DNA of 46,506 nucleotides from Symploca sp. SIO2C1 (lineage in GTDB: Bacteria; Cyanobacteriota; Cyanobacteriia; Cyanobacteriales; Coleofasciculaceae). This document shows positions 1 through 46,506 of the stretch, one piece after another (the stretch's first letter is position 1; each line of letters begins with the position of its first letter). A program made the translations under genes and the position numbers. Where the stretch lies: assembly GCA_010692635.1 (NCBI GenBank), contig JAAHGL010000042.1:1-46506 (forward strand), read 5' to 3'. The notes beneath the pieces were generated by a model. The model was not told the DNA's origin and ran no database searches. It saw nothing but the letters and a program-made list of their open reading frames with translations.

Positions 1-96
1 GTTGCTCTGTTGCTCCTAAAACCTCCGTATAGGCTCTTGCTTGATTAGTTCCAAGTAAAACCCCTTCTCTGTTAATTAGCTTTTTTATCTCCAGTA
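1..96. repeat. Terminal direct repeat, left copy (circular join)
   Basis: The first 96 bases are identical to the last 96 (46411-46506). Position 97 onward continues where the right copy is cut off by the window end. This is the usual signature of a circular molecule assembled as a linear contig. A coding frame on the minus strand runs through the join without a break, which supports circularity over a real terminal redundancy. Confidence 0.93.
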
Positions 97-313
97 CTTG
101 CCAGGGTTTATTGTTATCATATAAAACTATATCTGCTTGTCCTCTGCCACCACCAGGGAGATTCATCCACACTCCCTCCTTAAGATTGTAACCTTGCGAT
201 CGCAATCTATCGGCAATCCACTGTTGTAAATCTAACTCCTTCCAGTTACTGGGGAAGTTAGCTTGTTTCAACCAGTCTCGTGGGTCTATCCCCTCCCGCT
301 TCGAGTAAATCAT
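1..313 (-). CDS. PD-(D/E)XK-like nuclease with C-terminal membrane helix, N-terminal part (continues at 46410)
   Basis: This is codons 1-104 of a 244-aa protein whose gene runs off position 1 and continues in frame at 46410 down to the stop at 45989. Codon 105 (CCT) is split by the join. The start is ATG 313-311. Residues about 60-77 carry D61 in QADIVLY, then E75-I-K77 in the LEIKK motif, and a Q-A-R-A-Y helix follows at 91-95. This arrangement resembles the PD-(D/E)XK core of type I restriction HsdR N-termini and related cyanobacterial nucleases. It is the eighth gene of a minus-strand operon that begins near 5352. The nuclease fold is inferred from motif spacing; no substrate can be stated. 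An inactive or regulatory homologue is possible. Confidence 0.72.
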   Translation of the reverse strand, partial: MIYSKREGIDPRDWLKQANFPSNWKELDLQQWIADRLRSQGYNLKEGVWMNLPGGGRGQADIVLYDNNKPWQVLEIKKLINREGVLLGTNQARAYTEVLGATEQ

Positions 314-325
314 AAACCTTTTCTT

Positions 326-574
326 TCAATTTATACAATCATCGTTCTGACCAGGGAATCTAGTACTATCTCTGTAATTACGAAGATACGTTAAAGCATA
401 TCGAATGCATTCATTCTCAGACTGGAAACCTTCCTCTCCTATATCATTAGATCCTCCAACAAACTCATTATCATTCCAAATCTCCCAATGAAAGCCATAA
501 TCACAATTCGCGCATGAATAAAAGAAAATTTTTACAGAATAGCCATACTCAGCAAGTTCCTTCACGAGCTCCAT
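326..574 (-). CDS. Hypothetical protein, 82 aa
   Basis: I do not recognise this protein. It is acidic and aromatic-rich, starts MELVKELAEYGYSV, and has two nearby cysteines (CANC, about residues 21-24) that could form half of a metal site or be incidental. There is no signal peptide or membrane helix. It lies 12 bp upstream of the nuclease gene and 14 bp downstream of the 665-aa membrane protein, so all three are probably cotranscribed. The small size and gene order suggest an accessory subunit or immunity-like partner of a neighbour, but nothing in the sequence proves this. Confidence 0.6.
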   Translation of the reverse strand: MELVKELAEYGYSVKIFFYSCANCDYGFHWEIWNDNEFVGGSNDIGEEGFQSENECIRYALTYLRNYRDSTRFPGQNDDCIN

Positions 575-588
575 TCTTTTGTCGCCTC

Positions 589-2586
589 CTAATCAAATCG
601 GTTATCTTCAATTTTTAGTAGCTTTAGAATCCTGTGAACTCTCTGCCTTAAGCTTTCCTTCGTTACAGGATCTCTAACTTCAGTAGAGCGACCAGGTTTA
701 ATACCATAAAGAGCCTCAATCAACTTGTTTATTCCTCTAATATTGGCTTGCTCTCCCCTAGTAGCAGTGAACCGCCAATTGCAGAACCAATCAGCTGTAG
801 TCAGCTCGTTCTGACTAATTTCTTCAGTTACTGGTTTTGGAAGAGTACCTGGACGAAGATTCATCATGAACTGAACTTTTTGTTCGTAGTCAAGTGATTG
901 CAATGCTTCGGTATTTTCAACTGTTTGTGGCACTGTTAAAACAGCAGGACTAGCAGGGAATGATGCCTCTAATTTGTAAGCAGACTCAACAGAATTAACC
1001 AAAGAGTCTACTGCTGGAGCCATCTCCAAAAACCAACAATCAACTTGTTCTCCAAATACTGGGGGTTGGATAAGACCAAAGTTACTCTGCATTCCTGGCA
1101 AAGCACCCTCTAAAGAGCGCTTGAATTTGGCTCCAGATTGCCAAGGTTTGAAGTACAAAGTGAATGTTCCGTTTTTATCAATTGCTGAATTGTAGTAGTT
1201 AACCAACACACCCTGAGATTTCAAATACTGTTGAACCGCTACTGCTCTTGTAGTGTGCAATGAGCGCCAAGGATTGTCTGGTAACTCGATGTCTTTAAGC
1301 GAAGCAATTTCTTCCTCCGCTGCGTAGTAGCGCTGCTTCCAGTCTTCCAGAGCCTCTTTCAAAGTTTGATATTCTTGAATATGGGGAATCAACCACTGAT
1401 TGTACTTTTCTTCCCACTGCTTTGTTAGCTCTTTTTCCTGTTGTTTTAGCTGTTTTTCCGCTAAGGCAATCGCATCATCGTACTCTTTCTGTTTGGCAAT
1501 AAACTCTTGGTTATACTGGTCAAGTTGTTGCTGTAAAGTCGCCTCATTTTCGGCAAGTAGTTGATTAGCAAAGGCTTCCTCCACTGCCTCTTTCTCTTGC
1601 TCAAAATCAGCCCAAAGTTGAGCAATTTTAGATTCAGCCTCAGTACTCTTGGTTTTGAGTTCTTCTTCCAGTTCATTTCGCTGTTGCTGCATCTCTTTGA
1701 GTTGAGATGCGAGCGCATTCTCAACCTCAGCTTGTTTCTGGTTTAATTCAGTTTCCAGTTCAGCTTGCTTGAGCTGCATCTGTTTGGAATCGTAGGCGAT
1801 CGCTTCGTGTAGTTCACGCGACATTACCTCACAGCGTCTACGAGCTTTTCTTCTAGCTCTCCAGATTGAATGAGCTGCTTTACTACGAATAGCAGCAATT
1901 TCCCCAGTAATAGCGTTGAGTGTCCTTCTAGCATCACTAAGTAGCTGCTGTTTTTCTAGTTCTGCTTCTTCAATGACACTTATCGCATCCCGTCTGGCTT
2001 GTCCTTCAATTTCGGCAGCGTCAGTAATGGCTTGCTCTGCTTCAATTTGGGCTAAAGACTTGATTCTGTTGACTTCATTCTCAGCTTGAGTTTTAGCTAA
2101 CTCTGCTTCCTTAAACTTGGCGTTAGCTGCTGCTTCTAGGGATTGAATTTCAATAATAAGAGAAGCATTGGATCTCGCGATCGATTCTGATTCCTGTTTG
2201 ACTTTTTCCAATTCAGATATTGCTTTGTCAAGATGCGATCGCTCAGATATTAAGTAACTACAGCCAGGGAGTGCAGTTAAAGAAGAAATTAGTATTTTGA
2301 ACCACCAATCCACTGGGGTGAACAATATAATCACCCCAGTTAATGTGGCGGTGAATGGGATGATAGGTTTCATTAGTTGGAAGCTAGAGTAATGAGTGCG
2401 ATCATGATAACGAATACAATGATTGAGCCAATTAGGATTGAGTGAGAGCCAATCCAGATAATGGACGAAATGAGAAGATAACCAATCAAAAGGACTGTGA
2501 ATGCAGCGATAGAGCTTTTGATAAATGTAGTCATTGTCCGTATAAGAGTAGTGATGTGGAGAGCCTGAGAAATGGTTCTCAGGCAT
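589..2586 (-). CDS. Membrane-anchored long coiled-coil protein, 665 aa
   Basis: Two hydrophobic segments (about residues 75-91 and 95-114) form a hairpin membrane anchor near the N-terminus. They are followed by some 330 residues of nearly continuous coiled coil rich in Glu, Lys, Gln and Ala (about 118-455). A compact globular region (about 475-560, with FTLYFKPW and GAKFKRSLEG) follows, then a basic C-terminal segment (about 610-665, ending ESLRQRVHRILKLLK) that could be helical and DNA-contacting. I do not recognise the family. The layout (membrane tether, stalk, globular head) recalls tethering or sensor proteins. It is the largest gene of the minus-strand operon and precedes the 82-aa protein and the membrane-tailed nuclease. 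Confidence 0.85.
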   Translation of the reverse strand: MPENHFSGSPHHYSYTDNDYIYQKLYRCIHSPFDWLSSHFVHYLDWLSLNPNWLNHCIRYHDRTHYSSFQLMKPIIPFTATLTGVIILFTPVDWWFKILISSLTALPGCSYLISERSHLDKAISELEKVKQESESIARSNASLIIEIQSLEAAANAKFKEAELAKTQAENEVNRIKSLAQIEAEQAITDAAEIEGQARRDAISVIEEAELEKQQLLSDARRTLNAITGEIAAIRSKAAHSIWRARRKARRRCEVMSRELHEAIAYDSKQMQLKQAELETELNQKQAEVENALASQLKEMQQQRNELEEELKTKSTEAESKIAQLWADFEQEKEAVEEAFANQLLAENEATLQQQLDQYNQEFIAKQKEYDDAIALAEKQLKQQEKELTKQWEEKYNQWLIPHIQEYQTLKEALEDWKQRYYAAEEEIASLKDIELPDNPWRSLHTTRAVAVQQYLKSQGVLVNYYNSAIDKNGTFTLYFKPWQSGAKFKRSLEGALPGMQSNFGLIQPPVFGEQVDCWFLEMAPAVDSLVNSVESAYKLEASFPASPAVLTVPQTVENTEALQSLDYEQKVQFMMNLRPGTLPKPVTEEISQNELTTADWFCNWRFTATRGEQANIRGINKLIEALYGIKPGRSTEVRDPVTKESLRQRVHRILKLLKIEDNRFD

Positions 2587-2639
2587 GGTCTTAATAAAGG
2601 TGAGTGATGAGGCTAAACACCGCTACCCAAGCGATTGCC

Positions 2640-3380
2640 TCAAACAGAAGTTGCAGCATCAGCTTTACGTTGCTCCTTAGATTGGTTGTGCTTGCCTTGT
2701 ACTTTCTGAAGTAAGGTTTGTGCTGCCTCTTCTCGTTCATCAGCACGAATGGTTGCTACTTGAAGATTGGCTTGAGTCTTGCGCTGTTGTTGTTCCCTCA
2801 ACCCAGCTCGTAGCTTGAGCATGATGCCAGAATGCTCAGCTTTATTTGCAGCATCAGCAGCACGATTAACAGCAGTAGCGGTATTGGCTTCTTCCTCAGC
2901 AATCTTGAGAGTAGCCTGCTGATCTTTAAGTGCCATTACTGTTAAACCCTTCTTCTCTATGGATAGCTGAATGGCATTGCCAATTTGTTGAATGTCAACC
3001 AACTGACGCTGTAACTCGGAGTCCGTAATCTTACCGAATCGTTGTTCAAGATAACCTACATCTACTTTGCCTTCAATGAGATCCATCATGAAATCTTCCG
3101 ATGCAGCAAAGCGTCCCAGTGCCTTATTAGTAAAGGCACTGGCAAATTTCTCAGCTTTATCAATCAATGCTTGGGTTTTTTCTGAGACTTCTGCAATCGC
3201 ATCATCAACAATCTCAGCATCAACCGGTTGTGACTGAGTGACTGGTGCGCTCAATGAACCCGGTGCTTCTGTGTTGATGTTTAATGGAGTTTTATCAGCA
3301 GTCTTCTTGGTTGCTGTTACCGGAGAGGGTGTTAATGGTTTGGTTGCAGCAGTCCATTTTTTCTCAGTTGAATTAGCCAT
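2640..3380 (-). CDS. Helical Ala/Gln/Lys-rich protein, 246 aa
   Basis: Unrecognised. The first 60 or so residues are low-complexity (Thr, Pro, Ala, Lys) and probably disordered. From about residue 65 on the protein is predicted helical, with KAEKFASAFTNKALGRF and a long Ala/Glu/Arg/Gln-rich coiled coil to the C-terminus. It has no membrane segment and no cysteines. An AGGA motif lies about 10 nt before the ATG. The next gene downstream is the membrane coiled-coil protein, and both have long heptad-like segments, so a hetero-oligomer is plausible. A toxic-anion-resistance or phage-shock-like helical protein was considered but no signature motif is visible. Confidence 0.75.
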   Translation of the reverse strand: MANSTEKKWTAATKPLTPSPVTATKKTADKTPLNINTEAPGSLSAPVTQSQPVDAEIVDDAIAEVSEKTQALIDKAEKFASAFTNKALGRFAASEDFMMDLIEGKVDVGYLEQRFGKITDSELQRQLVDIQQIGNAIQLSIEKKGLTVMALKDQQATLKIAEEEANTATAVNRAADAANKAEHSGIMLKLRAGLREQQQRKTQANLQVATIRADEREEAAQTLLQKVQGKHNQSKEQRKADAATSV

Positions 3381-3672
3381 GATATTTGTGTCCTAGTTAT
3401 ATTTGCTGGTGTCCCATCCAATTGGCTGCATACCGTCCCTTGGGTCACCACAGCCCCACAGAATTAATATGGAATTGCGAAACTACATATTTAACGAGAA
3501 ATCAGTAGTTTCAGCTATTGATGTATTGGAAAAAACTTTTTAGGGAATTAGAACTATTCTTGTGCTGAAAAGGTCAAAGTTCTTACTCCGAAAGTGATTA
3601 GGATTGTAGAACTAATGGAACTACCCCGATTTCATTTTTTGAAGTGTTTGGGGTATTTGTTTATTTACCATT
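3381..3672. other. Intergenic region with weak inverted repeat
   Basis: This is a 292-bp AT-rich gap between two minus-strand genes. A modest inverted repeat, TACCCC at 3622-3627 with GGGGTA at 3650-3655, has a smaller TTTCA/TGAA pairing inside and is followed on the plus strand by a T-rich run. It could be a weak terminator or the start of a promoter region for the 246-aa gene. A 24-codon plus frame at 3469 has no support. Otherwise I see nothing defined here. Confidence 0.35.
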
Positions 3673-3846
3673 TTAGCTCCAATAAGGAAGAATAGGAACA
3701 GCTATTAATTCACCTTCTTGTTCTAATCTCGCTGTTTCTTTAATCTCCTCATCAAAGCGTTCACCTAACCAGGATAAACCTTTTTTGATACGATTCCAGT
3801 TGCGTCCAATAACTACCCCGATACCCAAACCGATAGCTGTACCCAT
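3673..3846 (-). CDS. Small glycine-rich membrane-associated protein, 57 aa
   Basis: The protein begins MGTAIGLGIGVVIGRNW, a short Gly-rich hydrophobic stretch (residues 1-14) like a single short membrane helix or amphipathic anchor. A basic-acidic helix and an aliphatic tail (LIAVPILPYW) follow. I chose the ATG at 3846 because an AAGGA motif precedes it. The frame stays open to a TTG at 3909, which would give 78 aa with an amphipathic ELEELNQSLRKKK extension and cannot be excluded. It lies between two coiled-coil genes of the minus operon. Function unknown. Confidence 0.6.
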   Translation of the reverse strand: MGTAIGLGIGVVIGRNWNRIKKGLSWLGERFDEEIKETARLEQEGELIAVPILPYWS

Positions 3847-3917
3847 TTTCTTTTTCCTTAAACTCTGGTTTAATTCTTCTAACTCCCTTGAAGTAAGTAC
3901 CGCACACAACTGACCAT

Positions 3918-4637
3918 TTATGCGGACAAATTTCCTACCCTTGATTGATACCAGTCGTAACGGGACATGACGAAAGGGTCTTGTAGTTCTTCCTCCGTTA
4001 ACTCTTCCCCGTTTTCAATTCTTTCTACAATTGCAGCTCGTTTTTCACGCTTGTTGGCATCTTCTTCTTGTTGGTTTTGGATGTCATCAATTAAGCCTTG
4101 AAGGTCAAATCCTACCTTGCCTAAAACACTTTCAGTTCTAGCTTCTGATTGGGAAGTATAGAGGCTTTCTTCTAAATCTAAAACCGCTTGTTGTTGAGTT
4201 TGCAGCTCTTCAATTTGAGCATAAAGCCTACCAGCTTCTACAGCTTCTTGCTCACGCCTATAGTCTTCTAACCCCTTTTGTACAAGCAAGTCCATCTTGC
4301 GGTTGTAGATGGCTGTAGATAAATCCTTGACAAAAGCTTGGGTAACCTTCGACTGTTGAGCAACACCCTTGACGTGCTTGAGTTTCAACTTTTCTGGTAG
4401 TGCTAGTTCCCCTGGATCTTCTTCTGTTGGTGGTGTTTTGTGGGGGGATGCTTCTATCTGTTTTTGTAGTGAGTCATTGTGGGTTTTAACTGTTTTTAGG
4501 ACTGCTGATGCGATCGCAGGTTTTACCGTCTGATCCGCTGTTGCGTTTTTCATCCCCAATCTTCCCAACAGAGGAATCATATCATCTAAATACATTTCTG
4601 CTTCATCTGCTAGGCTTTTGACTGTATGACCTGACAT
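3918..4637 (-). CDS. Coiled-coil protein, 239 aa
   Basis: Unrecognised soluble protein. The N-terminal third contains LADEAEMYLDDMIPLLGRLGMKNATADQTVKPAIASAVL, which looks like a helical bundle. The centre (about 140-200) is a Glu/Gln coiled coil, and the C-terminus has a repeated acidic stretch (ENGEELTEEELQDPFVMSRYDWY). The start is preceded by the stop of the 127-aa gene with only 3 bp between them, so translation is probably coupled. It belongs to the same minus-strand operon as the other coiled-coil proteins. The gene contains one HIP1 octamer (4510). No enzymatic motif is visible. Confidence 0.75.
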   Translation of the reverse strand: MSGHTVKSLADEAEMYLDDMIPLLGRLGMKNATADQTVKPAIASAVLKTVKTHNDSLQKQIEASPHKTPPTEEDPGELALPEKLKLKHVKGVAQQSKVTQAFVKDLSTAIYNRKMDLLVQKGLEDYRREQEAVEAGRLYAQIEELQTQQQAVLDLEESLYTSQSEARTESVLGKVGFDLQGLIDDIQNQQEEDANKREKRAAIVERIENGEELTEEELQDPFVMSRYDWYQSRVGNLSA

Positions 4638-4640
4638 TTT

Positions 4641-5024
4641 TTACTCCTGTAAATCGTTTGGATGGACAAAGAATTGATTAAGTTGATGCCGGACTAAATA
4701 TTGGTCTTGAAGAGAGTCAAAGAACTTACTAATAATTACGAGTATTTCTGCTTGACGGCGAGTGAGTGGCGGTTTGTCTGGTAGTCTGGTTTTCCCTAAT
4801 ATGTAACCTGGGTTTGTGTCCAGACAGATTAACCAGTACTCAGCAATCTCTTCAAAGGCAATCTTTCTATACCTAGCTAAAGTGCGATCGCTTTTCCCTA
4901 AAACCCGACTCAGCCAATCAATCCTTACTCTGGCAGGAAACCTCCCCTCTTCTGGTTTTGGGGTTGATTTTTGCAGTAAGTTATCGCTTTCTTCTGGTGT
5001 TAGTCTTCTGATGGTCGCTTCCAT
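4641..5024 (-). CDS. Hypothetical protein with possible HTH, 127 aa
   Basis: The segment RVRIDWLSRVLGKSDRTLARYRKIAFEEIAEYW (about residues 31-63) has the spacing of a helix-turn-helix: a Leu-rich helix, a GKS turn and a recognition-like helix with R-T-L-A-R-Y. The second half is helical (TRRQAEILVIISKFFDSLQ). No membrane segment is present. It is the first of the tightly packed genes (3-bp spacing to the next) and follows the small HTH gene at 5131-5352 after a hairpin terminator. A DNA-binding role in control of its own operon is a reasonable guess only. Confidence 0.68.
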   Translation of the reverse strand: MEATIRRLTPEESDNLLQKSTPKPEEGRFPARVRIDWLSRVLGKSDRTLARYRKIAFEEIAEYWLICLDTNPGYILGKTRLPDKPPLTRRQAEILVIISKFFDSLQDQYLVRHQLNQFFVHPNDLQE

Positions 5025-5080
5025 ACATTTCGGTTTTTGTTTCTGATACCATTTCGCCTTGATTTCGGTTCAATTCCATT

Positions 5081-5103
5081 AAAAAACCCCTCACATTGAG
5101 GGG
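5081..5103 (-). terminator. Rho-independent terminator
   Basis: A 7-bp perfect stem (CCCCTCA 5087-5093 with TGAGGGG 5097-5103) and a 3-nt loop are followed, reading the minus strand, by six T. It sits just after the stop of the small HTH gene at 5131. Read-through or a second promoter would be needed to express the operon that starts at 5024. Confidence 0.78.
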
Positions 5104-5130
5104 CTAGAACCTTTGGTATTGAGGTTGGTA

Positions 5131-5352
5131 TTAATCCTCTAATTCGAGGCTTACTGATTGAATGGTTGCCCAAACCTCCGGGTGAGCATCTACAACTGCT
5201 GCAAGAATTTGTGCTGTTTTGGATGGCTTCCTATAATTTGATGCACGATCTCTAAAGTTCCACCGTCGTGCTGACTGTTCTGAAACGCCAAAAAACACAG
5301 CCAGCTTCTGGTAAGACCACTGGTACTTGATTAGTAGTTCTATGGGATTCAT
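5131..5352 (-). CDS. Small HTH regulator, 73 aa
   Basis: Residues about 10-33 (YQWSYQKLAVFFGVSEQSARRW) form a clear helix-turn-helix: a first helix with QKLA, a turn at FGVS and a recognition helix with EQSARRW. The length is that of minimal Cro/YdaS-like repressors. The rest is a helical tail. The gene is divergent from the tandem RHH gene at 5480, and the 127-bp gap between them holds inverted repeats, so it may regulate both directions. A strong terminator follows it. Confidence 0.78.
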   Translation of the reverse strand: MNPIELLIKYQWSYQKLAVFFGVSEQSARRWNFRDRASNYRKPSKTAQILAAVVDAHPEVWATIQSVSLELED

Positions 5353-5479
5353 TATGTTTATAGCCTCTAAGTCTGATTTAGGGGTTAGTGCCTTTTGGCA
5401 TGGCAGCCACCAAACTGTAGGAGGGGAGGTGGCTGTTCTGCTATGGTGTAGTATAGCATTATAGTTCCTCTCCTACACC
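5353..5479. promoter_or_regulatory. Divergent control region with inverted repeats
   Basis: The gap between the divergent regulators contains two inverted repeats. One is CAGCCACC paired with GGTGGCTG (about 5403-5434). The other is GGTGTAG (5445-5451) paired with CTACACC (5473-5479), whose right arm ends immediately before the ATG at 5480. A TATAG-rich stretch lies between the arms of the second. These look like operators for one or both flanking DNA-binding proteins. No Shine-Dalgarno is seen before 5480. Confidence 0.55.
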
Positions 5480-5980
5480 ATGAGCATCAAGCTAACTCGC
5501 AAAAAGTTTTCTGTGCAATTACCAGATAGTGCGATCGCAAGTCTCACGGGACATTCAATTCTCAACACTGTCCCTATGAGCGAAATGGCATTCTTGATAC
5601 TGCACAACTGGCTAGAGGAGCATCATGGCGAGTTAGTGGAGCATTACGAGCAGTTATCAAGAGAGGCATCAAAAGGGATTGGCGCAGTAGAGCATCAGAT
5701 TTTGGGAGAGTATAAGCGACGTGCAGCCTCTCTCAACGAGGCAACAGTAAGCCAGATAACGCTGTCTCTCCCGATTTATGACAACCGCCGCCTTATCGGT
5801 CATGCCCATAAGCGCAGCGTAAGTAAAGCAGAGATGGCGCGGCAAATACTAGTCCCCTGGCTCGAAGAACACCAGGGGACTATTGATAGGTTTTATGAAA
5901 GGGCAGCGGCATGGATGGAAATAGGAATAGACGAAGCCAGGGAGCAGCTGATGGAGGAATTCAAAAAAGCGAGTCGGTAG
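5480..5980 (+). CDS. Tandem-duplicated RHH-like DNA-binding protein, 166 aa
   Basis: The protein consists of two similar halves of about 80 residues. Half one has KKFSVQLPDS, then PMSEMAFLILHNWLEEHHGELVEHYEQL. Half two has SQITLSLPIYDN, then SKAEMARQILVPWLEEHQGTIDRFYERA. Each half has a short beta strand followed by two helices, as in ribbon-helix-helix (Arc/CopG) proteins, with the shared motif WLEEHxG. A fused pair would make a single-chain RHH pseudodimer, as known for TraY-type proteins. It is divergent from the HTH gene and preceded by an inverted repeat touching the start codon, which suggests autoregulation. The RHH assignment is by pattern, not by strong homology. Confidence 0.75.
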   Translation: MSIKLTRKKFSVQLPDSAIASLTGHSILNTVPMSEMAFLILHNWLEEHHGELVEHYEQLSREASKGIGAVEHQILGEYKRRAASLNEATVSQITLSLPIYDNRRLIGHAHKRSVSKAEMARQILVPWLEEHQGTIDRFYERAAAWMEIGIDEAREQLMEEFKKASR

Positions 5981-6233
5981 AACTGAAAGCTAAAATAGCA
6001 GGGATGGAACTAGAGGAATGGTTATGCGATCGCATCTCAAAACAGCTGGGAGGCGAATAGGCAACATGGGCGTATAACTAAAGCCCAGTAAGCCTTTAAT
6101 AGCTTTTGATCGTAAAAAATCTGAGGCGTTCTGCACTACCTCCTCCCACGCATTCAGCTGCCTAAGTCAGGGACATCCGGTATGACCCATCTGGCAACAT
6201 GAACCCATCAACTTCCCTGGTTGGTAATGCGTG
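5981..6233. other. Intergenic region
   Basis: This is the spacer between the convergent tandem RHH gene and the minus-strand operon. It contains a HIP1 octamer near 6026. An ATG frame of only 19 codons (6004-6060) has no ribosome binding site or similarity I recognise. Nothing else is supported apart from the long palindrome that follows. Confidence 0.4.
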
Positions 6234-6262
6234 TTTTAACTGTGTAAATTACACAGTTAAAA
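6234..6262. repeat. 29-bp perfect palindrome
   Basis: Two 14-bp arms (TTTTAACTGTGTAA at 6234-6247 and its complement at 6249-6262) flank a single central A. The stop codon of the small minus-strand gene lies inside the right arm. No T-run follows beyond the arms on either strand, so it is not a typical terminator. It could act as a bidirectional stop, a cruciform or a protein-binding site. Confidence 0.7.
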
Positions 6263-6457
6263 TCTGATTGATTCAGTCATTGAAGAGTGCAAGCTGCCTC
6301 CTACACGGTGACAACCATTCTCACTACGAATTTTCGTAGTGAGCTTTTTCACTTCGTTTAAACGAAGTGAGCCAACATCGGACAGCAGTTCATCAACCCA
6401 GTCTGGATTATTTTTCAACCATGCAAGCCAATTTTTAAAAAGTTGTTCGTGTTTCAT
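6257..6457 (-). CDS. Small hypothetical protein, probably remodelled by palindromic insertions, 66 aa
   Basis: The N-terminal 30 residues (MKHEQLFKNWLAWLKNN...) look like an ordinary helical protein. The remainder is largely encoded by two palindromic repeat elements (6349-6370 and 6320-6343), which give the peptides SLRLNEV and KIRSEN. The tail after them shows no pattern. The gene follows the Excalibur-domain gene by 3 bp and ends in a 29-bp palindrome. I read it as a short gene whose 3' half was replaced or extended by repeat insertion, possibly a decaying remnant. Confidence 0.5.
   Translation of the reverse strand: MKHEQLFKNWLAWLKNNPDWVDELLSDVGSLRLNEVKKLTTKIRSENGCHRVGGSLHSSMTESIRF
6320..6343. 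repeat. Dispersed palindromic element, copy 1a
   Basis: Palindrome with arms CTCACTACGAA and TTCGTAGTGAG around a 2-base centre. It is the same type as those at 13821-13844 and 37510-37533, and lies inside a small minus-strand gene. Confidence 0.8.
6349..6370. repeat. Dispersed palindromic element, copy 1b
   Basis: Perfect 22-bp palindrome with arm TCACTTCGTTT, identical to the one at 21765-21786 inside the methyltransferase fusion gene. Only 5 bp separate it from copy 1a. In coding frame it yields the peptide LRLNEV at both sites. Confidence 0.82.
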
Positions 6458-6460
6458 TCT

Positions 6461-6865
6461 TTACCACAGAGCTGGAACTGCACCTACATCCCCATCGGTT
6501 GGGTTTGGCGTAGGATTAGGGCTAGGACTCGGATTAGGGCTAGGACTGGGGTTTGGTGTAGGACTAGGACTAGGACTGGGGCTTGGGCTAGGACTGGGGA
6601 TCGGAGTTCCATTTTCTGGCGCACCAGCGAGACTCTCGCAAGGGATGCCATCGTTATCTCTGTCTAACCCAAATCTGTCATCCGAAAAAGCATCAAAAAC
6701 TCGTTTAGCCTCTTGCCAATTACTGAAATTATCGCAATTGCAATTTTCATTCTCAACGCAAGGTGGAAAATCGTTGGCAAACAACGAAAGTCCTTGACAC
6801 CTGCTCAAACCCAAAACAAATAATGCAGAGATTAGGGTAGCAATAAGCATTCTTGGACGGGACAT
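6461..6865 (-). CDS. Secreted Excalibur-domain protein, 134 aa
   Basis: A signal peptide is visible (MSRPRMLIATLISALFVLGLSRC), ending near a cysteine that might be lipidated although the lipobox is not canonical. Residues about 35-80 match the Excalibur calcium-binding domain: CDNFSNWQEAKRVFDAF, then the DRDNDGIPCESL loop with the DxDxDGxxCE signature. The C-terminal 45 residues are a Pro-Ser-Pro-Asn repeat tail, encoded by hexamer-like repeats, typical of wall-spanning or flexible linkers. I chose ATG 6865; a TTG two codons earlier is possible. It is likely exported by the host, binds Ca2+ and acts at the cell surface, perhaps as a lysogeny-expressed cargo gene. Confidence 0.8.
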   Translation of the reverse strand: MSRPRMLIATLISALFVLGLSRCQGLSLFANDFPPCVENENCNCDNFSNWQEAKRVFDAFSDDRFGLDRDNDGIPCESLAGAPENGTPIPSPSPSPSPSPSPTPNPSPSPNPSPSPNPTPNPTDGDVGAVPALW

Positions 6866-6933
6866 AGGCAATTGACTCCCTCTCGTAGTAAGAAAATTTT
6901 ACCCCTACTCCATTCAATGGCTCGGTTCCATTT

Positions 6934-7530
6934 TCAAGAGCACCCCCATGCTAATGCCCCATCAATTAGCCCGTTAGCCAATTTGGTGGCAAGCTCTTTA
7001 TCATGCCCTTGGTTAACCTGGAGTGAATCAGCAAACCTCTCCTTGATTTGAGCCAAGGTAAGACCAAGATTTCGACCAGAGGTAATCACGCTGCACACAT
7101 CCTCGTGGTTGGCATATATCTTTTCTGGAGGGGTTTTGTCAAGTACATCAGTAGCTACAATTCCCCTTGTATTCAACTGAACTGTTGCCCAGTACTTTTC
7201 GGCAGTACTCGATTGAGGATTGTCAAGTATTTCTATGGGGTCAGGTCTTTGGGAGTTTGTTGCTTGTTCTTGGTTGGGATTATTGGTAGATAAGATGATG
7301 CCCAAAATCACAAATACACCAATAAGACCAAGACAACCACCACAACCTGCTGCTACAGCCGAATCAAACTTTTTCCACCCTTTCGCCTCAAATTCGGATT
7401 GATAACCCTCAAAGTCCTGATTTTGATAACGAACTTTGACCCAGTTTTGCTCACCTGACAAATCGGAAGCAACAACCTTGGCAAAGGTGCTTTTGGCGAT
7501 GAGGGTGTCTCCAGTTTTCCACTTTTTCAA
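6934..7530 (-). CDS. Single-pass membrane protein, 198 aa
   Basis: The N-terminal 50 residues (TGDTLIAKSTFAKV..., NWVKVRYQNQDFEGY) look like a small SH3- or KOW-like beta barrel. A Gly/Cys-rich membrane helix follows (about 60-81, AAGCGGCLGLIGVFVILGIIL). The C-terminal domain (about 115-198) has ANHEDVCSVI and a final ALAWGC, weakly like DUF732 folds with paired cysteines. The start is TTG 7530, chosen because a GGAGAG motif lies 6 nt upstream and it overlaps the stop of the RHH gene by 4 nt. Translational coupling with that RHH gene is likely. Function unknown; an envelope protein expressed in the lysogen is plausible. Confidence 0.75.
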   Translation of the reverse strand: MKKWKTGDTLIAKSTFAKVVASDLSGEQNWVKVRYQNQDFEGYQSEFEAKGWKKFDSAVAAGCGGCLGLIGVFVILGIILSTNNPNQEQATNSQRPDPIEILDNPQSSTAEKYWATVQLNTRGIVATDVLDKTPPEKIYANHEDVCSVITSGRNLGLTLAQIKERFADSLQVNQGHDKELATKLANGLIDGALAWGCS

Positions 7531-7754
7531 GATGCACTCTCCTTTTCACCAATTAATTCCAGATACTTACCTTCTCCCATCAAGGAATTTGTCACCAATT
7601 GGCGAATTAGTTCAGATGATGAACACCCTTTTTCCGCTGCGATCGTACTCAATTTTTCCTCAACTGATTGATGCAGCCTAACACTGATTCTTTTCCCCAA
7701 AGGTTCCGCACCCTTGGAGGCAAATTTTCCTTTATTCCTTGGTTGATTGTCCAT
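7527..7754 (-). CDS. RHH (CopG/Arc-type) DNA-binding protein, 75 aa
   Basis: Residues about 20-58 show the RHH pattern: a beta strand GKRISVRLHQS, helix one VEEKLSTIAAEKG, and helix two SSSELIRQLVTNSLM. The N-terminus is basic and probably disordered (NQPRNKGKFASKG). The stop overlaps the start of the membrane protein gene. Upstream lie three copies of GTGTCCGCA (7776-7865), which are good candidates for its operator. It probably represses its own operon (membrane protein, Excalibur protein, small protein). Confidence 0.82.
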   Translation of the reverse strand: MDNQPRNKGKFASKGAEPLGKRISVRLHQSVEEKLSTIAAEKGCSSSELIRQLVTNSLMGEGKYLELIGEKESAS

Positions 7755-7775
7755 TCTTTCACCATACCACTTGCC

Positions 7776-7865
7776 GTGTCCGCATGGTATCAGGATAACT
7801 TATCGTCTCCGTGTCCGCACGATTATATAACAAATAACAAAACCCTTGCCATTATCGTGTCCGCA
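7776..7865. promoter_or_regulatory. Three GTGTCCGCA direct repeats (operator or iterons)
   Basis: The 9-mer GTGTCCGCA occurs at 7776-7784, 7811-7819 and 7857-7865, with start-to-start spacing of 35 and 46 bp. In two copies it extends to GTGTCCGCACG, which with the preceding C has CGTG/CACG inverted ends, fitting a dimeric RHH site. The array lies between the RHH gene (minus) and the 111-aa gene (plus). Confidence 0.7.
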
Positions 7866-7893
7866 CGGCTAACATAAGAATATCAAAGCAAAA

Positions 7894-7926
7894 CCCACCC
7901 CGGCAATTGGAACCTGGCAGGGTGGG
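7894..7926 (+). other. Hairpin in the 5' leader of the 111-aa gene
   Basis: CCCACCC (7894-7900) pairs with GGGTGGG (7920-7926), with a 19-nt loop. It lies 30 bp before the ATG at 7956 and is not followed by a T-run, so a leader structure is more likely than a terminator. Confidence 0.4.
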
Positions 7927-7955
7927 GCGATGTACACGACATCTATTGGAATTAT

Positions 7956-8291
7956 ATGACAACTACACTTCTACGCTCAGAGCCTACAACTTGTGCAACC
8001 TGCCCTTTAGCACAACACCTAGACCGCGATCGCTACCAATGCTCTGCAACCCACAACCACTACAACCCAGTAGTGAGGGGTCATTGGCAAGCAACGGCTG
8101 ACTGTTACCGGGTATTAGAACGACTATCTGGATGGTATTCAGACGACTGGCTCACTGAACCAATTGGAAGTAATCCTGATAGCATTTTCGGTTCATTTAT
8201 AGAGCCAAGCGATGAAGAAATAGCCACCTTCCCAATAGCGGAAAACGCCTACCACGACCCCAATTTTGATGTGATGGGGGGTGAATTTTAA
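7956..8291 (+). CDS. Hypothetical protein with CxxC motif, 111 aa
   Basis: The N-terminal region has TTCATCPLAQHLDRDRYQCSATHNHYNPVVRGHW: a CxxC pair (about 13-16), a third Cys (about 29) and two His. These could form a small zinc site. The C-terminal half is acidic (PSDEEIATFPIAENAYHDP). I do not recognise the family. It is the first plus-strand gene right of the GTGTCCGCA repeats, so it may be controlled from that region. It heads a run of small early-type genes leading to the ERF recombinase. Confidence 0.65.
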   Translation: MTTTLLRSEPTTCATCPLAQHLDRDRYQCSATHNHYNPVVRGHWQATADCYRVLERLSGWYSDDWLTEPIGSNPDSIFGSFIEPSDEEIATFPIAENAYHDPNFDVMGGEF

Positions 8292-8302
8292 CCAATACCA
8301 TC

Positions 8303-8344
8303 ACAGCTATGTCTAATCCCCTACTCTCGTCAAGGCATAGCTGT
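8303..8344. other. Inverted repeat in intergenic spacer
   Basis: ACAGCTATG (8303-8311) and CATAGCTGT (8336-8344) form a 9-bp inverted repeat with a 24-nt spacer, just after the 111-aa gene and before the 66-aa gene. It could be a leader hairpin or a binding site. Confidence 0.4.
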
Positions 8345-8384
8345 TCCACTTCAAAAGTACCCACCATTCAACTTGAATCGAAAT

Positions 8385-8585
8385 ATGGACAGAATTAACG
8401 CAACCTGTTGGGGTTTAATGTGTCGAATTGCTGTAGAGATGACCATTGCAGACCATCGAGCCATTGATAAAGCAACTCTAAGGAGAACGTTAATCAGCAT
8501 TTGTAGACATTTAACTGAAGCACTGAGATTACTCAGTGAGATTGCAGCCGATAACGGGATAGAGCTAGATGAGGACTGGTCTTAA
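8385..8585 (+). CDS. Small helical protein, 66 aa
   Basis: Unrecognised. It is mostly helical: MDRINATCWGLMCRIAVEMTIADHR, then ATLRRTLISICRHLTEALRLLSEIAADNGI, with an acidic end (ELDEDWS). I chose ATG 8385 over a TTG four codons earlier. It sits in the plus-strand early cluster before the ERF recombinase gene. A role in early phage control or host take-over is only suggested by its position. Confidence 0.55.
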   Translation: MDRINATCWGLMCRIAVEMTIADHRAIDKATLRRTLISICRHLTEALRLLSEIAADNGIELDEDWS

Positions 8586-8635
8586 TTTTGAGCTAATGCT
8601 TGATTGGTAATTTCCCTATTATTTTCATGTCAACA

Positions 8636-8655
8636 CCCCACCAAATATGGTGGGG
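8636..8655. other. 8-bp hairpin before or within a small gene
   Basis: CCCCACCA (8636-8643) pairs perfectly with TGGTGGGG (8648-8655) around a 4-nt loop. It lies 20 bp before ATG 8675. If translation starts at ATG 8627 instead, the hairpin is coding. There is no T-run. Confidence 0.5.
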
Positions 8656-8674
8656 ACTACCATATTCGAGAACA

Positions 8675-8899
8675 ATGAAAGAACTGAGCACTGCAAAAAT
8701 TTCCTTAGTATGGAGCGGACAAGACTTAATTCAAGACGAGCTCCCAATAGAGGACTTACTCTCGTTTATCGGCTCAAACCAACAAGAATGGTATAGCTTA
8801 AGTGGAAGCGAGAAGCAAGAATTACTGAAAGAAGCCGCCTTTGAGTACTTAATGAACGATCTGCAAATGAGCCTAGAAGCCTTTGTAGAGATCCAGTAA
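8675..8899 (+). CDS. Small hypothetical protein, 74 aa
   Basis: The protein starts MKELSTAKISLVWSGQDLI and has a helical C-terminal half (YSLSGSEKQELLKEAAFEYLMNDLQMSLEAF). The start is uncertain. ATG 8675 follows a hairpin; ATG 8627 would add 16 residues. Unrecognised family, no membrane segment. It precedes the ERF gene in the same direction. Confidence 0.5.
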   Translation: MKELSTAKISLVWSGQDLIQDELPIEDLLSFIGSNQQEWYSLSGSEKQELLKEAAFEYLMNDLQMSLEAFVEIQ

Positions 8900-9026
8900 C
8901 AGCTTTCCTTGACCGCCTCGGCGCAGTCGGGGCAGTCAACCTACCTATTGAGACGGAAGAGTTTCAATCACATTTCGCCAAATTTCACTAACTTCTGACT
9001 CTCATTCACACAGTTACCGACACATC

Positions 9027-9887
9027 ATGCAAAACCTAATTCCAGCACTAATCAAAGCCAAGCAGCAATTCAGAACCATTGAGAAAGACGGCTACAACCC
9101 ATACCATAAGTCGAGGTACTGTACCCTTGACGGCGTAATCAAGGCAACGGAAGACGCACTGCTAGCTAATGGGTTAGTGGTTGTCCAAACTTTAAAAACC
9201 GATCAGGAGACTGTTTTAGTTACAACTCTCTACCACTCTAGTGGTGAGTTTATCACTAGTGAATACCCCATTAACAAAGCGCAAGAGAATAAAGTAACCA
9301 ACTACACTGACATTGATACTGGAGCCAACGTCACCAGAACAGAAACTAGGGAGGGATTAGAACCCCAGAAACTGGGGACTGCCATTACCTACGCTCGACG
9401 CTATGCCTACTGTGCCATCCTCTCCATAACAGCAGAAGAAGATGATGACGCTCAAAGCATTTCTACGCCTAGAAATGCCAAACTGTATAAACCATATAGT
9501 CATCAAAAGCCTCAAAGAAATACCAAGCGGCAACCACAGAGTGCCGTAAAGAAAGCGCATACTCAACTCCAAGAGGATAAGTACCCAGCACTTCCCCCGT
9601 ATCCACCAGGGGAAACGCCTGATTTTCCTCCCCCCACCAATCAAGAGATTGATTTGTCTGATATCATTGCCCAAACCACTGTTGAAGTGAAACGTTTAGG
9701 CTGGACTAATGAACAGGGAAAAGATTACCTACTGCAAACTTACGGGAAGCGCTCGCGTCAACTGCTAACAGATGAGGAATTACAGGACTTTCTCAAACGG
9801 TTAAAAGCAATGGTAGTTGAAGAAAAATTTGAGGAAGTAAAATACTCAAACCTCAAAGAACTTCGCAAAGATATGATTCTTAGCTAG
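9027..9887 (+). CDS. erf: ERF-family single-strand DNA annealing protein, 286 aa
   Basis: The N-terminal 150 residues match the ERF superfamily: ALIKAKQQFRTIEKDGYNPYHKSRYCTLDGVIKATEDALLANGLVVVQT, then LGTAITYARRYAYCAILSITAEEDDDAQ, which is the family signature. Such phage proteins anneal complementary single strands in recombination and replication-linked repair. The centre (about 155-215) is a Pro/Gln/Lys-rich linker, and the C-terminus has a helical segment (VEVKRLGWTNEQGKDYLLQTYGKRSRQLLTDEELQDFLKRL) that resembles C-terminal extensions of cyanobacterial ERF proteins. It probably acts with the O-like protein and DnaB encoded further right. Confidence 0.92.
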   Translation: MQNLIPALIKAKQQFRTIEKDGYNPYHKSRYCTLDGVIKATEDALLANGLVVVQTLKTDQETVLVTTLYHSSGEFITSEYPINKAQENKVTNYTDIDTGANVTRTETREGLEPQKLGTAITYARRYAYCAILSITAEEDDDAQSISTPRNAKLYKPYSHQKPQRNTKRQPQSAVKKAHTQLQEDKYPALPPYPPGETPDFPPPTNQEIDLSDIIAQTTVEVKRLGWTNEQGKDYLLQTYGKRSRQLLTDEELQDFLKRLKAMVVEEKFEEVKYSNLKELRKDMILS

Positions 9888-9918
9888 TGCAGCGCGGGAC
9901 TTCCCTCAAAGCGAGTCG

Positions 9919-10695
9919 CTAACCCACCACTTTCTTCTGCTTTCTATTGCTCTTTAGTAGTGAGCTAGTACCTAAAGCGCCCAAAACGAATAAGCTGGCT
10001 AATGTACTAGGCTCTGGAACATTTGTTATGTCCGTGACCTCTGTTTTAATATAGGGTATAAATTGATTTCTTTCAGTGTTGTCATAAAGAACATATAAGT
10101 CAAGACCATTATCAACTTTAGGGGTAGGAGTTTGGGGAGCTACTAATTGATTTAAACCAACGAGAGAACTTACAAAATCTTGTGGATCACCATAGGAAAA
10201 ATTAAAAACTCCGTCGGGGTATGCAGGTTCACTCTGAATAACTGAAAATGCACTTGGGACAAAAAAGTTAAAAGCAAAATCTTCGTCTTTAAATGTTATT
10301 GAATATTGATAAATATTGGCATCTTCCTGTAATTTAAACTGTACACCTGGAAGTTCAAAACTTTCTTCAAATTCTTGTGTAACTTCATCTAATTGATAAT
10401 CAGAATTACAACATATCTGAACACTCAAATCACCTGAAGCACGTTTTAAACGATCAGGAGGAAAACCAAACTCGAAGTTCTGAATAGCTCCGGGATAAAA
10501 TCCACTTGTGTCGCTGTTACTCTGATTCACTGAGTCAGTATTTAAGTCAAAGATTGGTTTGCTACTACCCACACTTGACTTAAAATTGAGTAGCAAAGCT
10601 TCAGCAGGAGCAGGAACCAGAAAAGATACCATTGTGGTAACTACGCCAATTGTTGTAACAGTCTTGCAGTTAACCATATTAATTAACCAATTCAT
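9919..10695 (-). CDS. PEP-CTERM sorting-domain protein, 258 aa
   Basis: A signal peptide is visible at the N-terminus (TVTTIGVVTTMVSFLVPAPAEALLL). A beta-rich ectodomain follows (about 35-225) with two adjacent cysteines (ICCNSD). The C-terminus has the PEP-CTERM tripartite signal: NVPEPSTLASLFVLGALGTSSLLKSNRKQKK, i.e. VPEP, a membrane helix and a basic tail. In hosts with exosortase such proteins are cleaved and displayed or secreted. It is alone on the minus strand between the ERF gene and the fibre operon, which fits a lysogeny-expressed cargo gene rather than a virion component. The ectodomain function is unknown. Confidence 0.85.
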   Translation of the reverse strand: MNWLINMVNCKTVTTIGVVTTMVSFLVPAPAEALLLNFKSSVGSSKPIFDLNTDSVNQSNSDTSGFYPGAIQNFEFGFPPDRLKRASGDLSVQICCNSDYQLDEVTQEFEESFELPGVQFKLQEDANIYQYSITFKDEDFAFNFFVPSAFSVIQSEPAYPDGVFNFSYGDPQDFVSSLVGLNQLVAPQTPTPKVDNGLDLYVLYDNTERNQFIPYIKTEVTDITNVPEPSTLASLFVLGALGTSSLLKSNRKQKKVVG

Positions 10696-11045
10696 CTTCG
10701 TTATTTTTTTATTACAAGTGATTTAGCTCACATTAGAGATAAAGATCTCGTGAAGTGTCTTATTTTTTTTGTAAAGCTTTGATGAAGAGAGAATCCCGAT
10801 CCCTTAGTCGCATCTTTCTTAACAAATGAAAGTCAGAGTAAGTATGGGATGCAAAGACTTTGTTACAGAACTTAAACTCCATGAGCCAGGATTACACCCC
10901 TTTTAGTAATCGCATTGAGGTGTTAAGTTTTTTTGCTTAGTAACTGCCAAAATCTTGCATTTTTGTGCAATCTGCGAAAAGGGAGTATCGCCTATTTCTA
11001 ATAGTAATGACAAAAATACAACATTTAATAAAAGCGCTTCACTAT
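10696..11045. other. Intergenic region, 350 bp, AT-rich
   Basis: The region lies between the PEP-CTERM start and the end of the fibre operon, both minus. It is AT-rich with several T/A runs. It should contain the PEP-CTERM promoter and a fibre-operon terminator, but I can point to no convincing consensus promoter or strong hairpin. I see no gene in it. Confidence 0.4.
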
Positions 11046-11816
11046 TTAAATTAACTTAACCACAACCACCTGAGTATAAACCTCACCCATACCCGTCCCC
11101 ACCTCAGCCCCAAGAGAGCGGTCAATGATAGTGTCGTAGATACGATGCTCAACCTGAAAAGTCTTTGTCGCTGCGATCGCAAAAGTAGCAAACACCCAGC
11201 TATCAGTAGTAATACTCTGCCCCGATACAGCAGCAGCAGTCAAAGTCTGGGTGGATGAACCCTTGTAGTTGATGCCATCAGTGTTATTGGTTAACCGCGC
11301 CTGGTGCTTATCTACCATCGTTCCTGGTACACGAGCAAAAACAAAGTAACTCCCAGCTGGCAAAGCAAAAGTACTATCCCCGTTCAAAGTACAGAAACTA
11401 GTCCCTGACTCCTGCTTATCATTCAAGTCACGTTTCAACCATCCAGTAGTATCCCCCTGACCCCCAAAACCACTCTTGAAATCCTGTAGAATAGCCACTG
11501 ATATAGTTGGCACGGATTTTAGAGCAATATCCCCAGCTGCATCTGTACCGATGAACTGGTTGGCAATCAGAGTAAGATTTGCGATCGCACTCAGAGTAGC
11601 TGAGCTGTTCTGCTTTCCGTTCAAGGCAGTATTTAAATTAGCAATCGCAGCATCATGACCATCACTCACACCCTTGAGGTAAGCTGTCCTACTAGCTAAT
11701 GCCAGCAGCTGTTCATTCGGAGGCTTAGTAATATCTCCCCCTACAGCCAGTTCCCCACTATCGATTTGGCGTACAGCGGCGGGGTAAGTTGCGGAATCTT
11801 CAGGAAGGTTGGGCAT
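11046..11816 (-). CDS. Probable tail fibre/host-contact protein, 256 aa
   Basis: The N-terminal region (PEDSATYPAAVRQIDSGELAVGGD) resembles attachment segments of tail fibres. The middle is helical (LASRTAYLKGVSDGHDAAIANLNTALNGKQN), as in trimeric stalks. The C-terminal 120 residues are beta-rich (FALPAGSYFVFARVPG, HQARLTNN, FATFAIAATKTFQVEHRIYD), consistent with a C1q/TNF-like jelly-roll head as found in receptor-binding proteins. It is the last gene of a minus-strand run of structural-looking genes. The fibre role is inferred from architecture and context. Confidence 0.75.
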   Translation of the reverse strand: MPNLPEDSATYPAAVRQIDSGELAVGGDITKPPNEQLLALASRTAYLKGVSDGHDAAIANLNTALNGKQNSSATLSAIANLTLIANQFIGTDAAGDIALKSVPTISVAILQDFKSGFGGQGDTTGWLKRDLNDKQESGTSFCTLNGDSTFALPAGSYFVFARVPGTMVDKHQARLTNNTDGINYKGSSTQTLTAAAVSGQSITTDSWVFATFAIAATKTFQVEHRIYDTIIDRSLGAEVGTGMGEVYTQVVVVKLI

Positions 11817-11817
11817 A

Positions 11818-12246
11818 TTATTTTATCCAAATTTTTGTTATCACACTAAAATAACTACTGGATGCAGAGTTTTTACCGACCGTCTTAAAGTTTATAGTGT
11901 GCATTCCATTTGTAATAATGACAAATGGAATTACTCTTGTAATGTTGTAGTAAAATATAGGTGAATACCAATCAATTCTTCCTTGTTCTAAATCATCCAC
12001 TTCTATTGCAATAATCCCTCGATTAGTTGAAGGTGAACCAAGAATATAAAGTAAATAAACACCTTCTTCTATGTGTACTTGAAATCCTACTTTATCCCCT
12101 ATAACAGGAGGATTTTGGTAACTAAAAGTCTTATAAAGCTGTAAAGGCGCACTAGCATGTTTCATACTAGCCCCAGATATTATTGAAATATCTTTATAAA
12201 AAAGAGAAAATCTTTCAATCTGTATTTGTTTTGGTTGAAGCATCAT
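11818..12246 (-). CDS. Beta-rich protein of fibre operon, 142 aa
   Basis: Unrecognised. It alternates hydrophobic and polar residues as in beta-sandwich proteins (VGFQVHIEEGVYLLYILG, RGIIAIEVDDLEQGRIDWYSPIFYYNITRVIPFVII). It overlaps the end of the upstream gene by 4 nt and is separated from the fibre gene by 1 bp, so it is translated with them. Composition is noticeably AT-rich compared with its neighbours, perhaps from separate acquisition. It is possibly an adhesin tip, a fibre chaperone or a carbohydrate-binding protein. Confidence 0.65.
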   Translation of the reverse strand: MMLQPKQIQIERFSLFYKDISIISGASMKHASAPLQLYKTFSYQNPPVIGDKVGFQVHIEEGVYLLYILGSPSTNRGIIAIEVDDLEQGRIDWYSPIFYYNITRVIPFVIITNGMHTINFKTVGKNSASSSYFSVITKIWIK

Positions 12247-12941
12247 TCAAGACTTGTATACTGAGCGACCACCTTGTCTGTTACTTCTAACGAGAATCCT
12301 GCATTATTAGGTATCCAATTTAAAACTTTACCAGCAAGAGAAAATTCTCCATTACCCAATGTGCTATAAACAACACCATTTACTATTAGCAGCACATTGG
12401 CTGTCACATCTGGAGTTTTGGTTAAGTTAGCCAAGGTATTGGTAGCTGTTATTGTTAGCAATTCCGTATAAGTATTTACGCCGCCACTACTGGAGCCACC
12501 ACCCCCTACTACCCGATACCCAGAAGTGATAGCAAAATCCGCAGGAACTCTAGCAAAGTCAAACCGATAGGAGAACTCAAAGTCGATACTTGTGGCAGCA
12601 GCAAAGGTGTAAGGGGTTTGAACACCTCCTACAAGAGAGTAGTAGGTCAGACTGTACACCCCACCACTCTCGGTAAGCCTACCGTAGACCTCGTTACCAT
12701 TACCATCATCAAACCCGCCGTCGTCAATCTCAACCCGATTATTCCCCACCGTGACAACCCCTACAGTAGCCTCGTTGGGACTGGGTTGTAAGGGCACAGC
12801 CACCCCACCGGAACCAGCAGTAGCAACAGCAGCACCAAGAGCAGTGGTAACATCACTACTGCCACCGGATGCCGAAAAACCGCTAACCTTAATATGACCA
12901 GCAAGAACCTTACTGACCTGTTTTGACTGAATCAACGTCAC
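12243..12941 (-). CDS. Probable tail fibre/baseplate-associated protein, 232 aa
   Basis: The protein is Gly/Ser/Val-rich and beta-predicted throughout. Residues about 60-130 (GNNRVEIDDGGFDDGNGNEVYGRLTESGGVYSLTYYSLVGG) look like a repeated phage-structural beta fold. A Gly/Ser linker (VVGGGGSSSGGV) leads to a C-terminal module (LLTITATNTLANLTKTPDVTANVLLIVNGVVYS...) similar in outline to the end of the neighbouring 178-aa protein. It overlaps both neighbours by 4 nt. A structural role at the tail tip is inferred. Confidence 0.7.
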   Translation of the reverse strand: MTLIQSKQVSKVLAGHIKVSGFSASGGSSDVTTALGAAVATAGSGGVAVPLQPSPNEATVGVVTVGNNRVEIDDGGFDDGNGNEVYGRLTESGGVYSLTYYSLVGGVQTPYTFAAATSIDFEFSYRFDFARVPADFAITSGYRVVGGGGSSSGGVNTYTELLTITATNTLANLTKTPDVTANVLLIVNGVVYSTLGNGEFSLAGKVLNWIPNNAGFSLEVTDKVVAQYTSLE

Positions 12942-13474
12942 TTGTAATAAACCTCCAGATAATCAGTAGGAGCTAGGGGGTAGGGATTAGACCACGACAG
13001 AGTAGGGCCATTGATTGTGTAGTCAACGGAATAAACAGCCTTCACCCCGTTGATGTACAGGATTAGGTTTTGTGGCTCAGTGGGGATGATCGAAAGAGTA
13101 AAACTGGTTTGCCCGCTCGTCAGAATGGTTAACCTATCATGCTGAGTAGGTTTGGGATTAGTAGGGCTTGGAGTAGCTCCGTGCGATCGCAAGGAGCTCA
13201 AACTAATCGGAGTATCCCCAGGCGGCAACGTGAACTTGAAAAAGCACTTCTCAAATGTGACCACATATTCCGAATGCCTCATCCCCTCCTCATTTGTCCA
13301 CAGGGAAATGCTGAAAGTCCCGTCTCCCGCTGTCACGGTTTGGCACATTCTACCTGGGTACTGGACAGTATCGGTATAGCTACCAAGGTTGTCCTGCAAG
13401 AAAAAGCAGACCTCAGTTTCTATCCCATTTCCTAAAGGATCGCAGATTGTCCCAAAAACCTCACGATAGCCCAT
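12938..13474 (-). CDS. Probable tail fibre protein, 178 aa
   Basis: The N-terminal half (FGTICDPLGNGIETEVCFFLQD, TAGDGTFSISLWTNEEG) resembles carboxypeptidase-like or Ig-like beta modules. The C-terminal 65 residues (LTSGQTSFTLSIIPTEPQNLILYINGVKAVYSVDYTINGPTLSW..., DYLEVYYK) match the common phage module with an F-T-L-S start, an I-N-G-V turn and a D-Y-T strand that occurs in tail fibres and tail-tip proteins. It overlaps the next gene by 4 nt. A heptad tandem repeat lies just upstream of its start. Confidence 0.7.
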   Translation of the reverse strand: MGYREVFGTICDPLGNGIETEVCFFLQDNLGSYTDTVQYPGRMCQTVTAGDGTFSISLWTNEEGMRHSEYVVTFEKCFFKFTLPPGDTPISLSSLRSHGATPSPTNPKPTQHDRLTILTSGQTSFTLSIIPTEPQNLILYINGVKAVYSVDYTINGPTLSWSNPYPLAPTDYLEVYYK

Positions 13475-13490
13475 GCGAATATGACATGAA

Positions 13491-13541
13491 GAATGCAGAA
13501 TGTAGAATGCTCCAATTCTAAATTCTAAATTCTAAATTCTA
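13491..13541. repeat. Heptad tandem repeats (STRR-like)
   Basis: Three heptads GAATGYN (13491-13511) are followed by four exact AATTCTA heptads (13514-13541) in the spacer between two minus-strand genes. The same heptads recur at 27349-27376 and 38660-38694. Short tandemly repeated heptamers of this type are a known trait of heterocystous and other filamentous cyanobacteria. Confidence 0.8.
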
Positions 13542-13544
13542 CAT

Positions 13545-14051
13545 TCATTTATAGCTCCAGGTTCCATCATACTGTGAGATGTTATCGTATCTGAGAATTT
13601 TTTCAACCAATGCTGATGAAATAATCTCTACCTTATACCCATCACTATCTTCAGCGACATCTGATACCTTCAACCGAGCATCCGACTCTACCACTCTCCT
13701 TATTTCTTCTATTGCCCCAGCTGGGTTACCCCCAACCTTACCCAAATACTGAGCCAGAGCATATTCGAGCAACTTATCAGCTGCTTCTTGGGGTGGTAGT
13801 GCTGAGTAATCTGGGTATGTGTCACTACGAAAATTCGTAGTGACGGGTTGCCACAGCACCTCCAACCCACCATTAAACTCTACCGCCACTACTTCGGCAC
13901 CAGGCTCGTATCTTGCGATTGCATCCCGCACCATTCGTTCTGCTTCTATTTGGTAATTGATAGAAGAAAGTCCCAGCAAACTATGCAGCGGTGTCTTGGT
14001 TGAGTCAGCCAGCACTGCTTCAATACTGGCTTGGATTTCGGCATTTGTCAT
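13545..14051 (-). CDS. Hypothetical structural-operon protein, 168 aa
   Basis: Mixed alpha/beta protein. The segment YQIEAERMVRDAIARYEPGAEVVAVEFNGGLEVLW (about 33-67) has a faint likeness to gp25/gpW baseplate-wedge proteins (AI..YEP followed by strands), but length and N-terminus do not fit well. A dispersed palindrome (13821-13844) lies in the coding region and yields TTNFRSD. It overlaps the upstream gene by 4 nt and precedes the fibre genes, so a baseplate or fibre-attachment role is possible. I would not name it more precisely. Confidence 0.65.
   Translation of the reverse strand: MTNAEIQASIEAVLADSTKTPLHSLLGLSSINYQIEAERMVRDAIARYEPGAEVVAVEFNGGLEVLWQPVTTNFRSDTYPDYSALPPQEAADKLLEYALAQYLGKVGGNPAGAIEEIRRVVESDARLKVSDVAEDSDGYKVEIISSALVEKILRYDNISQYDGTWSYK
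13821..13844. repeat. Dispersed palindromic element, copy 2
   Basis: 24-bp palindrome with arms GTCACTACGAA and TTCGTAGTGAC around AA, inside the 168-aa coding region and read in frame as NFRSD. It is the same family as 6320-6343 and 37510-37533. Confidence 0.8.
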
Positions 14052-14335
14052 AGTCTCTTGGCAATTATTTCTGCCAACTTGTACAACACCTCTGGATCTT
14101 TATCTGCCATTCTTTCGATTAAATCCAGCAAAATCTTTGAATCAAAAATGTTGAAGCTAACTTCTTTGCCTACTACCTGAACTCCCCCTAACGAAAGGGA
14201 TGGAGAAAGTGTCTCTGGTATCTCAACCCCTAAAAATCGCTTTCTTAATGCTGCGTATAATTCGGTCTTCTGGTCTGGAGTCAAAGCTCCAACTTCAACA
14301 GTCTCTATAAATTTAAGCAAATCTTCTGCGTTCAC
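14048..14335 (-). CDS. Hypothetical protein, 95 aa
   Basis: I chose GTG 14335 because AGGAG lies 7 nt upstream; an ATG at 14371 would add 12 residues. The protein has two helical segments (NAEDLLKFIETVEVGALTPDQKTELYAALRKRFLG and DSKILLDLIERMADKDPEVLYKLAEIIAKRL) separated by a short beta-like part. It is the first gene of the minus-strand fibre run and is coupled by a 4-nt overlap to the next. It may be a small structural or chaperone protein. No family recognised. Confidence 0.65.
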   Translation of the reverse strand: MNAEDLLKFIETVEVGALTPDQKTELYAALRKRFLGVEIPETLSPSLSLGGVQVVGKEVSFNIFDSKILLDLIERMADKDPEVLYKLAEIIAKRL

Positions 14336-14402
14336 TTTAAGTCTCCTACAAGGGAGGTGATTGTTATCCATAGTGGTAAATGCTTTTTTTTAGACATACC
14401 AC

Positions 14403-14705
14403 TTAAACCTTAGAACTATCAATAATTTCACTCACCATCCGAAAGAGTATACTTTTTTTGGCTTCACTACTGAGCCTGTTAATATCCCCCACCCCGAACA
14501 TTACCGATAGATACTCTTCCCTTGCTACCGGAGGTAGAGCTTGTAAGAGTTTCAGCCATCTAGATAGCGACAAGTCCTGCTCCCCTTTCAGGAAGCGGTA
14601 CAGGCTGTTGTGATGAATATCTGTGGCACTGCTCAGGCTGGCTATATTGAGGTCATAATCTTGAATGATCCGCTTCAGTTGCTCTCTTGCTAGCTCAATA
14701 TCCAT
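14403..14705 (-). CDS. XRE-family regulator, 100 aa
   Basis: Residues about 5-60 (LAREQLKRIIQDYDLNIASLSSATDIHHNSLYRFLKGEQDLSLSRWLKLLQAL) are a complete lambda-repressor-like HTH, with the recognition helix at HHNSLYRFL. The C-terminal 40 residues are helical and probably dimerise. I chose ATG 14705; an upstream extension to 14783 would run through the operator. It is divergent from the 108-aa gene, and an inverted repeat ATTACC/GGTAAT (14730-14747) with a TATAAT box lies between them, so autoregulation is likely. It may act as a lysogeny or copy-control repressor. Confidence 0.85.
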   Translation of the reverse strand: MDIELAREQLKRIIQDYDLNIASLSSATDIHHNSLYRFLKGEQDLSLSRWLKLLQALPPVAREEYLSVMFGVGDINRLSSEAKKSILFRMVSEIIDSSKV

Positions 14706-14717
14706 AGTTGTTCCCCA

Positions 14718-14747
14718 TATAATGTAACTATTACCAAATTCGGTAAT
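14718..14747. promoter_or_regulatory. Divergent promoter/operator (ATTACC-N6-GGTAAT)
   Basis: An inverted repeat ATTACC (14730-14735) / GGTAAT (14742-14747) with a 6-bp centre sits next to a TATAAT hexamer (14718-14723), in the 84-bp gap between the XRE gene and the divergent 108-aa gene. The two half-sites span about one helical turn centre to centre, as expected for an XRE dimer. Confidence 0.7.
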
Positions 14748-14789
14748 GTGATTTTTTTCAATCAATCTTCTCAGTAATATCACGCAAGT

Positions 14790-15116
14790 ATGCTGAAATT
14801 AGAATCTGTTGGTTCAGTGAATATACCTAAAATCTCTGAACTTCAACTTCTTACAATTGACGCTAAGGAACTCAAAAAACTACGGAGAGCCAAAATTATC
14901 AACCTTGAGGCTTACGTATATCTTGCCCTCAAAATCCAGTATGGCGACAAATCCCGCATGAGGATACACTCCGAATCTTTTTGCCAAGATTGGAAGATTC
15001 TTCCGCATGAAATGGGAGCTGCTGTTGCTAAGCTCCAGAAAAAGGGACTGATTGGCTGCAATGCTCCAGAGTTTATCCAGCTTGAGCTGTTTCGGCTGGA
15101 TGATGAGGACGTTTAA
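14790..15116 (+). CDS. Winged-helix-like protein, 108 aa (paralogue of 18075-18464)
   Basis: Residues about 28-95 (LKKLRRAKIINLEAYVYLALKIQYGDKSRMRIHSESFCQDWKILPHEMGAAVAKLQKKGLI) follow a winged-helix layout. They align by eye with the protein at 18075 (shared AY..L......G.......I...FC..W.L........A...L.K.G). Both flank the replication genes, and the fold resembles the N-terminal domain of phage replication initiators. It is divergent from the XRE gene, and its end overlaps the second XRE gene by 44 bp on the opposite strand. A role in replication control or as a transcription factor is inferred. Confidence 0.72.
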   Translation: MLKLESVGSVNIPKISELQLLTIDAKELKKLRRAKIINLEAYVYLALKIQYGDKSRMRIHSESFCQDWKILPHEMGAAVAKLQKKGLIGCNAPEFIQLELFRLDDEDV

Positions 15117-15321
15117 GGCGCTCTTGAGTTGTATCCCGCCTTTCTACAATCCATTCGCACAACTCTCCTAACGGTACGCCAAGAGTGTCTGAATATTTTT
15201 CTAGTGTTTTCAGAGTCGGAGAATTCCCTCCGTTAAAATACCGCATCCAATGAGTATAAGAGGCTCCCGTTAATGCTTCCAACTCTCTCAAACTTTTTGT
15301 CATAAATTCTTGTTTTTTCAT
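15073..15321 (-). CDS. XRE-family regulator, 82 aa
   Basis: Residues about 7-60 (MTKSLRELEALTGASYTHWMRYFNGGNSPTLKTLEKYSDTLGVPLGELCEWI) form a Cro/CI-type HTH with recognition helix SYTHWMRYF and the typical SPTLKTL tail. I chose ATG 15321, with a GGGGAGG ribosome binding site; the frame stays open upstream but runs through the operator. It faces the promoter/operator at 15334-15362 and is divergent from the replication gene, an arrangement like cI/cro next to O in lambdoid phages. Its 3' end overlaps the 108-aa gene antisense by 44 bp. Confidence 0.85.
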   Translation of the reverse strand: MKKQEFMTKSLRELEALTGASYTHWMRYFNGGNSPTLKTLEKYSDTLGVPLGELCEWIVERRDTTQERLKRPHHPAETAQAG

Positions 15322-15333
15322 AATATCCTCCCC

Positions 15334-15362
15334 TTGACTACCGTTAACGTAAACGTTAACAT
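15334..15362 (+). promoter_or_regulatory. Promoter of replication operon with GTTAACG/CGTTAAC operator
   Basis: TTGACT (15334-15339), a 17-bp spacer and TAACAT (15357-15362) form a fair sigma-70 promoter pointing to the replication gene. A perfect inverted repeat, GTTAACG (15343-15349) TAAA CGTTAAC (15354-15360), occupies the spacer and the edge of the -10, so a bound XRE dimer would block it. Confidence 0.7.
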
Positions 15363-15436
15363 AAAGACGAGGTTGGAGCAAACCCCTAAAAACGGCGAAG
15401 CCCCCCGGTGCGAACGGGAAGCCTCTGATTTCTAGA

Positions 15437-15467
15437 TGACACCTTTGCTTACAAGTAAACGGTGTCA
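15437..15467 (+). other. Leader stem-loop or large inverted repeat upstream of replication gene
   Basis: TGACACC (15437-15443) pairs with GGTGTCA (15461-15467). Inside, TTTGCTT pairs with AAGTAAA apart from one G-T pair, giving a near-symmetric 31-nt structure 45 bp before the replication ATG. It may be an RNA leader hairpin, a terminator without T-run, or a second protein-binding site. Confidence 0.55.
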
Positions 15468-15511
15468 GCTCAATAACCAATTGAGGTAATCAATGATTAT
15501 CAAGTGACTTT

Positions 15512-16675
15512 ATGATATCTAAAAATATTCTGGATCCGCAAGAGCGGTACAGGTATCTCCAGGTACTGCTGGAGCGACCAATTGCCTATCATCGCATTTT
15601 TGCCAAAATAGCTGGAAGTGTGACAGCTGGACTATTCCTTAGTCAGTTATTCTACTGGACTCCGAGAGGAAAGGATGAGGATAACTGGATCTACAAAACA
15701 GCTAAAGATTGGTACGAGGAAACCGCGTTAACACGACGTGAGCAGGAGACCGCAAGGAAACTGCTCAAACAGAAAAAACTCTTGCAGGAAAAGAAATGCG
15801 GCGTTCCTTGCAAGCTTTTTTACCGCATTAATACAGAAGTTTTGCTTGAGTTAATTGCAGCTCAAACTTATACAGAATCAGTAGTTGAAGGAGTTGAAGA
15901 TACTGTACAAACTAGAATGGCGGAAAGCGCCAAACTAGAACGGCGGAAAGCGCCAAACAGAAATGGCGGAAAGCGCCAAACTAGAACGGCGGAAAGCGCC
16001 AAACATTCCATATATACAGAGACTACTTCAGAGACCACACACATACACTCTCCCCCACCCCCCACCCAAGAGAGTGTGTGCAAAGAAAATTCTTCCGGAC
16101 AAGAAGAGGCAGCCGAGATACTCTCCTCTTCAGTCGCTCAAAAAAATGAAGAATTAAAGCCACATCACCAGACTCTCCAAAAGGTCAAAAATTCCGCTGC
16201 CCCGATTGAGAATGAAAATCATACTCAATACGAACATCCAGCAGCCAAGCAAGAGCGTTGGATGAAAGGTGATTCAAAAAAGCCAGATTGGGCAATACAT
16301 AGACGCGGCTGTAGGTGGATCGCTAAGCCGGAGTTTATCGAGTGGTACGCCAAAAGCAGAGAAAAGGACATTGAATTTGCTGCTAACCTTCTGCAAAAGC
16401 CCCAGAACGAAGATACAACCCAGTTGCTATGGAAAGAGTATCAAGCCAGTTTGCGTCCCTCACAGCCCCTCACAGCCCCCTCATACACAATCCGCAAGCC
16501 ACCATCCCCAGAGGAGAAAGCAGCAGAACAGAAAGAAAAACTATTAAGGCGGATTAGAAATACCCCCAAAGGCAATAAAAGGCTGATTCCTGATTGTCTA
16601 CCAGAGTTGGTTAGGAGCGGTGAGATTCCGCTGTCAAAAGTTCCCCAATGGATGCAAGAAGTAATGGAGTTTTAA
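15512..16675 (+). CDS. Phage replication initiator (lambda O-like), 387 aa
   Basis: The N-terminal 110 residues (YLQVLLERPIAYHRIFAKIAGSVTAGLFLSQLFYWTPRG...WIYKTAKDWYEETALTRREQETARKLLKQKKLL) are a winged-helix domain typical of phage replication proteins that recognise the origin. A low-complexity centre (about 130-230) is encoded in part by four 23-bp iterons, so the origin probably lies inside the gene, as in lambda O. The C-terminal region (about 255-387) is helical and Pro-rich, with a YAKSREKDIEFAANLLQ segment, and may contact the helicase. The dnaB gene follows 4 bp downstream. No lambda P-like loader is seen, so this protein may itself load DnaB. Confidence 0.82.
   Translation: MISKNILDPQERYRYLQVLLERPIAYHRIFAKIAGSVTAGLFLSQLFYWTPRGKDEDNWIYKTAKDWYEETALTRREQETARKLLKQKKLLQEKKCGVPCKLFYRINTEVLLELIAAQTYTESVVEGVEDTVQTRMAESAKLERRKAPNRNGGKRQTRTAESAKHSIYTETTSETTHIHSPPPPTQESVCKENSSGQEEAAEILSSSVAQKNEELKPHHQTLQKVKNSAAPIENENHTQYEHPAAKQERWMKGDSKKPDWAIHRRGCRWIAKPEFIEWYAKSREKDIEFAANLLQKPQNEDTTQLLWKEYQASLRPSQPLTAPSYTIRKPPSPEEKAAEQKEKLLRRIRNTPKGNKRLIPDCLPELVRSGEIPLSKVPQWMQEVMEF
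15919..16004 (+). repeat. Four 23-bp iterons, probable replication origin
   Basis: The 17-mer GGCGGAAAGCGCCAAAC occurs exactly at 15919, 15942, 15965 and 15988, a constant period of 23 bp (about two helical turns). The 6-bp spacers vary slightly (TAGAAC or AGAAAT). Each unit has internal GGCG/CGCC symmetry. They lie inside the O-like gene in all three reading frames, since 23 is not a multiple of three, which argues that DNA function and not the peptide is conserved. An AT-rich stretch (CATTCCATATATACAG) follows directly, as in lambda-type origins. Confidence 0.88.
16042..16080 (+). other. Hairpin downstream of iterons
   Basis: CATACACTCTC (16042-16052) pairs with GAGAGTGTGTG (16070-16080) with one mismatch, leaving a 17-nt C-rich loop. 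It lies 38 bp past the last iteron. A single-stranded hairpin here could serve in priming or helicase loading, or be incidental to the coding sequence. Confidence 0.5.
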
Positions 16676-16679
16676 GTAA

Positions 16680-18008
16680 ATGTACGCAGTTGACAATGTT
16701 GTTAGTATTCAGTCTCCCCTACCCCCTCAGAACATTGATGCAGAGGAAGCAATTCTCGGAGGCATTCTACTAGACCCGGAAGCTATAAGTCGGATTATTT
16801 ATTTTTTGTACCCACAAGCCTTCTATATCAATGCTCACCGAGATATTTATGAAGCTGCTTTAGCGCTCCACATCCTGGGTAAACCAACAGATTTAATGAG
16901 TGTCACCACCTGGTTGCATGACCATAACACCTTAGAGAAGGTTGGTGGTCAAAGTAAGTTAGCGCAGCTAGTTGAGCGCACTGTATCGGCTGTTAATATT
17001 GACCGATACGCAGAATTAGTGATGGATAAATTTACCCGTCGCCAATTGATTAAAGCTGGCAATGAGATTGTGCAGCTAGGTTACGAGACATCTACTGAAT
17101 TGGAAAACGTCCTTGACCATAGCGAACAGAAGATTTTTAAGCTATCTGAACATGGCTCATCCAATGTTGAAAAGCCAGCTGATATTGCCACGAGGATTTT
17201 TAAGCAGATTGGGGTCACTGAACCGGGATTGAAGACTGAAATTTACGACCTTGATAATCTGATCGGTGGGCTGAAAAAAAAGAAGCTTTACGTAGTTGCT
17301 GGACGCTCTGGCATCGGCAAAACTCAACTATCAGTTTGGTTGGCTCACCAAATAGCAGTCCTTCAACGGCAACCTGTCATTTTCTTCTCTGCTGAGATGG
17401 ATCGGGATGAATTGATGACGCGGATTATTGCCAGAGATTCTGGTGTTGATAGCAAGCTGATTGAAGAAGGAACTTTAACGGATACAGATTACTCGCTATT
17501 AGCTCAATCTGTTGGCAAGATTGGGCAATCCCCACTCTGGATTGATGACACCCCAGGTTCTGGGTTGAGTCTGATGCGAATACGAGCAGGTATCAGACGC
17601 GCTATTGCCACCTATGGGCATCCTGGATTAGTAGTTCTGGATTATCTCCAACTACTAGGCTCCGAAGACGGGAGGACTAACCGGGTATCTGAACTCGACA
17701 GGCTTGCCAATGGTTGCAAGTCAATTGCCAAAGAATTTGATATTCCCTTCCTTGCTCTAGCTCAAATTAACCGCTCAGTAGAAGGGCAAAAGGATAAGCG
17801 CCCAAGTATTTCCCAGCTCAGGGAATCAGGGGGACTTGAACAGGCAGCTGATGTGATTATGCTTCTCTACCGAGACGATTATTACAACCCAGATACCCCA
17901 GACCGAGGAATTGCCGAAATCATTGTTGGCAAGCATCGGGGTGGAAGGGCTGGAACAGTGAAATGCTTATTCAAACCTGAGACAAGCCAGTTCCTAAGCT
18001 TGACCTAA
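16680..18008 (+). CDS. dnaB: Replicative DNA helicase (DnaB family), 442 aa
   Basis: The N-terminal domain (residues about 15-120) begins LPPQNIDAEEAILGGILLDPEAI, the DnaB N-terminal signature. The RecA-like C-terminal domain has Walker A GRSGIGKT (about 209-216), the H1a motif region FFSAEMDRDEL, Walker B LVVLDYLQLL (about 319-328), then QINRSVEGQKDKRP and SGGLEQAADVI. The length (442) is normal for the family and there is no intein. It unwinds DNA as a hexamer at the fork. The gene directly follows the O-like initiator, so the element carries its own initiator and helicase. Confidence 0.95.
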   Translation: MYAVDNVVSIQSPLPPQNIDAEEAILGGILLDPEAISRIIYFLYPQAFYINAHRDIYEAALALHILGKPTDLMSVTTWLHDHNTLEKVGGQSKLAQLVERTVSAVNIDRYAELVMDKFTRRQLIKAGNEIVQLGYETSTELENVLDHSEQKIFKLSEHGSSNVEKPADIATRIFKQIGVTEPGLKTEIYDLDNLIGGLKKKKLYVVAGRSGIGKTQLSVWLAHQIAVLQRQPVIFFSAEMDRDELMTRIIARDSGVDSKLIEEGTLTDTDYSLLAQSVGKIGQSPLWIDDTPGSGLSLMRIRAGIRRAIATYGHPGLVVLDYLQLLGSEDGRTNRVSELDRLANGCKSIAKEFDIPFLALAQINRSVEGQKDKRPSISQLRESGGLEQAADVIMLLYRDDYYNPDTPDRGIAEIIVGKHRGGRAGTVKCLFKPETSQFLSLT

Positions 18009-18074
18009 TTTTTACCATCACTTCACTAAATACGAGAATTTTCCCCAAAAACGAACATTCCAATAGGTAAAAAA

Positions 18075-18464
18075 ATGACTAAATATGATTACAATCTTCC
18101 TCATTTGAGATTGCCTCCCCCTGTTACGGTGTCGCTTTTTAAGCCGCCTAAAGAAAGGTTTGTTGAGCTTGGTGAGCGTGATTTAATCGCCTTGTGGAAA
18201 TCCGGGATTCTTTCCACGGATGCCTATATTCTGCTGGGAATTAACGCAAGTTTTGGGCAGAAAAAACCCAGTATTCACATTAGTTCTTTTTGCGAACTTT
18301 GGGAATTAGAAAGGGAAGATTTCCTCAAATCTGCTGCGGTATTGAAAAAGTTAGGAATTGAGTTTGACTTAGTTCCAGAACCAAAACCTGGTGACGTTGT
18401 TTTGGGAGGGAATGATAACAAATCCCAGCCGCGCCCCGACGATGCTGTTTTAGGGGGGGATTGA
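18075..18464 (+). CDS. Winged-helix-like protein, 129 aa (paralogue of 14790-15116)
   Basis: Residues about 35-95 (LIALWKSGILSTDAYILLGINASFGQKKPSIHISSFCELWELEREDFLKSAAVLKKLGIEF) share layout and several residues with the 108-aa protein at 14790. The C-terminus is a low-complexity tail with a repeated D-D-x-V-L-G-G motif (GDVVLGGND, DDAVLGGD). It follows dnaB by 66 bp and nearly abuts the HNH gene. Possible roles are an accessory replication factor or a regulator. The pairing of two such genes around the replication block suggests duplication. Confidence 0.72.
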   Translation: MTKYDYNLPHLRLPPPVTVSLFKPPKERFVELGERDLIALWKSGILSTDAYILLGINASFGQKKPSIHISSFCELWELEREDFLKSAAVLKKLGIEFDLVPEPKPGDVVLGGNDNKSQPRPDDAVLGGD

Positions 18465-18466
18465 CC

Positions 18467-18892
18467 ATGCCAATGAACCGCAAGCTATACCCCAAAAACT
18501 GGGAATCAATAGCACTACAGATAAAAGAAGCAGCTGACTGGCATTGCCAAGAATGCCAACGTCCTTGCAAGAGACCATCACAAAGCTGGGATGAGTTTAC
18601 CGAAGAATTGTATGGCAATGCCGTTCATTTCGGAGGTCTTAAATGGTACATCGATTTGTTCGATGATTATGATCCCGATGACGACCCAAAATATCGAAGA
18701 TTTGTTCTTACTGTGGCTCATCTTGACCACAATCCAGCCAATTGTAATCGCAACAATTTAAAAGCGCTGTGTAGTGTTTGCCACCTTCGTTATGACGCAA
18801 AGGAACACGCTAAGAAAGCTGCATCAACGAGATTTAGAAAGAAACAGCAGCAGTTAGAGATTGACGGACAGTTGAACTTATTTGGATCTTGA
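18467..18892 (+). CDS. HNH endonuclease, 141 aa
   Basis: An N-terminal C-x2-C (CQECQRPC, about 25-31) and a C-terminal HNH core are present: TVAHLDHNPANCNRNNLKALCSVCHLRYDAKEH (about 85-117). The H-L-D-H-N triad region, the following Asn-Leu and the C-x2-C-H zinc ligands are intact. HNH proteins of this form act as phage nicking or packaging endonucleases or as restriction enzymes. ATG 18467 is preferred over a TTG two codons earlier. The gene ends 1 bp before the methyltransferase fusion, so the two are almost certainly coexpressed; a nuclease next to methyltransferases suggests a restriction-modification-like pair. Confidence 0.88.
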   Translation: MPMNRKLYPKNWESIALQIKEAADWHCQECQRPCKRPSQSWDEFTEELYGNAVHFGGLKWYIDLFDDYDPDDDPKYRRFVLTVAHLDHNPANCNRNNLKALCSVCHLRYDAKEHAKKAASTRFRKKQQQLEIDGQLNLFGS

Positions 18893-18893
18893 A

Positions 18894-21800
18894 ATGGTAC
18901 GACGCAAAAAGACTAAAAAAGCAGTAAATAAACAACATTCTCAAGAGCTTTATAACTCAGCAGAAGTGGGAATGCTAGTGACATTAAAATCTGGAAAGAT
19001 TGGCGTCATTACCGAGAAGTTTTTTTCCCCTGGAGGAATGCCTCAATTTTGGGTACACGAAGCAGGGCATGGAATCCTTCCATATTCTATGGATTCAATT
19101 ACCAAGGTAGAAAAGAAGGCAACAGCAGTAGTCCTGTTCTCTGGTGGTGGTGGTGTTGAGGCTGGACTGGTGGACGCGGGAATTGAACCGTTGCTATCAG
19201 TAGAGTTCAACCCCGATAAGCCGGAATTGAGCGAGGCGATGTCGGACTGCCATGAGAAAAACTTCCCAAACTGCAAAGTGATTCGGCGAACTGTACAGGA
19301 ACTGGCAGCAGAGGATTTCCTAGGGTTTCCCCAAGAGCCAGATATCCTTTGGGCATCCCCAATGTGCAGCAACTTCAGTGTTGCCAAGAAGGGTGGCTCT
19401 GAGCAGAATGATGATGTGGCAGCGGCGAAAGCAATAGTAGCTTGTATCCGAAAAATCAAGCCCAAGCACTTTGTCTTGGAGAATGTGCCAGCTTATCAAA
19501 AATCTGAAAGCTGGGAGCAGATTAATTTTGTTATTTCTAGTCTTGGATATACTCAGAAGTACGCAATTGTGGATATGAGTGATTACGGCGTTCCCCAGGC
19601 GCGGAAAAGATTTCTTGCCTGGGCTGATCAGGATGATCAAGCTTCCTTGGAAATGCCAGAAAAGACTGATCATACCAGCTGGTACGAAGCAATTAAGGAT
19701 TTAATTCCTGATCTACCCGATTCTGAATTGTTAAAAGGACAACAGCGCTCAGTAGACCAATTCCTAGAAAATAATGCTCCAGAACCACTGTTGATTGATC
19801 GCGTAGGTGGTCGCAGTAAATATCGAGCGATACCTAGTTCCAAACCAGCAAACACGATACTGCGATCACACTTCACCGACGGAAAAGGGGCTAATCGTTC
19901 CAAGTTTGCTGATATCTGGCTCCCTGATGGTCAGGTAAAGCAGCTTACAATCGAATGTGTGCGCCGCCTCCAGAGCTTCCCTGATTGGTATGAGTTCCCA
20001 GAACCTGTTGCTGTAGCGGGTTCGATTCTGGGGTATTCGGTTCCTCCCAAGTTTGTGGAATTATTTCTGCGACCAATCGGACAGATTGCACCAACCACTA
20101 CACAAGCTAGCCACACAGCTGAGTGGGCTGACAAGGTTGGTGAAACTATTCAGCAAGTAAAGGAGTGGGCCCAAGAGGAGGAGGAAGAGGAAATGATACT
20201 AAGTTTTGGCTATACAGCGGATCGCCTTCATCAGAAAACGGTGACTCGGAGGAAGTGGAAAGACCGCCATGCCCAACAGTTTATCAAAGCATGGAATGAG
20301 GGAAAGTTTGTTGATGCTTACGACAAATCACCTCGGAACGGGGGGAAGAAGATTGCTACCATCAGACTGACTGCTGAACCATATCAGGAGAAGTTAGAGG
20401 ATATGCCAGAGTCGGAAGTAACTTTGGAAGGTTATCCGGAGCTATCAAAACAGGAATTTATTGATAAGTTTTTTGCAGATTTTGATGCTACACAGCCATT
20501 GTGGGTGGTTCGGTTCGCCATCATACCTTTTGCTTCAGGAGATCAAATTATTGAGGATATGAATAAGCCTGAGTGGGGTGAAAAGCAACCATCATTTATT
20601 AGAAGAGGAAAGCTTATTGATTTTCGCCCCATCCCTGGAAATGGATCGGCATTATACCCTTTTATAAAATACGACGATGGAAACGAGGGATTTGGAGTTT
20701 GGGATTGCCTTCTACCTTACGAAGGAGAGGTAGAAGTCTGCCAGCCAGTAGAATCTCCCTCCTCTCAATCAAAGAAAGCTTTTGATGAAGCGATGGAAGC
20801 TATTCAAGGAAATGGCAGTCATGCTCTATCTGTACAAACCTCATCAAAATCTGACGAGCATTACAGTCCAGATGAAGTGGTGAAAGCAGTGATCGCAACC
20901 CTCCAAATCATTGACCTTGATCCATGCTCCAACTCCCATGACCAACCCAATATCCTGGCTAATAACCACTACACTATTGAAGATGATGGGTTGGCTCAAT
21001 CTTGGGCAATTGGTGAGGGTAGGATTTACCTGAATCCCCCATACTCTGCCACAGCTGCATGGGTAGACAAGCTCTTAGAAGAGTATTCAGCTGGTGGAGT
21101 AAAAGAGGCAGTGGTATTGGTAAAGAGTGCCACCGACACTAAATGGTATCAGAAGCTTGATCAATTTCCCAAGTGCTTGTGGAATGGAAGGCTGAAATTC
21201 AAAGGAAACGATTCCCCAGCACCCTTTGCTAGCACTATTTTCTATTTGGGGAATTACTCCGAAAAATTCCAGGATGCATTTGGGAAATATGGGCGGATTC
21301 ACGGAGTCCCCACTTCCCCATCTCCCCATCTCCCCATCTCCCCATCCCCCATTACTGCCCTCAACATTTCCGAAATACGCCGTGACGGGGGGACTCAACC
21401 CCGAGAGAAACTGGACACCAGCCATGTTGCTACTTTGAAAGAAGCGATCGCAGATGGAGCCGAACTAGATCCGGTTATTGTTTTTTATGATGGTTCGGAG
21501 TATTGGCTTGCCGATGGTTTTCACCGGTGCAAAGCATCCATTGAATCAGGGCTTGAGGATATTCAGGTGGTAATTCACCAGGGAACTCGCCGTGACGCTG
21601 TACTCTATAGTGTTGGCGCTAATGCTGAGCATAAAGCAGCTAAACCTCGGAACCGAAAGGATAAACGTAGGGCTGTGATGATGCTACTGTCGGATTCAGA
21701 GTGGAGTAGTTGGAGTAATTGCGAAATTGCTCGAATCTGTAAAGTGAGCGAATCGCTTGTTCGCTCACTTCGTTTAAACGAAGTGAGGAATGATGGCAAA

Positions 21801-22943
21801 CCCAAAACTCGAACCTACACCACAAAACACGGCACTACTGCCACAATGCAGGTTGGGAATATTGGGAAAGGGGAACAGGAAACGGGAAACGAAAAAAATT
21901 CAGAGCTACCCGATTCAGATGCAGAAGACTCACAACCATTATCTGCCAATAATAGCAATGGCACTCTTCACACTGACAATGGTCACAGTAACAATGGCAA
22001 TAACGGCAATGGTTCGTCAAAAATCAACCGACCAGCCAACCGGTGGTATGGGGGGAAATGGCGAATTGGAAAATGGATCGCCTCTCACTTCCCAGAACAC
22101 AAGATTTATGTTGAGCCGTTTGGGGGAATGTATAGTGTAGGGATTCAGAAGCCCTCGTCAAAAATCGAAGTTTACAACGATATCCACCCGGAAGCCGTTA
22201 ACTTTTGGCGACAACTCAAGGACAATTCAGCAGAATTGATTTCTCAAATTGAGGCGCTCACCTTCAACGAGGCAACTGTAGAATGGGCCAAGCAACCGTC
22301 TGCTGATTCTGTAGAATTAGCGACCAAGTTCTACGTGCAATGTCGCATCACTTATGCCGGGGGTGGTACAGGTTGGGCGTCTGGCTATAGTTCAAAGTCC
22401 CTTGATAAGCCAGAAAATGATGACCATTCACACTTACACGCGATCACCAACAGGATATCCAATATCCAAGTCTACCATCTGGACGCCTTGGAGATTATCA
22501 AGCAGTTCGACAGTCCTGACACTCTCTTCTATTGCGACCCCCCTTACATCCAGGACACTCGGAATTCTCACACCCCATACGAGTATGAATATTCAATTGA
22601 GCAGCACATTCAATTGATTGAACTGTTAAGTAGTATCAAGGGAAAAGCGGTTATCAGTGGCTATCCTTCTTCTAAATACGCTTCCCTGCTGCAAGGGTGG
22701 CATCGGAAAGAAACAGAGGGGAGAGCGACCAGTGGTAAGGATACGATGGAGTGCTTGTGGATTAAGCCTACTGTCGAGATTGTTGACTACGTGATTGGTT
22801 TTGTCTCTAACATTGACCAGATGGGTGTCGAACAGCTGATTGAGGTTCGCGATCGCATTCAACAACGCTTACAGGCTTTACAATGTCCAACCATTCCCAA
22901 AAATGGTAAATCAACATCAGATTTGGTGCTAACATTGCGGTAA
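18894..22943 (+). CDS. Multidomain DNA methyltransferase fusion: C5-MTase, ASCH-like, Dam-like N6A-MTase, ParB/Srx-like, D12-class N6A-MTase (1,349 aa)
   Basis: Domains in order, numbered from ATG 18894. C5-cytosine MTase at about 80-400: motif I LFSGGGGVEAG at 81-91, a PMC motif with catalytic Cys158, ENV at 196-198, QARKR at 235-239, and a C-terminal LGYSVPP. ASCH/PUA-like domain at about 434-546 (KTVTRRKWKDRHA). Dam-like phage N6-adenine MTase at about 654-802, with DPCS at 676-679 and NPPY at 714-717. A repeat-encoded Ser-Pro linker at about 806-819. ParB/sulfiredoxin-like domain with HTH at about 832-966 (ADGFHRCKAS; a palindromic repeat encodes SLRLNEV). D12-class N6-adenine MTase at about 1050-1292, with FGG at 1076-1078 and DPPY at 1215-1218. 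All three catalytic motifs look intact. The HNH gene is directly upstream. Natural genes for these parts are usually separate, so this appears to be a serial fusion. Confidence 0.9.
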   Translation: MVRRKKTKKAVNKQHSQELYNSAEVGMLVTLKSGKIGVITEKFFSPGGMPQFWVHEAGHGILPYSMDSITKVEKKATAVVLFSGGGGVEAGLVDAGIEPLLSVEFNPDKPELSEAMSDCHEKNFPNCKVIRRTVQELAAEDFLGFPQEPDILWASPMCSNFSVAKKGGSEQNDDVAAAKAIVACIRKIKPKHFVLENVPAYQKSESWEQINFVISSLGYTQKYAIVDMSDYGVPQARKRFLAWADQDDQASLEMPEKTDHTSWYEAIKDLIPDLPDSELLKGQQRSVDQFLENNAPEPLLIDRVGGRSKYRAIPSSKPANTILRSHFTDGKGANRSKFADIWLPDGQVKQLTIECVRRLQSFPDWYEFPEPVAVAGSILGYSVPPKFVELFLRPIGQIAPTTTQASHTAEWADKVGETIQQVKEWAQEEEEEEMILSFGYTADRLHQKTVTRRKWKDRHAQQFIKAWNEGKFVDAYDKSPRNGGKKIATIRLTAEPYQEKLEDMPESEVTLEGYPELSKQEFIDKFFADFDATQPLWVVRFAIIPFASGDQIIEDMNKPEWGEKQPSFIRRGKLIDFRPIPGNGSALYPFIKYDDGNEGFGVWDCLLPYEGEVEVCQPVESPSSQSKKAFDEAMEAIQGNGSHALSVQTSSKSDEHYSPDEVVKAVIATLQIIDLDPCSNSHDQPNILANNHYTIEDDGLAQSWAIGEGRIYLNPPYSATAAWVDKLLEEYSAGGVKEAVVLVKSATDTKWYQKLDQFPKCLWNGRLKFKGNDSPAPFASTIFYLGNYSEKFQDAFGKYGRIHGVPTSPSPHLPISPSPITALNISEIRRDGGTQPREKLDTSHVATLKEAIADGAELDPVIVFYDGSEYWLADGFHRCKASIESGLEDIQVVIHQGTRRDAVLYSVGANAEHKAAKPRNRKDKRRAVMMLLSDSEWSSWSNCEIARICKVSESLVRSLRLNEVRNDGKPKTRTYTTKHGTTATMQVGNIGKGEQETGNEKNSELPDSDAEDSQPLSANNSNGTLHTDNGHSNNGNNGNGSSKINRPANRWYGGKWRIGKWIASHFPEHKIYVEPFGGMYSVGIQKPSSKIEVYNDIHPEAVNFWRQLKDNSAELISQIEALTFNEATVEWAKQPSADSVELATKFYVQCRITYAGGGTGWASGYSSKSLDKPENDDHSHLHAITNRISNIQVYHLDALEIIKQFDSPDTLFYCDPPYIQDTRNSHTPYEYEYSIEQHIQLIELLSSIKGKAVISGYPSSKYASLLQGWHRKETEGRATSGKDTMECLWIKPTVEIVDYVIGFVSNIDQMGVEQLIEVRDRIQQRLQALQCPTIPKNGKSTSDLVLTLR
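21313..21350 (+). repeat. 8-bp tandem repeat (TCTCCCCA) in interdomain linker
   Basis: Three exact TCTCCCCA units (21321-21344) with partial copies on both sides encode a Ser-Pro-rich linker exactly between the Dam-like methyltransferase and the ParB-like domain of the fusion protein. Confidence 0.85.
21744..21786. repeat. Dispersed palindromic element, copy 3, with adjoining inverted repeat
   Basis: The perfect 22-bp palindrome with arm TCACTTCGTTT (21765-21786) is identical to 6349-6370. It overlaps a second inverted repeat, GTGAGCGAA (21744-21752) / TTCGCTCAC (21760-21768). Both lie within the ParB-HTH part of the fusion gene and stay in frame. Confidence 0.8.
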
Positions 22944-22970
22944 ATTTTCCTCTTCTAATACACACATACT

Positions 22971-22998
22971 ATCCCTCTATTACTTGGGGGATTTTTTT
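22971..22998 (+). terminator. Probable terminator after the methyltransferase gene
   Basis: A short stem, ATCCC (22971-22975) with GGGAT (22988-22992), and a 12-nt loop are followed by seven T (22992-22998), 28 bp after the stop. The stem is short, so termination may be partial. Confidence 0.5.
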
Positions 22999-23028
22999 AT
23001 CTGTGCTATAACTGGAACCACATATAAA
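22984..23028 (+). promoter_or_regulatory. Promoter and operator of the small RHH gene
   Basis: TTGGGG (22984-22989), 17 bp and TATAAC (23007-23012) form a plausible promoter. It is overlapped by a 20-bp operator-like sequence at 23008-23027 that contains CTGGAACCA. A second copy of this 20-mer, inverted and with one mismatch, lies at 23222-23241 across the downstream promoter. Confidence 0.62.
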
Positions 23029-23041
23029 GAGGGTGAAAGCA

Positions 23042-23218
23042 ATGGGCAGGAAAAAATTAGGAAAGGTAAAACTGGGATGGAGAGTCAATCCATCTACCAA
23101 AGAAATGCTAGAAGAAATCTCTCTGAATCTGGGCTATAGCTCCGGAGCGGAATTGCTAGATGCTATAGCAGATGGGGATTTTGTACTAATTGCCAAAAAA
23201 ATTCCCCAAAAGGGTTGA
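23042..23218 (+). CDS. Small RHH repressor, 58 aa
   Basis: The sequence starts MGRKKLGKVKLGWRVNPSTKEMLEEISLNLGYSSGAELLDAIADGD: a strand (KVKLGWRVN), helix one (TKEMLEEISLNLG) and helix two (SSGAELLDAIADG), i.e. an Arc/CopG-type RHH fold of minimal size. ATG 23042 is chosen with GAGGG upstream; a GTG three codons earlier is less likely. The gene sits exactly between two inverted copies of a 20-bp sequence, one in its own promoter and one in the strong promoter that follows, so it is well placed to repress itself and the operon to the right. Confidence 0.8.
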   Translation: MGRKKLGKVKLGWRVNPSTKEMLEEISLNLGYSSGAELLDAIADGDFVLIAKKIPQKG

Positions 23219-23244
23219 CAATTATATCTGGTTCCAGTTATATT
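23215..23244 (+). promoter_or_regulatory. Strong promoter with embedded operator (candidate late promoter)
   Basis: A consensus TTGACA (23215-23220), an 18-bp spacer and TATATT (23239-23244) make the best sigma-70 promoter in the window. The -35 overlaps the stop codon of the RHH gene. The spacer is filled by the inverted operator copy (23222-23241), whose core CTGGTTCCAG is palindromic. It drives a structured leader and then the packaging/structural genes. Confidence 0.78.
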
Positions 23245-23253
23245 ATATTCATG

Positions 23254-23421
23254 AGCAACGGAAAGGAACTGAACCACGAAAACCGAATAACCCCTCCGAA
23301 TCCCGAAACTAACAGGACACCACTGAGGAGCTAGGACGGAGATAGAGAACCAGGGGGATAGCGGATAGAGGCTGTTCTACTCTTCAACAGTCTGTACCGA
23401 CTATCACCCCCGGAGAAAACG
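23254..23421 (+). ncRNA. Structured 5' leader RNA
   Basis: About 170 nt follow the strong promoter before the ATG at 23422. GGGGGATAGCGG (23353-23364) pairs with 23397-23411 (CCG, CTATC, CCCC) over about 12 bp with two bulged A, enclosing a second hairpin CTGTT (23372-23376) / AACAG (23386-23390). The 3' arm abuts the GGAG ribosome binding site. Part of the 5' arm (23345-23361) is also complementary, bar one base, to 23770-23784 past the next gene. This could be an attenuator, a translation switch or a stable RNA. Confidence 0.5.
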
Positions 23422-23760
23422 ATGAATCTGACTGGTTTACAGGCCCGCCGCGAAGTCAAAAAATGGGCTGCGATCGCCAAACAGCAAATAGTTGGAAACG
23501 ATTTGCCTAGACTGCAAGATACTTACTGCTATTTATCTGATTTGCGAGATTTTGCAGATTCCAGAAAAGATTTCTTCCTTGACAAATACTTTGAGGAGGA
23601 GGAAAACAAAGACGCAAATTTCACAGAAGCTTGGCGATTTGAGAAAGCCTACGATGCAGTCATAGTGCATATTGAGCGCATTGATGAGCGCGTAGAGATT
23701 CTGGAAACGCGAGTAGCACGAAAATTAGAAGAATCGAAAATGAGACGAGGTGTCGCATAG
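23422..23760 (+). CDS. Helical hypothetical protein, 112 aa
   Basis: The protein is almost entirely helical and charged, beginning MNLTGLQARREVKKWAAIAKQQIVG and ending in a coiled coil (HIERIDERVEILETRVARKLEESKMRRG). A good GGAG ribosome binding site lies 7 nt upstream, next to the leader hairpin. It is the first gene after the strong promoter. No family is recognised; an early-late regulator or a scaffold-like helper is possible. Confidence 0.68.
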   Translation: MNLTGLQARREVKKWAAIAKQQIVGNDLPRLQDTYCYLSDLRDFADSRKDFFLDKYFEEEENKDANFTEAWRFEKAYDAVIVHIERIDERVEILETRVARKLEESKMRRGVA

Positions 23761-23851
23761 ACGACGCACCTATCCCCTGGTTCTGTAGCCCCCTACACCG
23801 AACAGTCCTTATCTGAGGCGATTACGCCGTGTTGTTAAGGAGAAACTTGTT

Positions 23852-24031
23852 ATGTGGGAATTAGCTATTTACGATGACGGGATGCTTTGCACCGATGCTT
23901 TCGATTACAGTGAGCAACCGGAGGTAGGAGCGGTCATCACAGATGACTTGGGCATTGAGATGGAAATTATCAATGTCACGATCATTGACCATGAATGCCA
24001 AATGGCTTCAGTAGAAATCATCTACCGATAA
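23852..24031 (+). CDS. Small acidic protein, 59 aa
   Basis: A short gene preceded by AAGGAG (9 nt before the ATG). The peptide starts MWELAIYDDGMLCTDAF and is acidic, with alternating hydrophobic residues (EMEIINVTIIDHECQMASVEIIYR), suggesting a small beta-rich fold. It lies between the 112-aa and 215-aa genes on the same strand with normal spacing. Similarity unknown; the good ribosome binding site and codon pattern support that it is real. Confidence 0.62.
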   Translation: MWELAIYDDGMLCTDAFDYSEQPEVGAVITDDLGIEMEIINVTIIDHECQMASVEIIYR

Positions 24032-24047
24032 GGAAGCATTTACCACC

Positions 24048-24074
24048 GGGCTGGCAATCCACTACAGCCAGCCC
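24048..24074 (+). other. 8-bp stem-loop in intergenic spacer
   Basis: GGGCTGGC (24048-24055) pairs perfectly with GCCAGCCC (24067-24074) around an 11-nt loop, between the 59-aa gene and the 215-aa gene. No T-run follows, so it may be a processing or attenuation element. Confidence 0.55.
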
Positions 24075-24108
24075 CAACTGACCACCACAGATAAATTACG
24101 GAGAAATT

Positions 24109-24756
24109 ATGTTACTAGCAGAACTGACCACATCCCTACAGAACCAGTACGCACAAATCCAAGAACAGATCGAGCAACTGCAAGAGCAACAACGCCTTAT
24201 CCAGGCTCAATTACAGCGTGTTGGCAGTGTTGAGTCCAAGATGGAATCTGCTGCTGTTTTGATGCAAGAGGCGATCGCAGAAATTAATGAGGTATGCCCA
24301 GAGGAACTGGACAACTACCAAGCCACGATTGATAGTTTGTTTACTCCCACATCGGCACAGCTACCACCAGTAGAAGATGAGGACTTTGTAGACCCTGAAG
24401 AGTCGCTGGAAGTGGGTGATTATGTTGATGGGGAAAATGGTAACGGCAATGGCAATGGTAATGGCCACCACGATGTGCAAGACGCAGGTGACTTTGAGGT
24501 GACCATAGATTTGGAACCGGAAAATGGCAATGACAATGGCATTGCTGGAATGCCTGTTCAAGATTTAATAGAGATGATTCGTACAGAGGAAGTGCCAGAA
24601 GTCATTCTATCCCTTGATGACCTCAACCAACTCACTATTCAAAAAATTCGCAAGCTGGCTTCGGCCAAGGAGGTGAGTGCCAAAGGCAAGCGATGGGAAA
24701 TTGCCCAAAGGCTTGAGGGGCTGGTATCTGAGGAGGATGTAGCCGCCTTGAACTAA
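24109..24756 (+). CDS. Coiled-coil protein with C-terminal SAP-like domain, 215 aa
   Basis: Residues about 1-40 form a Gln/Glu-rich coiled coil (LQNQYAQIQEQIEQLQEQQRLIQAQLQ). The centre is acidic and low-complexity, with a Gly-Asn repeat (GENGNGNGNGNGHH). The C-terminal 45 residues (LSLDDLNQLTIQKIRKLASAKEVSAKGKRWEIAQRL) fit a SAP-type helix-extended-helix DNA-binding motif with the typical L....L..LA......GKR.EIA.RL pattern. It lies just upstream of the terminase small subunit, so a DNA-bridging role in packaging or late regulation is plausible. Confidence 0.72.
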   Translation: MLLAELTTSLQNQYAQIQEQIEQLQEQQRLIQAQLQRVGSVESKMESAAVLMQEAIAEINEVCPEELDNYQATIDSLFTPTSAQLPPVEDEDFVDPEESLEVGDYVDGENGNGNGNGNGHHDVQDAGDFEVTIDLEPENGNDNGIAGMPVQDLIEMIRTEEVPEVILSLDDLNQLTIQKIRKLASAKEVSAKGKRWEIAQRLEGLVSEEDVAALN

Positions 24757-24772
24757 TTTCCTCTTCCCCTCT

Positions 24773-24800
24773 CCCCCTCAATCCGTTATGGTTGAGGGGG
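24773..24800 (+). terminator. 9-bp hairpin between the SAP-like gene and TerS
   Basis: CCCCCTCAA (24773-24781) pairs perfectly with TTGAGGGGG (24792-24800) around a 10-nt loop, followed by AATTGTTTATT. It may be an attenuating terminator or processing site ahead of the packaging genes. The loop contains an ATG (24788) in frame with TerS. Confidence 0.55.
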
Positions 24801-24814
24801 AATTGTTTATTGAT

Positions 24815-25381
24815 ATGCCCAGAAAATCGCGTTACAACCAAGAAATTGTTGAAACCATTTGTGAAGCGATAGCCACAGAGGGAGGGGATGAAGTTGGCTG
24901 GTTGGCTGGGGGGATTTCAGAGCCTACTTTTTACGCCTGGATGAAACGTTATCCAGAGTTTGGAGAGGCAGTTGTACGCGCAAGGGAGGACTTTAGAAAA
25001 CGCTGTCCCAAGTATCAAAAGGGTTTGGCGCTTGCCAAACTAACCGAAGCATTGGAAAATGGGCAACCAATAAAGTGGACTACCAAGAAGACCAGGCGGC
25101 TAGATCATTACGTTCCGGGGAAAAAAGGAGAGCCTGCAAAACTTGTTTGGTATGATGAGGAAACAATTACTGAAGAACACATTGAGCATCGCCCCACCCC
25201 GAAATGGGCGATTGAGCGGGTAATCCCCCGACCGATAGAGGATGACCTCAATGTGGCGATCGCATTCGTTGAAAAAAATGGTTTTAAGGTGATAGTTGAG
25301 GATGAGGAAATCATCCAGCAATGGCTTAATTCGCAAAACGGTCACAAGGGTACTAAAGAACTCCCTGGCACTGTCGAATAA
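24815..25381 (+). CDS. Terminase small subunit-like protein, 188 aa
   Basis: The N-terminal 65 residues (YNQEIVETICEAIATEGGDEVGWLAGGISEPTFYAWMKRYPEFGEAVVRAREDF) form a phage small-terminase/transposase-like HTH (GISEPTFYAWM recognition helix, then PEF...AREDF). The C-terminal part is mixed and probably mediates oligomerisation or large-subunit contact. ATG 24815 is preferred because an earlier ATG (24788) lies in a hairpin loop. It recognises pac or cos DNA and precedes TerL, whose start overlaps its 3' end by 80 nt. Confidence 0.85.
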   Translation: MPRKSRYNQEIVETICEAIATEGGDEVGWLAGGISEPTFYAWMKRYPEFGEAVVRAREDFRKRCPKYQKGLALAKLTEALENGQPIKWTTKKTRRLDHYVPGKKGEPAKLVWYDEETITEEHIEHRPTPKWAIERVIPRPIEDDLNVAIAFVEKNGFKVIVEDEEIIQQWLNSQNGHKGTKELPGTVE

Positions 25382-26897
25382 TGCCTCGGATTTCTCCCAC
25401 TATGAGGGTAGACCCGTTGAGTTTGCTCATGAGGTTTTGGGTATACCCTACCTCACACCAGACACAATTGCTATCCTAGAAAGTGTACGTCACAACAAAG
25501 TAACTAATGTACAAGCGTCACATGGTATAGGAAAATCTTTTATCTCAGGTTCTGTGTTGACGATATGGTGGGTGTTTGCAGTAAAGGGACTCTGTATCAC
25601 CACAGCACCGACAGAGAGACAGGTAAAGCAAATCTTGTGGAGTGAGGCTCGGAAAAGCTACGGACTCAACAAGCATAAGTTTGGTGGTAGAGCTGGGGAA
25701 CTGTTTATTAACCTCAATGAGGATGCTAGAGCATTCGGCTTTACTTCCAGAAGTACTGATTCCAATGGTTTCCAGGGCATCCACAAGGATAAGCTGCTGC
25801 TGATAGAGGATGAAGCCTGCGGTATTTCTCCAGAGATTGATGAGGGGGCTGATTCCTGTTTGGTGGGAAGCAATAACCGAATGCTCAGAATTGGCAACCC
25901 ATTAGCTGACGGGACACCTTTTGCTCAAGCCTGTAAGCGTTCTCATATTAGAATTCCCGCCTGGACTCATCCCAACGTGGCATGGGCATACCAGAAGGAA
26001 TCGGATGGTATCCACCGGATTAAGCCAGAGTTGAAAGAGCATCTGTTTGATGAGAATGGCAAAGTGCTAGACCGAGAAAATTGGGGGAAGCCAGCACTTT
26101 ACTGTATGGCAGAGTACCTAGAAGAAGTAAAAGCCATTGAGATTAAGGGGGCTATCTCAGTAGAGTGGATTGAAAATGCCAGGATTAAGTATGGGGAAGG
26201 TTCAGCCTTTTGGGAGTCACGGGTAGAGGCAAGGTTCCCCTTAGATTCTGGACAATCCATCATTCCCCGCCGCTATTTCTTGATGGCTCGTGTCAAGTTT
26301 GACCAGTTCACACCATCGGAATGGAACCAGAAGCTGAAACGTCACACACCTCGATATGGCTTGGATGTGGGTGATGGTGGTGATGCTCATGCCCTATCTC
26401 GGTGGCAAGGATCTGTACTTTGGGAAGTGCGTGCTCAACCAACATTAGGTGATGAACTTGATACAGGGAGAGCGGCTGGTATGGTGTTAGCTGATATGAA
26501 ACAGCATGGTGATGGTGCTGTTGGGGTTGACAATGTTGGGGTTGGTGCTGGCTCACTCGATATTATCAAGCGCTCTAATATTTTAGCCAGAGGTATCCGC
26601 TGGGGAGTATCAGCTGAAGATAAAGAACGTTTTGCCAACCTTAAGGCTGAGCAGTTCTGGGAGGTACGGGAAGCTTTAGAAAAAAGGGAACTTGCGATCG
26701 CACCATTGGGTGATTATGAGGAAGAACTCATGGAGGATTGGGCTAATACTTTCTATGAGGAAACAGCCAGGGGACAGATTAAAATTGAGGATAAGGCTAA
26801 AACTAGGCAGCGATTAGGGAGAAGCCCCAATTGTGGGGATGCTGCTGTTTATGGGTATCATGCAGAACCTCCTATAAATCCACTATTGCTCACTTAA
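25302..26897 (+). CDS. terL: Terminase large subunit, 531 aa
   Basis: The ATPase domain has a Walker A-like ASHGIGKSF (about 73-81), followed by ITTAPTERQVKQILW and Walker B LLLIEDEA (about 164-171). The nuclease domain has GLDVGDGGDAHAL (about 348-360) with the first acidic residue, GVDNVGVGAG (about 408-417) and a final acidic segment (NCGDAAVYGY). This is the motor that packages DNA into the prohead. ATG 25302 is chosen with AAGGTGA upstream. It overlaps TerS by 80 nt. The length is normal for the family. Confidence 0.93.
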   Translation: MRKSSSNGLIRKTVTRVLKNSLALSNNASDFSHYEGRPVEFAHEVLGIPYLTPDTIAILESVRHNKVTNVQASHGIGKSFISGSVLTIWWVFAVKGLCITTAPTERQVKQILWSEARKSYGLNKHKFGGRAGELFINLNEDARAFGFTSRSTDSNGFQGIHKDKLLLIEDEACGISPEIDEGADSCLVGSNNRMLRIGNPLADGTPFAQACKRSHIRIPAWTHPNVAWAYQKESDGIHRIKPELKEHLFDENGKVLDRENWGKPALYCMAEYLEEVKAIEIKGAISVEWIENARIKYGEGSAFWESRVEARFPLDSGQSIIPRRYFLMARVKFDQFTPSEWNQKLKRHTPRYGLDVGDGGDAHALSRWQGSVLWEVRAQPTLGDELDTGRAAGMVLADMKQHGDGAVGVDNVGVGAGSLDIIKRSNILARGIRWGVSAEDKERFANLKAEQFWEVREALEKRELAIAPLGDYEEELMEDWANTFYEETARGQIKIEDKAKTRQRLGRSPNCGDAAVYGYHAEPPINPLLLT

Positions 26898-27307
26898 TGA
26901 ATATGTTTACAGATCTCAACACTGCCCTTGCGATCGCAAAATCTAACCTTGGTGTAACTGACACCTCAAAAGATACTGAAATAACAGCTATACTAAATGC
27001 TTCAGCGGGCAAAGATAGCACCGGGACTACTAAGTATCGCCCTTATTTGGTAGCGGCTTACTTCCTACCACTTTGGGGTGCTGTTTCTCGTTCTCAACTT
27101 ATTGAAGGGGATGGGGCAAAGTGGCTAAAACCTACGGACTTTGCACCACTAATCACCTCACTACTTACCCTACAAGAATCAGCTGATTGTGGGTTAAAAA
27201 TTGATGAATGTTGGCAAACAAATGCACTCAGACAACGCTTACAATGTGGGTGTGAGGCGGAAACTGGTAATATCGTGACAGGATTTTTAGGAGCAGGTGT
27301 GATATGA
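26897..27307 (+). CDS. Hypothetical head protein between TerL and portal, 136 aa
   Basis: The ATG overlaps the TerL stop by one base, so translation is coupled. The N-terminus (MFTDLNTALAIAKSNLGVTDTSKDTEITAILNASAGKDS) and a central segment (YRPYLVAAYFLPLWGAV) are helical. Three clustered cysteines occur late (DECWQTN, QCGCEAE). Its place between terL and portal suggests a head-tail connector-like or packaging accessory role, but it matches no family I can name. Confidence 0.65.
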   Translation: MNMFTDLNTALAIAKSNLGVTDTSKDTEITAILNASAGKDSTGTTKYRPYLVAAYFLPLWGAVSRSQLIEGDGAKWLKPTDFAPLITSLLTLQESADCGLKIDECWQTNALRQRLQCGCEAETGNIVTGFLGAGVI

Positions 27308-27348
27308 ATGAAGAATGTTGGCGTAGCCGACGCAAGAGAAGAAAAAAC

Positions 27349-27376
27349 AATTCTAAATTCTAAATTCTAAATTCTA
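27349..27376. repeat. AATTCTA heptad tandem repeat
   Basis: Four exact AATTCTA copies in the spacer just before the portal gene, identical in unit to 13514-13541. The spacer also holds GGCGTAGCC (27320), a frequent piece of cyanobacterial repeats. Confidence 0.8.
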
Positions 27377-27386
27377 AATTTTTCCC

Positions 27387-29285
27387 ATGAGTGAATTTCG
27401 CACTGATTCTGAAGCATTATTCGGAGCTTTTGCTGCTCTGGGCAATCCTTATACCGGAATTGGAACATCTAGAAGTAAAACAGAGAATGCCCAAGTAAAC
27501 ACAGGAAGGTATCACCTCAATCGAAATGCTTTAGAAGTTCTCCCCTACCGGGATGAGTTACTCAGAAAGGCTGTGTGCTTGTATCCTGAATGCGCTGCTA
27601 AAGCCTGGTTTCACTTAGCGATAGCTAACAATAAATCTGGTAATAATCTTCCTGATTTAATGATGGAATACATCGCTCAATTAGCAAATAAGGAAGATAA
27701 AACTCAAGAAGAAGATGAAGCGGATATTTATGGTGCTAATGATGCTTTTCCAATGGCAGCTATCCTAGCTCGTCAGTTTGGCAAGGCTTATATTCTCATG
27801 GGTATAGATGACGGGAAAGAATTTAGTGAACCAGTTGATAAAAATAGTATTAAATCTATTAGGTGGTTACAGGTTTATGACTGCTGGGAGTTGTATCCAG
27901 ATTGGGGGAGTAATAGGACTAGACAACCATTATTCTACCGTCTCTATTCCCATGCGTCAGACCAACAATATGGAGCAAAGATTCATAAGTCTAGAATCCT
28001 GCCTTTTTGGGGAAATCGACTCTACAGCCGCCGCAATTACCTGAAAACTGGATTGAATGACGACGGTGTGAGCGTTATCCAAAGTATGTACGATGCTTAT
28101 GTAGATTGGCTCCAGGGCATTAAAGCAGGTTCTGCGATGCTGGCGGATTACGACGTGTTCACTCTTGGCATGAAGGGGTTAGGACAGAGACTCCTAAAGG
28201 ATCAGCAGAGTGGAACTAATGAAGGGCAACAGCAGATTATTAAACGCTCACTTGCTCTGGATATGGGTAAATCCGTGGTTAGGGGCATCTACTACGATTT
28301 GGAGAATGAGGAGCCAGGGAGTGTAACTCGTTCCTACGGTGGTGCAAAAGATATCATGGAATCTTTGGAAAATCGCTGGGCAGCAGCATCAGGCATCCCC
28401 AAGTTTAAGTTATTTGGGGAGATAGGGAGCCAGGGGTTAACCAATAACCAAGGATTGGCGATGCGTTCTGAGTGGGCAATATTGGTGCAAGATTATGCTC
28501 ATAATTGGGTGAGCAATCTGCGGCAGCTACTCACCTATGCTTTTTTTGCCAAAGATTCCCCATCAAAGGGAAAAATTCCCGAATCCTGGAATATTGAGGT
28601 TCCCTTCGACTTGCAGCTAACAGATAGTGAGCGCATGGAATACGAGAAGCTGGCAGCTGACAGAAGTAAGATTTTGACTGAGATTGGGGCAATTGCTCCT
28701 GAAGAGGTGCGCTCCGGGTATATGGGTAGTCAGTTTTCTCCTGATTATGTGTTGTCTAAACGGGACGCACCGGACGAGGGAACGCGGGGACGCGGAGAGG
28801 GGGAGACAAAAGAGACGGGGAGACGGGGAGACGGAGAGATGGAAAGGACAGATGATGCTAGTCCGGTACAGCGGGTGATTGAATGGAACGGGTTAAAGAT
28901 AGGGCTTCAATACCTCCCCTTCCAGCTACGCCACGGCAAAATGCTGCCTGTTGGCTATGGACATATCCAGAAGACTAAGGGTGCTGATGGTATGGCACTG
29001 GATGTGTATGTGGGAACCAAACTGAACTCACCAAAGATTTTTGCGATCTCGCAGCACATTGATGGGAAGTTTGATGAGGAAAAACTTTTTATCGGTGTTG
29101 ATTCAAAGGAGGAAGCAATTCTGATTTATAAGCAGGTGATGCCTGCTGAGTTTTTTGGGGGTATACGTGAGATCATGCGCTCTGAAATTAGGACTGATTC
29201 AGACGAGCTGCTTACCGACGATGAATGGGAAGAATTAGCGACGGTGACAGCAGCAGATTTTCTGGAAGTAGCGATGGAGCTGTGA
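27387..29285 (+). CDS. Portal protein (DUF1073-like) fused to pyrophosphatase-like (InPase) domain, 632 aa
   Basis: Residues about 35-450 fit the DUF1073-type portal family: ALEVLPYRDELLRKAVCLYPECAAKAWF, ILMGIDDGKEF, WELYPDWG, then the late signature ASGIPKFKLFGEIGSQGLTNNQGLAMRSEW. Residues about 465-490 are a repeat-encoded hydrophilic linker. The C-terminal domain (about 495-590: LKIGLQYLPFQLRHGKMLPVGYGHIQKTKGADGMALDVYVG..., FDEEKLFIGVDSKEEAILIYKQ) matches the InPase domain of phage polyvalent proteins, which resembles inorganic pyrophosphatase. The portal forms the dodecameric channel at the capsid vertex; the fused domain may be internal cargo. Confidence 0.88.
   Translation: MSEFRTDSEALFGAFAALGNPYTGIGTSRSKTENAQVNTGRYHLNRNALEVLPYRDELLRKAVCLYPECAAKAWFHLAIANNKSGNNLPDLMMEYIAQLANKEDKTQEEDEADIYGANDAFPMAAILARQFGKAYILMGIDDGKEFSEPVDKNSIKSIRWLQVYDCWELYPDWGSNRTRQPLFYRLYSHASDQQYGAKIHKSRILPFWGNRLYSRRNYLKTGLNDDGVSVIQSMYDAYVDWLQGIKAGSAMLADYDVFTLGMKGLGQRLLKDQQSGTNEGQQQIIKRSLALDMGKSVVRGIYYDLENEEPGSVTRSYGGAKDIMESLENRWAAASGIPKFKLFGEIGSQGLTNNQGLAMRSEWAILVQDYAHNWVSNLRQLLTYAFFAKDSPSKGKIPESWNIEVPFDLQLTDSERMEYEKLAADRSKILTEIGAIAPEEVRSGYMGSQFSPDYVLSKRDAPDEGTRGRGEGETKETGRRGDGEMERTDDASPVQRVIEWNGLKIGLQYLPFQLRHGKMLPVGYGHIQKTKGADGMALDVYVGTKLNSPKIFAISQHIDGKFDEEKLFIGVDSKEEAILIYKQVMPAEFFGGIREIMRSEIRTDSDELLTDDEWEELATVTAADFLEVAMEL
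28812..28843 (+). repeat. 8-bp tandem repeat (GAGACGGG) in portal linker
   Basis: Four 8-mers (GAGACGGG twice, GAGACGGA, GAGATGGA), preceded by related G-rich sequence, encode the hydrophilic linker between the portal and InPase-like domains. Confidence 0.8.
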
Positions 29286-29297
29286 TAGCTTAAAGGG

Positions 29298-30449
29298 ATG
29301 GATTTACTGCGCTTAGACAAATACAGTCCGCTGCCGTGGGAAAAGAAGCCCGACGGCAGGTATTGGACTTATATTACCTTAGGAGAAAAGGGTATTCCTC
29401 TTACCTATCTTTTCCCGGATAAGAGAGGAATTACCCAAAAACGGGTAGAGGTCGTCACAGAGGAAGGATTGTTTAACGATTCTGTTAAGTCTGTCGCTGG
29501 TCTACCGATTCTCCTTACCCACCCCAAGAGCCGCCGCTATGATCTCAACCGCGATGGGTTAAAGGTTGGGCACTTGCTGGGAACAATTGGCAGGGAAGAT
29601 GGCAAGCTCATAGCTGAAGCCATCATTGATGATTTCCGAGCCGTGGAAATTATTGACCGCTTGTTAGCGGAAGGGAAAACCCCAGAGGCTAGTAGTGGGT
29701 ATCTTTTGTCTGAGCTACGGGAACGTGAGGATGGTACTTTTGAGCAAATCAGGGGGGAATACGACCATGTAGCAGCGCCGTTACTACCGGGACAGGGTAG
29801 AGGAGGACAAAACTTAACTCTCAGATTTGACACAGGGGATGCCGTAGTAGAACCCCTGTACTGGTTGTTTGATACTGATAGTAAAGAGGAGAAACGGAAT
29901 GTGAGTGACCTAATAGTAAGGATTGATGAGAAAGACCAGCGCATCTTGAAGGATGTGGCTGATGATGTGAAGGATGCGATCGCGGCCCTCCAAACTCGAA
30001 TTGATACTCTTTTGACTGACCTTGAGGGGACAGAGGAGAGGATAGAGGAGCTGCAAACCGAAAAGGACACCTTGCAAGGAAGGCTTGATGCAGCTGACGA
30101 AACTGATAGCTCTGAGGATATAGAGACGGCTGTCCAGGCGCGATTCGATGCTTGGAACGAAGTTATACCCGTGGTTGGTTCTGGCAAACTTGAGATTGAC
30201 AGCAAACTGACCCCATCACAGATAAAGGCAGCTGCCATCAAACTAATCAACCCCAAGCTTAACCTCGACGGGAAAAGTGAAGGGTATATTGAGGGGCTTT
30301 GGGAGGGGATTAAGGATAAAGGACAGCGGAAAACTGATCGATTCCTACAGACAACTCCCAGAATTGACAGCAACGGCGGCAAGCGCTCTGTCGTAGTCGC
30401 CAACTACGAGGGAGCATATAAGAGGAGCAGACGCAATGCCAATAACTAA
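29298..30449 (+). CDS. DUF2213-type prohead protease with scaffold region, 383 aa
   Basis: The N-terminal 200 residues match DUF2213 phage proteins, a prohead protease-like family: GITQKRVEVVTEEGLFNDSVKSVAGLPILLTHPKSR, GHLLGTIGREDGKLIAEAIIDD, GKTPEASSGYLLS, and YDHVAAPLLPGQGRGGQ. The C-terminal half is a coiled coil (about 215-275, VADDVKDAIAALQTRIDTLLTDLEGTEERIEELQTEKD) expected of an internal scaffold. Protease and scaffold in one chain guide capsid assembly and are then removed. AAAGGG precedes the ATG. It overlaps the next gene by 14 nt. Confidence 0.87.
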   Translation: MDLLRLDKYSPLPWEKKPDGRYWTYITLGEKGIPLTYLFPDKRGITQKRVEVVTEEGLFNDSVKSVAGLPILLTHPKSRRYDLNRDGLKVGHLLGTIGREDGKLIAEAIIDDFRAVEIIDRLLAEGKTPEASSGYLLSELREREDGTFEQIRGEYDHVAAPLLPGQGRGGQNLTLRFDTGDAVVEPLYWLFDTDSKEEKRNVSDLIVRIDEKDQRILKDVADDVKDAIAALQTRIDTLLTDLEGTEERIEELQTEKDTLQGRLDAADETDSSEDIETAVQARFDAWNEVIPVVGSGKLEIDSKLTPSQIKAAAIKLINPKLNLDGKSEGYIEGLWEGIKDKGQRKTDRFLQTTPRIDSNGGKRSVVVANYEGAYKRSRRNANN

Positions 30450-30981
30450 CTATGACTTAATTATTGAAAAGTCCTATGAGCCAGGGGAACTTGTTACCCT
30501 CGATGATGCTCAGATTTGGACTTTTACTAATGGGACTGATGCTATTCTCCCCTTTGGTATCGGGGTAGTGGCAGGTACTGGGGAAGGTGCTACGGGGAAA
30601 GTAATCATTCCTGCTGATGCTAACGGTAAGTTTGAGGGCATCGTTTACGCCACTGACACTTTTGAAAAGCGCAGCGGCTACACCCTTGATGATGCCACTG
30701 GAAGAGTTGGTTATCCCAAGGATAGGGAGGTTTCAATAGTACGTCGTGGTGTGATAGCTGTGTTTATTGATTCTGATGTAAGTCGCGGTGACCCCGTTTA
30801 CTTACGCCACACTGCTACACCTGGAACGACGGGGATTGCTGGCTGTTTTCGGAAGGATGCAGACACAGCAAATGCGATCGCAATCAATAATGCTACTTTC
30901 CTAAAATCCGTAGCCGCGCCTACTGCTGGAGAAATGGCAATCGGCATAGTTGAACTACGAATGATTAACGCCACTGTCTAG
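30436..30981 (+). CDS. Capsid cement/decoration protein, 181 aa
   Basis: Beta-rich protein with features of phage structural cement proteins (Gp24/DUF2190-like): VTLDDAQIWTFTNGTDAILPFGIGVVAGTGEGATGKVIIPAD, REVSIVRRGVIAVFIDSDVSRGDPVYLRH, and a C-terminal NNATFLKSVAAPTAGEMAIGIVELRM. Such proteins bind the outside of the capsid lattice and stabilise it. It lies between protease/scaffold and major capsid protein, the usual place. The start overlaps the end of the protease gene. Confidence 0.82.
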   Translation: MPITNYDLIIEKSYEPGELVTLDDAQIWTFTNGTDAILPFGIGVVAGTGEGATGKVIIPADANGKFEGIVYATDTFEKRSGYTLDDATGRVGYPKDREVSIVRRGVIAVFIDSDVSRGDPVYLRHTATPGTTGIAGCFRKDADTANAIAINNATFLKSVAAPTAGEMAIGIVELRMINATV

Positions 30982-30989
30982 GAGGAATA

Positions 30990-31922
30990 ATGCCCAGCTT
31001 TTTGTACGAAGATTTGACTCAACGCATGGAAAAGATTCTAGAGCCACGCTATAGAACCATGCACTTTGAGAATGGGGATTTAATTCCCACTATGGTTGAT
31101 TTAGACCCAGGCATGAAAGAGATTGCCTACGACAAGATTAACGAGTTTGGGGATGCGGATTTAGTCTCTGATGCTGCTACCAATATCCCAGTAGTAGATA
31201 TCTCCCTAGACGAAGATAGATACCCCATTTACATGGTTGCAGCTGGCTTCCCTTTGAGCCTGCAAGAAGAAAGAGCCTACAACGCCAACCATTACCACGC
31301 CTCCAGCCTCAACCGTTTTGAGCGGCGCATGGCAGTGGCTCGTAAGGCTATTGCTCAGAGAACAAATCAGTTTACGGCTCTGTCAGTACCTAATATCAAT
31401 TTCCCAGGCTTTTTGACTAATTCCTTGGTATCAACGGATAACTCGGCATTCAACCTTTACACATCCACTTATCAACAGTGTCTAGATTTCTTCGTTGATA
31501 TTATTGAAAGCCTCACCGATAACTTTGTTACGGATTATCCCACAGATATGCTGGTTCCCAAGGACGTTCATCATCGTATGGTGAGCCTTGAAAACGGTCT
31601 TGGAACTGTCAATTTGATGGAGCGATTAGAGCAGCTTTACCCCGACTTAATGATTACTAAAACTAAAGAACTGGAAGCGGCTCTTATAGATAGTTCTGGT
31701 ATAACCAGACCAGGCGCTGGAAAAGACCGCATCATGCTTTATCCTAAAGAGCCTGATATTCTTAATCGCCACATTGAAGAACAAGTAGCGCAGCTAGCTC
31801 CAGAAGAGTACATCAGAACCGATGGATTAAGAAGAATCTATCCAATGTTTTCTTGCATTACTCCAGCAATTTTTGATTATCCGACCGATTGCCGATACAT
31901 TGATATTCCCGTGAAAGCATGA
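30990..31922 (+). CDS. Major capsid protein (DUF2184-like), 310 aa
   Basis: The sequence fits the DUF2184/HK97-fold capsid family: MKEIAYDKINEFGDADLVSDAATNIPVVDISLDEDRYPIYMVAAGFPLSLQEERAYN, then FERRMAVARKAIAQRTNQFTA, and a C-terminal EEQVAQLAPEEYIRTDGLRRIYPMFSCITPAIFDYPT. Length is typical. GGAGGA lies just before the ATG, the strongest ribosome binding site in the region, consistent with high expression. It ends in an ATGA overlap with the next gene. Confidence 0.9.
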   Translation: MPSFLYEDLTQRMEKILEPRYRTMHFENGDLIPTMVDLDPGMKEIAYDKINEFGDADLVSDAATNIPVVDISLDEDRYPIYMVAAGFPLSLQEERAYNANHYHASSLNRFERRMAVARKAIAQRTNQFTALSVPNINFPGFLTNSLVSTDNSAFNLYTSTYQQCLDFFVDIIESLTDNFVTDYPTDMLVPKDVHHRMVSLENGLGTVNLMERLEQLYPDLMITKTKELEAALIDSSGITRPGAGKDRIMLYPKEPDILNRHIEEQVAQLAPEEYIRTDGLRRIYPMFSCITPAIFDYPTDCRYIDIPVKA

Positions 31923-32296
31923 TAGTAGAATTTGACCCAAAAAAGATTGGAGAAGCATCAGAGAGACACTATATTAGTGGCTATCTAGATGAAGAGTTTT
32001 GGCGAATTGAACTGAAGAAGGGGCTAAATGAGCTGTCAGAAACTCAGGTTCAAAAACTCAAACAGTTTGATGGCTTGCAATATTACTTAGATAAAGGAGC
32101 AATCATCTTCAGGGATGAACCAGAGACTTCCTACGGGAGGACTGTGGAACTTGAGCAACTGTACGAATCTCAGGGTTATACAGCCATCAGCAAGATAGCC
32201 ACAGAGTACGGGATAGCCAAGCCTAGCACAGGGTGGAGGGATGCCATTCCATTGATTGTGAAATATGAAGAATCTCTTGCTACCGGAGAGAGTTGA
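31919..32296 (+). CDS. Hypothetical head protein with HeH/SAP-like tail, 125 aa
   Basis: The first 70 residues (FDPKKIGEASERHYISGYLDEEFWRIELKKGLNELSETQVQKLKQFDGLQYYLDKGAIIF) look like a small alpha/beta domain. The C-terminal 45 residues (QLYESQGYTAISKIATEYGIAKPSTGWRDAIPLIVKYE) resemble a HeH/LEM or SAP-like helix-extended-helix motif (AI..IA.EYGI.KP....DAI..I). It is coupled to the capsid gene by ATGA and overlaps the MuF gene by 32 nt. Perhaps a head completion protein; not assignable with confidence. Confidence 0.68.
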   Translation: MIVEFDPKKIGEASERHYISGYLDEEFWRIELKKGLNELSETQVQKLKQFDGLQYYLDKGAIIFRDEPETSYGRTVELEQLYESQGYTAISKIATEYGIAKPSTGWRDAIPLIVKYEESLATGES

Positions 32297-32933
32297 TGCT
32301 CTGCCAGAAATCACCTTCGATGTGCAAGCGCGTCGGTGGAGATACCGTGATTCACGCCAGTTCGCTTCAATGGAGGCGGTACGAACTCAAGCTGAACGTT
32401 ATTTGGAGAAGGAAAAGCAAGCTCTAGTCAAATTAGGGAGCGATTACAGCGAAGGGAGGATAGACCTCAAAGAACTACAACAACAAGCCGCCAAGCGCAT
32501 TAAGCACATCCACATTGCCCAAATGATTCAGGCATTGGATAGGCAGGCGGACTTAACCCCTGCCAAATTCCTTGGAGTTGCTCGTAGTCTCAAGCAACAG
32601 TACCACTCAGGAAAAGACCCCTTGACGGGTAAGCGATTCGGTATCAAGCATTTAGCTACTGATATTGCAGATGGCAAAGTATCTCCAGCCCAGCTCACCA
32701 ACCGCCTCAGAATGTTTGGGGAGTCGGGCAAGGTGACTTACTGGGAGACTAAATCTGCGATCGCCTCAGATAATGGAATCAAGGAGGCTCGGAGAATCCT
32801 TGGTGATGCTGAACATTGCCGTCATTGCCCAAAATATGCAGCTTTGGGATGGGTTTCTCTATCTGAGCTGATTCTACCCACACAGCGGTGTGAGTGCCGA
32901 ACGAACTGCAAATGTACAGTGGAGTATAGATGA
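32265..32933 (+). CDS. MuF-like minor head protein, 222 aa
   Basis: Residues about 50-165 are helical, as in phage Mu gpF/SPP1 gp7 head morphogenesis proteins. The C-terminus has the Cys/His cluster typical of the group: EHCRHCPKYAALGWVSLSELILPTQRCECRTNCKCTVEYR. Such proteins are present in a few copies per head, near the portal, and assist DNA exit. The ATG lies 32 nt inside the previous gene, and its stop overlaps the ATG of the 55-aa gene. Confidence 0.83.
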   Translation: MKNLLLPERVDALPEITFDVQARRWRYRDSRQFASMEAVRTQAERYLEKEKQALVKLGSDYSEGRIDLKELQQQAAKRIKHIHIAQMIQALDRQADLTPAKFLGVARSLKQQYHSGKDPLTGKRFGIKHLATDIADGKVSPAQLTNRLRMFGESGKVTYWETKSAIASDNGIKEARRILGDAEHCRHCPKYAALGWVSLSELILPTQRCECRTNCKCTVEYR

Positions 32934-33100
32934 TGGACTATTTAGAAGAACTTAAACAACTTGAAGAACAGGGAATTGAGGTATCGCGAGAGAAACCACC
33001 TTTGAAGAAGAAGCAAGTAACAGAAACTCCAGAAGAGAAGGAATATCGTGAGTGGTATGAGTCGTTACCAGATGCGGTCAAGAAAAAACTCAATTTGTAG
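32933..33100 (+). CDS. Small charged protein, 55 aa
   Basis: A short gene with a one-base ATGA-type overlap with the MuF stop. The peptide is charged and helical (MDYLEELKQLEEQGIEVSRE... ending EEKEYREWYESLPDAVKKKLNL). Tight packing between MuF and the GNAT gene and the coupled start support that it is real. It could be a small head-associated protein. No family recognised. Confidence 0.68.
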   Translation: MDYLEELKQLEEQGIEVSREKPPLKKKQVTETPEEKEYREWYESLPDAVKKKLNL

Positions 33101-33103
33101 TAA

Positions 33104-34321
33104 ATGCTAGCAACCCTTCATCAATCTGCTACAGGTTCCCATCATTTCAGATGTGATGGCAAATTGCTATGGATTAATAGAAGTTCTGACCCCGAAATTG
33201 CGATCGCAGATTTCCTCTCCAAGCACCCATCTTCGGTAATCGTCAGAGAAGATTACAACCCTAATCAACCCCGTGATGCTAGGGGAAGATGGAAAGGTGG
33301 AGGCGGTGGTAGGCGTGGAGGTGGTAGACGCGGTGGTAAAAGGGGATTAGCAGCTAAAAAAGTTTCCGAACTTCAGGACATTGCCAGAAAAGAAGGGATT
33401 GATGTTAACACTCTCTCCCATAAATCAAGAAAATCTGTACTAACCGCAGCTATTAAAGCTAAGCGTCGTGGTCAGGATTTAAGAGAAAAAGGGTTACTCA
33501 AGCCAACCAAAGTATCATCACTACGACGAAAACCTAAAAAAACTACGCCCAAAAAACCAAAACGTAGCAAAGAAAACCCAGAACTAACACCTTCTGTTAC
33601 CTGGAATTTGGACAAACGCCAACTTAAAGAGTGGAATAAAGCTTATCAACATATTACCAATAGCGACGAACTAAACCTGTATCAGAGGATGGTTGATACT
33701 GGTTCAACTCGGTACAAGAATACAAAAAAAGAACTAGACCTCATCAAAAAATCAAGCCCAGAAGAGCTTCGTCAATTAGGATATAAAAAAGGTAAGAAAG
33801 AATTGATAGAAGAAAGAAGTCAGCTTGCCAATTCTTTAAAAAAGCGATTAGATGAAGACAAGAAAGTATTGGCTGACTTCAATAAAAATAACCCCGTACC
33901 AAAAGAATACAGGAATCTTCCAGACGACAAAGTAGAAAGAGCTAGAAGCGCTCGATGGATATTTGATGAAATAAAAGCTGCAAATGATTCTAAAATAGCC
34001 ATTACAGACGCCAAGGGTAATTTACAAGCGGCGGCTTCTTTTTCAAAAAGCAAAGATAATATCCATATTGACTACCTTGCCTCTGCTCCGTGGAACATTG
34101 CAGGTAGTGACTCAAGAAGTACTAGAGGAGCCGGGACTAAAGCAATTGTTGAAGCTGTGAAAATCAGCAAGGAAGCTGGTTACAAGGGCAAGCTGACTCT
34201 GAACCCGCTACAAGATGCCGTCCCTTTCTACGAAAAACTAGGATTTACTGAAGGCTGGAGTGGCATGACTTTATCTCCATCGGCAGCAGAAACATTATTA
34301 AAGAAGGTAGAAAATAAATAA
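33104..34321 (+). CDS. Virion-associated protein with RGG-like segment and C-terminal GNAT acetyltransferase domain, 405 aa
   Basis: Residues about 48-63 contain YNPNQPRDARGRWKGG, a motif frequent in proteins encoded beside MuF and portal genes and often packaged in the head. A Gly/Arg-rich stretch (64-80) resembles RGG nucleic-acid-binding segments. The middle is Lys-rich and helical. The C-terminal 110 residues are a GNAT domain: LQAAASFSKSKDNIHIDYLASAP (beta 4), STRGAGTKAIVEA (acetyl-CoA pyrophosphate loop, R-G-x-G), and PLQDAVPFYEKLGF (motif B). The target is unknown. The setting suggests an acetyltransferase injected with phage DNA, which would make it an early host-modifying or anti-defence effector. 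Confidence 0.82.
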   Translation: MLATLHQSATGSHHFRCDGKLLWINRSSDPEIAIADFLSKHPSSVIVREDYNPNQPRDARGRWKGGGGGRRGGGRRGGKRGLAAKKVSELQDIARKEGIDVNTLSHKSRKSVLTAAIKAKRRGQDLREKGLLKPTKVSSLRRKPKKTTPKKPKRSKENPELTPSVTWNLDKRQLKEWNKAYQHITNSDELNLYQRMVDTGSTRYKNTKKELDLIKKSSPEELRQLGYKKGKKELIEERSQLANSLKKRLDEDKKVLADFNKNNPVPKEYRNLPDDKVERARSARWIFDEIKAANDSKIAITDAKGNLQAAASFSKSKDNIHIDYLASAPWNIAGSDSRSTRGAGTKAIVEAVKISKEAGYKGKLTLNPLQDAVPFYEKLGFTEGWSGMTLSPSAAETLLKKVENK

Positions 34322-34743
34322 TGCCTACACCATTTGCTGACCCCAACCTCTGGAATCACGCCACCTTTACCTTTACTGTTGTTGGCGACACAACCACGAT
34401 TGACCGTTTTGGCAATCAAATCAGTATGGGACGGGATATTGCTGTTACCTTCAAAGTGAAGAAATCAGGAGGGAAGGGTCAACAGCAGACTGAAGCGGGT
34501 TCTGAGTTGTCGGAAGTCTACAGTTGCAAAGTGGTGGCAGTGGATGGGGACTTTGAGAACTACCAACTGCCTACCGATATCAAGCCAGGGGATGTGGGAG
34601 CAGGAGTACTTAATGGTAGACCCTGCAAGGCAACCATCAAGTCTGTGGCTCAATCCTCTCTGGCTCCACTACTGCGGGGAATATTGGGGGACAATTGTAC
34701 TATTGAAGTGGATTACCGCATCAGGAGAGGTTCATCAGCGTGA
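34321..34743 (+). CDS. Hypothetical head-tail joining protein, 140 aa
   Basis: Beta-rich small protein (NHATFTFTVVGDTTTIDRFGNQISMGRDIAVTFKVKKSGGKG, SELSEVYSCKVVAVDGDFENYQLPTDIKPGD). It starts on the last base of the GNAT stop codon and its own stop overlaps the GTG of the next gene, so it is part of the coupled head-tail block. Position before the virion morphogenesis protein suggests a head closure or connector role. No family named. Confidence 0.68.
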   Translation: MPTPFADPNLWNHATFTFTVVGDTTTIDRFGNQISMGRDIAVTFKVKKSGGKGQQQTEAGSELSEVYSCKVVAVDGDFENYQLPTDIKPGDVGAGVLNGRPCKATIKSVAQSSLAPLLRGILGDNCTIEVDYRIRRGSSA

Positions 34744-35165
34744 TTAGCATTGAATTTGATGGTAGGGCCACTAAAGCTCTACTCAAGCACTACAAGTCCC
34801 GTGTGCGGAACCTCGAACCTCCTTTGAGGGGATGGGGGAACTACATGGAAACTGAGACTGAGCGCCAATTTGCCACGGAAACTGATCCTGATGGAGTGAG
34901 ATGGGCCGCGCTCGCACCCAGTACTTTAGCTGAGAAACGGAGGAAGGGATACCCTGAGAGCATCCTAACCAGAACCGGAAAAATGAGGCGCTCTGTCGTT
35001 GCGATCGCAGATGCTAGAAGTGTCCTGATAGGGGTCGATGTTCCCTATGCTATCTTCCACCAGCAGGGAACTCGGAAAATGCCTCAGCGTCGCATTCTGG
35101 GGATGAATGAGGAGAGGGAGCAGAAGTTGAGGAAACTGATTCGGGTGTGGATTAAAGCTCGGTGA
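34740..35165 (+). CDS. Phage virion morphogenesis protein (gpG/gpS-like), 141 aa
   Basis: The sequence fits the phage virion morphogenesis/tail completion family (Mu gpG, P2 gpS): ETEDRQ-type helix METETERQFATETDPDGVRWAALAPSTLAEKRRKGYPESILTRTGKMRRSV, then VPYAIFHQQGTRKMPQRRILGMNEE. The HQ.GT..MP.R..LG motif is diagnostic. The start is GTG 34740, overlapping the previous stop. It acts in head-tail joining or tail completion. A 115-bp gap without recognisable signals follows. Confidence 0.85.
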   Translation: MISIEFDGRATKALLKHYKSRVRNLEPPLRGWGNYMETETERQFATETDPDGVRWAALAPSTLAEKRRKGYPESILTRTGKMRRSVVAIADARSVLIGVDVPYAIFHQQGTRKMPQRRILGMNEEREQKLRKLIRVWIKAR

Positions 35166-35280
35166 TAGTGCGACGAATCACATTTTTATAGATATCCCAG
35201 ACACGTCCATTTTTCTATCATCTTTCTACAATTGAGAAAAAGTCAGGGTGTAGCTTGTAGAAATTTAACTATAAAAGATC

Positions 35281-35538
35281 ATGACAGAGGAACAATCCCT
35301 GATGTACCGCTTAGCCTCTGTAGAGGGAATGAGTGAAACCGAGGTAGAGAGAGTAGTTGAGTTAAGCCCAAAACTCAATAACCCTGAAACCCTGACCCCT
35401 GAAGAAGCCAAATTCCTGCACAAAGCTATGGATGTTTACATTGCAGATGCAGATGCTTTGGGACGGAAGCTTGAAGAGGTTACGATGAGAGAAGGAGCCT
35501 CAGGCTATCACCCTGAGGCTCCCGCCGTCAGCGATTAA
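35281..35538 (+). CDS. Hypothetical acidic protein, 85 aa
   Basis: Helical acidic protein (MSETEVERVVELSPKLNNPETLTPEEAKFLHKAMDVYIADADALGRKLEEV). Its 3' end contains an 11-bp hairpin, and its stop codon overlaps by three bases the stop of a convergent minus-strand gene. It forms the left edge of a regulatory patch placed between head and tail genes. Function unknown. Confidence 0.62.
   Translation: MTEEQSLMYRLASVEGMSETEVERVVELSPKLNNPETLTPEEAKFLHKAMDVYIADADALGRKLEEVTMREGASGYHPEAPAVSD
35494..35522. terminator. Strong 11-bp hairpin at convergent gene ends
   Basis: GGAGCCTCAGG (35494-35504) pairs perfectly with CCTGAGGCTCC (35512-35522) around a 7-nt loop, inside the 3' end of the 85-aa gene and just before two convergent stop codons. 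There is no T-run, but the stem is very stable. A bidirectional terminator or transcript-end stabiliser is likely. Confidence 0.65.
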
Positions 35539-35726
35539 GAGTCGCTGTCGTCGTTAGGTTGGAGGAGTCCGCCCAGAAATGAGCGGATTTCTCCCATTAA
35601 CAAGAAGGCAAATCGTTGCTTAGTTACTGGTTGTAACTTATCGACTTGCTCGAAGGCATCATCAAGTGTCTGCGCTTCGTCAGGGTGAAGCTTTTTCAGC
35701 TTTTCCCGTTCTTCTTCGTTTTTCAA
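35535..35726 (-). CDS. Reverse-strand small acidic protein, 63 aa
   Basis: This gene lies on the minus strand within the otherwise plus-strand structural operon. Its TTG start is preceded 5 nt upstream by a perfect AAGGAGG, which is strong evidence that it is real. The peptide is helical and charged (KNEEEREKLKKLHPDEAQTLDDAFEQVDKLQPVTKQRFAFLLMGEIRSFLGGLLQ). Its stop overlaps the stop of the plus-strand 85-aa gene. It could be a lysogeny-expressed regulator, or an immunity or antitoxin-like protein. Confidence 0.68.
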   Translation of the reverse strand: MKNEEEREKLKKLHPDEAQTLDDAFEQVDKLQPVTKQRFAFLLMGEIRSFLGGLLQPNDDSDS

Positions 35727-36023
35727 GGTAACCTCCTTGCAAGAGTTAACAACAGTAAGGTTGTGTCCCAGTTTTCAGCCTTGGTGGGCATCGGGTTCAT
35801 CCCCGGTGGCTGCGCCTTTAGCAGTTTGGCTTCCGGCTACTTATCCCGGCGGCGTATTTAGTTTTCCTTACCTATTAATATCTTCTAGTGAGTTAACCCA
35901 CTATCAGGAAGAAATAAGATAAAAAATGGTTGATTTTGCTAAAATATGAAACTTTCCTGATAGTGATTGCTAGTACTCGTACATTGTTGTGTTGTGAGTT
36001 AACGCATTAGTTGATTTAAAACC
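35727..36023. promoter_or_regulatory. Control region with paired inverted and direct repeats
   Basis: CACTATCAGGAA (35899-35910) and its complement TTCCTGATAGTG (35954-35965) form a 12-bp inverted repeat with a 43-bp spacer. GTGAGTTAAC is repeated directly at 35888-35897 and 35994-36003. AT-rich sequence between the arms could hold a promoter. The region lies between the minus-strand 63-aa gene and the plus-strand RHH gene and is well suited as their shared operator. Confidence 0.65.
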
Positions 36024-36239
36024 ATGTACGATAAAGTCCCACCACAATTAAGAAACCGTGTAATCAGGCAAAGTAAGGGATTGGGCACAAAGCATAACGG
36101 TCGAGCAATTGGGGTCAAGTTCCCCCCACATATTGATGAGATTTTGCGATCGCAACCCAACAAGTCGGATTACATAAGAAAAGCAGTAATCCGACAACTG
36201 GTAGAGGATGGACTGTTGTCACCAGAAGAGAGGATATAA
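36024..36239 (+). CDS. RHH-type DNA-binding protein, 71 aa
   Basis: A basic N-terminus (LRNRVIRQSKGLGTKHNGRAI) is followed by the RHH core: strand IGVKFPPH, helix one IDEILRSQPN, helix two KSDYIRKAVIRQLVEDGLL. It is preceded by inverted and direct repeats that are likely operators. Placed between head and tail genes and divergent from the reverse-strand gene, it probably controls that local pair rather than the whole late operon. Confidence 0.78.
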   Translation: MYDKVPPQLRNRVIRQSKGLGTKHNGRAIGVKFPPHIDEILRSQPNKSDYIRKAVIRQLVEDGLLSPEERI

Positions 36240-36273
36240 TACTCATATTCGGCAAATATCCTCATATTCGAGA

Positions 36274-36765
36274 ATGGATTTTGATGCCTGGAACGAAGCG
36301 ATAGCTACTCGACTGGCTCCAATCAGGGACGGCTTGAACAATATCCCAGTTGCTGCACTCCCCAACGAAGCGGGGAAGTTTGGTAATGACCAGTTCGAGA
36401 GTATTGATTGGTTATTTCCTGAGTATTCTGCCATCGGAGCAGATACCACCGATGGGGTGCAGGAGTTATCAGTAATTCTGGTAGTACGCCTACACTTTGA
36501 GAAACGTCGCACCGATGACCCTGCTATATTCAAGGCTGCCCTAGAATGGGCTGAGCAGCAAACCCTATTAATCCTGCCTGGTTTCCGCCTGCCTGATACC
36601 CTCTCCCCCCTTAGATTGGTATCAGGCAGGCTTTTTGCTCCAAGTATGGGTCAGTGGTACAAGGAGATAAACTTCCAGTTCCGCACCCAACTTGTACCAA
36701 GTGACGAAGTGAAGCCACTGCCGTTGGTAACTCAAGTAGATGCAAATGTACGCTTATGGAGGTAG
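36274..36765 (+). CDS. Probable tail terminator protein (Gp37-like), 163 aa
   Basis: The protein begins MDFDAWNEAIATRLAPIRDGL and has a mixed alpha/beta pattern with the long strand pair QELSVILVVRLHFEKRR and EINFQFRTQLVP, as in tail terminator/Gp37 proteins encoded before the sheath in Mu-like and other myophages. I chose ATG 36274 because the frame upstream overlaps the RHH gene and lacks a ribosome binding site. Two CTCATATTCG direct repeats lie just upstream (36242, 36261). Confidence 0.68.
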   Translation: MDFDAWNEAIATRLAPIRDGLNNIPVAALPNEAGKFGNDQFESIDWLFPEYSAIGADTTDGVQELSVILVVRLHFEKRRTDDPAIFKAALEWAEQQTLLILPGFRLPDTLSPLRLVSGRLFAPSMGQWYKEINFQFRTQLVPSDEVKPLPLVTQVDANVRLWR

Positions 36766-36775
36766 TGGAAGTGTC

Positions 36776-37213
36776 ATGAACATAACCTATCAAGAACTCA
36801 GATCATGGAGAGATACCTGTGAAGTTTTGAATCGGTTCAAAGCAATTTACAAAGGGCAGTGGACAGGTTTTGGGTTAAAAATCCACGAGATTGAACATAG
36901 AGCCAATCCCTTTGTTTTAAAATTTGAGAATTTCTCTCATAGAGAAAGGCTCTGGAACTTGTGGAGAATCCAACTTGTTAGGTATGTTCGGTGTCGCAAA
37001 AAAGTAGACAGTGGCTGGGTTTTAATAAAACCCTACTGGGAAGACAAGATTGATTTTCTAGAAAAAATCGTTCTTTTTGAGATTGATGATAGTCAGCTTC
37101 CAATGCCGTGGCTACGTGATGACTTCCCAAAACCTTGGGATGCAGTCCTAGGAAGAACTGCTGTAACTGAACCCAATGCATGGGATCTAGTCCTTTCACC
37201 TAATTCACCATGA
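36776..37213 (+). CDS. Hypothetical tail-region protein, 145 aa
   Basis: Unrecognised. It is Trp/Arg-rich and mixed in structure (MNITYQELRSWRDTCEVLNRFKAIYKGQWTGFGLKI, SHRERLWNLWRIQLVRYVRCRKK). ATG 36776 has GGAAG upstream and is preferred to an ATG at 36740 within the previous gene. It lies between the tail terminator and sheath genes, and its stop overlaps the ATG of a 39-codon gene. It is more AT-rich than its neighbours. Confidence 0.6.
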   Translation: MNITYQELRSWRDTCEVLNRFKAIYKGQWTGFGLKIHEIEHRANPFVLKFENFSHRERLWNLWRIQLVRYVRCRKKVDSGWVLIKPYWEDKIDFLEKIVLFEIDDSQLPMPWLRDDFPKPWDAVLGRTAVTEPNAWDLVLSPNSP

Positions 37214-37329
37214 GAGCTTTAGACTATATCACCTGGCTAGCTGCACCAACAGAAAATGCCCTATCGGTAGAGCCTACCGCAATATCATCATGGTTAGTTA
37301 CCACGTTAGGGCATTTCCCAGAGGAATAA
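37210..37329 (+). CDS. Mini-protein, 39 aa
   Basis: A 39-codon frame starting MRALDYITWLAAPTENAL, with an ATGA overlap with the previous stop. The coupling and uninterrupted frame make translation plausible. A second tiny frame (37331-37399, 22 codons) follows directly and may only serve translational coupling to the 68-aa gene. Confidence 0.45.
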   Translation: MRALDYITWLAAPTENALSVEPTAISSWLVTTLGHFPEE

Positions 37330-37365
37330 GATGGTGGCTTATTTTGAGGAGGATGAAGAGAAGAC

Positions 37366-37572
37366 GTGGAGATTAGATGGCTTGCTGATGTGGTTGTGAG
37401 GATACCCTTTGAGGATGAGGTAATTGTCTTAGGGAAAGGAGTTGAGGCAATAGTACCGGAAACCGAGTACTTCAAAAATGCGATCGCAAGCGGTTATGCA
37501 GAAAAAATTCTCACTGCGAACATTCGTAGTGAGGCAACTGAGAAGGAGGAACCAATTATAGATGGCGACTAA
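37366..37572 (+). CDS. Small tail-region protein, 68 aa
   Basis: GTG start at 37366 with a purine-rich GAGGAGGATGAAGAG upstream. The first 50 residues (EIRWLADVVVRIPFEDEVIVLGKGVEAIVPETEYFKNAIASGY) look like a small beta-rich phage protein of the type encoded before the sheath. The C-terminal 18 residues include a peptide (ANIRSEA) from a dispersed palindrome at 37510-37533, so the tail may be extended by that insertion. The end overlaps the sheath gene by 11 nt. Confidence 0.62.
   Translation: MEIRWLADVVVRIPFEDEVIVLGKGVEAIVPETEYFKNAIASGYAEKILTANIRSEATEKEEPIIDGD
37510..37533. repeat. Dispersed palindromic element, copy 4
   Basis: Arms CTCACTGCGAA and TTCGTAGTGAG around CA, with one mismatch. 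It is in frame in the 68-aa gene, giving NIRSE. Same family as 6320-6343 and 13821-13844. Confidence 0.75.
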
Positions 37573-38656
37573 TACCGGGGTAATTGTTACCCAAACTACA
37601 GCAGAAGCGATTCCACTGAGTAAGCAGCTGCCAATAGCAATTGCTGGAACCTGTACCACGGGTACGCTGGCAGCATCAACTCCAACACGGATACGAACCA
37701 AGGATGATGCTGCCACTATCCTGGGGGATGGGGGAGCAACAGATACCTTACCCAAGGCTGTAGCAGTTTTGCAGGATAAGTACGGCTGTGGGGACATAAC
37801 CGTAGTAAAGGGAGCGACAGAAGATGAGGCAGGAGTTACCGCTGCTATTGCACTACTGGCTAATGCAGCAGTAAGACCGGAGGTAGTATTGACCCCCAGC
37901 TTTAATAGTGCCGCCGTGACGATGGCTCTCAAGACACTGGTAGATAACATTAAGGCGATCGCCTTAATCAACATCACAGCTGCTACTTCTGTTGCTGATG
38001 CCATTACGGCTAGGCAAGCTGTTGGGGGTACAGGGATTGATGACCAAAGGATTGCAGTGTGCTTCCCCCATATGAAGGATGAGACTGACCCTACCAAATT
38101 AGAGGAAGTCAGCCTACACCTAGCAGGCATACTCGCTAACCTTGACAACTATGGTCAATCCCCACTTAACCAACCATTGAGGGAAGTCAGCGATACTGAT
38201 GTAACTATGTCCTTCAGCTACTCTTCTGAAACCTCAGATAATGAGCAGATTACTGATGAAGGTGGGACTACTGTAAACCTTGACCCTGATGGGAAATATG
38301 TGATTTGGGGTGCTAGAAACAGTAGCTACACAGAAGGTAGTACCGATGTATTGACTTATATCAATGCCATCCGTGCCAGAGATGAAATTACCCGGCTGAT
38401 TGAAGCACGAGCGGTGAAGTTCCTAGCAGAAGAATCAAACTTTGCCACTGCTAGCCTACTTAAAGAATCATTCTTAGATTCCTTGGCTACTGAAGCTGCC
38501 AAGGGTGCGATACGTCCAACTGGTAGTGTGACCTTTAATGAGGATAAAAGCGACTATTCAACCGGAAAGCTGGACTATACGGTACAGTTTGCCCCGTGGT
38601 TACCAATTGAGCTGATTTCAGCTTCTGTCTCAATTTCAGTATCAGTAGGAGGATGA
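37562..38656 (+). CDS. Contractile tail sheath protein, 364 aa
   Basis: The sequence fits phage tail sheath proteins: PLSKQLPIAIAGTCTTGTLAASTPTRIRTKDDAATILG at the N-terminus, PKAVAVLQDKYGCGDITVVKG, and a C-terminal domain with YVIWGARNSSYTEGSTDVLTYINAIRARDEITRLIEARAVKFLAEESN and DYTVQFAPWLPIELISASVSI. The sheath contracts to drive the tube into the host, so this is a myovirus-type tail. The tube gene follows. Length is on the short side for sheaths, as in P2-like phages. Confidence 0.88.
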   Translation: MATNTGVIVTQTTAEAIPLSKQLPIAIAGTCTTGTLAASTPTRIRTKDDAATILGDGGATDTLPKAVAVLQDKYGCGDITVVKGATEDEAGVTAAIALLANAAVRPEVVLTPSFNSAAVTMALKTLVDNIKAIALINITAATSVADAITARQAVGGTGIDDQRIAVCFPHMKDETDPTKLEEVSLHLAGILANLDNYGQSPLNQPLREVSDTDVTMSFSYSSETSDNEQITDEGGTTVNLDPDGKYVIWGARNSSYTEGSTDVLTYINAIRARDEITRLIEARAVKFLAEESNFATASLLKESFLDSLATEAAKGAIRPTGSVTFNEDKSDYSTGKLDYTVQFAPWLPIELISASVSISVSVGG

Positions 38657-38659
38657 AGA

Positions 38660-38694
38660 GAATGCAGAATGCAGAATGTAGAATGCAGAATGTG
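38660..38694. repeat. GAATGYA heptad tandem repeat
   Basis: Five heptads (GAATGCA, GAATGCA, GAATGTA, GAATGCA, GAATGTG) fill the spacer between sheath and tube genes. The same units occur at 13491-13511. Confidence 0.8.
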
Positions 38695-38705
38695 GGAGGG
38701 TAAAA

Positions 38706-39227
38706 ATGGCAGTTTATGAATATGTGCCCTCGTCGGATACAGAATTTAAGGTGATGGATTACCTGGGAAACCCGGCTGACGCTAAGGGTATGGCAAAAGA
38801 GATAACCTTGCCTGAGATTATGCGGACGGTGGACACTGATTCTAGGATTGGGGAAGCAGGAGAGCAGCAGCGGCTACTTGGCTTTGAGGCAATGGAAGCC
38901 TCTATGACTTTAGGGGGAATTAGCGAGGAATTAGACTTATTAATTAAGCAAACAATGGCTCCTGGTGGTGCTACTAATAGCATCACAGTACAGATTACAG
39001 GAAAGGCTAAGGATAGGTACAGTAGTACCACTGCAACTATTAAGTACACCATAAAGGGGGAAGTGAAAAAATATGCTTTCCACAGCTCCCTTACCCCCAA
39101 CGAGAAAGCCGAGATGGAACTCCAGATGACCGTGTGGGGATTCGGTCACGAATTAGGAGCAAATACATTCTATTTCGAGCCTCAGGCTAAAAAATGGGAA
39201 ATCAACGGAGTTAATTCATGGGCGTAA
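38706..39227 (+). CDS. Major tail tube protein (FII-like), 173 aa
   Basis: The sequence fits P2 FII-type tube proteins: MAVYEYVPSSDTEFKVMDYLGNPADAKGMAKEITLPEI, LLGFEAMEASMTLGGISEELDLLIKQ, then ATIKYTIKGEVKKYAFHSSLTPNEKAEMELQMTVW. It polymerises inside the sheath. GGAGGG lies upstream of the ATG. The stop overlaps the start of the tail chaperone gene by 10 nt. Confidence 0.88.
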   Translation: MAVYEYVPSSDTEFKVMDYLGNPADAKGMAKEITLPEIMRTVDTDSRIGEAGEQQRLLGFEAMEASMTLGGISEELDLLIKQTMAPGGATNSITVQITGKAKDRYSSTTATIKYTIKGEVKKYAFHSSLTPNEKAEMELQMTVWGFGHELGANTFYFEPQAKKWEINGVNSWA

Positions 39228-39784
39228 AGAAATCAAATGGTAGTGTTGTAGCGATAGAAGTTCAACAAAAACCAATAGAAAGAGAACAAACGGTTGTTCA
39301 AATAGGTAGCAAAGTCTTTGTACAAAAACCTTTAGCTGCTAACATCTATTTTGAATATCAGAGAAGAATTACTGCTCAGAGTCCTTCTATAGCTCTTGAG
39401 TGGTTGATGTATGAAGCCTACGGATTAAGTGATGAGCAATTTGGTGAGCTGAAGTTCAGAGAAAAGGGGAGGTTACAATCTGCGATCGCAAGCTTTGATG
39501 CTGAAGTCACTTGCCACGATGATTTACCCTTCAGTGAAACCTCAGACTTCTCTGTAATGGGACATAGGTATACCGAAAAACCCAATTCTGGGGACTATTA
39601 CACTAAATTTGTACAACAGGCTTCTCAAGGTGCAATAGCCTACAAAGAAGCCATACAGAACCTATTTATGATTGACGGCAAGGCTATAGAGGAGAAGGAT
39701 TTCACCGAGCCAGAGGGGATAGGGTATGGAGGGGCTGTGGCGCTGACGAACTGGATAAATTTTATGTTTTCCCAAAATCCTTAG
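39218..39784 (+). CDS. Tail assembly chaperone, unshifted product, 188 aa
   Basis: Encoded between tube and tape measure genes, the standard place for the gpG/gpE-type chaperone. Residues about 30-130 are helical (AANIYFEYQRRITAQSPSIALEWLMYEAYGLSDEQFGEL, EKGRLQSAIASFDAEV). The unshifted frame ends NFMFSQNP. A slippery heptamer near the end (39757-39763) and an open -1 frame indicate a second, longer product (see 39763-39930). These proteins bind the tape measure and recruit tube subunits. Confidence 0.8.
   Translation: MGVKKSNGSVVAIEVQQKPIEREQTVVQIGSKVFVQKPLAANIYFEYQRRITAQSPSIALEWLMYEAYGLSDEQFGELKFREKGRLQSAIASFDAEVTCHDDLPFSETSDFSVMGHRYTEKPNSGDYYTKFVQQASQGAIAYKEAIQNLFMIDGKAIEEKDFTEPEGIGYGGAVALTNWINFMFSQNP
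39757..39763 (+). promoter_or_regulatory. Slippery heptamer A-AAT-TTT for -1 frameshift
   Basis: In the chaperone frame the codons read ATA AAT TTT, so AAATTTT fits the X-XXY-YYZ pattern (XXX = AAA, YYY = TTT). It lies 7 codons before the zero-frame stop, as in P2 E/E' and lambda G/GT genes. Confidence 0.72.
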
Positions 39785-39930
39785 ATTTGTTGTTTCTGCT
39801 CAAATATTTAGGTTGGAGCCTAAGAGATTTACAGGGATTAGGGAAACTGAGGGAAGTAAGCTTTTGGACTGAGCAAGGGATAGCGCTGTTAAAAGAGGAG
39901 CAACGGCAAAGCAAGCGTGGCAATCACTGA
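39763..39930 (+). CDS. -1 frameshift extension of the tail chaperone (55 codons)
   Basis: After a slip at 39763 the -1 frame encodes 55 codons, starting YVFPKSLDLLFLLKYLGW and ending KEEQRQSKRGNH before TGA 39928-39930. It fills the gap before the tape measure gene and overlaps its start by 14 nt. The frame has no start codon of its own but is clearly protein-like (hydrophobic helix, then charged helix). The fused product would be 237 aa, the equivalent of lambda gpGT or P2 gpE'. The T-like extension would bind tube protein. Confidence 0.75.
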   Translation, partial: YVFPKSLDLLFLLKYLGWSLRDLQGLGKLREVSFWTEQGIALLKEEQRQSKRGNH

Positions 39931-42247
39931 AACCATCAAATTTAATGCCGATGTCAACGGTGCTCTATCTGGCTTCAATCAGATAGAGAACAAGGCACAG
40001 GCTCTATCTGGAAAGCTGAATAGCATTGGTGGAACAGCTATAGGTGTAGGTGCTGCCATAGCTACTCCCATAGCGGCGGGTTTTGGTGCAGTACTCAAAG
40101 TAGCGGGTGATTTTGAAGCCCAAATGAACCAGGTAAAGGCAGTTTCCGGTGCTACTAGTGCTGAATTTGAGAAATTGAGGAACCAAGCCAAGGATTTAGG
40201 AAGTACTACAGAATTCAGTGCCAAGCAAGCTGCTCAAGCCCAAGGATTCTTGGCAATGGCAGGGCTTGAAACCAACGAAATATTTACAGCTCTCCCATCT
40301 ACCCTCAATCTCGCTACAGCAGGGCAACTGGACTTAGGACGTGCTGCTGACATTGCCAGTAATATCATGACGGGGTATGGTTTTAAAGCTAAGGATTTGG
40401 GGCGGGTAAACGATGTACTAGCTAAAACTGCTACCAGTGCCAATACCAATGTTTCCCAGCTAGGATATGCCTTCAGCTATGCTGCTCCGATAGCAAAAGC
40501 AGCGGGATTGAGTTTTGAGGAGACATCAGCAATCATTGGCAAGTTATCTGATGCAGGGATACAAGGTAGTAGTGCTGGAACAACTTTAAGGGGAGCAATC
40601 AGTAGTATCCTTAAGCCCAGTAATGATGCAAAGAAAACTTTAGCCAGACTAGGGGTGGAAGTAAGTTCAGGCAACGGTAAAATCCGCTCAATGATTGATA
40701 TTGTCGGGGATTTGAAACGAGCCGGTGCTACCACCACTGATATTATTACCATTTTCGGGGAAGAGGCAGGTACTGGATTAGCTAGCTTGGTGGATCAGGG
40801 CAGTGCCAGTATTCAGGAACTAAAGAACAAATTAGATAGCGCTGGTGGTTCTGCTGAAAAAATGGCAGATATCATGCGTGGTGGATTGCAGGGAGAAATG
40901 AAGAACTTAGGATCTGCAATGGAAGGCTTAGCGCTTGCGATCGCAGATACTGGTATCTTAGATTTAGCGGCAAAAGGAGTAGCTGCTGTCACTTCAGTAG
41001 TACGATCGATTTCTCAACTTCCCCAACCCGTACTTTACGCTGGTACTGCCATTACTGCATTAGTAGGTGCAGCAGGTGGATTTTTGGTAGTTGGTGGCAC
41101 TTTGGCAATAGTAGTAGGTAATGCCATCACCGCCTTTGCTGCTTTGGCACCTATGGCAGCTGGTGCTGGTGCTGCCATAGGTGCGATTGCTGCACCAGTA
41201 GCTCTAGGTGCAGCAGCACTGGTGAGTATTGGTGTAGTGGTTTATCAGGTAATTAACAACTGGGAGGCACTCAAGGACACTACTGCTGCTGTCTTTGGAG
41301 CAGTTAAAGCTACTATTACCAGCTGGGTAACTGAGGTTAAGTTCAGGTTTGTCCAAGTCAAAACCTTTGTTACCTCTACCTGGAATTCGATAGTAGAGTC
41401 TGTGCGCGCCAACGTTGGTGAAGTTGTTTCCCAGGCGCAGTCAATGGCGAATCGGGTAATTGCTGCGGTGAAGGCATTACCAGGACAGGCACTGGCAGCA
41501 GGACGTTCACTGGCTTCCAACTTTGCCCAAGGTATCATTGCCGCTGCTTCTGCTCCCATCAAAGCAGTGCAAGATATGGTTTCTCGGATAAGGGGATTAT
41601 TACCATCGTCTCCTGCTAAATGGGGAGCATTAAGCGATATTGATATAGTAGGGCATGGCATGATGAGCACCATTGCCAGTTCGATAACTCAAGCTGCACC
41701 TATTGCTGTTGATGCGATGAGTGAAGCCGCAAGCGGAATGATGAAAGGTTTATCTAGAGAGAGGTTACTAGAGAAAGAGTTACTTAAAATGGGCTTAGTT
41801 CCTGATAAGGGGGGATATGTCGTTCCACTTAAATACGCAGGGCTGGAAAGTATTAGACCTCATGACTACTTTGGTGATACTCGAAACCTTGTTGGTGACT
41901 GGAGTATTTATAACGGAGTTGACATGAAGAAGGCTCAATCTCTGTTTAAAAAATACGGATTTGGGTTTTCTCCTGATGACTATAGCTATAGCCGCGACCT
42001 TTTTAAAAACGGAACAAGGGAATATGCAAAGATAGACCGAAACCGAAACAGTAATACTGACGCGACTGTCAACAGTAGCACTTCTAGTAGTAGCGGTAAT
42101 ACAATCATCGAATACAAACCACAAATAAACATCACCTCAAGTGCTGAACCCCAATCAATAATTAACGCTTTAGAGTCCAGAGATGAGCAATTTTTGGACT
42201 TAATTGAGCGGGTAACAGGACGGCGTACTAGAACGGAGTTTGCCTGA
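39917..42247 (+). CDS. Tail tape measure protein (TP901 family), 776 aa
   Basis: GTG start. Residues about 60-200 are the TP901 core: MNQVKAVSGATSAEFEKLRNQAKDLGSTTEFSAKQAAQAQGFLAMAG, ATAGQLDLGRAADIASNIMTGYG, then NTNVSQLGYAFSYAAPIAKAAGLSFEETSAIIGKLSDAGIQGSSAGTTLRGA. Hydrophobic Ala/Gly-rich membrane-like segments follow (about 375-445). The region about 620-730 is AT-rich and unlike the rest (YAGLESIRPHDYFGD..., FKKYGFGFSPDDYSYS), suggesting an insertion. The end returns to a typical form (EYKPQINITSS...LIERVTGRRTRTEF). It sets tail length. Confidence 0.92.
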   Translation: MAITETIKFNADVNGALSGFNQIENKAQALSGKLNSIGGTAIGVGAAIATPIAAGFGAVLKVAGDFEAQMNQVKAVSGATSAEFEKLRNQAKDLGSTTEFSAKQAAQAQGFLAMAGLETNEIFTALPSTLNLATAGQLDLGRAADIASNIMTGYGFKAKDLGRVNDVLAKTATSANTNVSQLGYAFSYAAPIAKAAGLSFEETSAIIGKLSDAGIQGSSAGTTLRGAISSILKPSNDAKKTLARLGVEVSSGNGKIRSMIDIVGDLKRAGATTTDIITIFGEEAGTGLASLVDQGSASIQELKNKLDSAGGSAEKMADIMRGGLQGEMKNLGSAMEGLALAIADTGILDLAAKGVAAVTSVVRSISQLPQPVLYAGTAITALVGAAGGFLVVGGTLAIVVGNAITAFAALAPMAAGAGAAIGAIAAPVALGAAALVSIGVVVYQVINNWEALKDTTAAVFGAVKATITSWVTEVKFRFVQVKTFVTSTWNSIVESVRANVGEVVSQAQSMANRVIAAVKALPGQALAAGRSLASNFAQGIIAAASAPIKAVQDMVSRIRGLLPSSPAKWGALSDIDIVGHGMMSTIASSITQAAPIAVDAMSEAASGMMKGLSRERLLEKELLKMGLVPDKGGYVVPLKYAGLESIRPHDYFGDTRNLVGDWSIYNGVDMKKAQSLFKKYGFGFSPDDYSYSRDLFKNGTREYAKIDRNRNSNTDATVNSSTSSSSGNTIIEYKPQINITSSAEPQSIINALESRDEQFLDLIERVTGRRTRTEFA

Positions 42248-42321
42248 GGAGGTGTTGGGAAATAATAGCGATATCCCCTGTATTTGTTATCCAGAAAAGC
42301 TTATAGCGAAAATGTAATGAA

Positions 42322-42729
42322 ATGACAATCCTGGCAACACTATCAGACGGCGCTAACACTTTCGGCTTCCGAGAGTCCCAAGTCTTAGCCATTGAGACTA
42401 ATCAACCACGCCAAGTAGCAGAGTTGAAGACTATTAGGGGAAAATCCCGTTCTCAGCTCTTAGGATTTGGACTAAAAACTGCTGAAATTAGGGCAAGGTT
42501 TCACCGCGATGATTACTCAGACCCTCCTACTTCTCCTGATAGCCAACTATCTGGCTTGCAGTTCCTCTACGATATGGAAGCTGGGGTGTTTGAGTTAAAG
42601 ATTGGCACTAAGTTACTGGGTAATTATGTGTTTGAAAATCTGGAAATTGCCTATACCAAGGTCAATAGTTCTACTACTATTGCTGCTGACGTGCGAGTGC
42701 AGTTAGTTGAGCATTATGTTGCAACATAA
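42322..42729 (+). CDS. Tail protein gpU-like, 135 aa
   Basis: The sequence resembles P2 gpU-type proteins encoded between tape measure and gpD: MTILATLSDGANTFGFRES, RQVAELKTIRGKSRSQLLGFGLKTAEIRARFH, GVFELKIGTKLLGNYVFENLEIAYTKV. It probably caps or joins tail to baseplate. The start ATG has no strong ribosome binding site. It is separated by 5 bp from the gpD-like gene. Confidence 0.75.
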   Translation: MTILATLSDGANTFGFRESQVLAIETNQPRQVAELKTIRGKSRSQLLGFGLKTAEIRARFHRDDYSDPPTSPDSQLSGLQFLYDMEAGVFELKIGTKLLGNYVFENLEIAYTKVNSSTTIAADVRVQLVEHYVAT

Positions 42730-42734
42730 TTTAT

Positions 42735-43751
42735 ATGCCTTTACGCCCCTACCTTAGTATTATCTACAACACTTCTAACCTGGATATTTCAGGTTTTATC
42801 AGAAGTTTTGTACTGGACATTTCAATTACTCAAAGACTGACAGACGCCGCCACATCTGTTTCTCTGAAAATCAGGGATGATGAGATGAAGTTTCAGAATG
42901 ACCCAATGTTCAACGGGATTGGGGATAGTTTGGATATTGAGATATTCTACGAAAACCACACCCCAGATAGAAGGCTCTCACCTGGACGTTTCTACTTGGA
43001 CAGAGTAGAGCTATCATCACCACCAGATGTACTTAATCTACAAGCTATCAACCGTCCTCTGAACATAGGACTGAGGACTAAGAAAACGCGAACATTCAGT
43101 AGCTTGAGTTTAACAGGGATAGTATCTGCGATCGCAACTGAGCATGGTCTTTCTATTTCTGGCATCAGGGAGAATATTACTTTGACCAGCTGGGAACAGA
43201 AAGATAAGTCTGATTTGGAATTCTTAATGGACTTAGCTAGAGACTTCGATCACATTTTTCGGTTCGATGACCAAGGAAGAATTTACTTCCAGTCGTGGGA
43301 ATCTCTAGATAATGCCAACACAGTTTGGGTTTTTGACAAGGACAATATCTTGAGCCGTCCACCACTGAGGTTTACCCAGTCTGATAGCGGAACATATCAG
43401 TCTTTCACTTCTTACTACGATGAAAATAATATCGAAAAATCTTCCACTCTGATTGATAATTTTGTAGTATCCACTGACAGACTCAAAAACTCTACCCGAT
43501 ACGAGAATTACCCACAGGCAATTTTAGGCTCACGAGGGCTATGGAGACGTGCCAACTCATACAGTAGGTTTGTAGAGTTTACTATCGAAGGAAACGGACT
43601 TATCAAACTGGGGAATAACTTTGCAATCGGTGGTTATGGAACCTTTGATGGAAATTACCAGGTTCAAGAACTCCGTAACTCCCTTAATAGCAATGGCTGG
43701 GTGACCGAGATTAAAGGCAGGAAGCTGTATGAAGAGTCGCCAAATGTCTAA
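42735..43751 (+). CDS. Late control gpD-like baseplate hub protein, 338 aa
   Basis: The sequence fits the gpD/gp27 hub family: SIIYNTSNLDISGFIRSFVLDISITQRLTDAATSVSLKIRDDEM, PGRFYLDRVELSSPPDVLNLQAI, then LEFLMDLARDFDHIFRFDDQGRIYFQSWESL. The hub forms a trimer at the tail tip. In P2-like phages spike and wedge genes would be expected nearby, but here the tail operon ends and the partition repeats begin within the stop codon. This is the last recognised tail gene. Confidence 0.83.
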   Translation: MPLRPYLSIIYNTSNLDISGFIRSFVLDISITQRLTDAATSVSLKIRDDEMKFQNDPMFNGIGDSLDIEIFYENHTPDRRLSPGRFYLDRVELSSPPDVLNLQAINRPLNIGLRTKKTRTFSSLSLTGIVSAIATEHGLSISGIRENITLTSWEQKDKSDLEFLMDLARDFDHIFRFDDQGRIYFQSWESLDNANTVWVFDKDNILSRPPLRFTQSDSGTYQSFTSYYDENNIEKSSTLIDNFVVSTDRLKNSTRYENYPQAILGSRGLWRRANSYSRFVEFTIEGNGLIKLGNNFAIGGYGTFDGNYQVQELRNSLNSNGWVTEIKGRKLYEESPNV

Positions 43752-43783
43752 ATGTTTAGATGTTTGAATGTTTAGATGTTTGG
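43744..43783. repeat. Five tandem 8-bp repeats ATGTTTRR (candidate centromere)
   Basis: The units ATGTCTAA, ATGTTTAG, ATGTTTGA, ATGTTTAG and ATGTTTGG run head to tail from 43744 to 43783, 32 bp upstream of parA. Short tandem repeats of 7-8 bp are bound by RHH partition proteins such as omega of pSM19035. Together with the downstream RHH gene this is a good parC/operator candidate. Confidence 0.72.
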
Positions 43784-43787
43784 TAAA

Positions 43788-43817
43788 ATTGCTCAATCAC
43801 CCTATGTTTTGAGCAAT
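43788..43817 (+). promoter_or_regulatory. Inverted repeat overlapping the parA start
   Basis: ATTGCTCAA (43788-43796) and TTGAGCAAT (43809-43817) form a 9-bp inverted repeat with a 12-nt spacer. The right arm overlaps the ATG of parA. It could be an operator or an RNA hairpin hiding the start. Confidence 0.6.
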
Positions 43818-44409
43818 GATCATTACCGTAGCTAGCTTCAAGGGTGGAGTGGGCAAAAGTACCACAGCCCTGCACCTAGCAGCATACTTACATTCCGATT
43901 CAGAAGCACTCTTGGTAGATGGCGATTTAAATCGGAGCGCCTTGGAATGGGCAAGCCGTGGCAATCTTCCTTTTAAGGTTGTTGATGAAAAGCAGGCAGT
44001 CAAGTTTGCAAGATTATACGAGCATATCGTAATTGACACTCCAGCAAGACCCGCACCTGAGGAGCTGAAGACTATTGCAGAGGGGTGTGACTTACTTGTT
44101 CTCCCAACCAGTCCTGACGCTCTAGCTCTTCAGGCAACCTTACAAATGGTGGACGCACTCAAGAAACTAGAGACAAACTACAAAATTCTACTGACGCTAA
44201 TTCCACCCTACCCCAATCGGTCGGGAGAAGAGGCCAGAAATGCGATCGCTTCTTCAGGTTTACCCTTATTCAAAACGGGTATCCGAAGATTAACAGTGTT
44301 TCAAAAAGCAGCATTAGAAGGCGTACCAGTTAACCAAGTGAAGAGGGATTCTTACGCGGGTGTCGCGTGGCGCTGCTACTCTGAAGTTGGTAAGGAGATT
44401 TTGCCATGA
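43816..44409 (+). CDS. parA: ParA-type partition ATPase, 197 aa
   Basis: It starts MIITVASFKGGVGKSTTALHLAAYL with the deviant Walker A (KGGVGKST), then LLVDGDLNRSALEW (Walker A'), IVIDTPARP (Walker B) and DLLVLPTSPDALAL. The short length (197 aa, no N-terminal HTH) places it with type Ib ParA proteins (ParF-like), which work with a small RHH partner. It would segregate the circular prophage. The RHH gene overlaps its stop by 4 nt. The upstream repeats are the probable centromere. Confidence 0.93.
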   Translation: MIITVASFKGGVGKSTTALHLAAYLHSDSEALLVDGDLNRSALEWASRGNLPFKVVDEKQAVKFARLYEHIVIDTPARPAPEELKTIAEGCDLLVLPTSPDALALQATLQMVDALKKLETNYKILLTLIPPYPNRSGEEARNAIASSGLPLFKTGIRRLTVFQKAALEGVPVNQVKRDSYAGVAWRCYSEVGKEILP

Positions 44410-44645
44410 GTAAGAAGGGTAACCGGTTTAATGACCTGTTTGGTGCAGCTAGACGTACTGAATCAGTACAAACACCACCACCAGACAAAAAGGTAGCCAA
44501 GGGGCAAAATCCCGACTACACAAGAACGACTATCTATTTACCTAAGTCTCTCCATCGGCAGCTCAAGGCAGCGGCTTTGGAGGAGGAAAGGGAAATGAGT
44601 GAGATTGTCACCGAACTGGTCAAACAGTGGCTTTATGAGCGATAG
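44406..44645 (+). CDS. RHH centromere-binding protein (ParG-like), 79 aa
   Basis: A flexible, basic N-terminal 40 residues (KKGNRFNDLFGAARRTESVQTPPPDKKVAKGQ) are followed by the RHH core: strand TRTTIYLPKS, helix one LHRQLKAAALEEER, helix two MSEIVTELVKQWLYE. Disordered tail plus RHH is the layout of ParG and omega proteins, which bind tandem repeats and stimulate the ParA partner. The ATG overlaps the parA stop. Confidence 0.88.
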   Translation: MSKKGNRFNDLFGAARRTESVQTPPPDKKVAKGQNPDYTRTTIYLPKSLHRQLKAAALEEEREMSEIVTELVKQWLYER

Positions 44646-44773
44646 AAGCGTGTAAGCCCCCAGCTCGCTTGTTACTTTCGAGAACGATACTTCTGATAAG
44701 TTAGGCAACCATGCAATAGGGACTGGTTCAGGTGTTCGCATCAATATTGCAATTGAGGTGGGATTATGGAAAG
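44646..44773. other. Spacer between partition and recombinase genes; candidate recombination site
   Basis: 128 bp without a gene. It contains a small inverted motif ACTT-CTGAT-AAGT (44689-44701). A recombination site next to its tyrosine recombinase would be expected here or beyond 45716, but no clear dif- or att-like pair can be defined from this sequence alone. Confidence 0.35.
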
Positions 44774-45715
44774 ATGCAAGACATCCTTTCTGATACCTCC
44801 CTTGCTCTTACTACTGCTGTGCCTTTGACTCGACATCCAGCAGCAGTTTATTTATCGACCTTGGGGAAAGGCTCTCGCTCTACTATGCGGCAATCATTAA
44901 ATGCGATCGCAAGTATGCTCAGTAACGGCGAATGTGATCATCTCACACTGAACTGGGCAGCACTAAAATACGAACACACAGTAGCGGTGCAGGGAGTATT
45001 AATTGAACGGTATGAACCCGCCACTGCCCAAAAGATGATGTGTGCCCTACGGCGAGTACTGAGGGAAGCTCGAAAACTACGATTAATTGAAAACGAGATT
45101 TACGAAGCAGCTGTGGACTTACCTCCTATCAAATCTACTAAAAATCTTAGAGGTCGGGCTCTAAGTCAAGATGAGATTGCTGCACTCCTTGAGGTTTGCC
45201 GGGATGACCCCACTACCCAAGGTATTAGGGATGCTGCCTTGATTGGCATTCTACGCGGTGCTGGATTGAGAAGAGCCGAGGTGGTAAAGCTGAAACTCTC
45301 TGACTTCAAACCAGACACCAGTGCTCTAGAAGTGCGCGGTGGTAAAGGTGGGAAGGACAGAACTGTGTACCTACCAGATGGTGCAATCAGCTTGGTGGAA
45401 GATTGGCTCAAGGTTAGAGGCAATGAACCAGGTTCCCTGCTGTGTCCTATCAGAAAAACAGGAAAAATAGAACTGAGGCAGATGACTCCCCAGGCGGTGT
45501 TGTTGATTGTGCAGAAGAGAGCACAGCAAGCTGGGGTTGAGTCGTTTAGTCCCCATGATTTCAGGAGAACCTTCTGCTCAGATTTGTTGGATGCTGGCAT
45601 TGATATTGTAACGGTGCAGAAGTTAGCGGGTCATGCTTCTCCGGTGACTACTGCTAAATATGATAGGAGGGGTGAGGACGTGAAGCGGAGAGCTGTGCAG
45701 AAGTTGGGATTTTGA
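44774..45715 (+). CDS. Tyrosine recombinase (Xer/phage integrase family), 313 aa
   Basis: The N-terminal SAM-like core-binding domain spans about 20-115 (AVYLSTLGKGSRSTMRQSLNAIASML). The catalytic domain has the first Arg in RGAGLRRAEVVKLKLSD (about 155-171), a Lys in GGKGGKDRTVYLP, HDFRRTF (H-x-x-R, about 260-266), GHASPVTTAKY (His and the Tyr nucleophile) and a short tail. ATG 44774 is preferred, with GGAAAG upstream. Next to parA and an RHH gene it more likely resolves multimers or controls integration of the plasmid form; either role is consistent. Confidence 0.92.
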   Translation: MQDILSDTSLALTTAVPLTRHPAAVYLSTLGKGSRSTMRQSLNAIASMLSNGECDHLTLNWAALKYEHTVAVQGVLIERYEPATAQKMMCALRRVLREARKLRLIENEIYEAAVDLPPIKSTKNLRGRALSQDEIAALLEVCRDDPTTQGIRDAALIGILRGAGLRRAEVVKLKLSDFKPDTSALEVRGGKGGKDRTVYLPDGAISLVEDWLKVRGNEPGSLLCPIRKTGKIELRQMTPQAVLLIVQKRAQQAGVESFSPHDFRRTFCSDLLDAGIDIVTVQKLAGHASPVTTAKYDRRGEDVKRRAVQKLGF

Positions 45716-45721
45716 ATCAAA

Positions 45722-45937
45722 TTAAAATGCATCATCTTCAGCTGCAATGCGTTCTAAATCTTCCATGATAAATTGAGATGTTTTAGGAGAAATACGGCGT
45801 AATTTTGCAAGTAGAGTAAAAATGGGAGATGTTACTTGGGAGACCCCAAGTTTATGCAAGTGTTCTAGTTTATTCATAAAACAATCGTACTCGTATTTGT
45901 CAAGCCTCATCAATTGATACAGCTGTTCTTCATTCAT
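45722..45937 (-). CDS. Small helical protein, 71 aa
   Basis: Helical protein (MNEEQLYQLMRLDKYEYDCFMNKLEHLHKLGVSQVTSPIFTLLAKLRRISPKTSQFIMEDLERIAAEDD), no membrane segment. It is the last gene of the minus-strand operon that crosses the join, 51 bp after the nuclease stop, and converges with the recombinase gene 6 bp away. No family recognised. Confidence 0.6.
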   Translation of the reverse strand: MNEEQLYQLMRLDKYEYDCFMNKLEHLHKLGVSQVTSPIFTLLAKLRRISPKTSQFIMEDLERIAAEDDAF

Positions 45938-45988
45938 TGCCTCTTTAAGCTCCTAGTTTTACTTTTATTATTACTCCTCTAAGCTCAA

Positions 45989-46506
45989 TCAAGGACATTT
46001 ACAGTTAGATTCAATTGTGTTTTCGTAAAATGAGTTAAAAACTTTAGAGCCTTGACTCCAGCTTAAGAGAAAGGAGATAAAGCATAACGTGATAACAGCG
46101 ATTGCTTTCTGTTTCCAAGTCAGTTTGGTTATGCCTTGGTTAAATGAGTCCCAGCAACTTAATAACAGTGATTTTAGTACTTTACCTCCCAAATCTTTGC
46201 ACTGATTGCCTATGTTGCTTATCTCGCCAAGGTATTCGTTTTTACTACAGTTATTCAGAACTGTTGCTGGTGCTGGCACTGGTGATGGAAACCAACGCTC
46301 ATCTTCATTGAGATAAATGATACCCACCTCATTATGAGCTGACAGGTTGATAGCATTTTTACCACTCCAATATTCTTTCTCTGACCAAGGAGCCAATCCT
46401 ATCAATAAAGGTTGCTCTGTTGCTCCTAAAACCTCCGTATAGGCTCTTGCTTGATTAGTTCCAAGTAAAACCCCTTCTCTGTTAATTAGCTTTTTTATCT
46501 CCAGTA
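45989..46506 (-). CDS. PD-(D/E)XK-like nuclease with C-terminal membrane helix, C-terminal part (starts at 313)
   Basis: This is the 3' part of the 244-aa gene that starts at 313 and crosses the circular join; bases 46411-46506 repeat 1-96. From the join it continues PLLIGLAPWSEKEYW, completes the nuclease-like core with a final strand, passes a Pro-rich linker (FPSPVPAPATV) and ends in a membrane helix (residues about 207-223, AIAVITLCFISFLLSW) with a short Cys-containing tail (ESNCKCP). A C-terminal anchor on a nuclease-like domain is unusual and would place it at the inner face of a membrane, if the topology is as drawn. A stand-alone start at TTG 46405 would lack the catalytic motif and is rejected. 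Confidence 0.72.
   Translation of the reverse strand, partial: LEIKKLINREGVLLGTNQARAYTEVLGATEQPLLIGLAPWSEKEYWSGKNAINLSAHNEVGIIYLNEDERWFPSPVPAPATVLNNCSKNEYLGEISNIGNQCKDLGGKVLKSLLLSCWDSFNQGITKLTWKQKAIAVITLCFISFLLSWSQGSKVFNSFYENTIESNCKCP
46411..46506. repeat. Terminal direct repeat, right copy (circular join)
   Basis: Identical to 1-96. It should be removed when the molecule is circularised, giving 46,410 bp. Confidence 0.93.

Follow-up and report, generated by a model that had tools for sequence, protein, structure and literature searches.

A single open reading frame (ORF) in a 46,506-nucleotide phage contig of Symploca sp. SIO2C1 (JAAHGL010000042.1, positions 1 to 46,506; this whole stretch is referred to here as the window) encodes three DNA methyltransferases joined to ASCH-fold and ParB-fold modules, and the ParB segment of the gene carries a palindrome that is very likely the binding site of its own helix–turn–helix (HTH). 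Judged from sequence comparisons, docking of this multi-methylase on phage DNA is well supported.

One chain with three methyltransferases

The ORF is composed of the following parts, all on the forward strand:

18894–22943: polymethyltransferase ORF, 1,349 aa, frame open throughout, intact homologues
18894–19109: N-terminal module (residues 1–72), from the alignment; missing from the C1 and Symploca SIO2E6 members
19110–20081: C5-cytosine methyltransferase module (residues 73–396), Pfam PF00145; motifs LFSGGGG, SPMC (Cys158), ENV, QARKR and GYSVPP
20193–20537: predicted ASCH-fold module (residues 434–548), AlphaFold2 with Foldseek/VIA to YqfB 9kyf and ASCH 3s9x
20538–20813: small module, fold not assigned (residues 549–640), alignment and low-confidence model
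20814–21278: Dam-type N6-adenine methyltransferase module (residues 641–795; DPCS, NPPY), Pfam PF05869
21307–21352: in-frame (TCCCCATC)5.9 tandem repeat at the Dam/ParB joint, TRF
21339–21851: predicted ParB-fold, HTH and β-hairpin wing module (residues 816–986), profile search, model and fold matches
21864–21891: in-frame GGGAAAC-type repeat in the ParB/D12 linker, TRF
22017–22781: D12-class N6-adenine methyltransferase module (residues 1042–1296; DPPY), Pfam PF02086
22782–22940: conserved C-terminal tail DYxIGFxSNID...RDRIEQRL, from the alignment

The observation made in an earlier note on this DNA, that three intact methyltransferases, ASCH and ParB-HTH domains lie in one chain, is confirmed, with the modules in the order C5, ASCH, small module, Dam, ParB/HTH and D12. 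That account listed the domains correctly and had missed the modules at residues 1–72 and 549–640 as well as the C-terminal tail. When the same domain order was sought elsewhere, as the note had proposed, the whole architecture was found on a separate viral contig (L042), which rules out an assembly error. The L042 homologue has 1,337 aa counted from its ATG and reaches 81% in the best segment against the window ORF; relatives are also present in further assemblies, and two paralogues lie in the host genome. Purifying selection acts on the modules (dN/dS 0.08–0.22); in the comparison with L042, values calculated by NG86 were 0.093 for C5, 0.125 for Dam and 0.111 for D12, at dS of 0.8–1.1. The chain is also as unusual as had been supposed, since not one of the 683 phage and 1,961 plasmid records matched by tblastn contained at least 80% of it in one place.

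In the profile searches, all three methyltransferases scored above the curated Pfam thresholds: C-5 DNA_methylase at residues 81–392 (4.5e-34, 118.8 bits vs. 22), Dam at residues 650–772 (1.2e-14, 54.8 bits vs. 28.1) and MethyltransfD12 at residues 1051–1262 (1.1e-22, 81.4 bits vs. 22). ParB_N, at residues 822–900, stayed below its cut-off (3.5e-5, 24.2 vs. 26.3 bits), and the ASCH module had no Pfam match, its sole profile match being phrog_11705, a family without assigned function. An AlphaFold2 model of residues 430–648 had a mean pLDDT of 62, with model residues 1–115 well predicted and the remainder poor. This first part matched YqfB 9kyf (Foldseek E about 1e-3, TM by target 0.78; VIA Z 10.8 over 99 residues) and ASCH 3s9x (Z 9.0), and the fold comparison of the model thus confirms the predicted ASCH fold of residues 434–548. 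The small module that follows occurs in three of the eight members (the window, C58 and L042).

The usual form of motif IV in C5 methyltransferases is PCQ. All catalytic motifs previously described as intact are indeed kept, except that C5 motif IV departs from this form: the proline preceding the catalytic cysteine is replaced by Met or Val. SP[MV]C, ENV and QAR[KR]R are present in 7/7 members covering them, and motif X reads GYSVPP in 8/8. NPPY of Dam is found in all five covering members and DPCS in four of them (L043 has DPAS), while DPPY of D12 is conserved in 7/7.

The members compared form a mosaic family, in which Dam, D12 or ASCH has been lost or swapped in frame. Dam is lost in C58, C1 and L040; L043 carries in its place a Dam only 34% identical, with a mere remnant at the ASCH position; ASCH is missing from L041, and D12 cleanly from L044, which nevertheless keeps the C-terminal tail (a ParB-only ORF, L015, has a similar one). 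Smaller combinations also exist, namely two-domain ParB–Dam fusions (L074, L084 and L129) and a C5–ASCH fusion (L146, ASCH by BLAST only), and in another phage (L108) ParB-MT-A70, C5 and D12 are separate adjoining genes. Further copies of the TCCCCATC repeat lie elsewhere in the host genome. Cleavage of the chain after translation, as a polyprotein, into separate enzymes would suit the repeat-derived, probably flexible linkers between modules; however, the Pfam and phrog profile matches of the chain included no protease module and the linkers vary freely among the aligned members, so we consider it highly improbable.

The gene upstream bears on another reading, in which the methyltransferases and a neighbouring endonuclease form a restriction-modification system:

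18461–18892, forward strand: HNH endonuclease, phrog_1571 (4.1e-26); upstream neighbour, not constant among members

In the window this gene ends one base ahead of the polymethyltransferase ATG, and an HNH gene also adjoins the chain in C58 and L042; in L044 it is found upstream as well, about 860 bp away. However, the position is taken by a VapE-type gene in C1 and L040 and by a phrog_2045 family gene in L041 (L043 is truncated), that is, HNH in four members and other genes in three, and the HNH protein matches phage HNH families. A constantly linked endonuclease, as in type II systems, was not found, and this reading appears very unlikely.

A ParB-fold module with altered CTPase motifs

The module at residues 816–986 is predicted to have the ParB/Srx (ParB-CTPase) fold. 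Its model (pLDDT 89) gave as top Foldseek matches the CDP-bound ParB structures 6sdk (E 2.4e-8) and 7bnk (2.9e-8), with Noc and KorB also among the fold matches, and hmmsearch against 7o0n returned 5.4e-7. The two subdomains are arranged differently from those in 6sdk and 7bnk, since TM was only 0.46 and rmsd 15. Canonical ParB proteins have glutamates in the GERR and EN motifs of the CTPase switch. The module keeps the glutamine of QPR and the final arginine of GxxR, but reads GFHR for GERR (Glu to Phe) and AN for EN (Glu to Ala), which makes NTP-gated sliding doubtful.

The DNA-reading elements and the palindromes (the latter given without strand) are located as follows:

21717–21797, forward strand: HTH helices (residues 942–949 and 953–968), model; specificity residue x1 is Glu953
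21807–21851, forward strand: predicted β-hairpin wing TRTYT-TKHGT-TATMQ, model; tip motif and outer half-site co-vary
21764–21787: intragenic palindrome CTCACTTCGTTTAAACGAAGTGAG, 24 bp, proposed HTH binding site, sequence and family-wide comparison
6320–6343: extra palindrome CTCACTACGAATTTTCGTAGTGAG, pattern search
6348–6371: extra palindrome TTCACTTCGTTTAAACGAAGTGAG, 4 bp beyond the CTCACTACGAATTTTCGTAGTGAG palindrome
13821–13844: extra palindrome within ORF 13545–14051 (reverse strand)
37510–37533: extra imperfect palindrome (9/11 pairs), upstream of the tail sheath gene

A palindrome at a fixed place in the gene

A perfect palindrome with arms of at least 9 was found at the same place, a 120-nt span beginning near the start of the recognition helix, in 66 of 125 non-redundant ParB-like genes, compared to 0.2% after codon shuffling, 0.36% after synonymous resampling and 0/125 in a control stretch taken from these ORFs. 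The newly fetched ParB-like set by itself gave 23/44. With arms of at least 8, the loop was 0–1 in 52/72 palindromes, and 53 of the 125 genes had no perfect palindrome, 22 of these also being without the outer half-site pair. At a fixed anchor the three reading frames accounted for 38, 5 and 24 of 67 cases; more than one frame is used, and unequally.

In the 8.17-Mb host assembly, the 12-base palindrome pattern occurs in six places, five in the 46-kb phage contig and one within the ParB segment of the paralogue C58, which shows the candidate sites to be restricted, in that assembly, to this phage and one paralogue. The extra window sites keep nCG, and three of the four have nCGAA vs. nCGTTT in the ParB segment. 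Homologues of ORF 13545–14051 carry one palindrome in L131 (72% identical) and two in L041 (57%), and another copy lies in the C5–Dam linker of L041. Such occurrences in linkers, in more than one frame and in another gene would be expected of a mobile palindromic repeat that is tolerated there and has no function for ParB. This reading is extremely unlikely, as the rest of the host assembly is free of the pattern, and residue–base co-variation and a fixed place are maintained in distant phages.

The contig ends overlap by 96 bp, suggesting that the phage contig is probably circular; the window also encodes an integrase (44732–45715). Circularity and several parS-like sites would fit a plasmid-like partition system, in which ParB and the palindromes segregate a circular prophage and the methyltransferases are passengers. 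Against this, a ParA match was found in none of the window ORFs scanned (a subset of all ORFs) and an integrase is present; we hold partition to be very unlikely.

A residue-to-base code

One recognition-helix residue, x1, predicts one palindrome base; 66 of the 72 palindromes entered this comparison and six were dropped. Glu goes with C in 18/18 and Asp with C in 12/12 (30/30 together), His with G in 15/16, Gln with A in 4/4 and Pro with T in 5/5; residues seen one to three times (Lys, Arg, Leu, Ser, Val, Thr and Asn) have mixed bases. Counted across 45 unique helices, the rule holds in 15/15 for Glu/Asp and 10/11 for His. Imperfect sites that played no part in deriving the rule gave His 9/10, Glu 4/4, Asp 2/2, Arg to G 2/2 and Gln 2/3. 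A natural switch is seen between HKT, with nGGGAA (3/3), and D/EKT or EGT, with nCGGAW (10/10). The wing tip varies together with the outer half-site: TKHG accompanies TCACT (30 cases), RNG accompanies ATCT (19) and HHKTG accompanies ATACT (4). A Phe/Tyr-to-C rule at base 6 held in only 19/29. None of the palindromes with arms of at least 8 overlaps the specificity codons.

Since the palindrome keeps its place in distant phages and follows the residue-to-base rule, it is very likely the HTH site. The target of the ParB module could therefore be read, contrary to the earlier view that specificities are unreadable from sequence, which still applies to the methyltransferase targets. Of the proposed coupling of modification to ParB-like DNA scanning, the DNA-binding half is strongly supported by this probable cognate site.

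Docking or autoregulation

We give an even chance to a phage-encoded, modular poly-methyltransferase that docks at palindromes and methylates phage DNA in cis against restriction. A ParB-fold/winged-HTH dimer would bind the 22–24 bp palindrome in its own gene and four further phage sites, its recognition helix reading the inner half-site and its wing the outer TCACT. The docked chain, possibly after NTP-gated sliding, would then place one C5-cytosine mark and two kinds of N6-adenine mark on phage DNA, which would protect or mark it against host restriction enzymes, and in-frame exchange of enzyme modules would alter the marks. Binding itself, dimerization, methylation activity, cis-delivery and the anti-restriction role are steps that we infer.

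Alternatively, the ParB module may be an autorepressor or transcription factor, comparable to KorB or StrR, with the intragenic palindrome curbing a dangerous multi-methyltransferase and the methyltransferases acting as orphan anti-restriction enzymes on any DNA, including that of the host. In relatives the site is within the gene itself, and the flanks of 73 viral ParB-like ORFs, 786 kb in all, gave no TCACT-type palindrome (arms of at least 9) outside the ParB ORF; most phages thus seem to have one nearby site, which fits autoregulation as well as loading. Only 10 of these 73 ORFs have a methyltransferase fusion by Pfam (seven MT-A70 and three Dam), and binding thus has no general tie to methylation. 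Moreover, the fold matches include KorB, the site bound by StrR is a long palindrome, and four phage records are annotated as streptomycin-operon regulators (five of the seven matching phage records were listed: four phages, CHOED twice, counting MW202898). However, the palindrome is 2.9 kb into the ORF, whereas an operator should lie at the promoter, and the extra window sites are in or near unrelated genes. We regard autorepression as a possible but less likely explanation.

The probable address of the ParB module lies both in its own gene and around the phage genome, which points to self-marking of phage DNA. Extended further, and only tentatively, ParB may load the three-enzyme chain at phage-gene palindromes and carry it along the molecule, so that self would be defined by an address and not by a methylation sequence; address and reader would be inherited as one segment and co-diversify by a simple residue-to-base code, with the cargo swapped by module.

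Discussion

Our literature search found neither this multi-methyltransferase/ParB fusion nor the intragenic site. To our knowledge, no StrR-type regulator is fused to a methyltransferase. The B. subtilis spo0J/parB gene contains a parS site. Canonical ParB, Noc and KorB, with their parS, NBS or operator sites, share with this module the fold, the HTH and a palindromic cognate site, a candidate one in this module; here, in contrast, the motifs are GFHR and AN, a wing hairpin follows the HTH, the palindrome is 22–24 bp long and the ORFs scanned gave no ParA.

The closest precedents are phage fusions of the ParB-CTPase fold with DNA methyltransferase domains, described as prophage-enriched, with N6_N4-MTase and Methyltransf_23 as partners in phages and MT-A70 and ASCH in archaea (PMC12704722). 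The main text of that article mentions neither D12 nor C5 (PF02086, PF00145), palindromes or intragenic sites, and its passages on these fusions describe no three-methyltransferase chain. StrR-type regulators resemble the module at the level of a long palindromic site, GTTCGActG-N11-CagTcGAAc (PMC8306873). Phage polyvalent proteins likewise combine many unrelated enzymatic domains, including adenine methylase and ParB (PMC5512222); in our chain, the recognized enzyme domains are exclusively DNA methylases, and the hub domains MPTase, ART, ArdC and SNF2 had no Pfam match at E 0.1. Fused enzymes such as M12.MhoVII likewise join two methyltransferase classes, D12 among them, in a single polypeptide, but M12.MhoVII belongs to a type II restriction-modification system with a nuclease, and its abstract (PMC12898733) does not mention ParB, ASCH or C5. 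The phage cytosine carboxymethyltransferase CmoX shares the C5-methyltransferase fold and has ParBc neighbours, whose precise function beside methylases is called unknown in PMC12783734; the search described there required SPPC and R350, in contrast with SP[MV]C in 7/7 members here.

ParB–methylase fusions were already known, and the intragenic palindrome supplies many of them with a predicted DNA target, which makes their role testable. The co-variation would provide a phage HTH family with a natural DNA-recognition code that can be checked on many natural variants, and from this chain it is evident that several DNA marks can be combined by phages in a single protein with swappable parts. Examples of a binding site within the gene of its binder are those of lambda O and the pac sites of terminases. 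The present family adds to this principle that the site of a DNA-binding phage protein sits in its own gene, where reader and address would stay linked in mosaic genomes.

A single reading frame with three DNA methyltransferase families

The ORF at 18894-22943 is uninterrupted and encodes 1,349 residues. Along this protein, here called polyMTase, Pfam and PHROGs profiles placed a C5-cytosine methyltransferase (MTase), a Dam-type adenine MTase, a ParB N-terminal domain with a helix-turn-helix (HTH) and a D12 adenine MTase, in this order, the ParB N-terminal domain lying slightly under the Pfam curated score. The earlier note's description of three MTases in one open frame is thus borne out. Its proposal of an ASCH-like domain held at the level of fold, in a predicted structure of residues 430-648, and found no support from sequence profiles; searching the PDB by sequence with this part returned chance-level matches only. 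The N-terminal part of that model (model residues 1-115) was confident; it matched the ASCH protein YqfB (VIA Z 10.8, rmsd 2.7, 99 residues) and, at Z 9.0, an ASCH domain of known structure. The remainder of the model was poor. The model of the ParB module (pLDDT 89) had CDP-bound ParB, Noc and KorB as top matches, with a TM of ~0.46 because the subdomain arrangement differs.

Among the best 25 of 66 PADLOC rows, the chain matched type II, Druantia-type and orphan MTases only, the upstream HNH gene matched ZorE weakly, and neither was assigned to a defence system. Carboxymethylation of the CmoX type was rejected, since SPPC is absent.

Phage genome context

The polyMTase gene is preceded by genes for a replication initiator, DnaB helicase and HNH and followed by those for terminase, portal, head, tail sheath, tape measure and integrase. 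The contig ends share a 96-bp exact direct overlap; the window is therefore probably an entire phage genome of ~46.4 kb (about 46,410 bp), either circular or circularly permuted. The HNH protein was rejected as a restriction partner because its presence beside the chain is not constant among members.

The C-terminal domain of the portal protein (27387-29285) matches Pfam InPase (PF18823, 1.9e-17), and the large terminase subunit (25296-26897) has a PHROG match (3.2e-21) without a terminase Pfam match, its listed start overlapping the small subunit gene. In five members (L009, L010, L040, L042 and L044), polyMTase is followed by a gene of 350-365 aa whose family was not recognised; none was seen behind polyMTase in the window. 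Resemblance of this gene to TGT/DpdA was unsupported by Pfam, NCBIfam, PADLOC and PHROGs. Two examples are:

L009, 6759-7811: 350-365 aa gene after polyMTase
L010, 4679-5776, minus strand: 350-365 aa gene after polyMTase

Mosaic evolution of the chain

As the mechanism considered below required both surroundings and relatives, the study was widened from the ORF to include them. Two paralogues are encoded by the host genome, an assembly of 8.17 Mb in 470 contigs: C58, of 1,198 aa from its ATG and without Dam, and C1, of 1,004 aa and without the N-terminal module, the extra module (residues 549-640 of polyMTase) and Dam. Symploca sp. SIO2E6 carries a 993-aa version. A Coleofasciculus MAG shares with three IMG/VR contigs an identical 1,336-aa version that lacks ASCH and has a different stretch after Dam. 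The full architecture is present in viral contig L042, L044 (1,088 aa) has lost D12 and retained the C-terminal tail, and the Dam module of the 5'-truncated L043 is just 34% identical; L048 is a portion of the L043 sequence and was not taken as a separate member. Eight distinct members were thus obtained, and the chain has evolved as a mosaic: module order, which the earlier note had proposed to look for in other genomes, was constant among all eight, and every change was in frame.

By simple NG86, with dS close to saturation in places, dN/dS against L042 was 0.09 for C5, 0.13 for Dam, 0.11 for both ParB and D12 and 0.08 for ASCH, and 0.16, 0.22 and 0.29 for the N-terminal module, the extra module and one linker, respectively. 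Of 20 genomes from the GTDB family, 3 had the D12 module (E<=1e-60), with all five matches within such a chain. Two module joints hold short tandem repeats translated in frame:

21307-21352: in-frame tandem repeat, interdomain linker of polyMTase
21864-21891: in-frame tandem repeat, interdomain linker of polyMTase

The repeat TCCCCATC at the Dam/ParB joint was considered as a possible recombination joint; of its 33 listed places, overlapping registers included, 31 were elsewhere in the host genome.

Parts of this arrangement recur in other phages. ParB-MT-A70, C5 and D12 are neighbouring genes, in that order, in L108; Dam is fused to ParB in L074, L084 and L129; L146 encodes C5-ASCH, L148 separate ASCH and C5, and the cyanobacterial locus L013 C5-Dam. 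PolyMTase looks like a fused modification operon. Among 73 viral ParB-like ORFs, Pfam detected 7 with MT-A70 and 3 with Dam, so most of these are not MTase fusions.

A palindrome within the ParB segment

Directly after the codons of the recognition helix's specificity residues, the ParB segment of the window carries a perfect 24-bp palindrome (21764-21787). Perfect or near-perfect palindromes, with compensatory changes and in two reading frames, were present in seven other chain members and in the ParB-only ORF L015. The window has four further sites. When the whole host assembly was searched with the 12-base pattern TCACTnCn8GnAGTGA, six places were found, five in the window phage and one in the ParB segment of C58, and a reversed control pattern gave zero; the palindrome of C1 has the variant TCACC and is missed by this pattern. 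With a 14-base form, all five matches in the Coleofasciculus MAG were on the phage contig, the single match in Symploca SIO2E6 was within its ParB segment, and one of two matches in genome G011 was inside a ParB gene.

A second inverted repeat, AAGTGAGCGAA / TTCGCTCACTT (window 21742-21770), overlaps the intragenic palindrome. Separately, a gene without PHROG match carries a coding TCACT palindrome in three phages, with differing cores:

Window, 13545-14051, minus strand: TCACT-palindrome gene
L041, 26-538: TCACT-palindrome gene
L131, 796-1308: TCACT-palindrome gene

Conservation of the palindrome across ParB-like genes

IMG/VR was scanned with three ParB alignments, which gave 510-570 relatives each, 80 per scan being kept. 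A set of 269 ORFs with a ParB motif (overlapping contig copies included) was reduced by anchor, length and <90% identity filters to 125 non-redundant genes, of which 81 came from first-scan loci and 44 were newly fetched. Within 120 nt that begin near the start of the recognition helix, 72 of the 125 genes had a perfect palindrome with arms of at least 8 and 66 had one with arms of at least 9, the latter also being present in 23 of the 44 newly fetched genes taken alone. The corresponding frequencies were 0.2% in codon shuffles, 0.36% in protein-preserving synonymous resampling and 0/125 in another stretch of these ORFs that served as control. Counted from a fixed anchor, the palindromes fell into the three reading frames 38, 5 and 24 times (n = 67), from which it follows that the DNA sequence, rather than a single peptide, is conserved; a tally at the palindrome start (26/22/24) was set aside, as this start varies. 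The rare frame may be rare since AGTGA would there give a TGA stop.

No perfect palindrome with arms of 8 was found in 53 of the 125 genes, 22 of which were without any outer pair. Named isolated phages lend little support: 7 of 50,697 records matched a typical ParB relative, and, among five examined, L318 carried within the gene a palindrome of arm length 9 that has a different motif, L316 had arms of 7 (TCTGTCGCTGAACGACAGA), and L317, L319 and L320 had none with arms of at least 8.

Co-variation between recognition helix and palindrome

Each half-site was divided into an outer part (TCACT, ATCT or ATACT) and six inner bases, and recognition helices were aligned in the frame V[SD]-x1-x2-x3-V. 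Inner base 2 tracks x1, the first variable residue of the helix (Glu953 in the window): C with Glu (18/18) and Asp (12/12), G with His (15/16), T with Pro (5/5) and A with Gln (4/4), and mixed for rarer residues. This table omits 6 of the 72 palindromes with arms of at least 8 (five with an unrecognised outer half-site, one with an unparsed helix). Imperfect sites, which were not used for the rule though some had already been seen, agreed in 9/10 (His, G/G), 4/4 (Glu), 2/2 (Asp) and 2/3 (Gln) cases, and had G/G with Arg in 2/2. Further, HKT helices go with nGGGAA (3/3) and DKT, EKT or EGT helices with nCGGAW (10/10), and base 6 is C in 19 of 29 cases with Phe or Tyr at x3, compared to 2 of 37 with other residues. 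The x1-x3 codons were not overlapped by any palindrome whose arms reached 8 or more.

The outer half-site, in turn, tracks the tip motif of a predicted hairpin behind the HTH. TKHG goes with TCACT in 30 cases and with its shortened ACTG form in 7 more, RNG with ATCT in 19, and HHKTG with ATACT in 4 and with ACTG in one; a single TKHG/ATCT case, L125, actually reads TVTRSGTTY.

The co-variation persisted in a partial Mantel test controlling for ParB_N distance (r 0.27, p 2e-4, n 29), while a Fisher test (p 6.6e-13) and permutation tests ignore relatedness. The code was spotted on the full set, so that the 44 newly fetched genes form an independent set with regard to the palindrome and not strictly so with regard to the code. 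Since such residue-base pairing would be expected of a protein that recognises its own site, the ParB module is taken as highly likely to bind the palindrome. A role of the palindromes as RNA hairpins is disfavoured, because their symmetry extends to the centre (52 of the 72 with arms of at least 8 have a loop of 0-1) and because they co-vary with the HTH.

Proposed mechanism

We infer that a ParB dimer would dock the chain on phage DNA, where the three docked MTases would modify that DNA. For relatives with a single site, a nearly as good reading is that the intragenic site serves autoregulation and methylation is global. Sliding by a nucleotide switch is possible, as two residues, the Q of QPR and the final Arg of GxxR, are kept, and is weakened by replacement of the Glu of GERR by Phe and that of EN by Ala. 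A passage of PMC12704722 reports ParB-fold fusions to SAM-dependent methyltransferases as ATP-binding. The ASCH domain, in turn, may be a sensor of a modified base; a passage of PMC10853773 mentions a modified DNA-binding ASCH domain.

ParB-MTase fusions and multi-domain phage proteins are already known kinds, and intragenic parS sites are known as well. A literature search, largely of open-access journal papers, turned up neither a C5 + Dam + D12 + ParB chain nor a palindrome inside the ParB-MTase genes of phages. As far as this literature goes, the joining of three MTase families with ASCH and ParB in one chain, the in-frame modularity of this chain and an intragenic palindrome that occurs family-wide and follows a residue-base code are therefore new.
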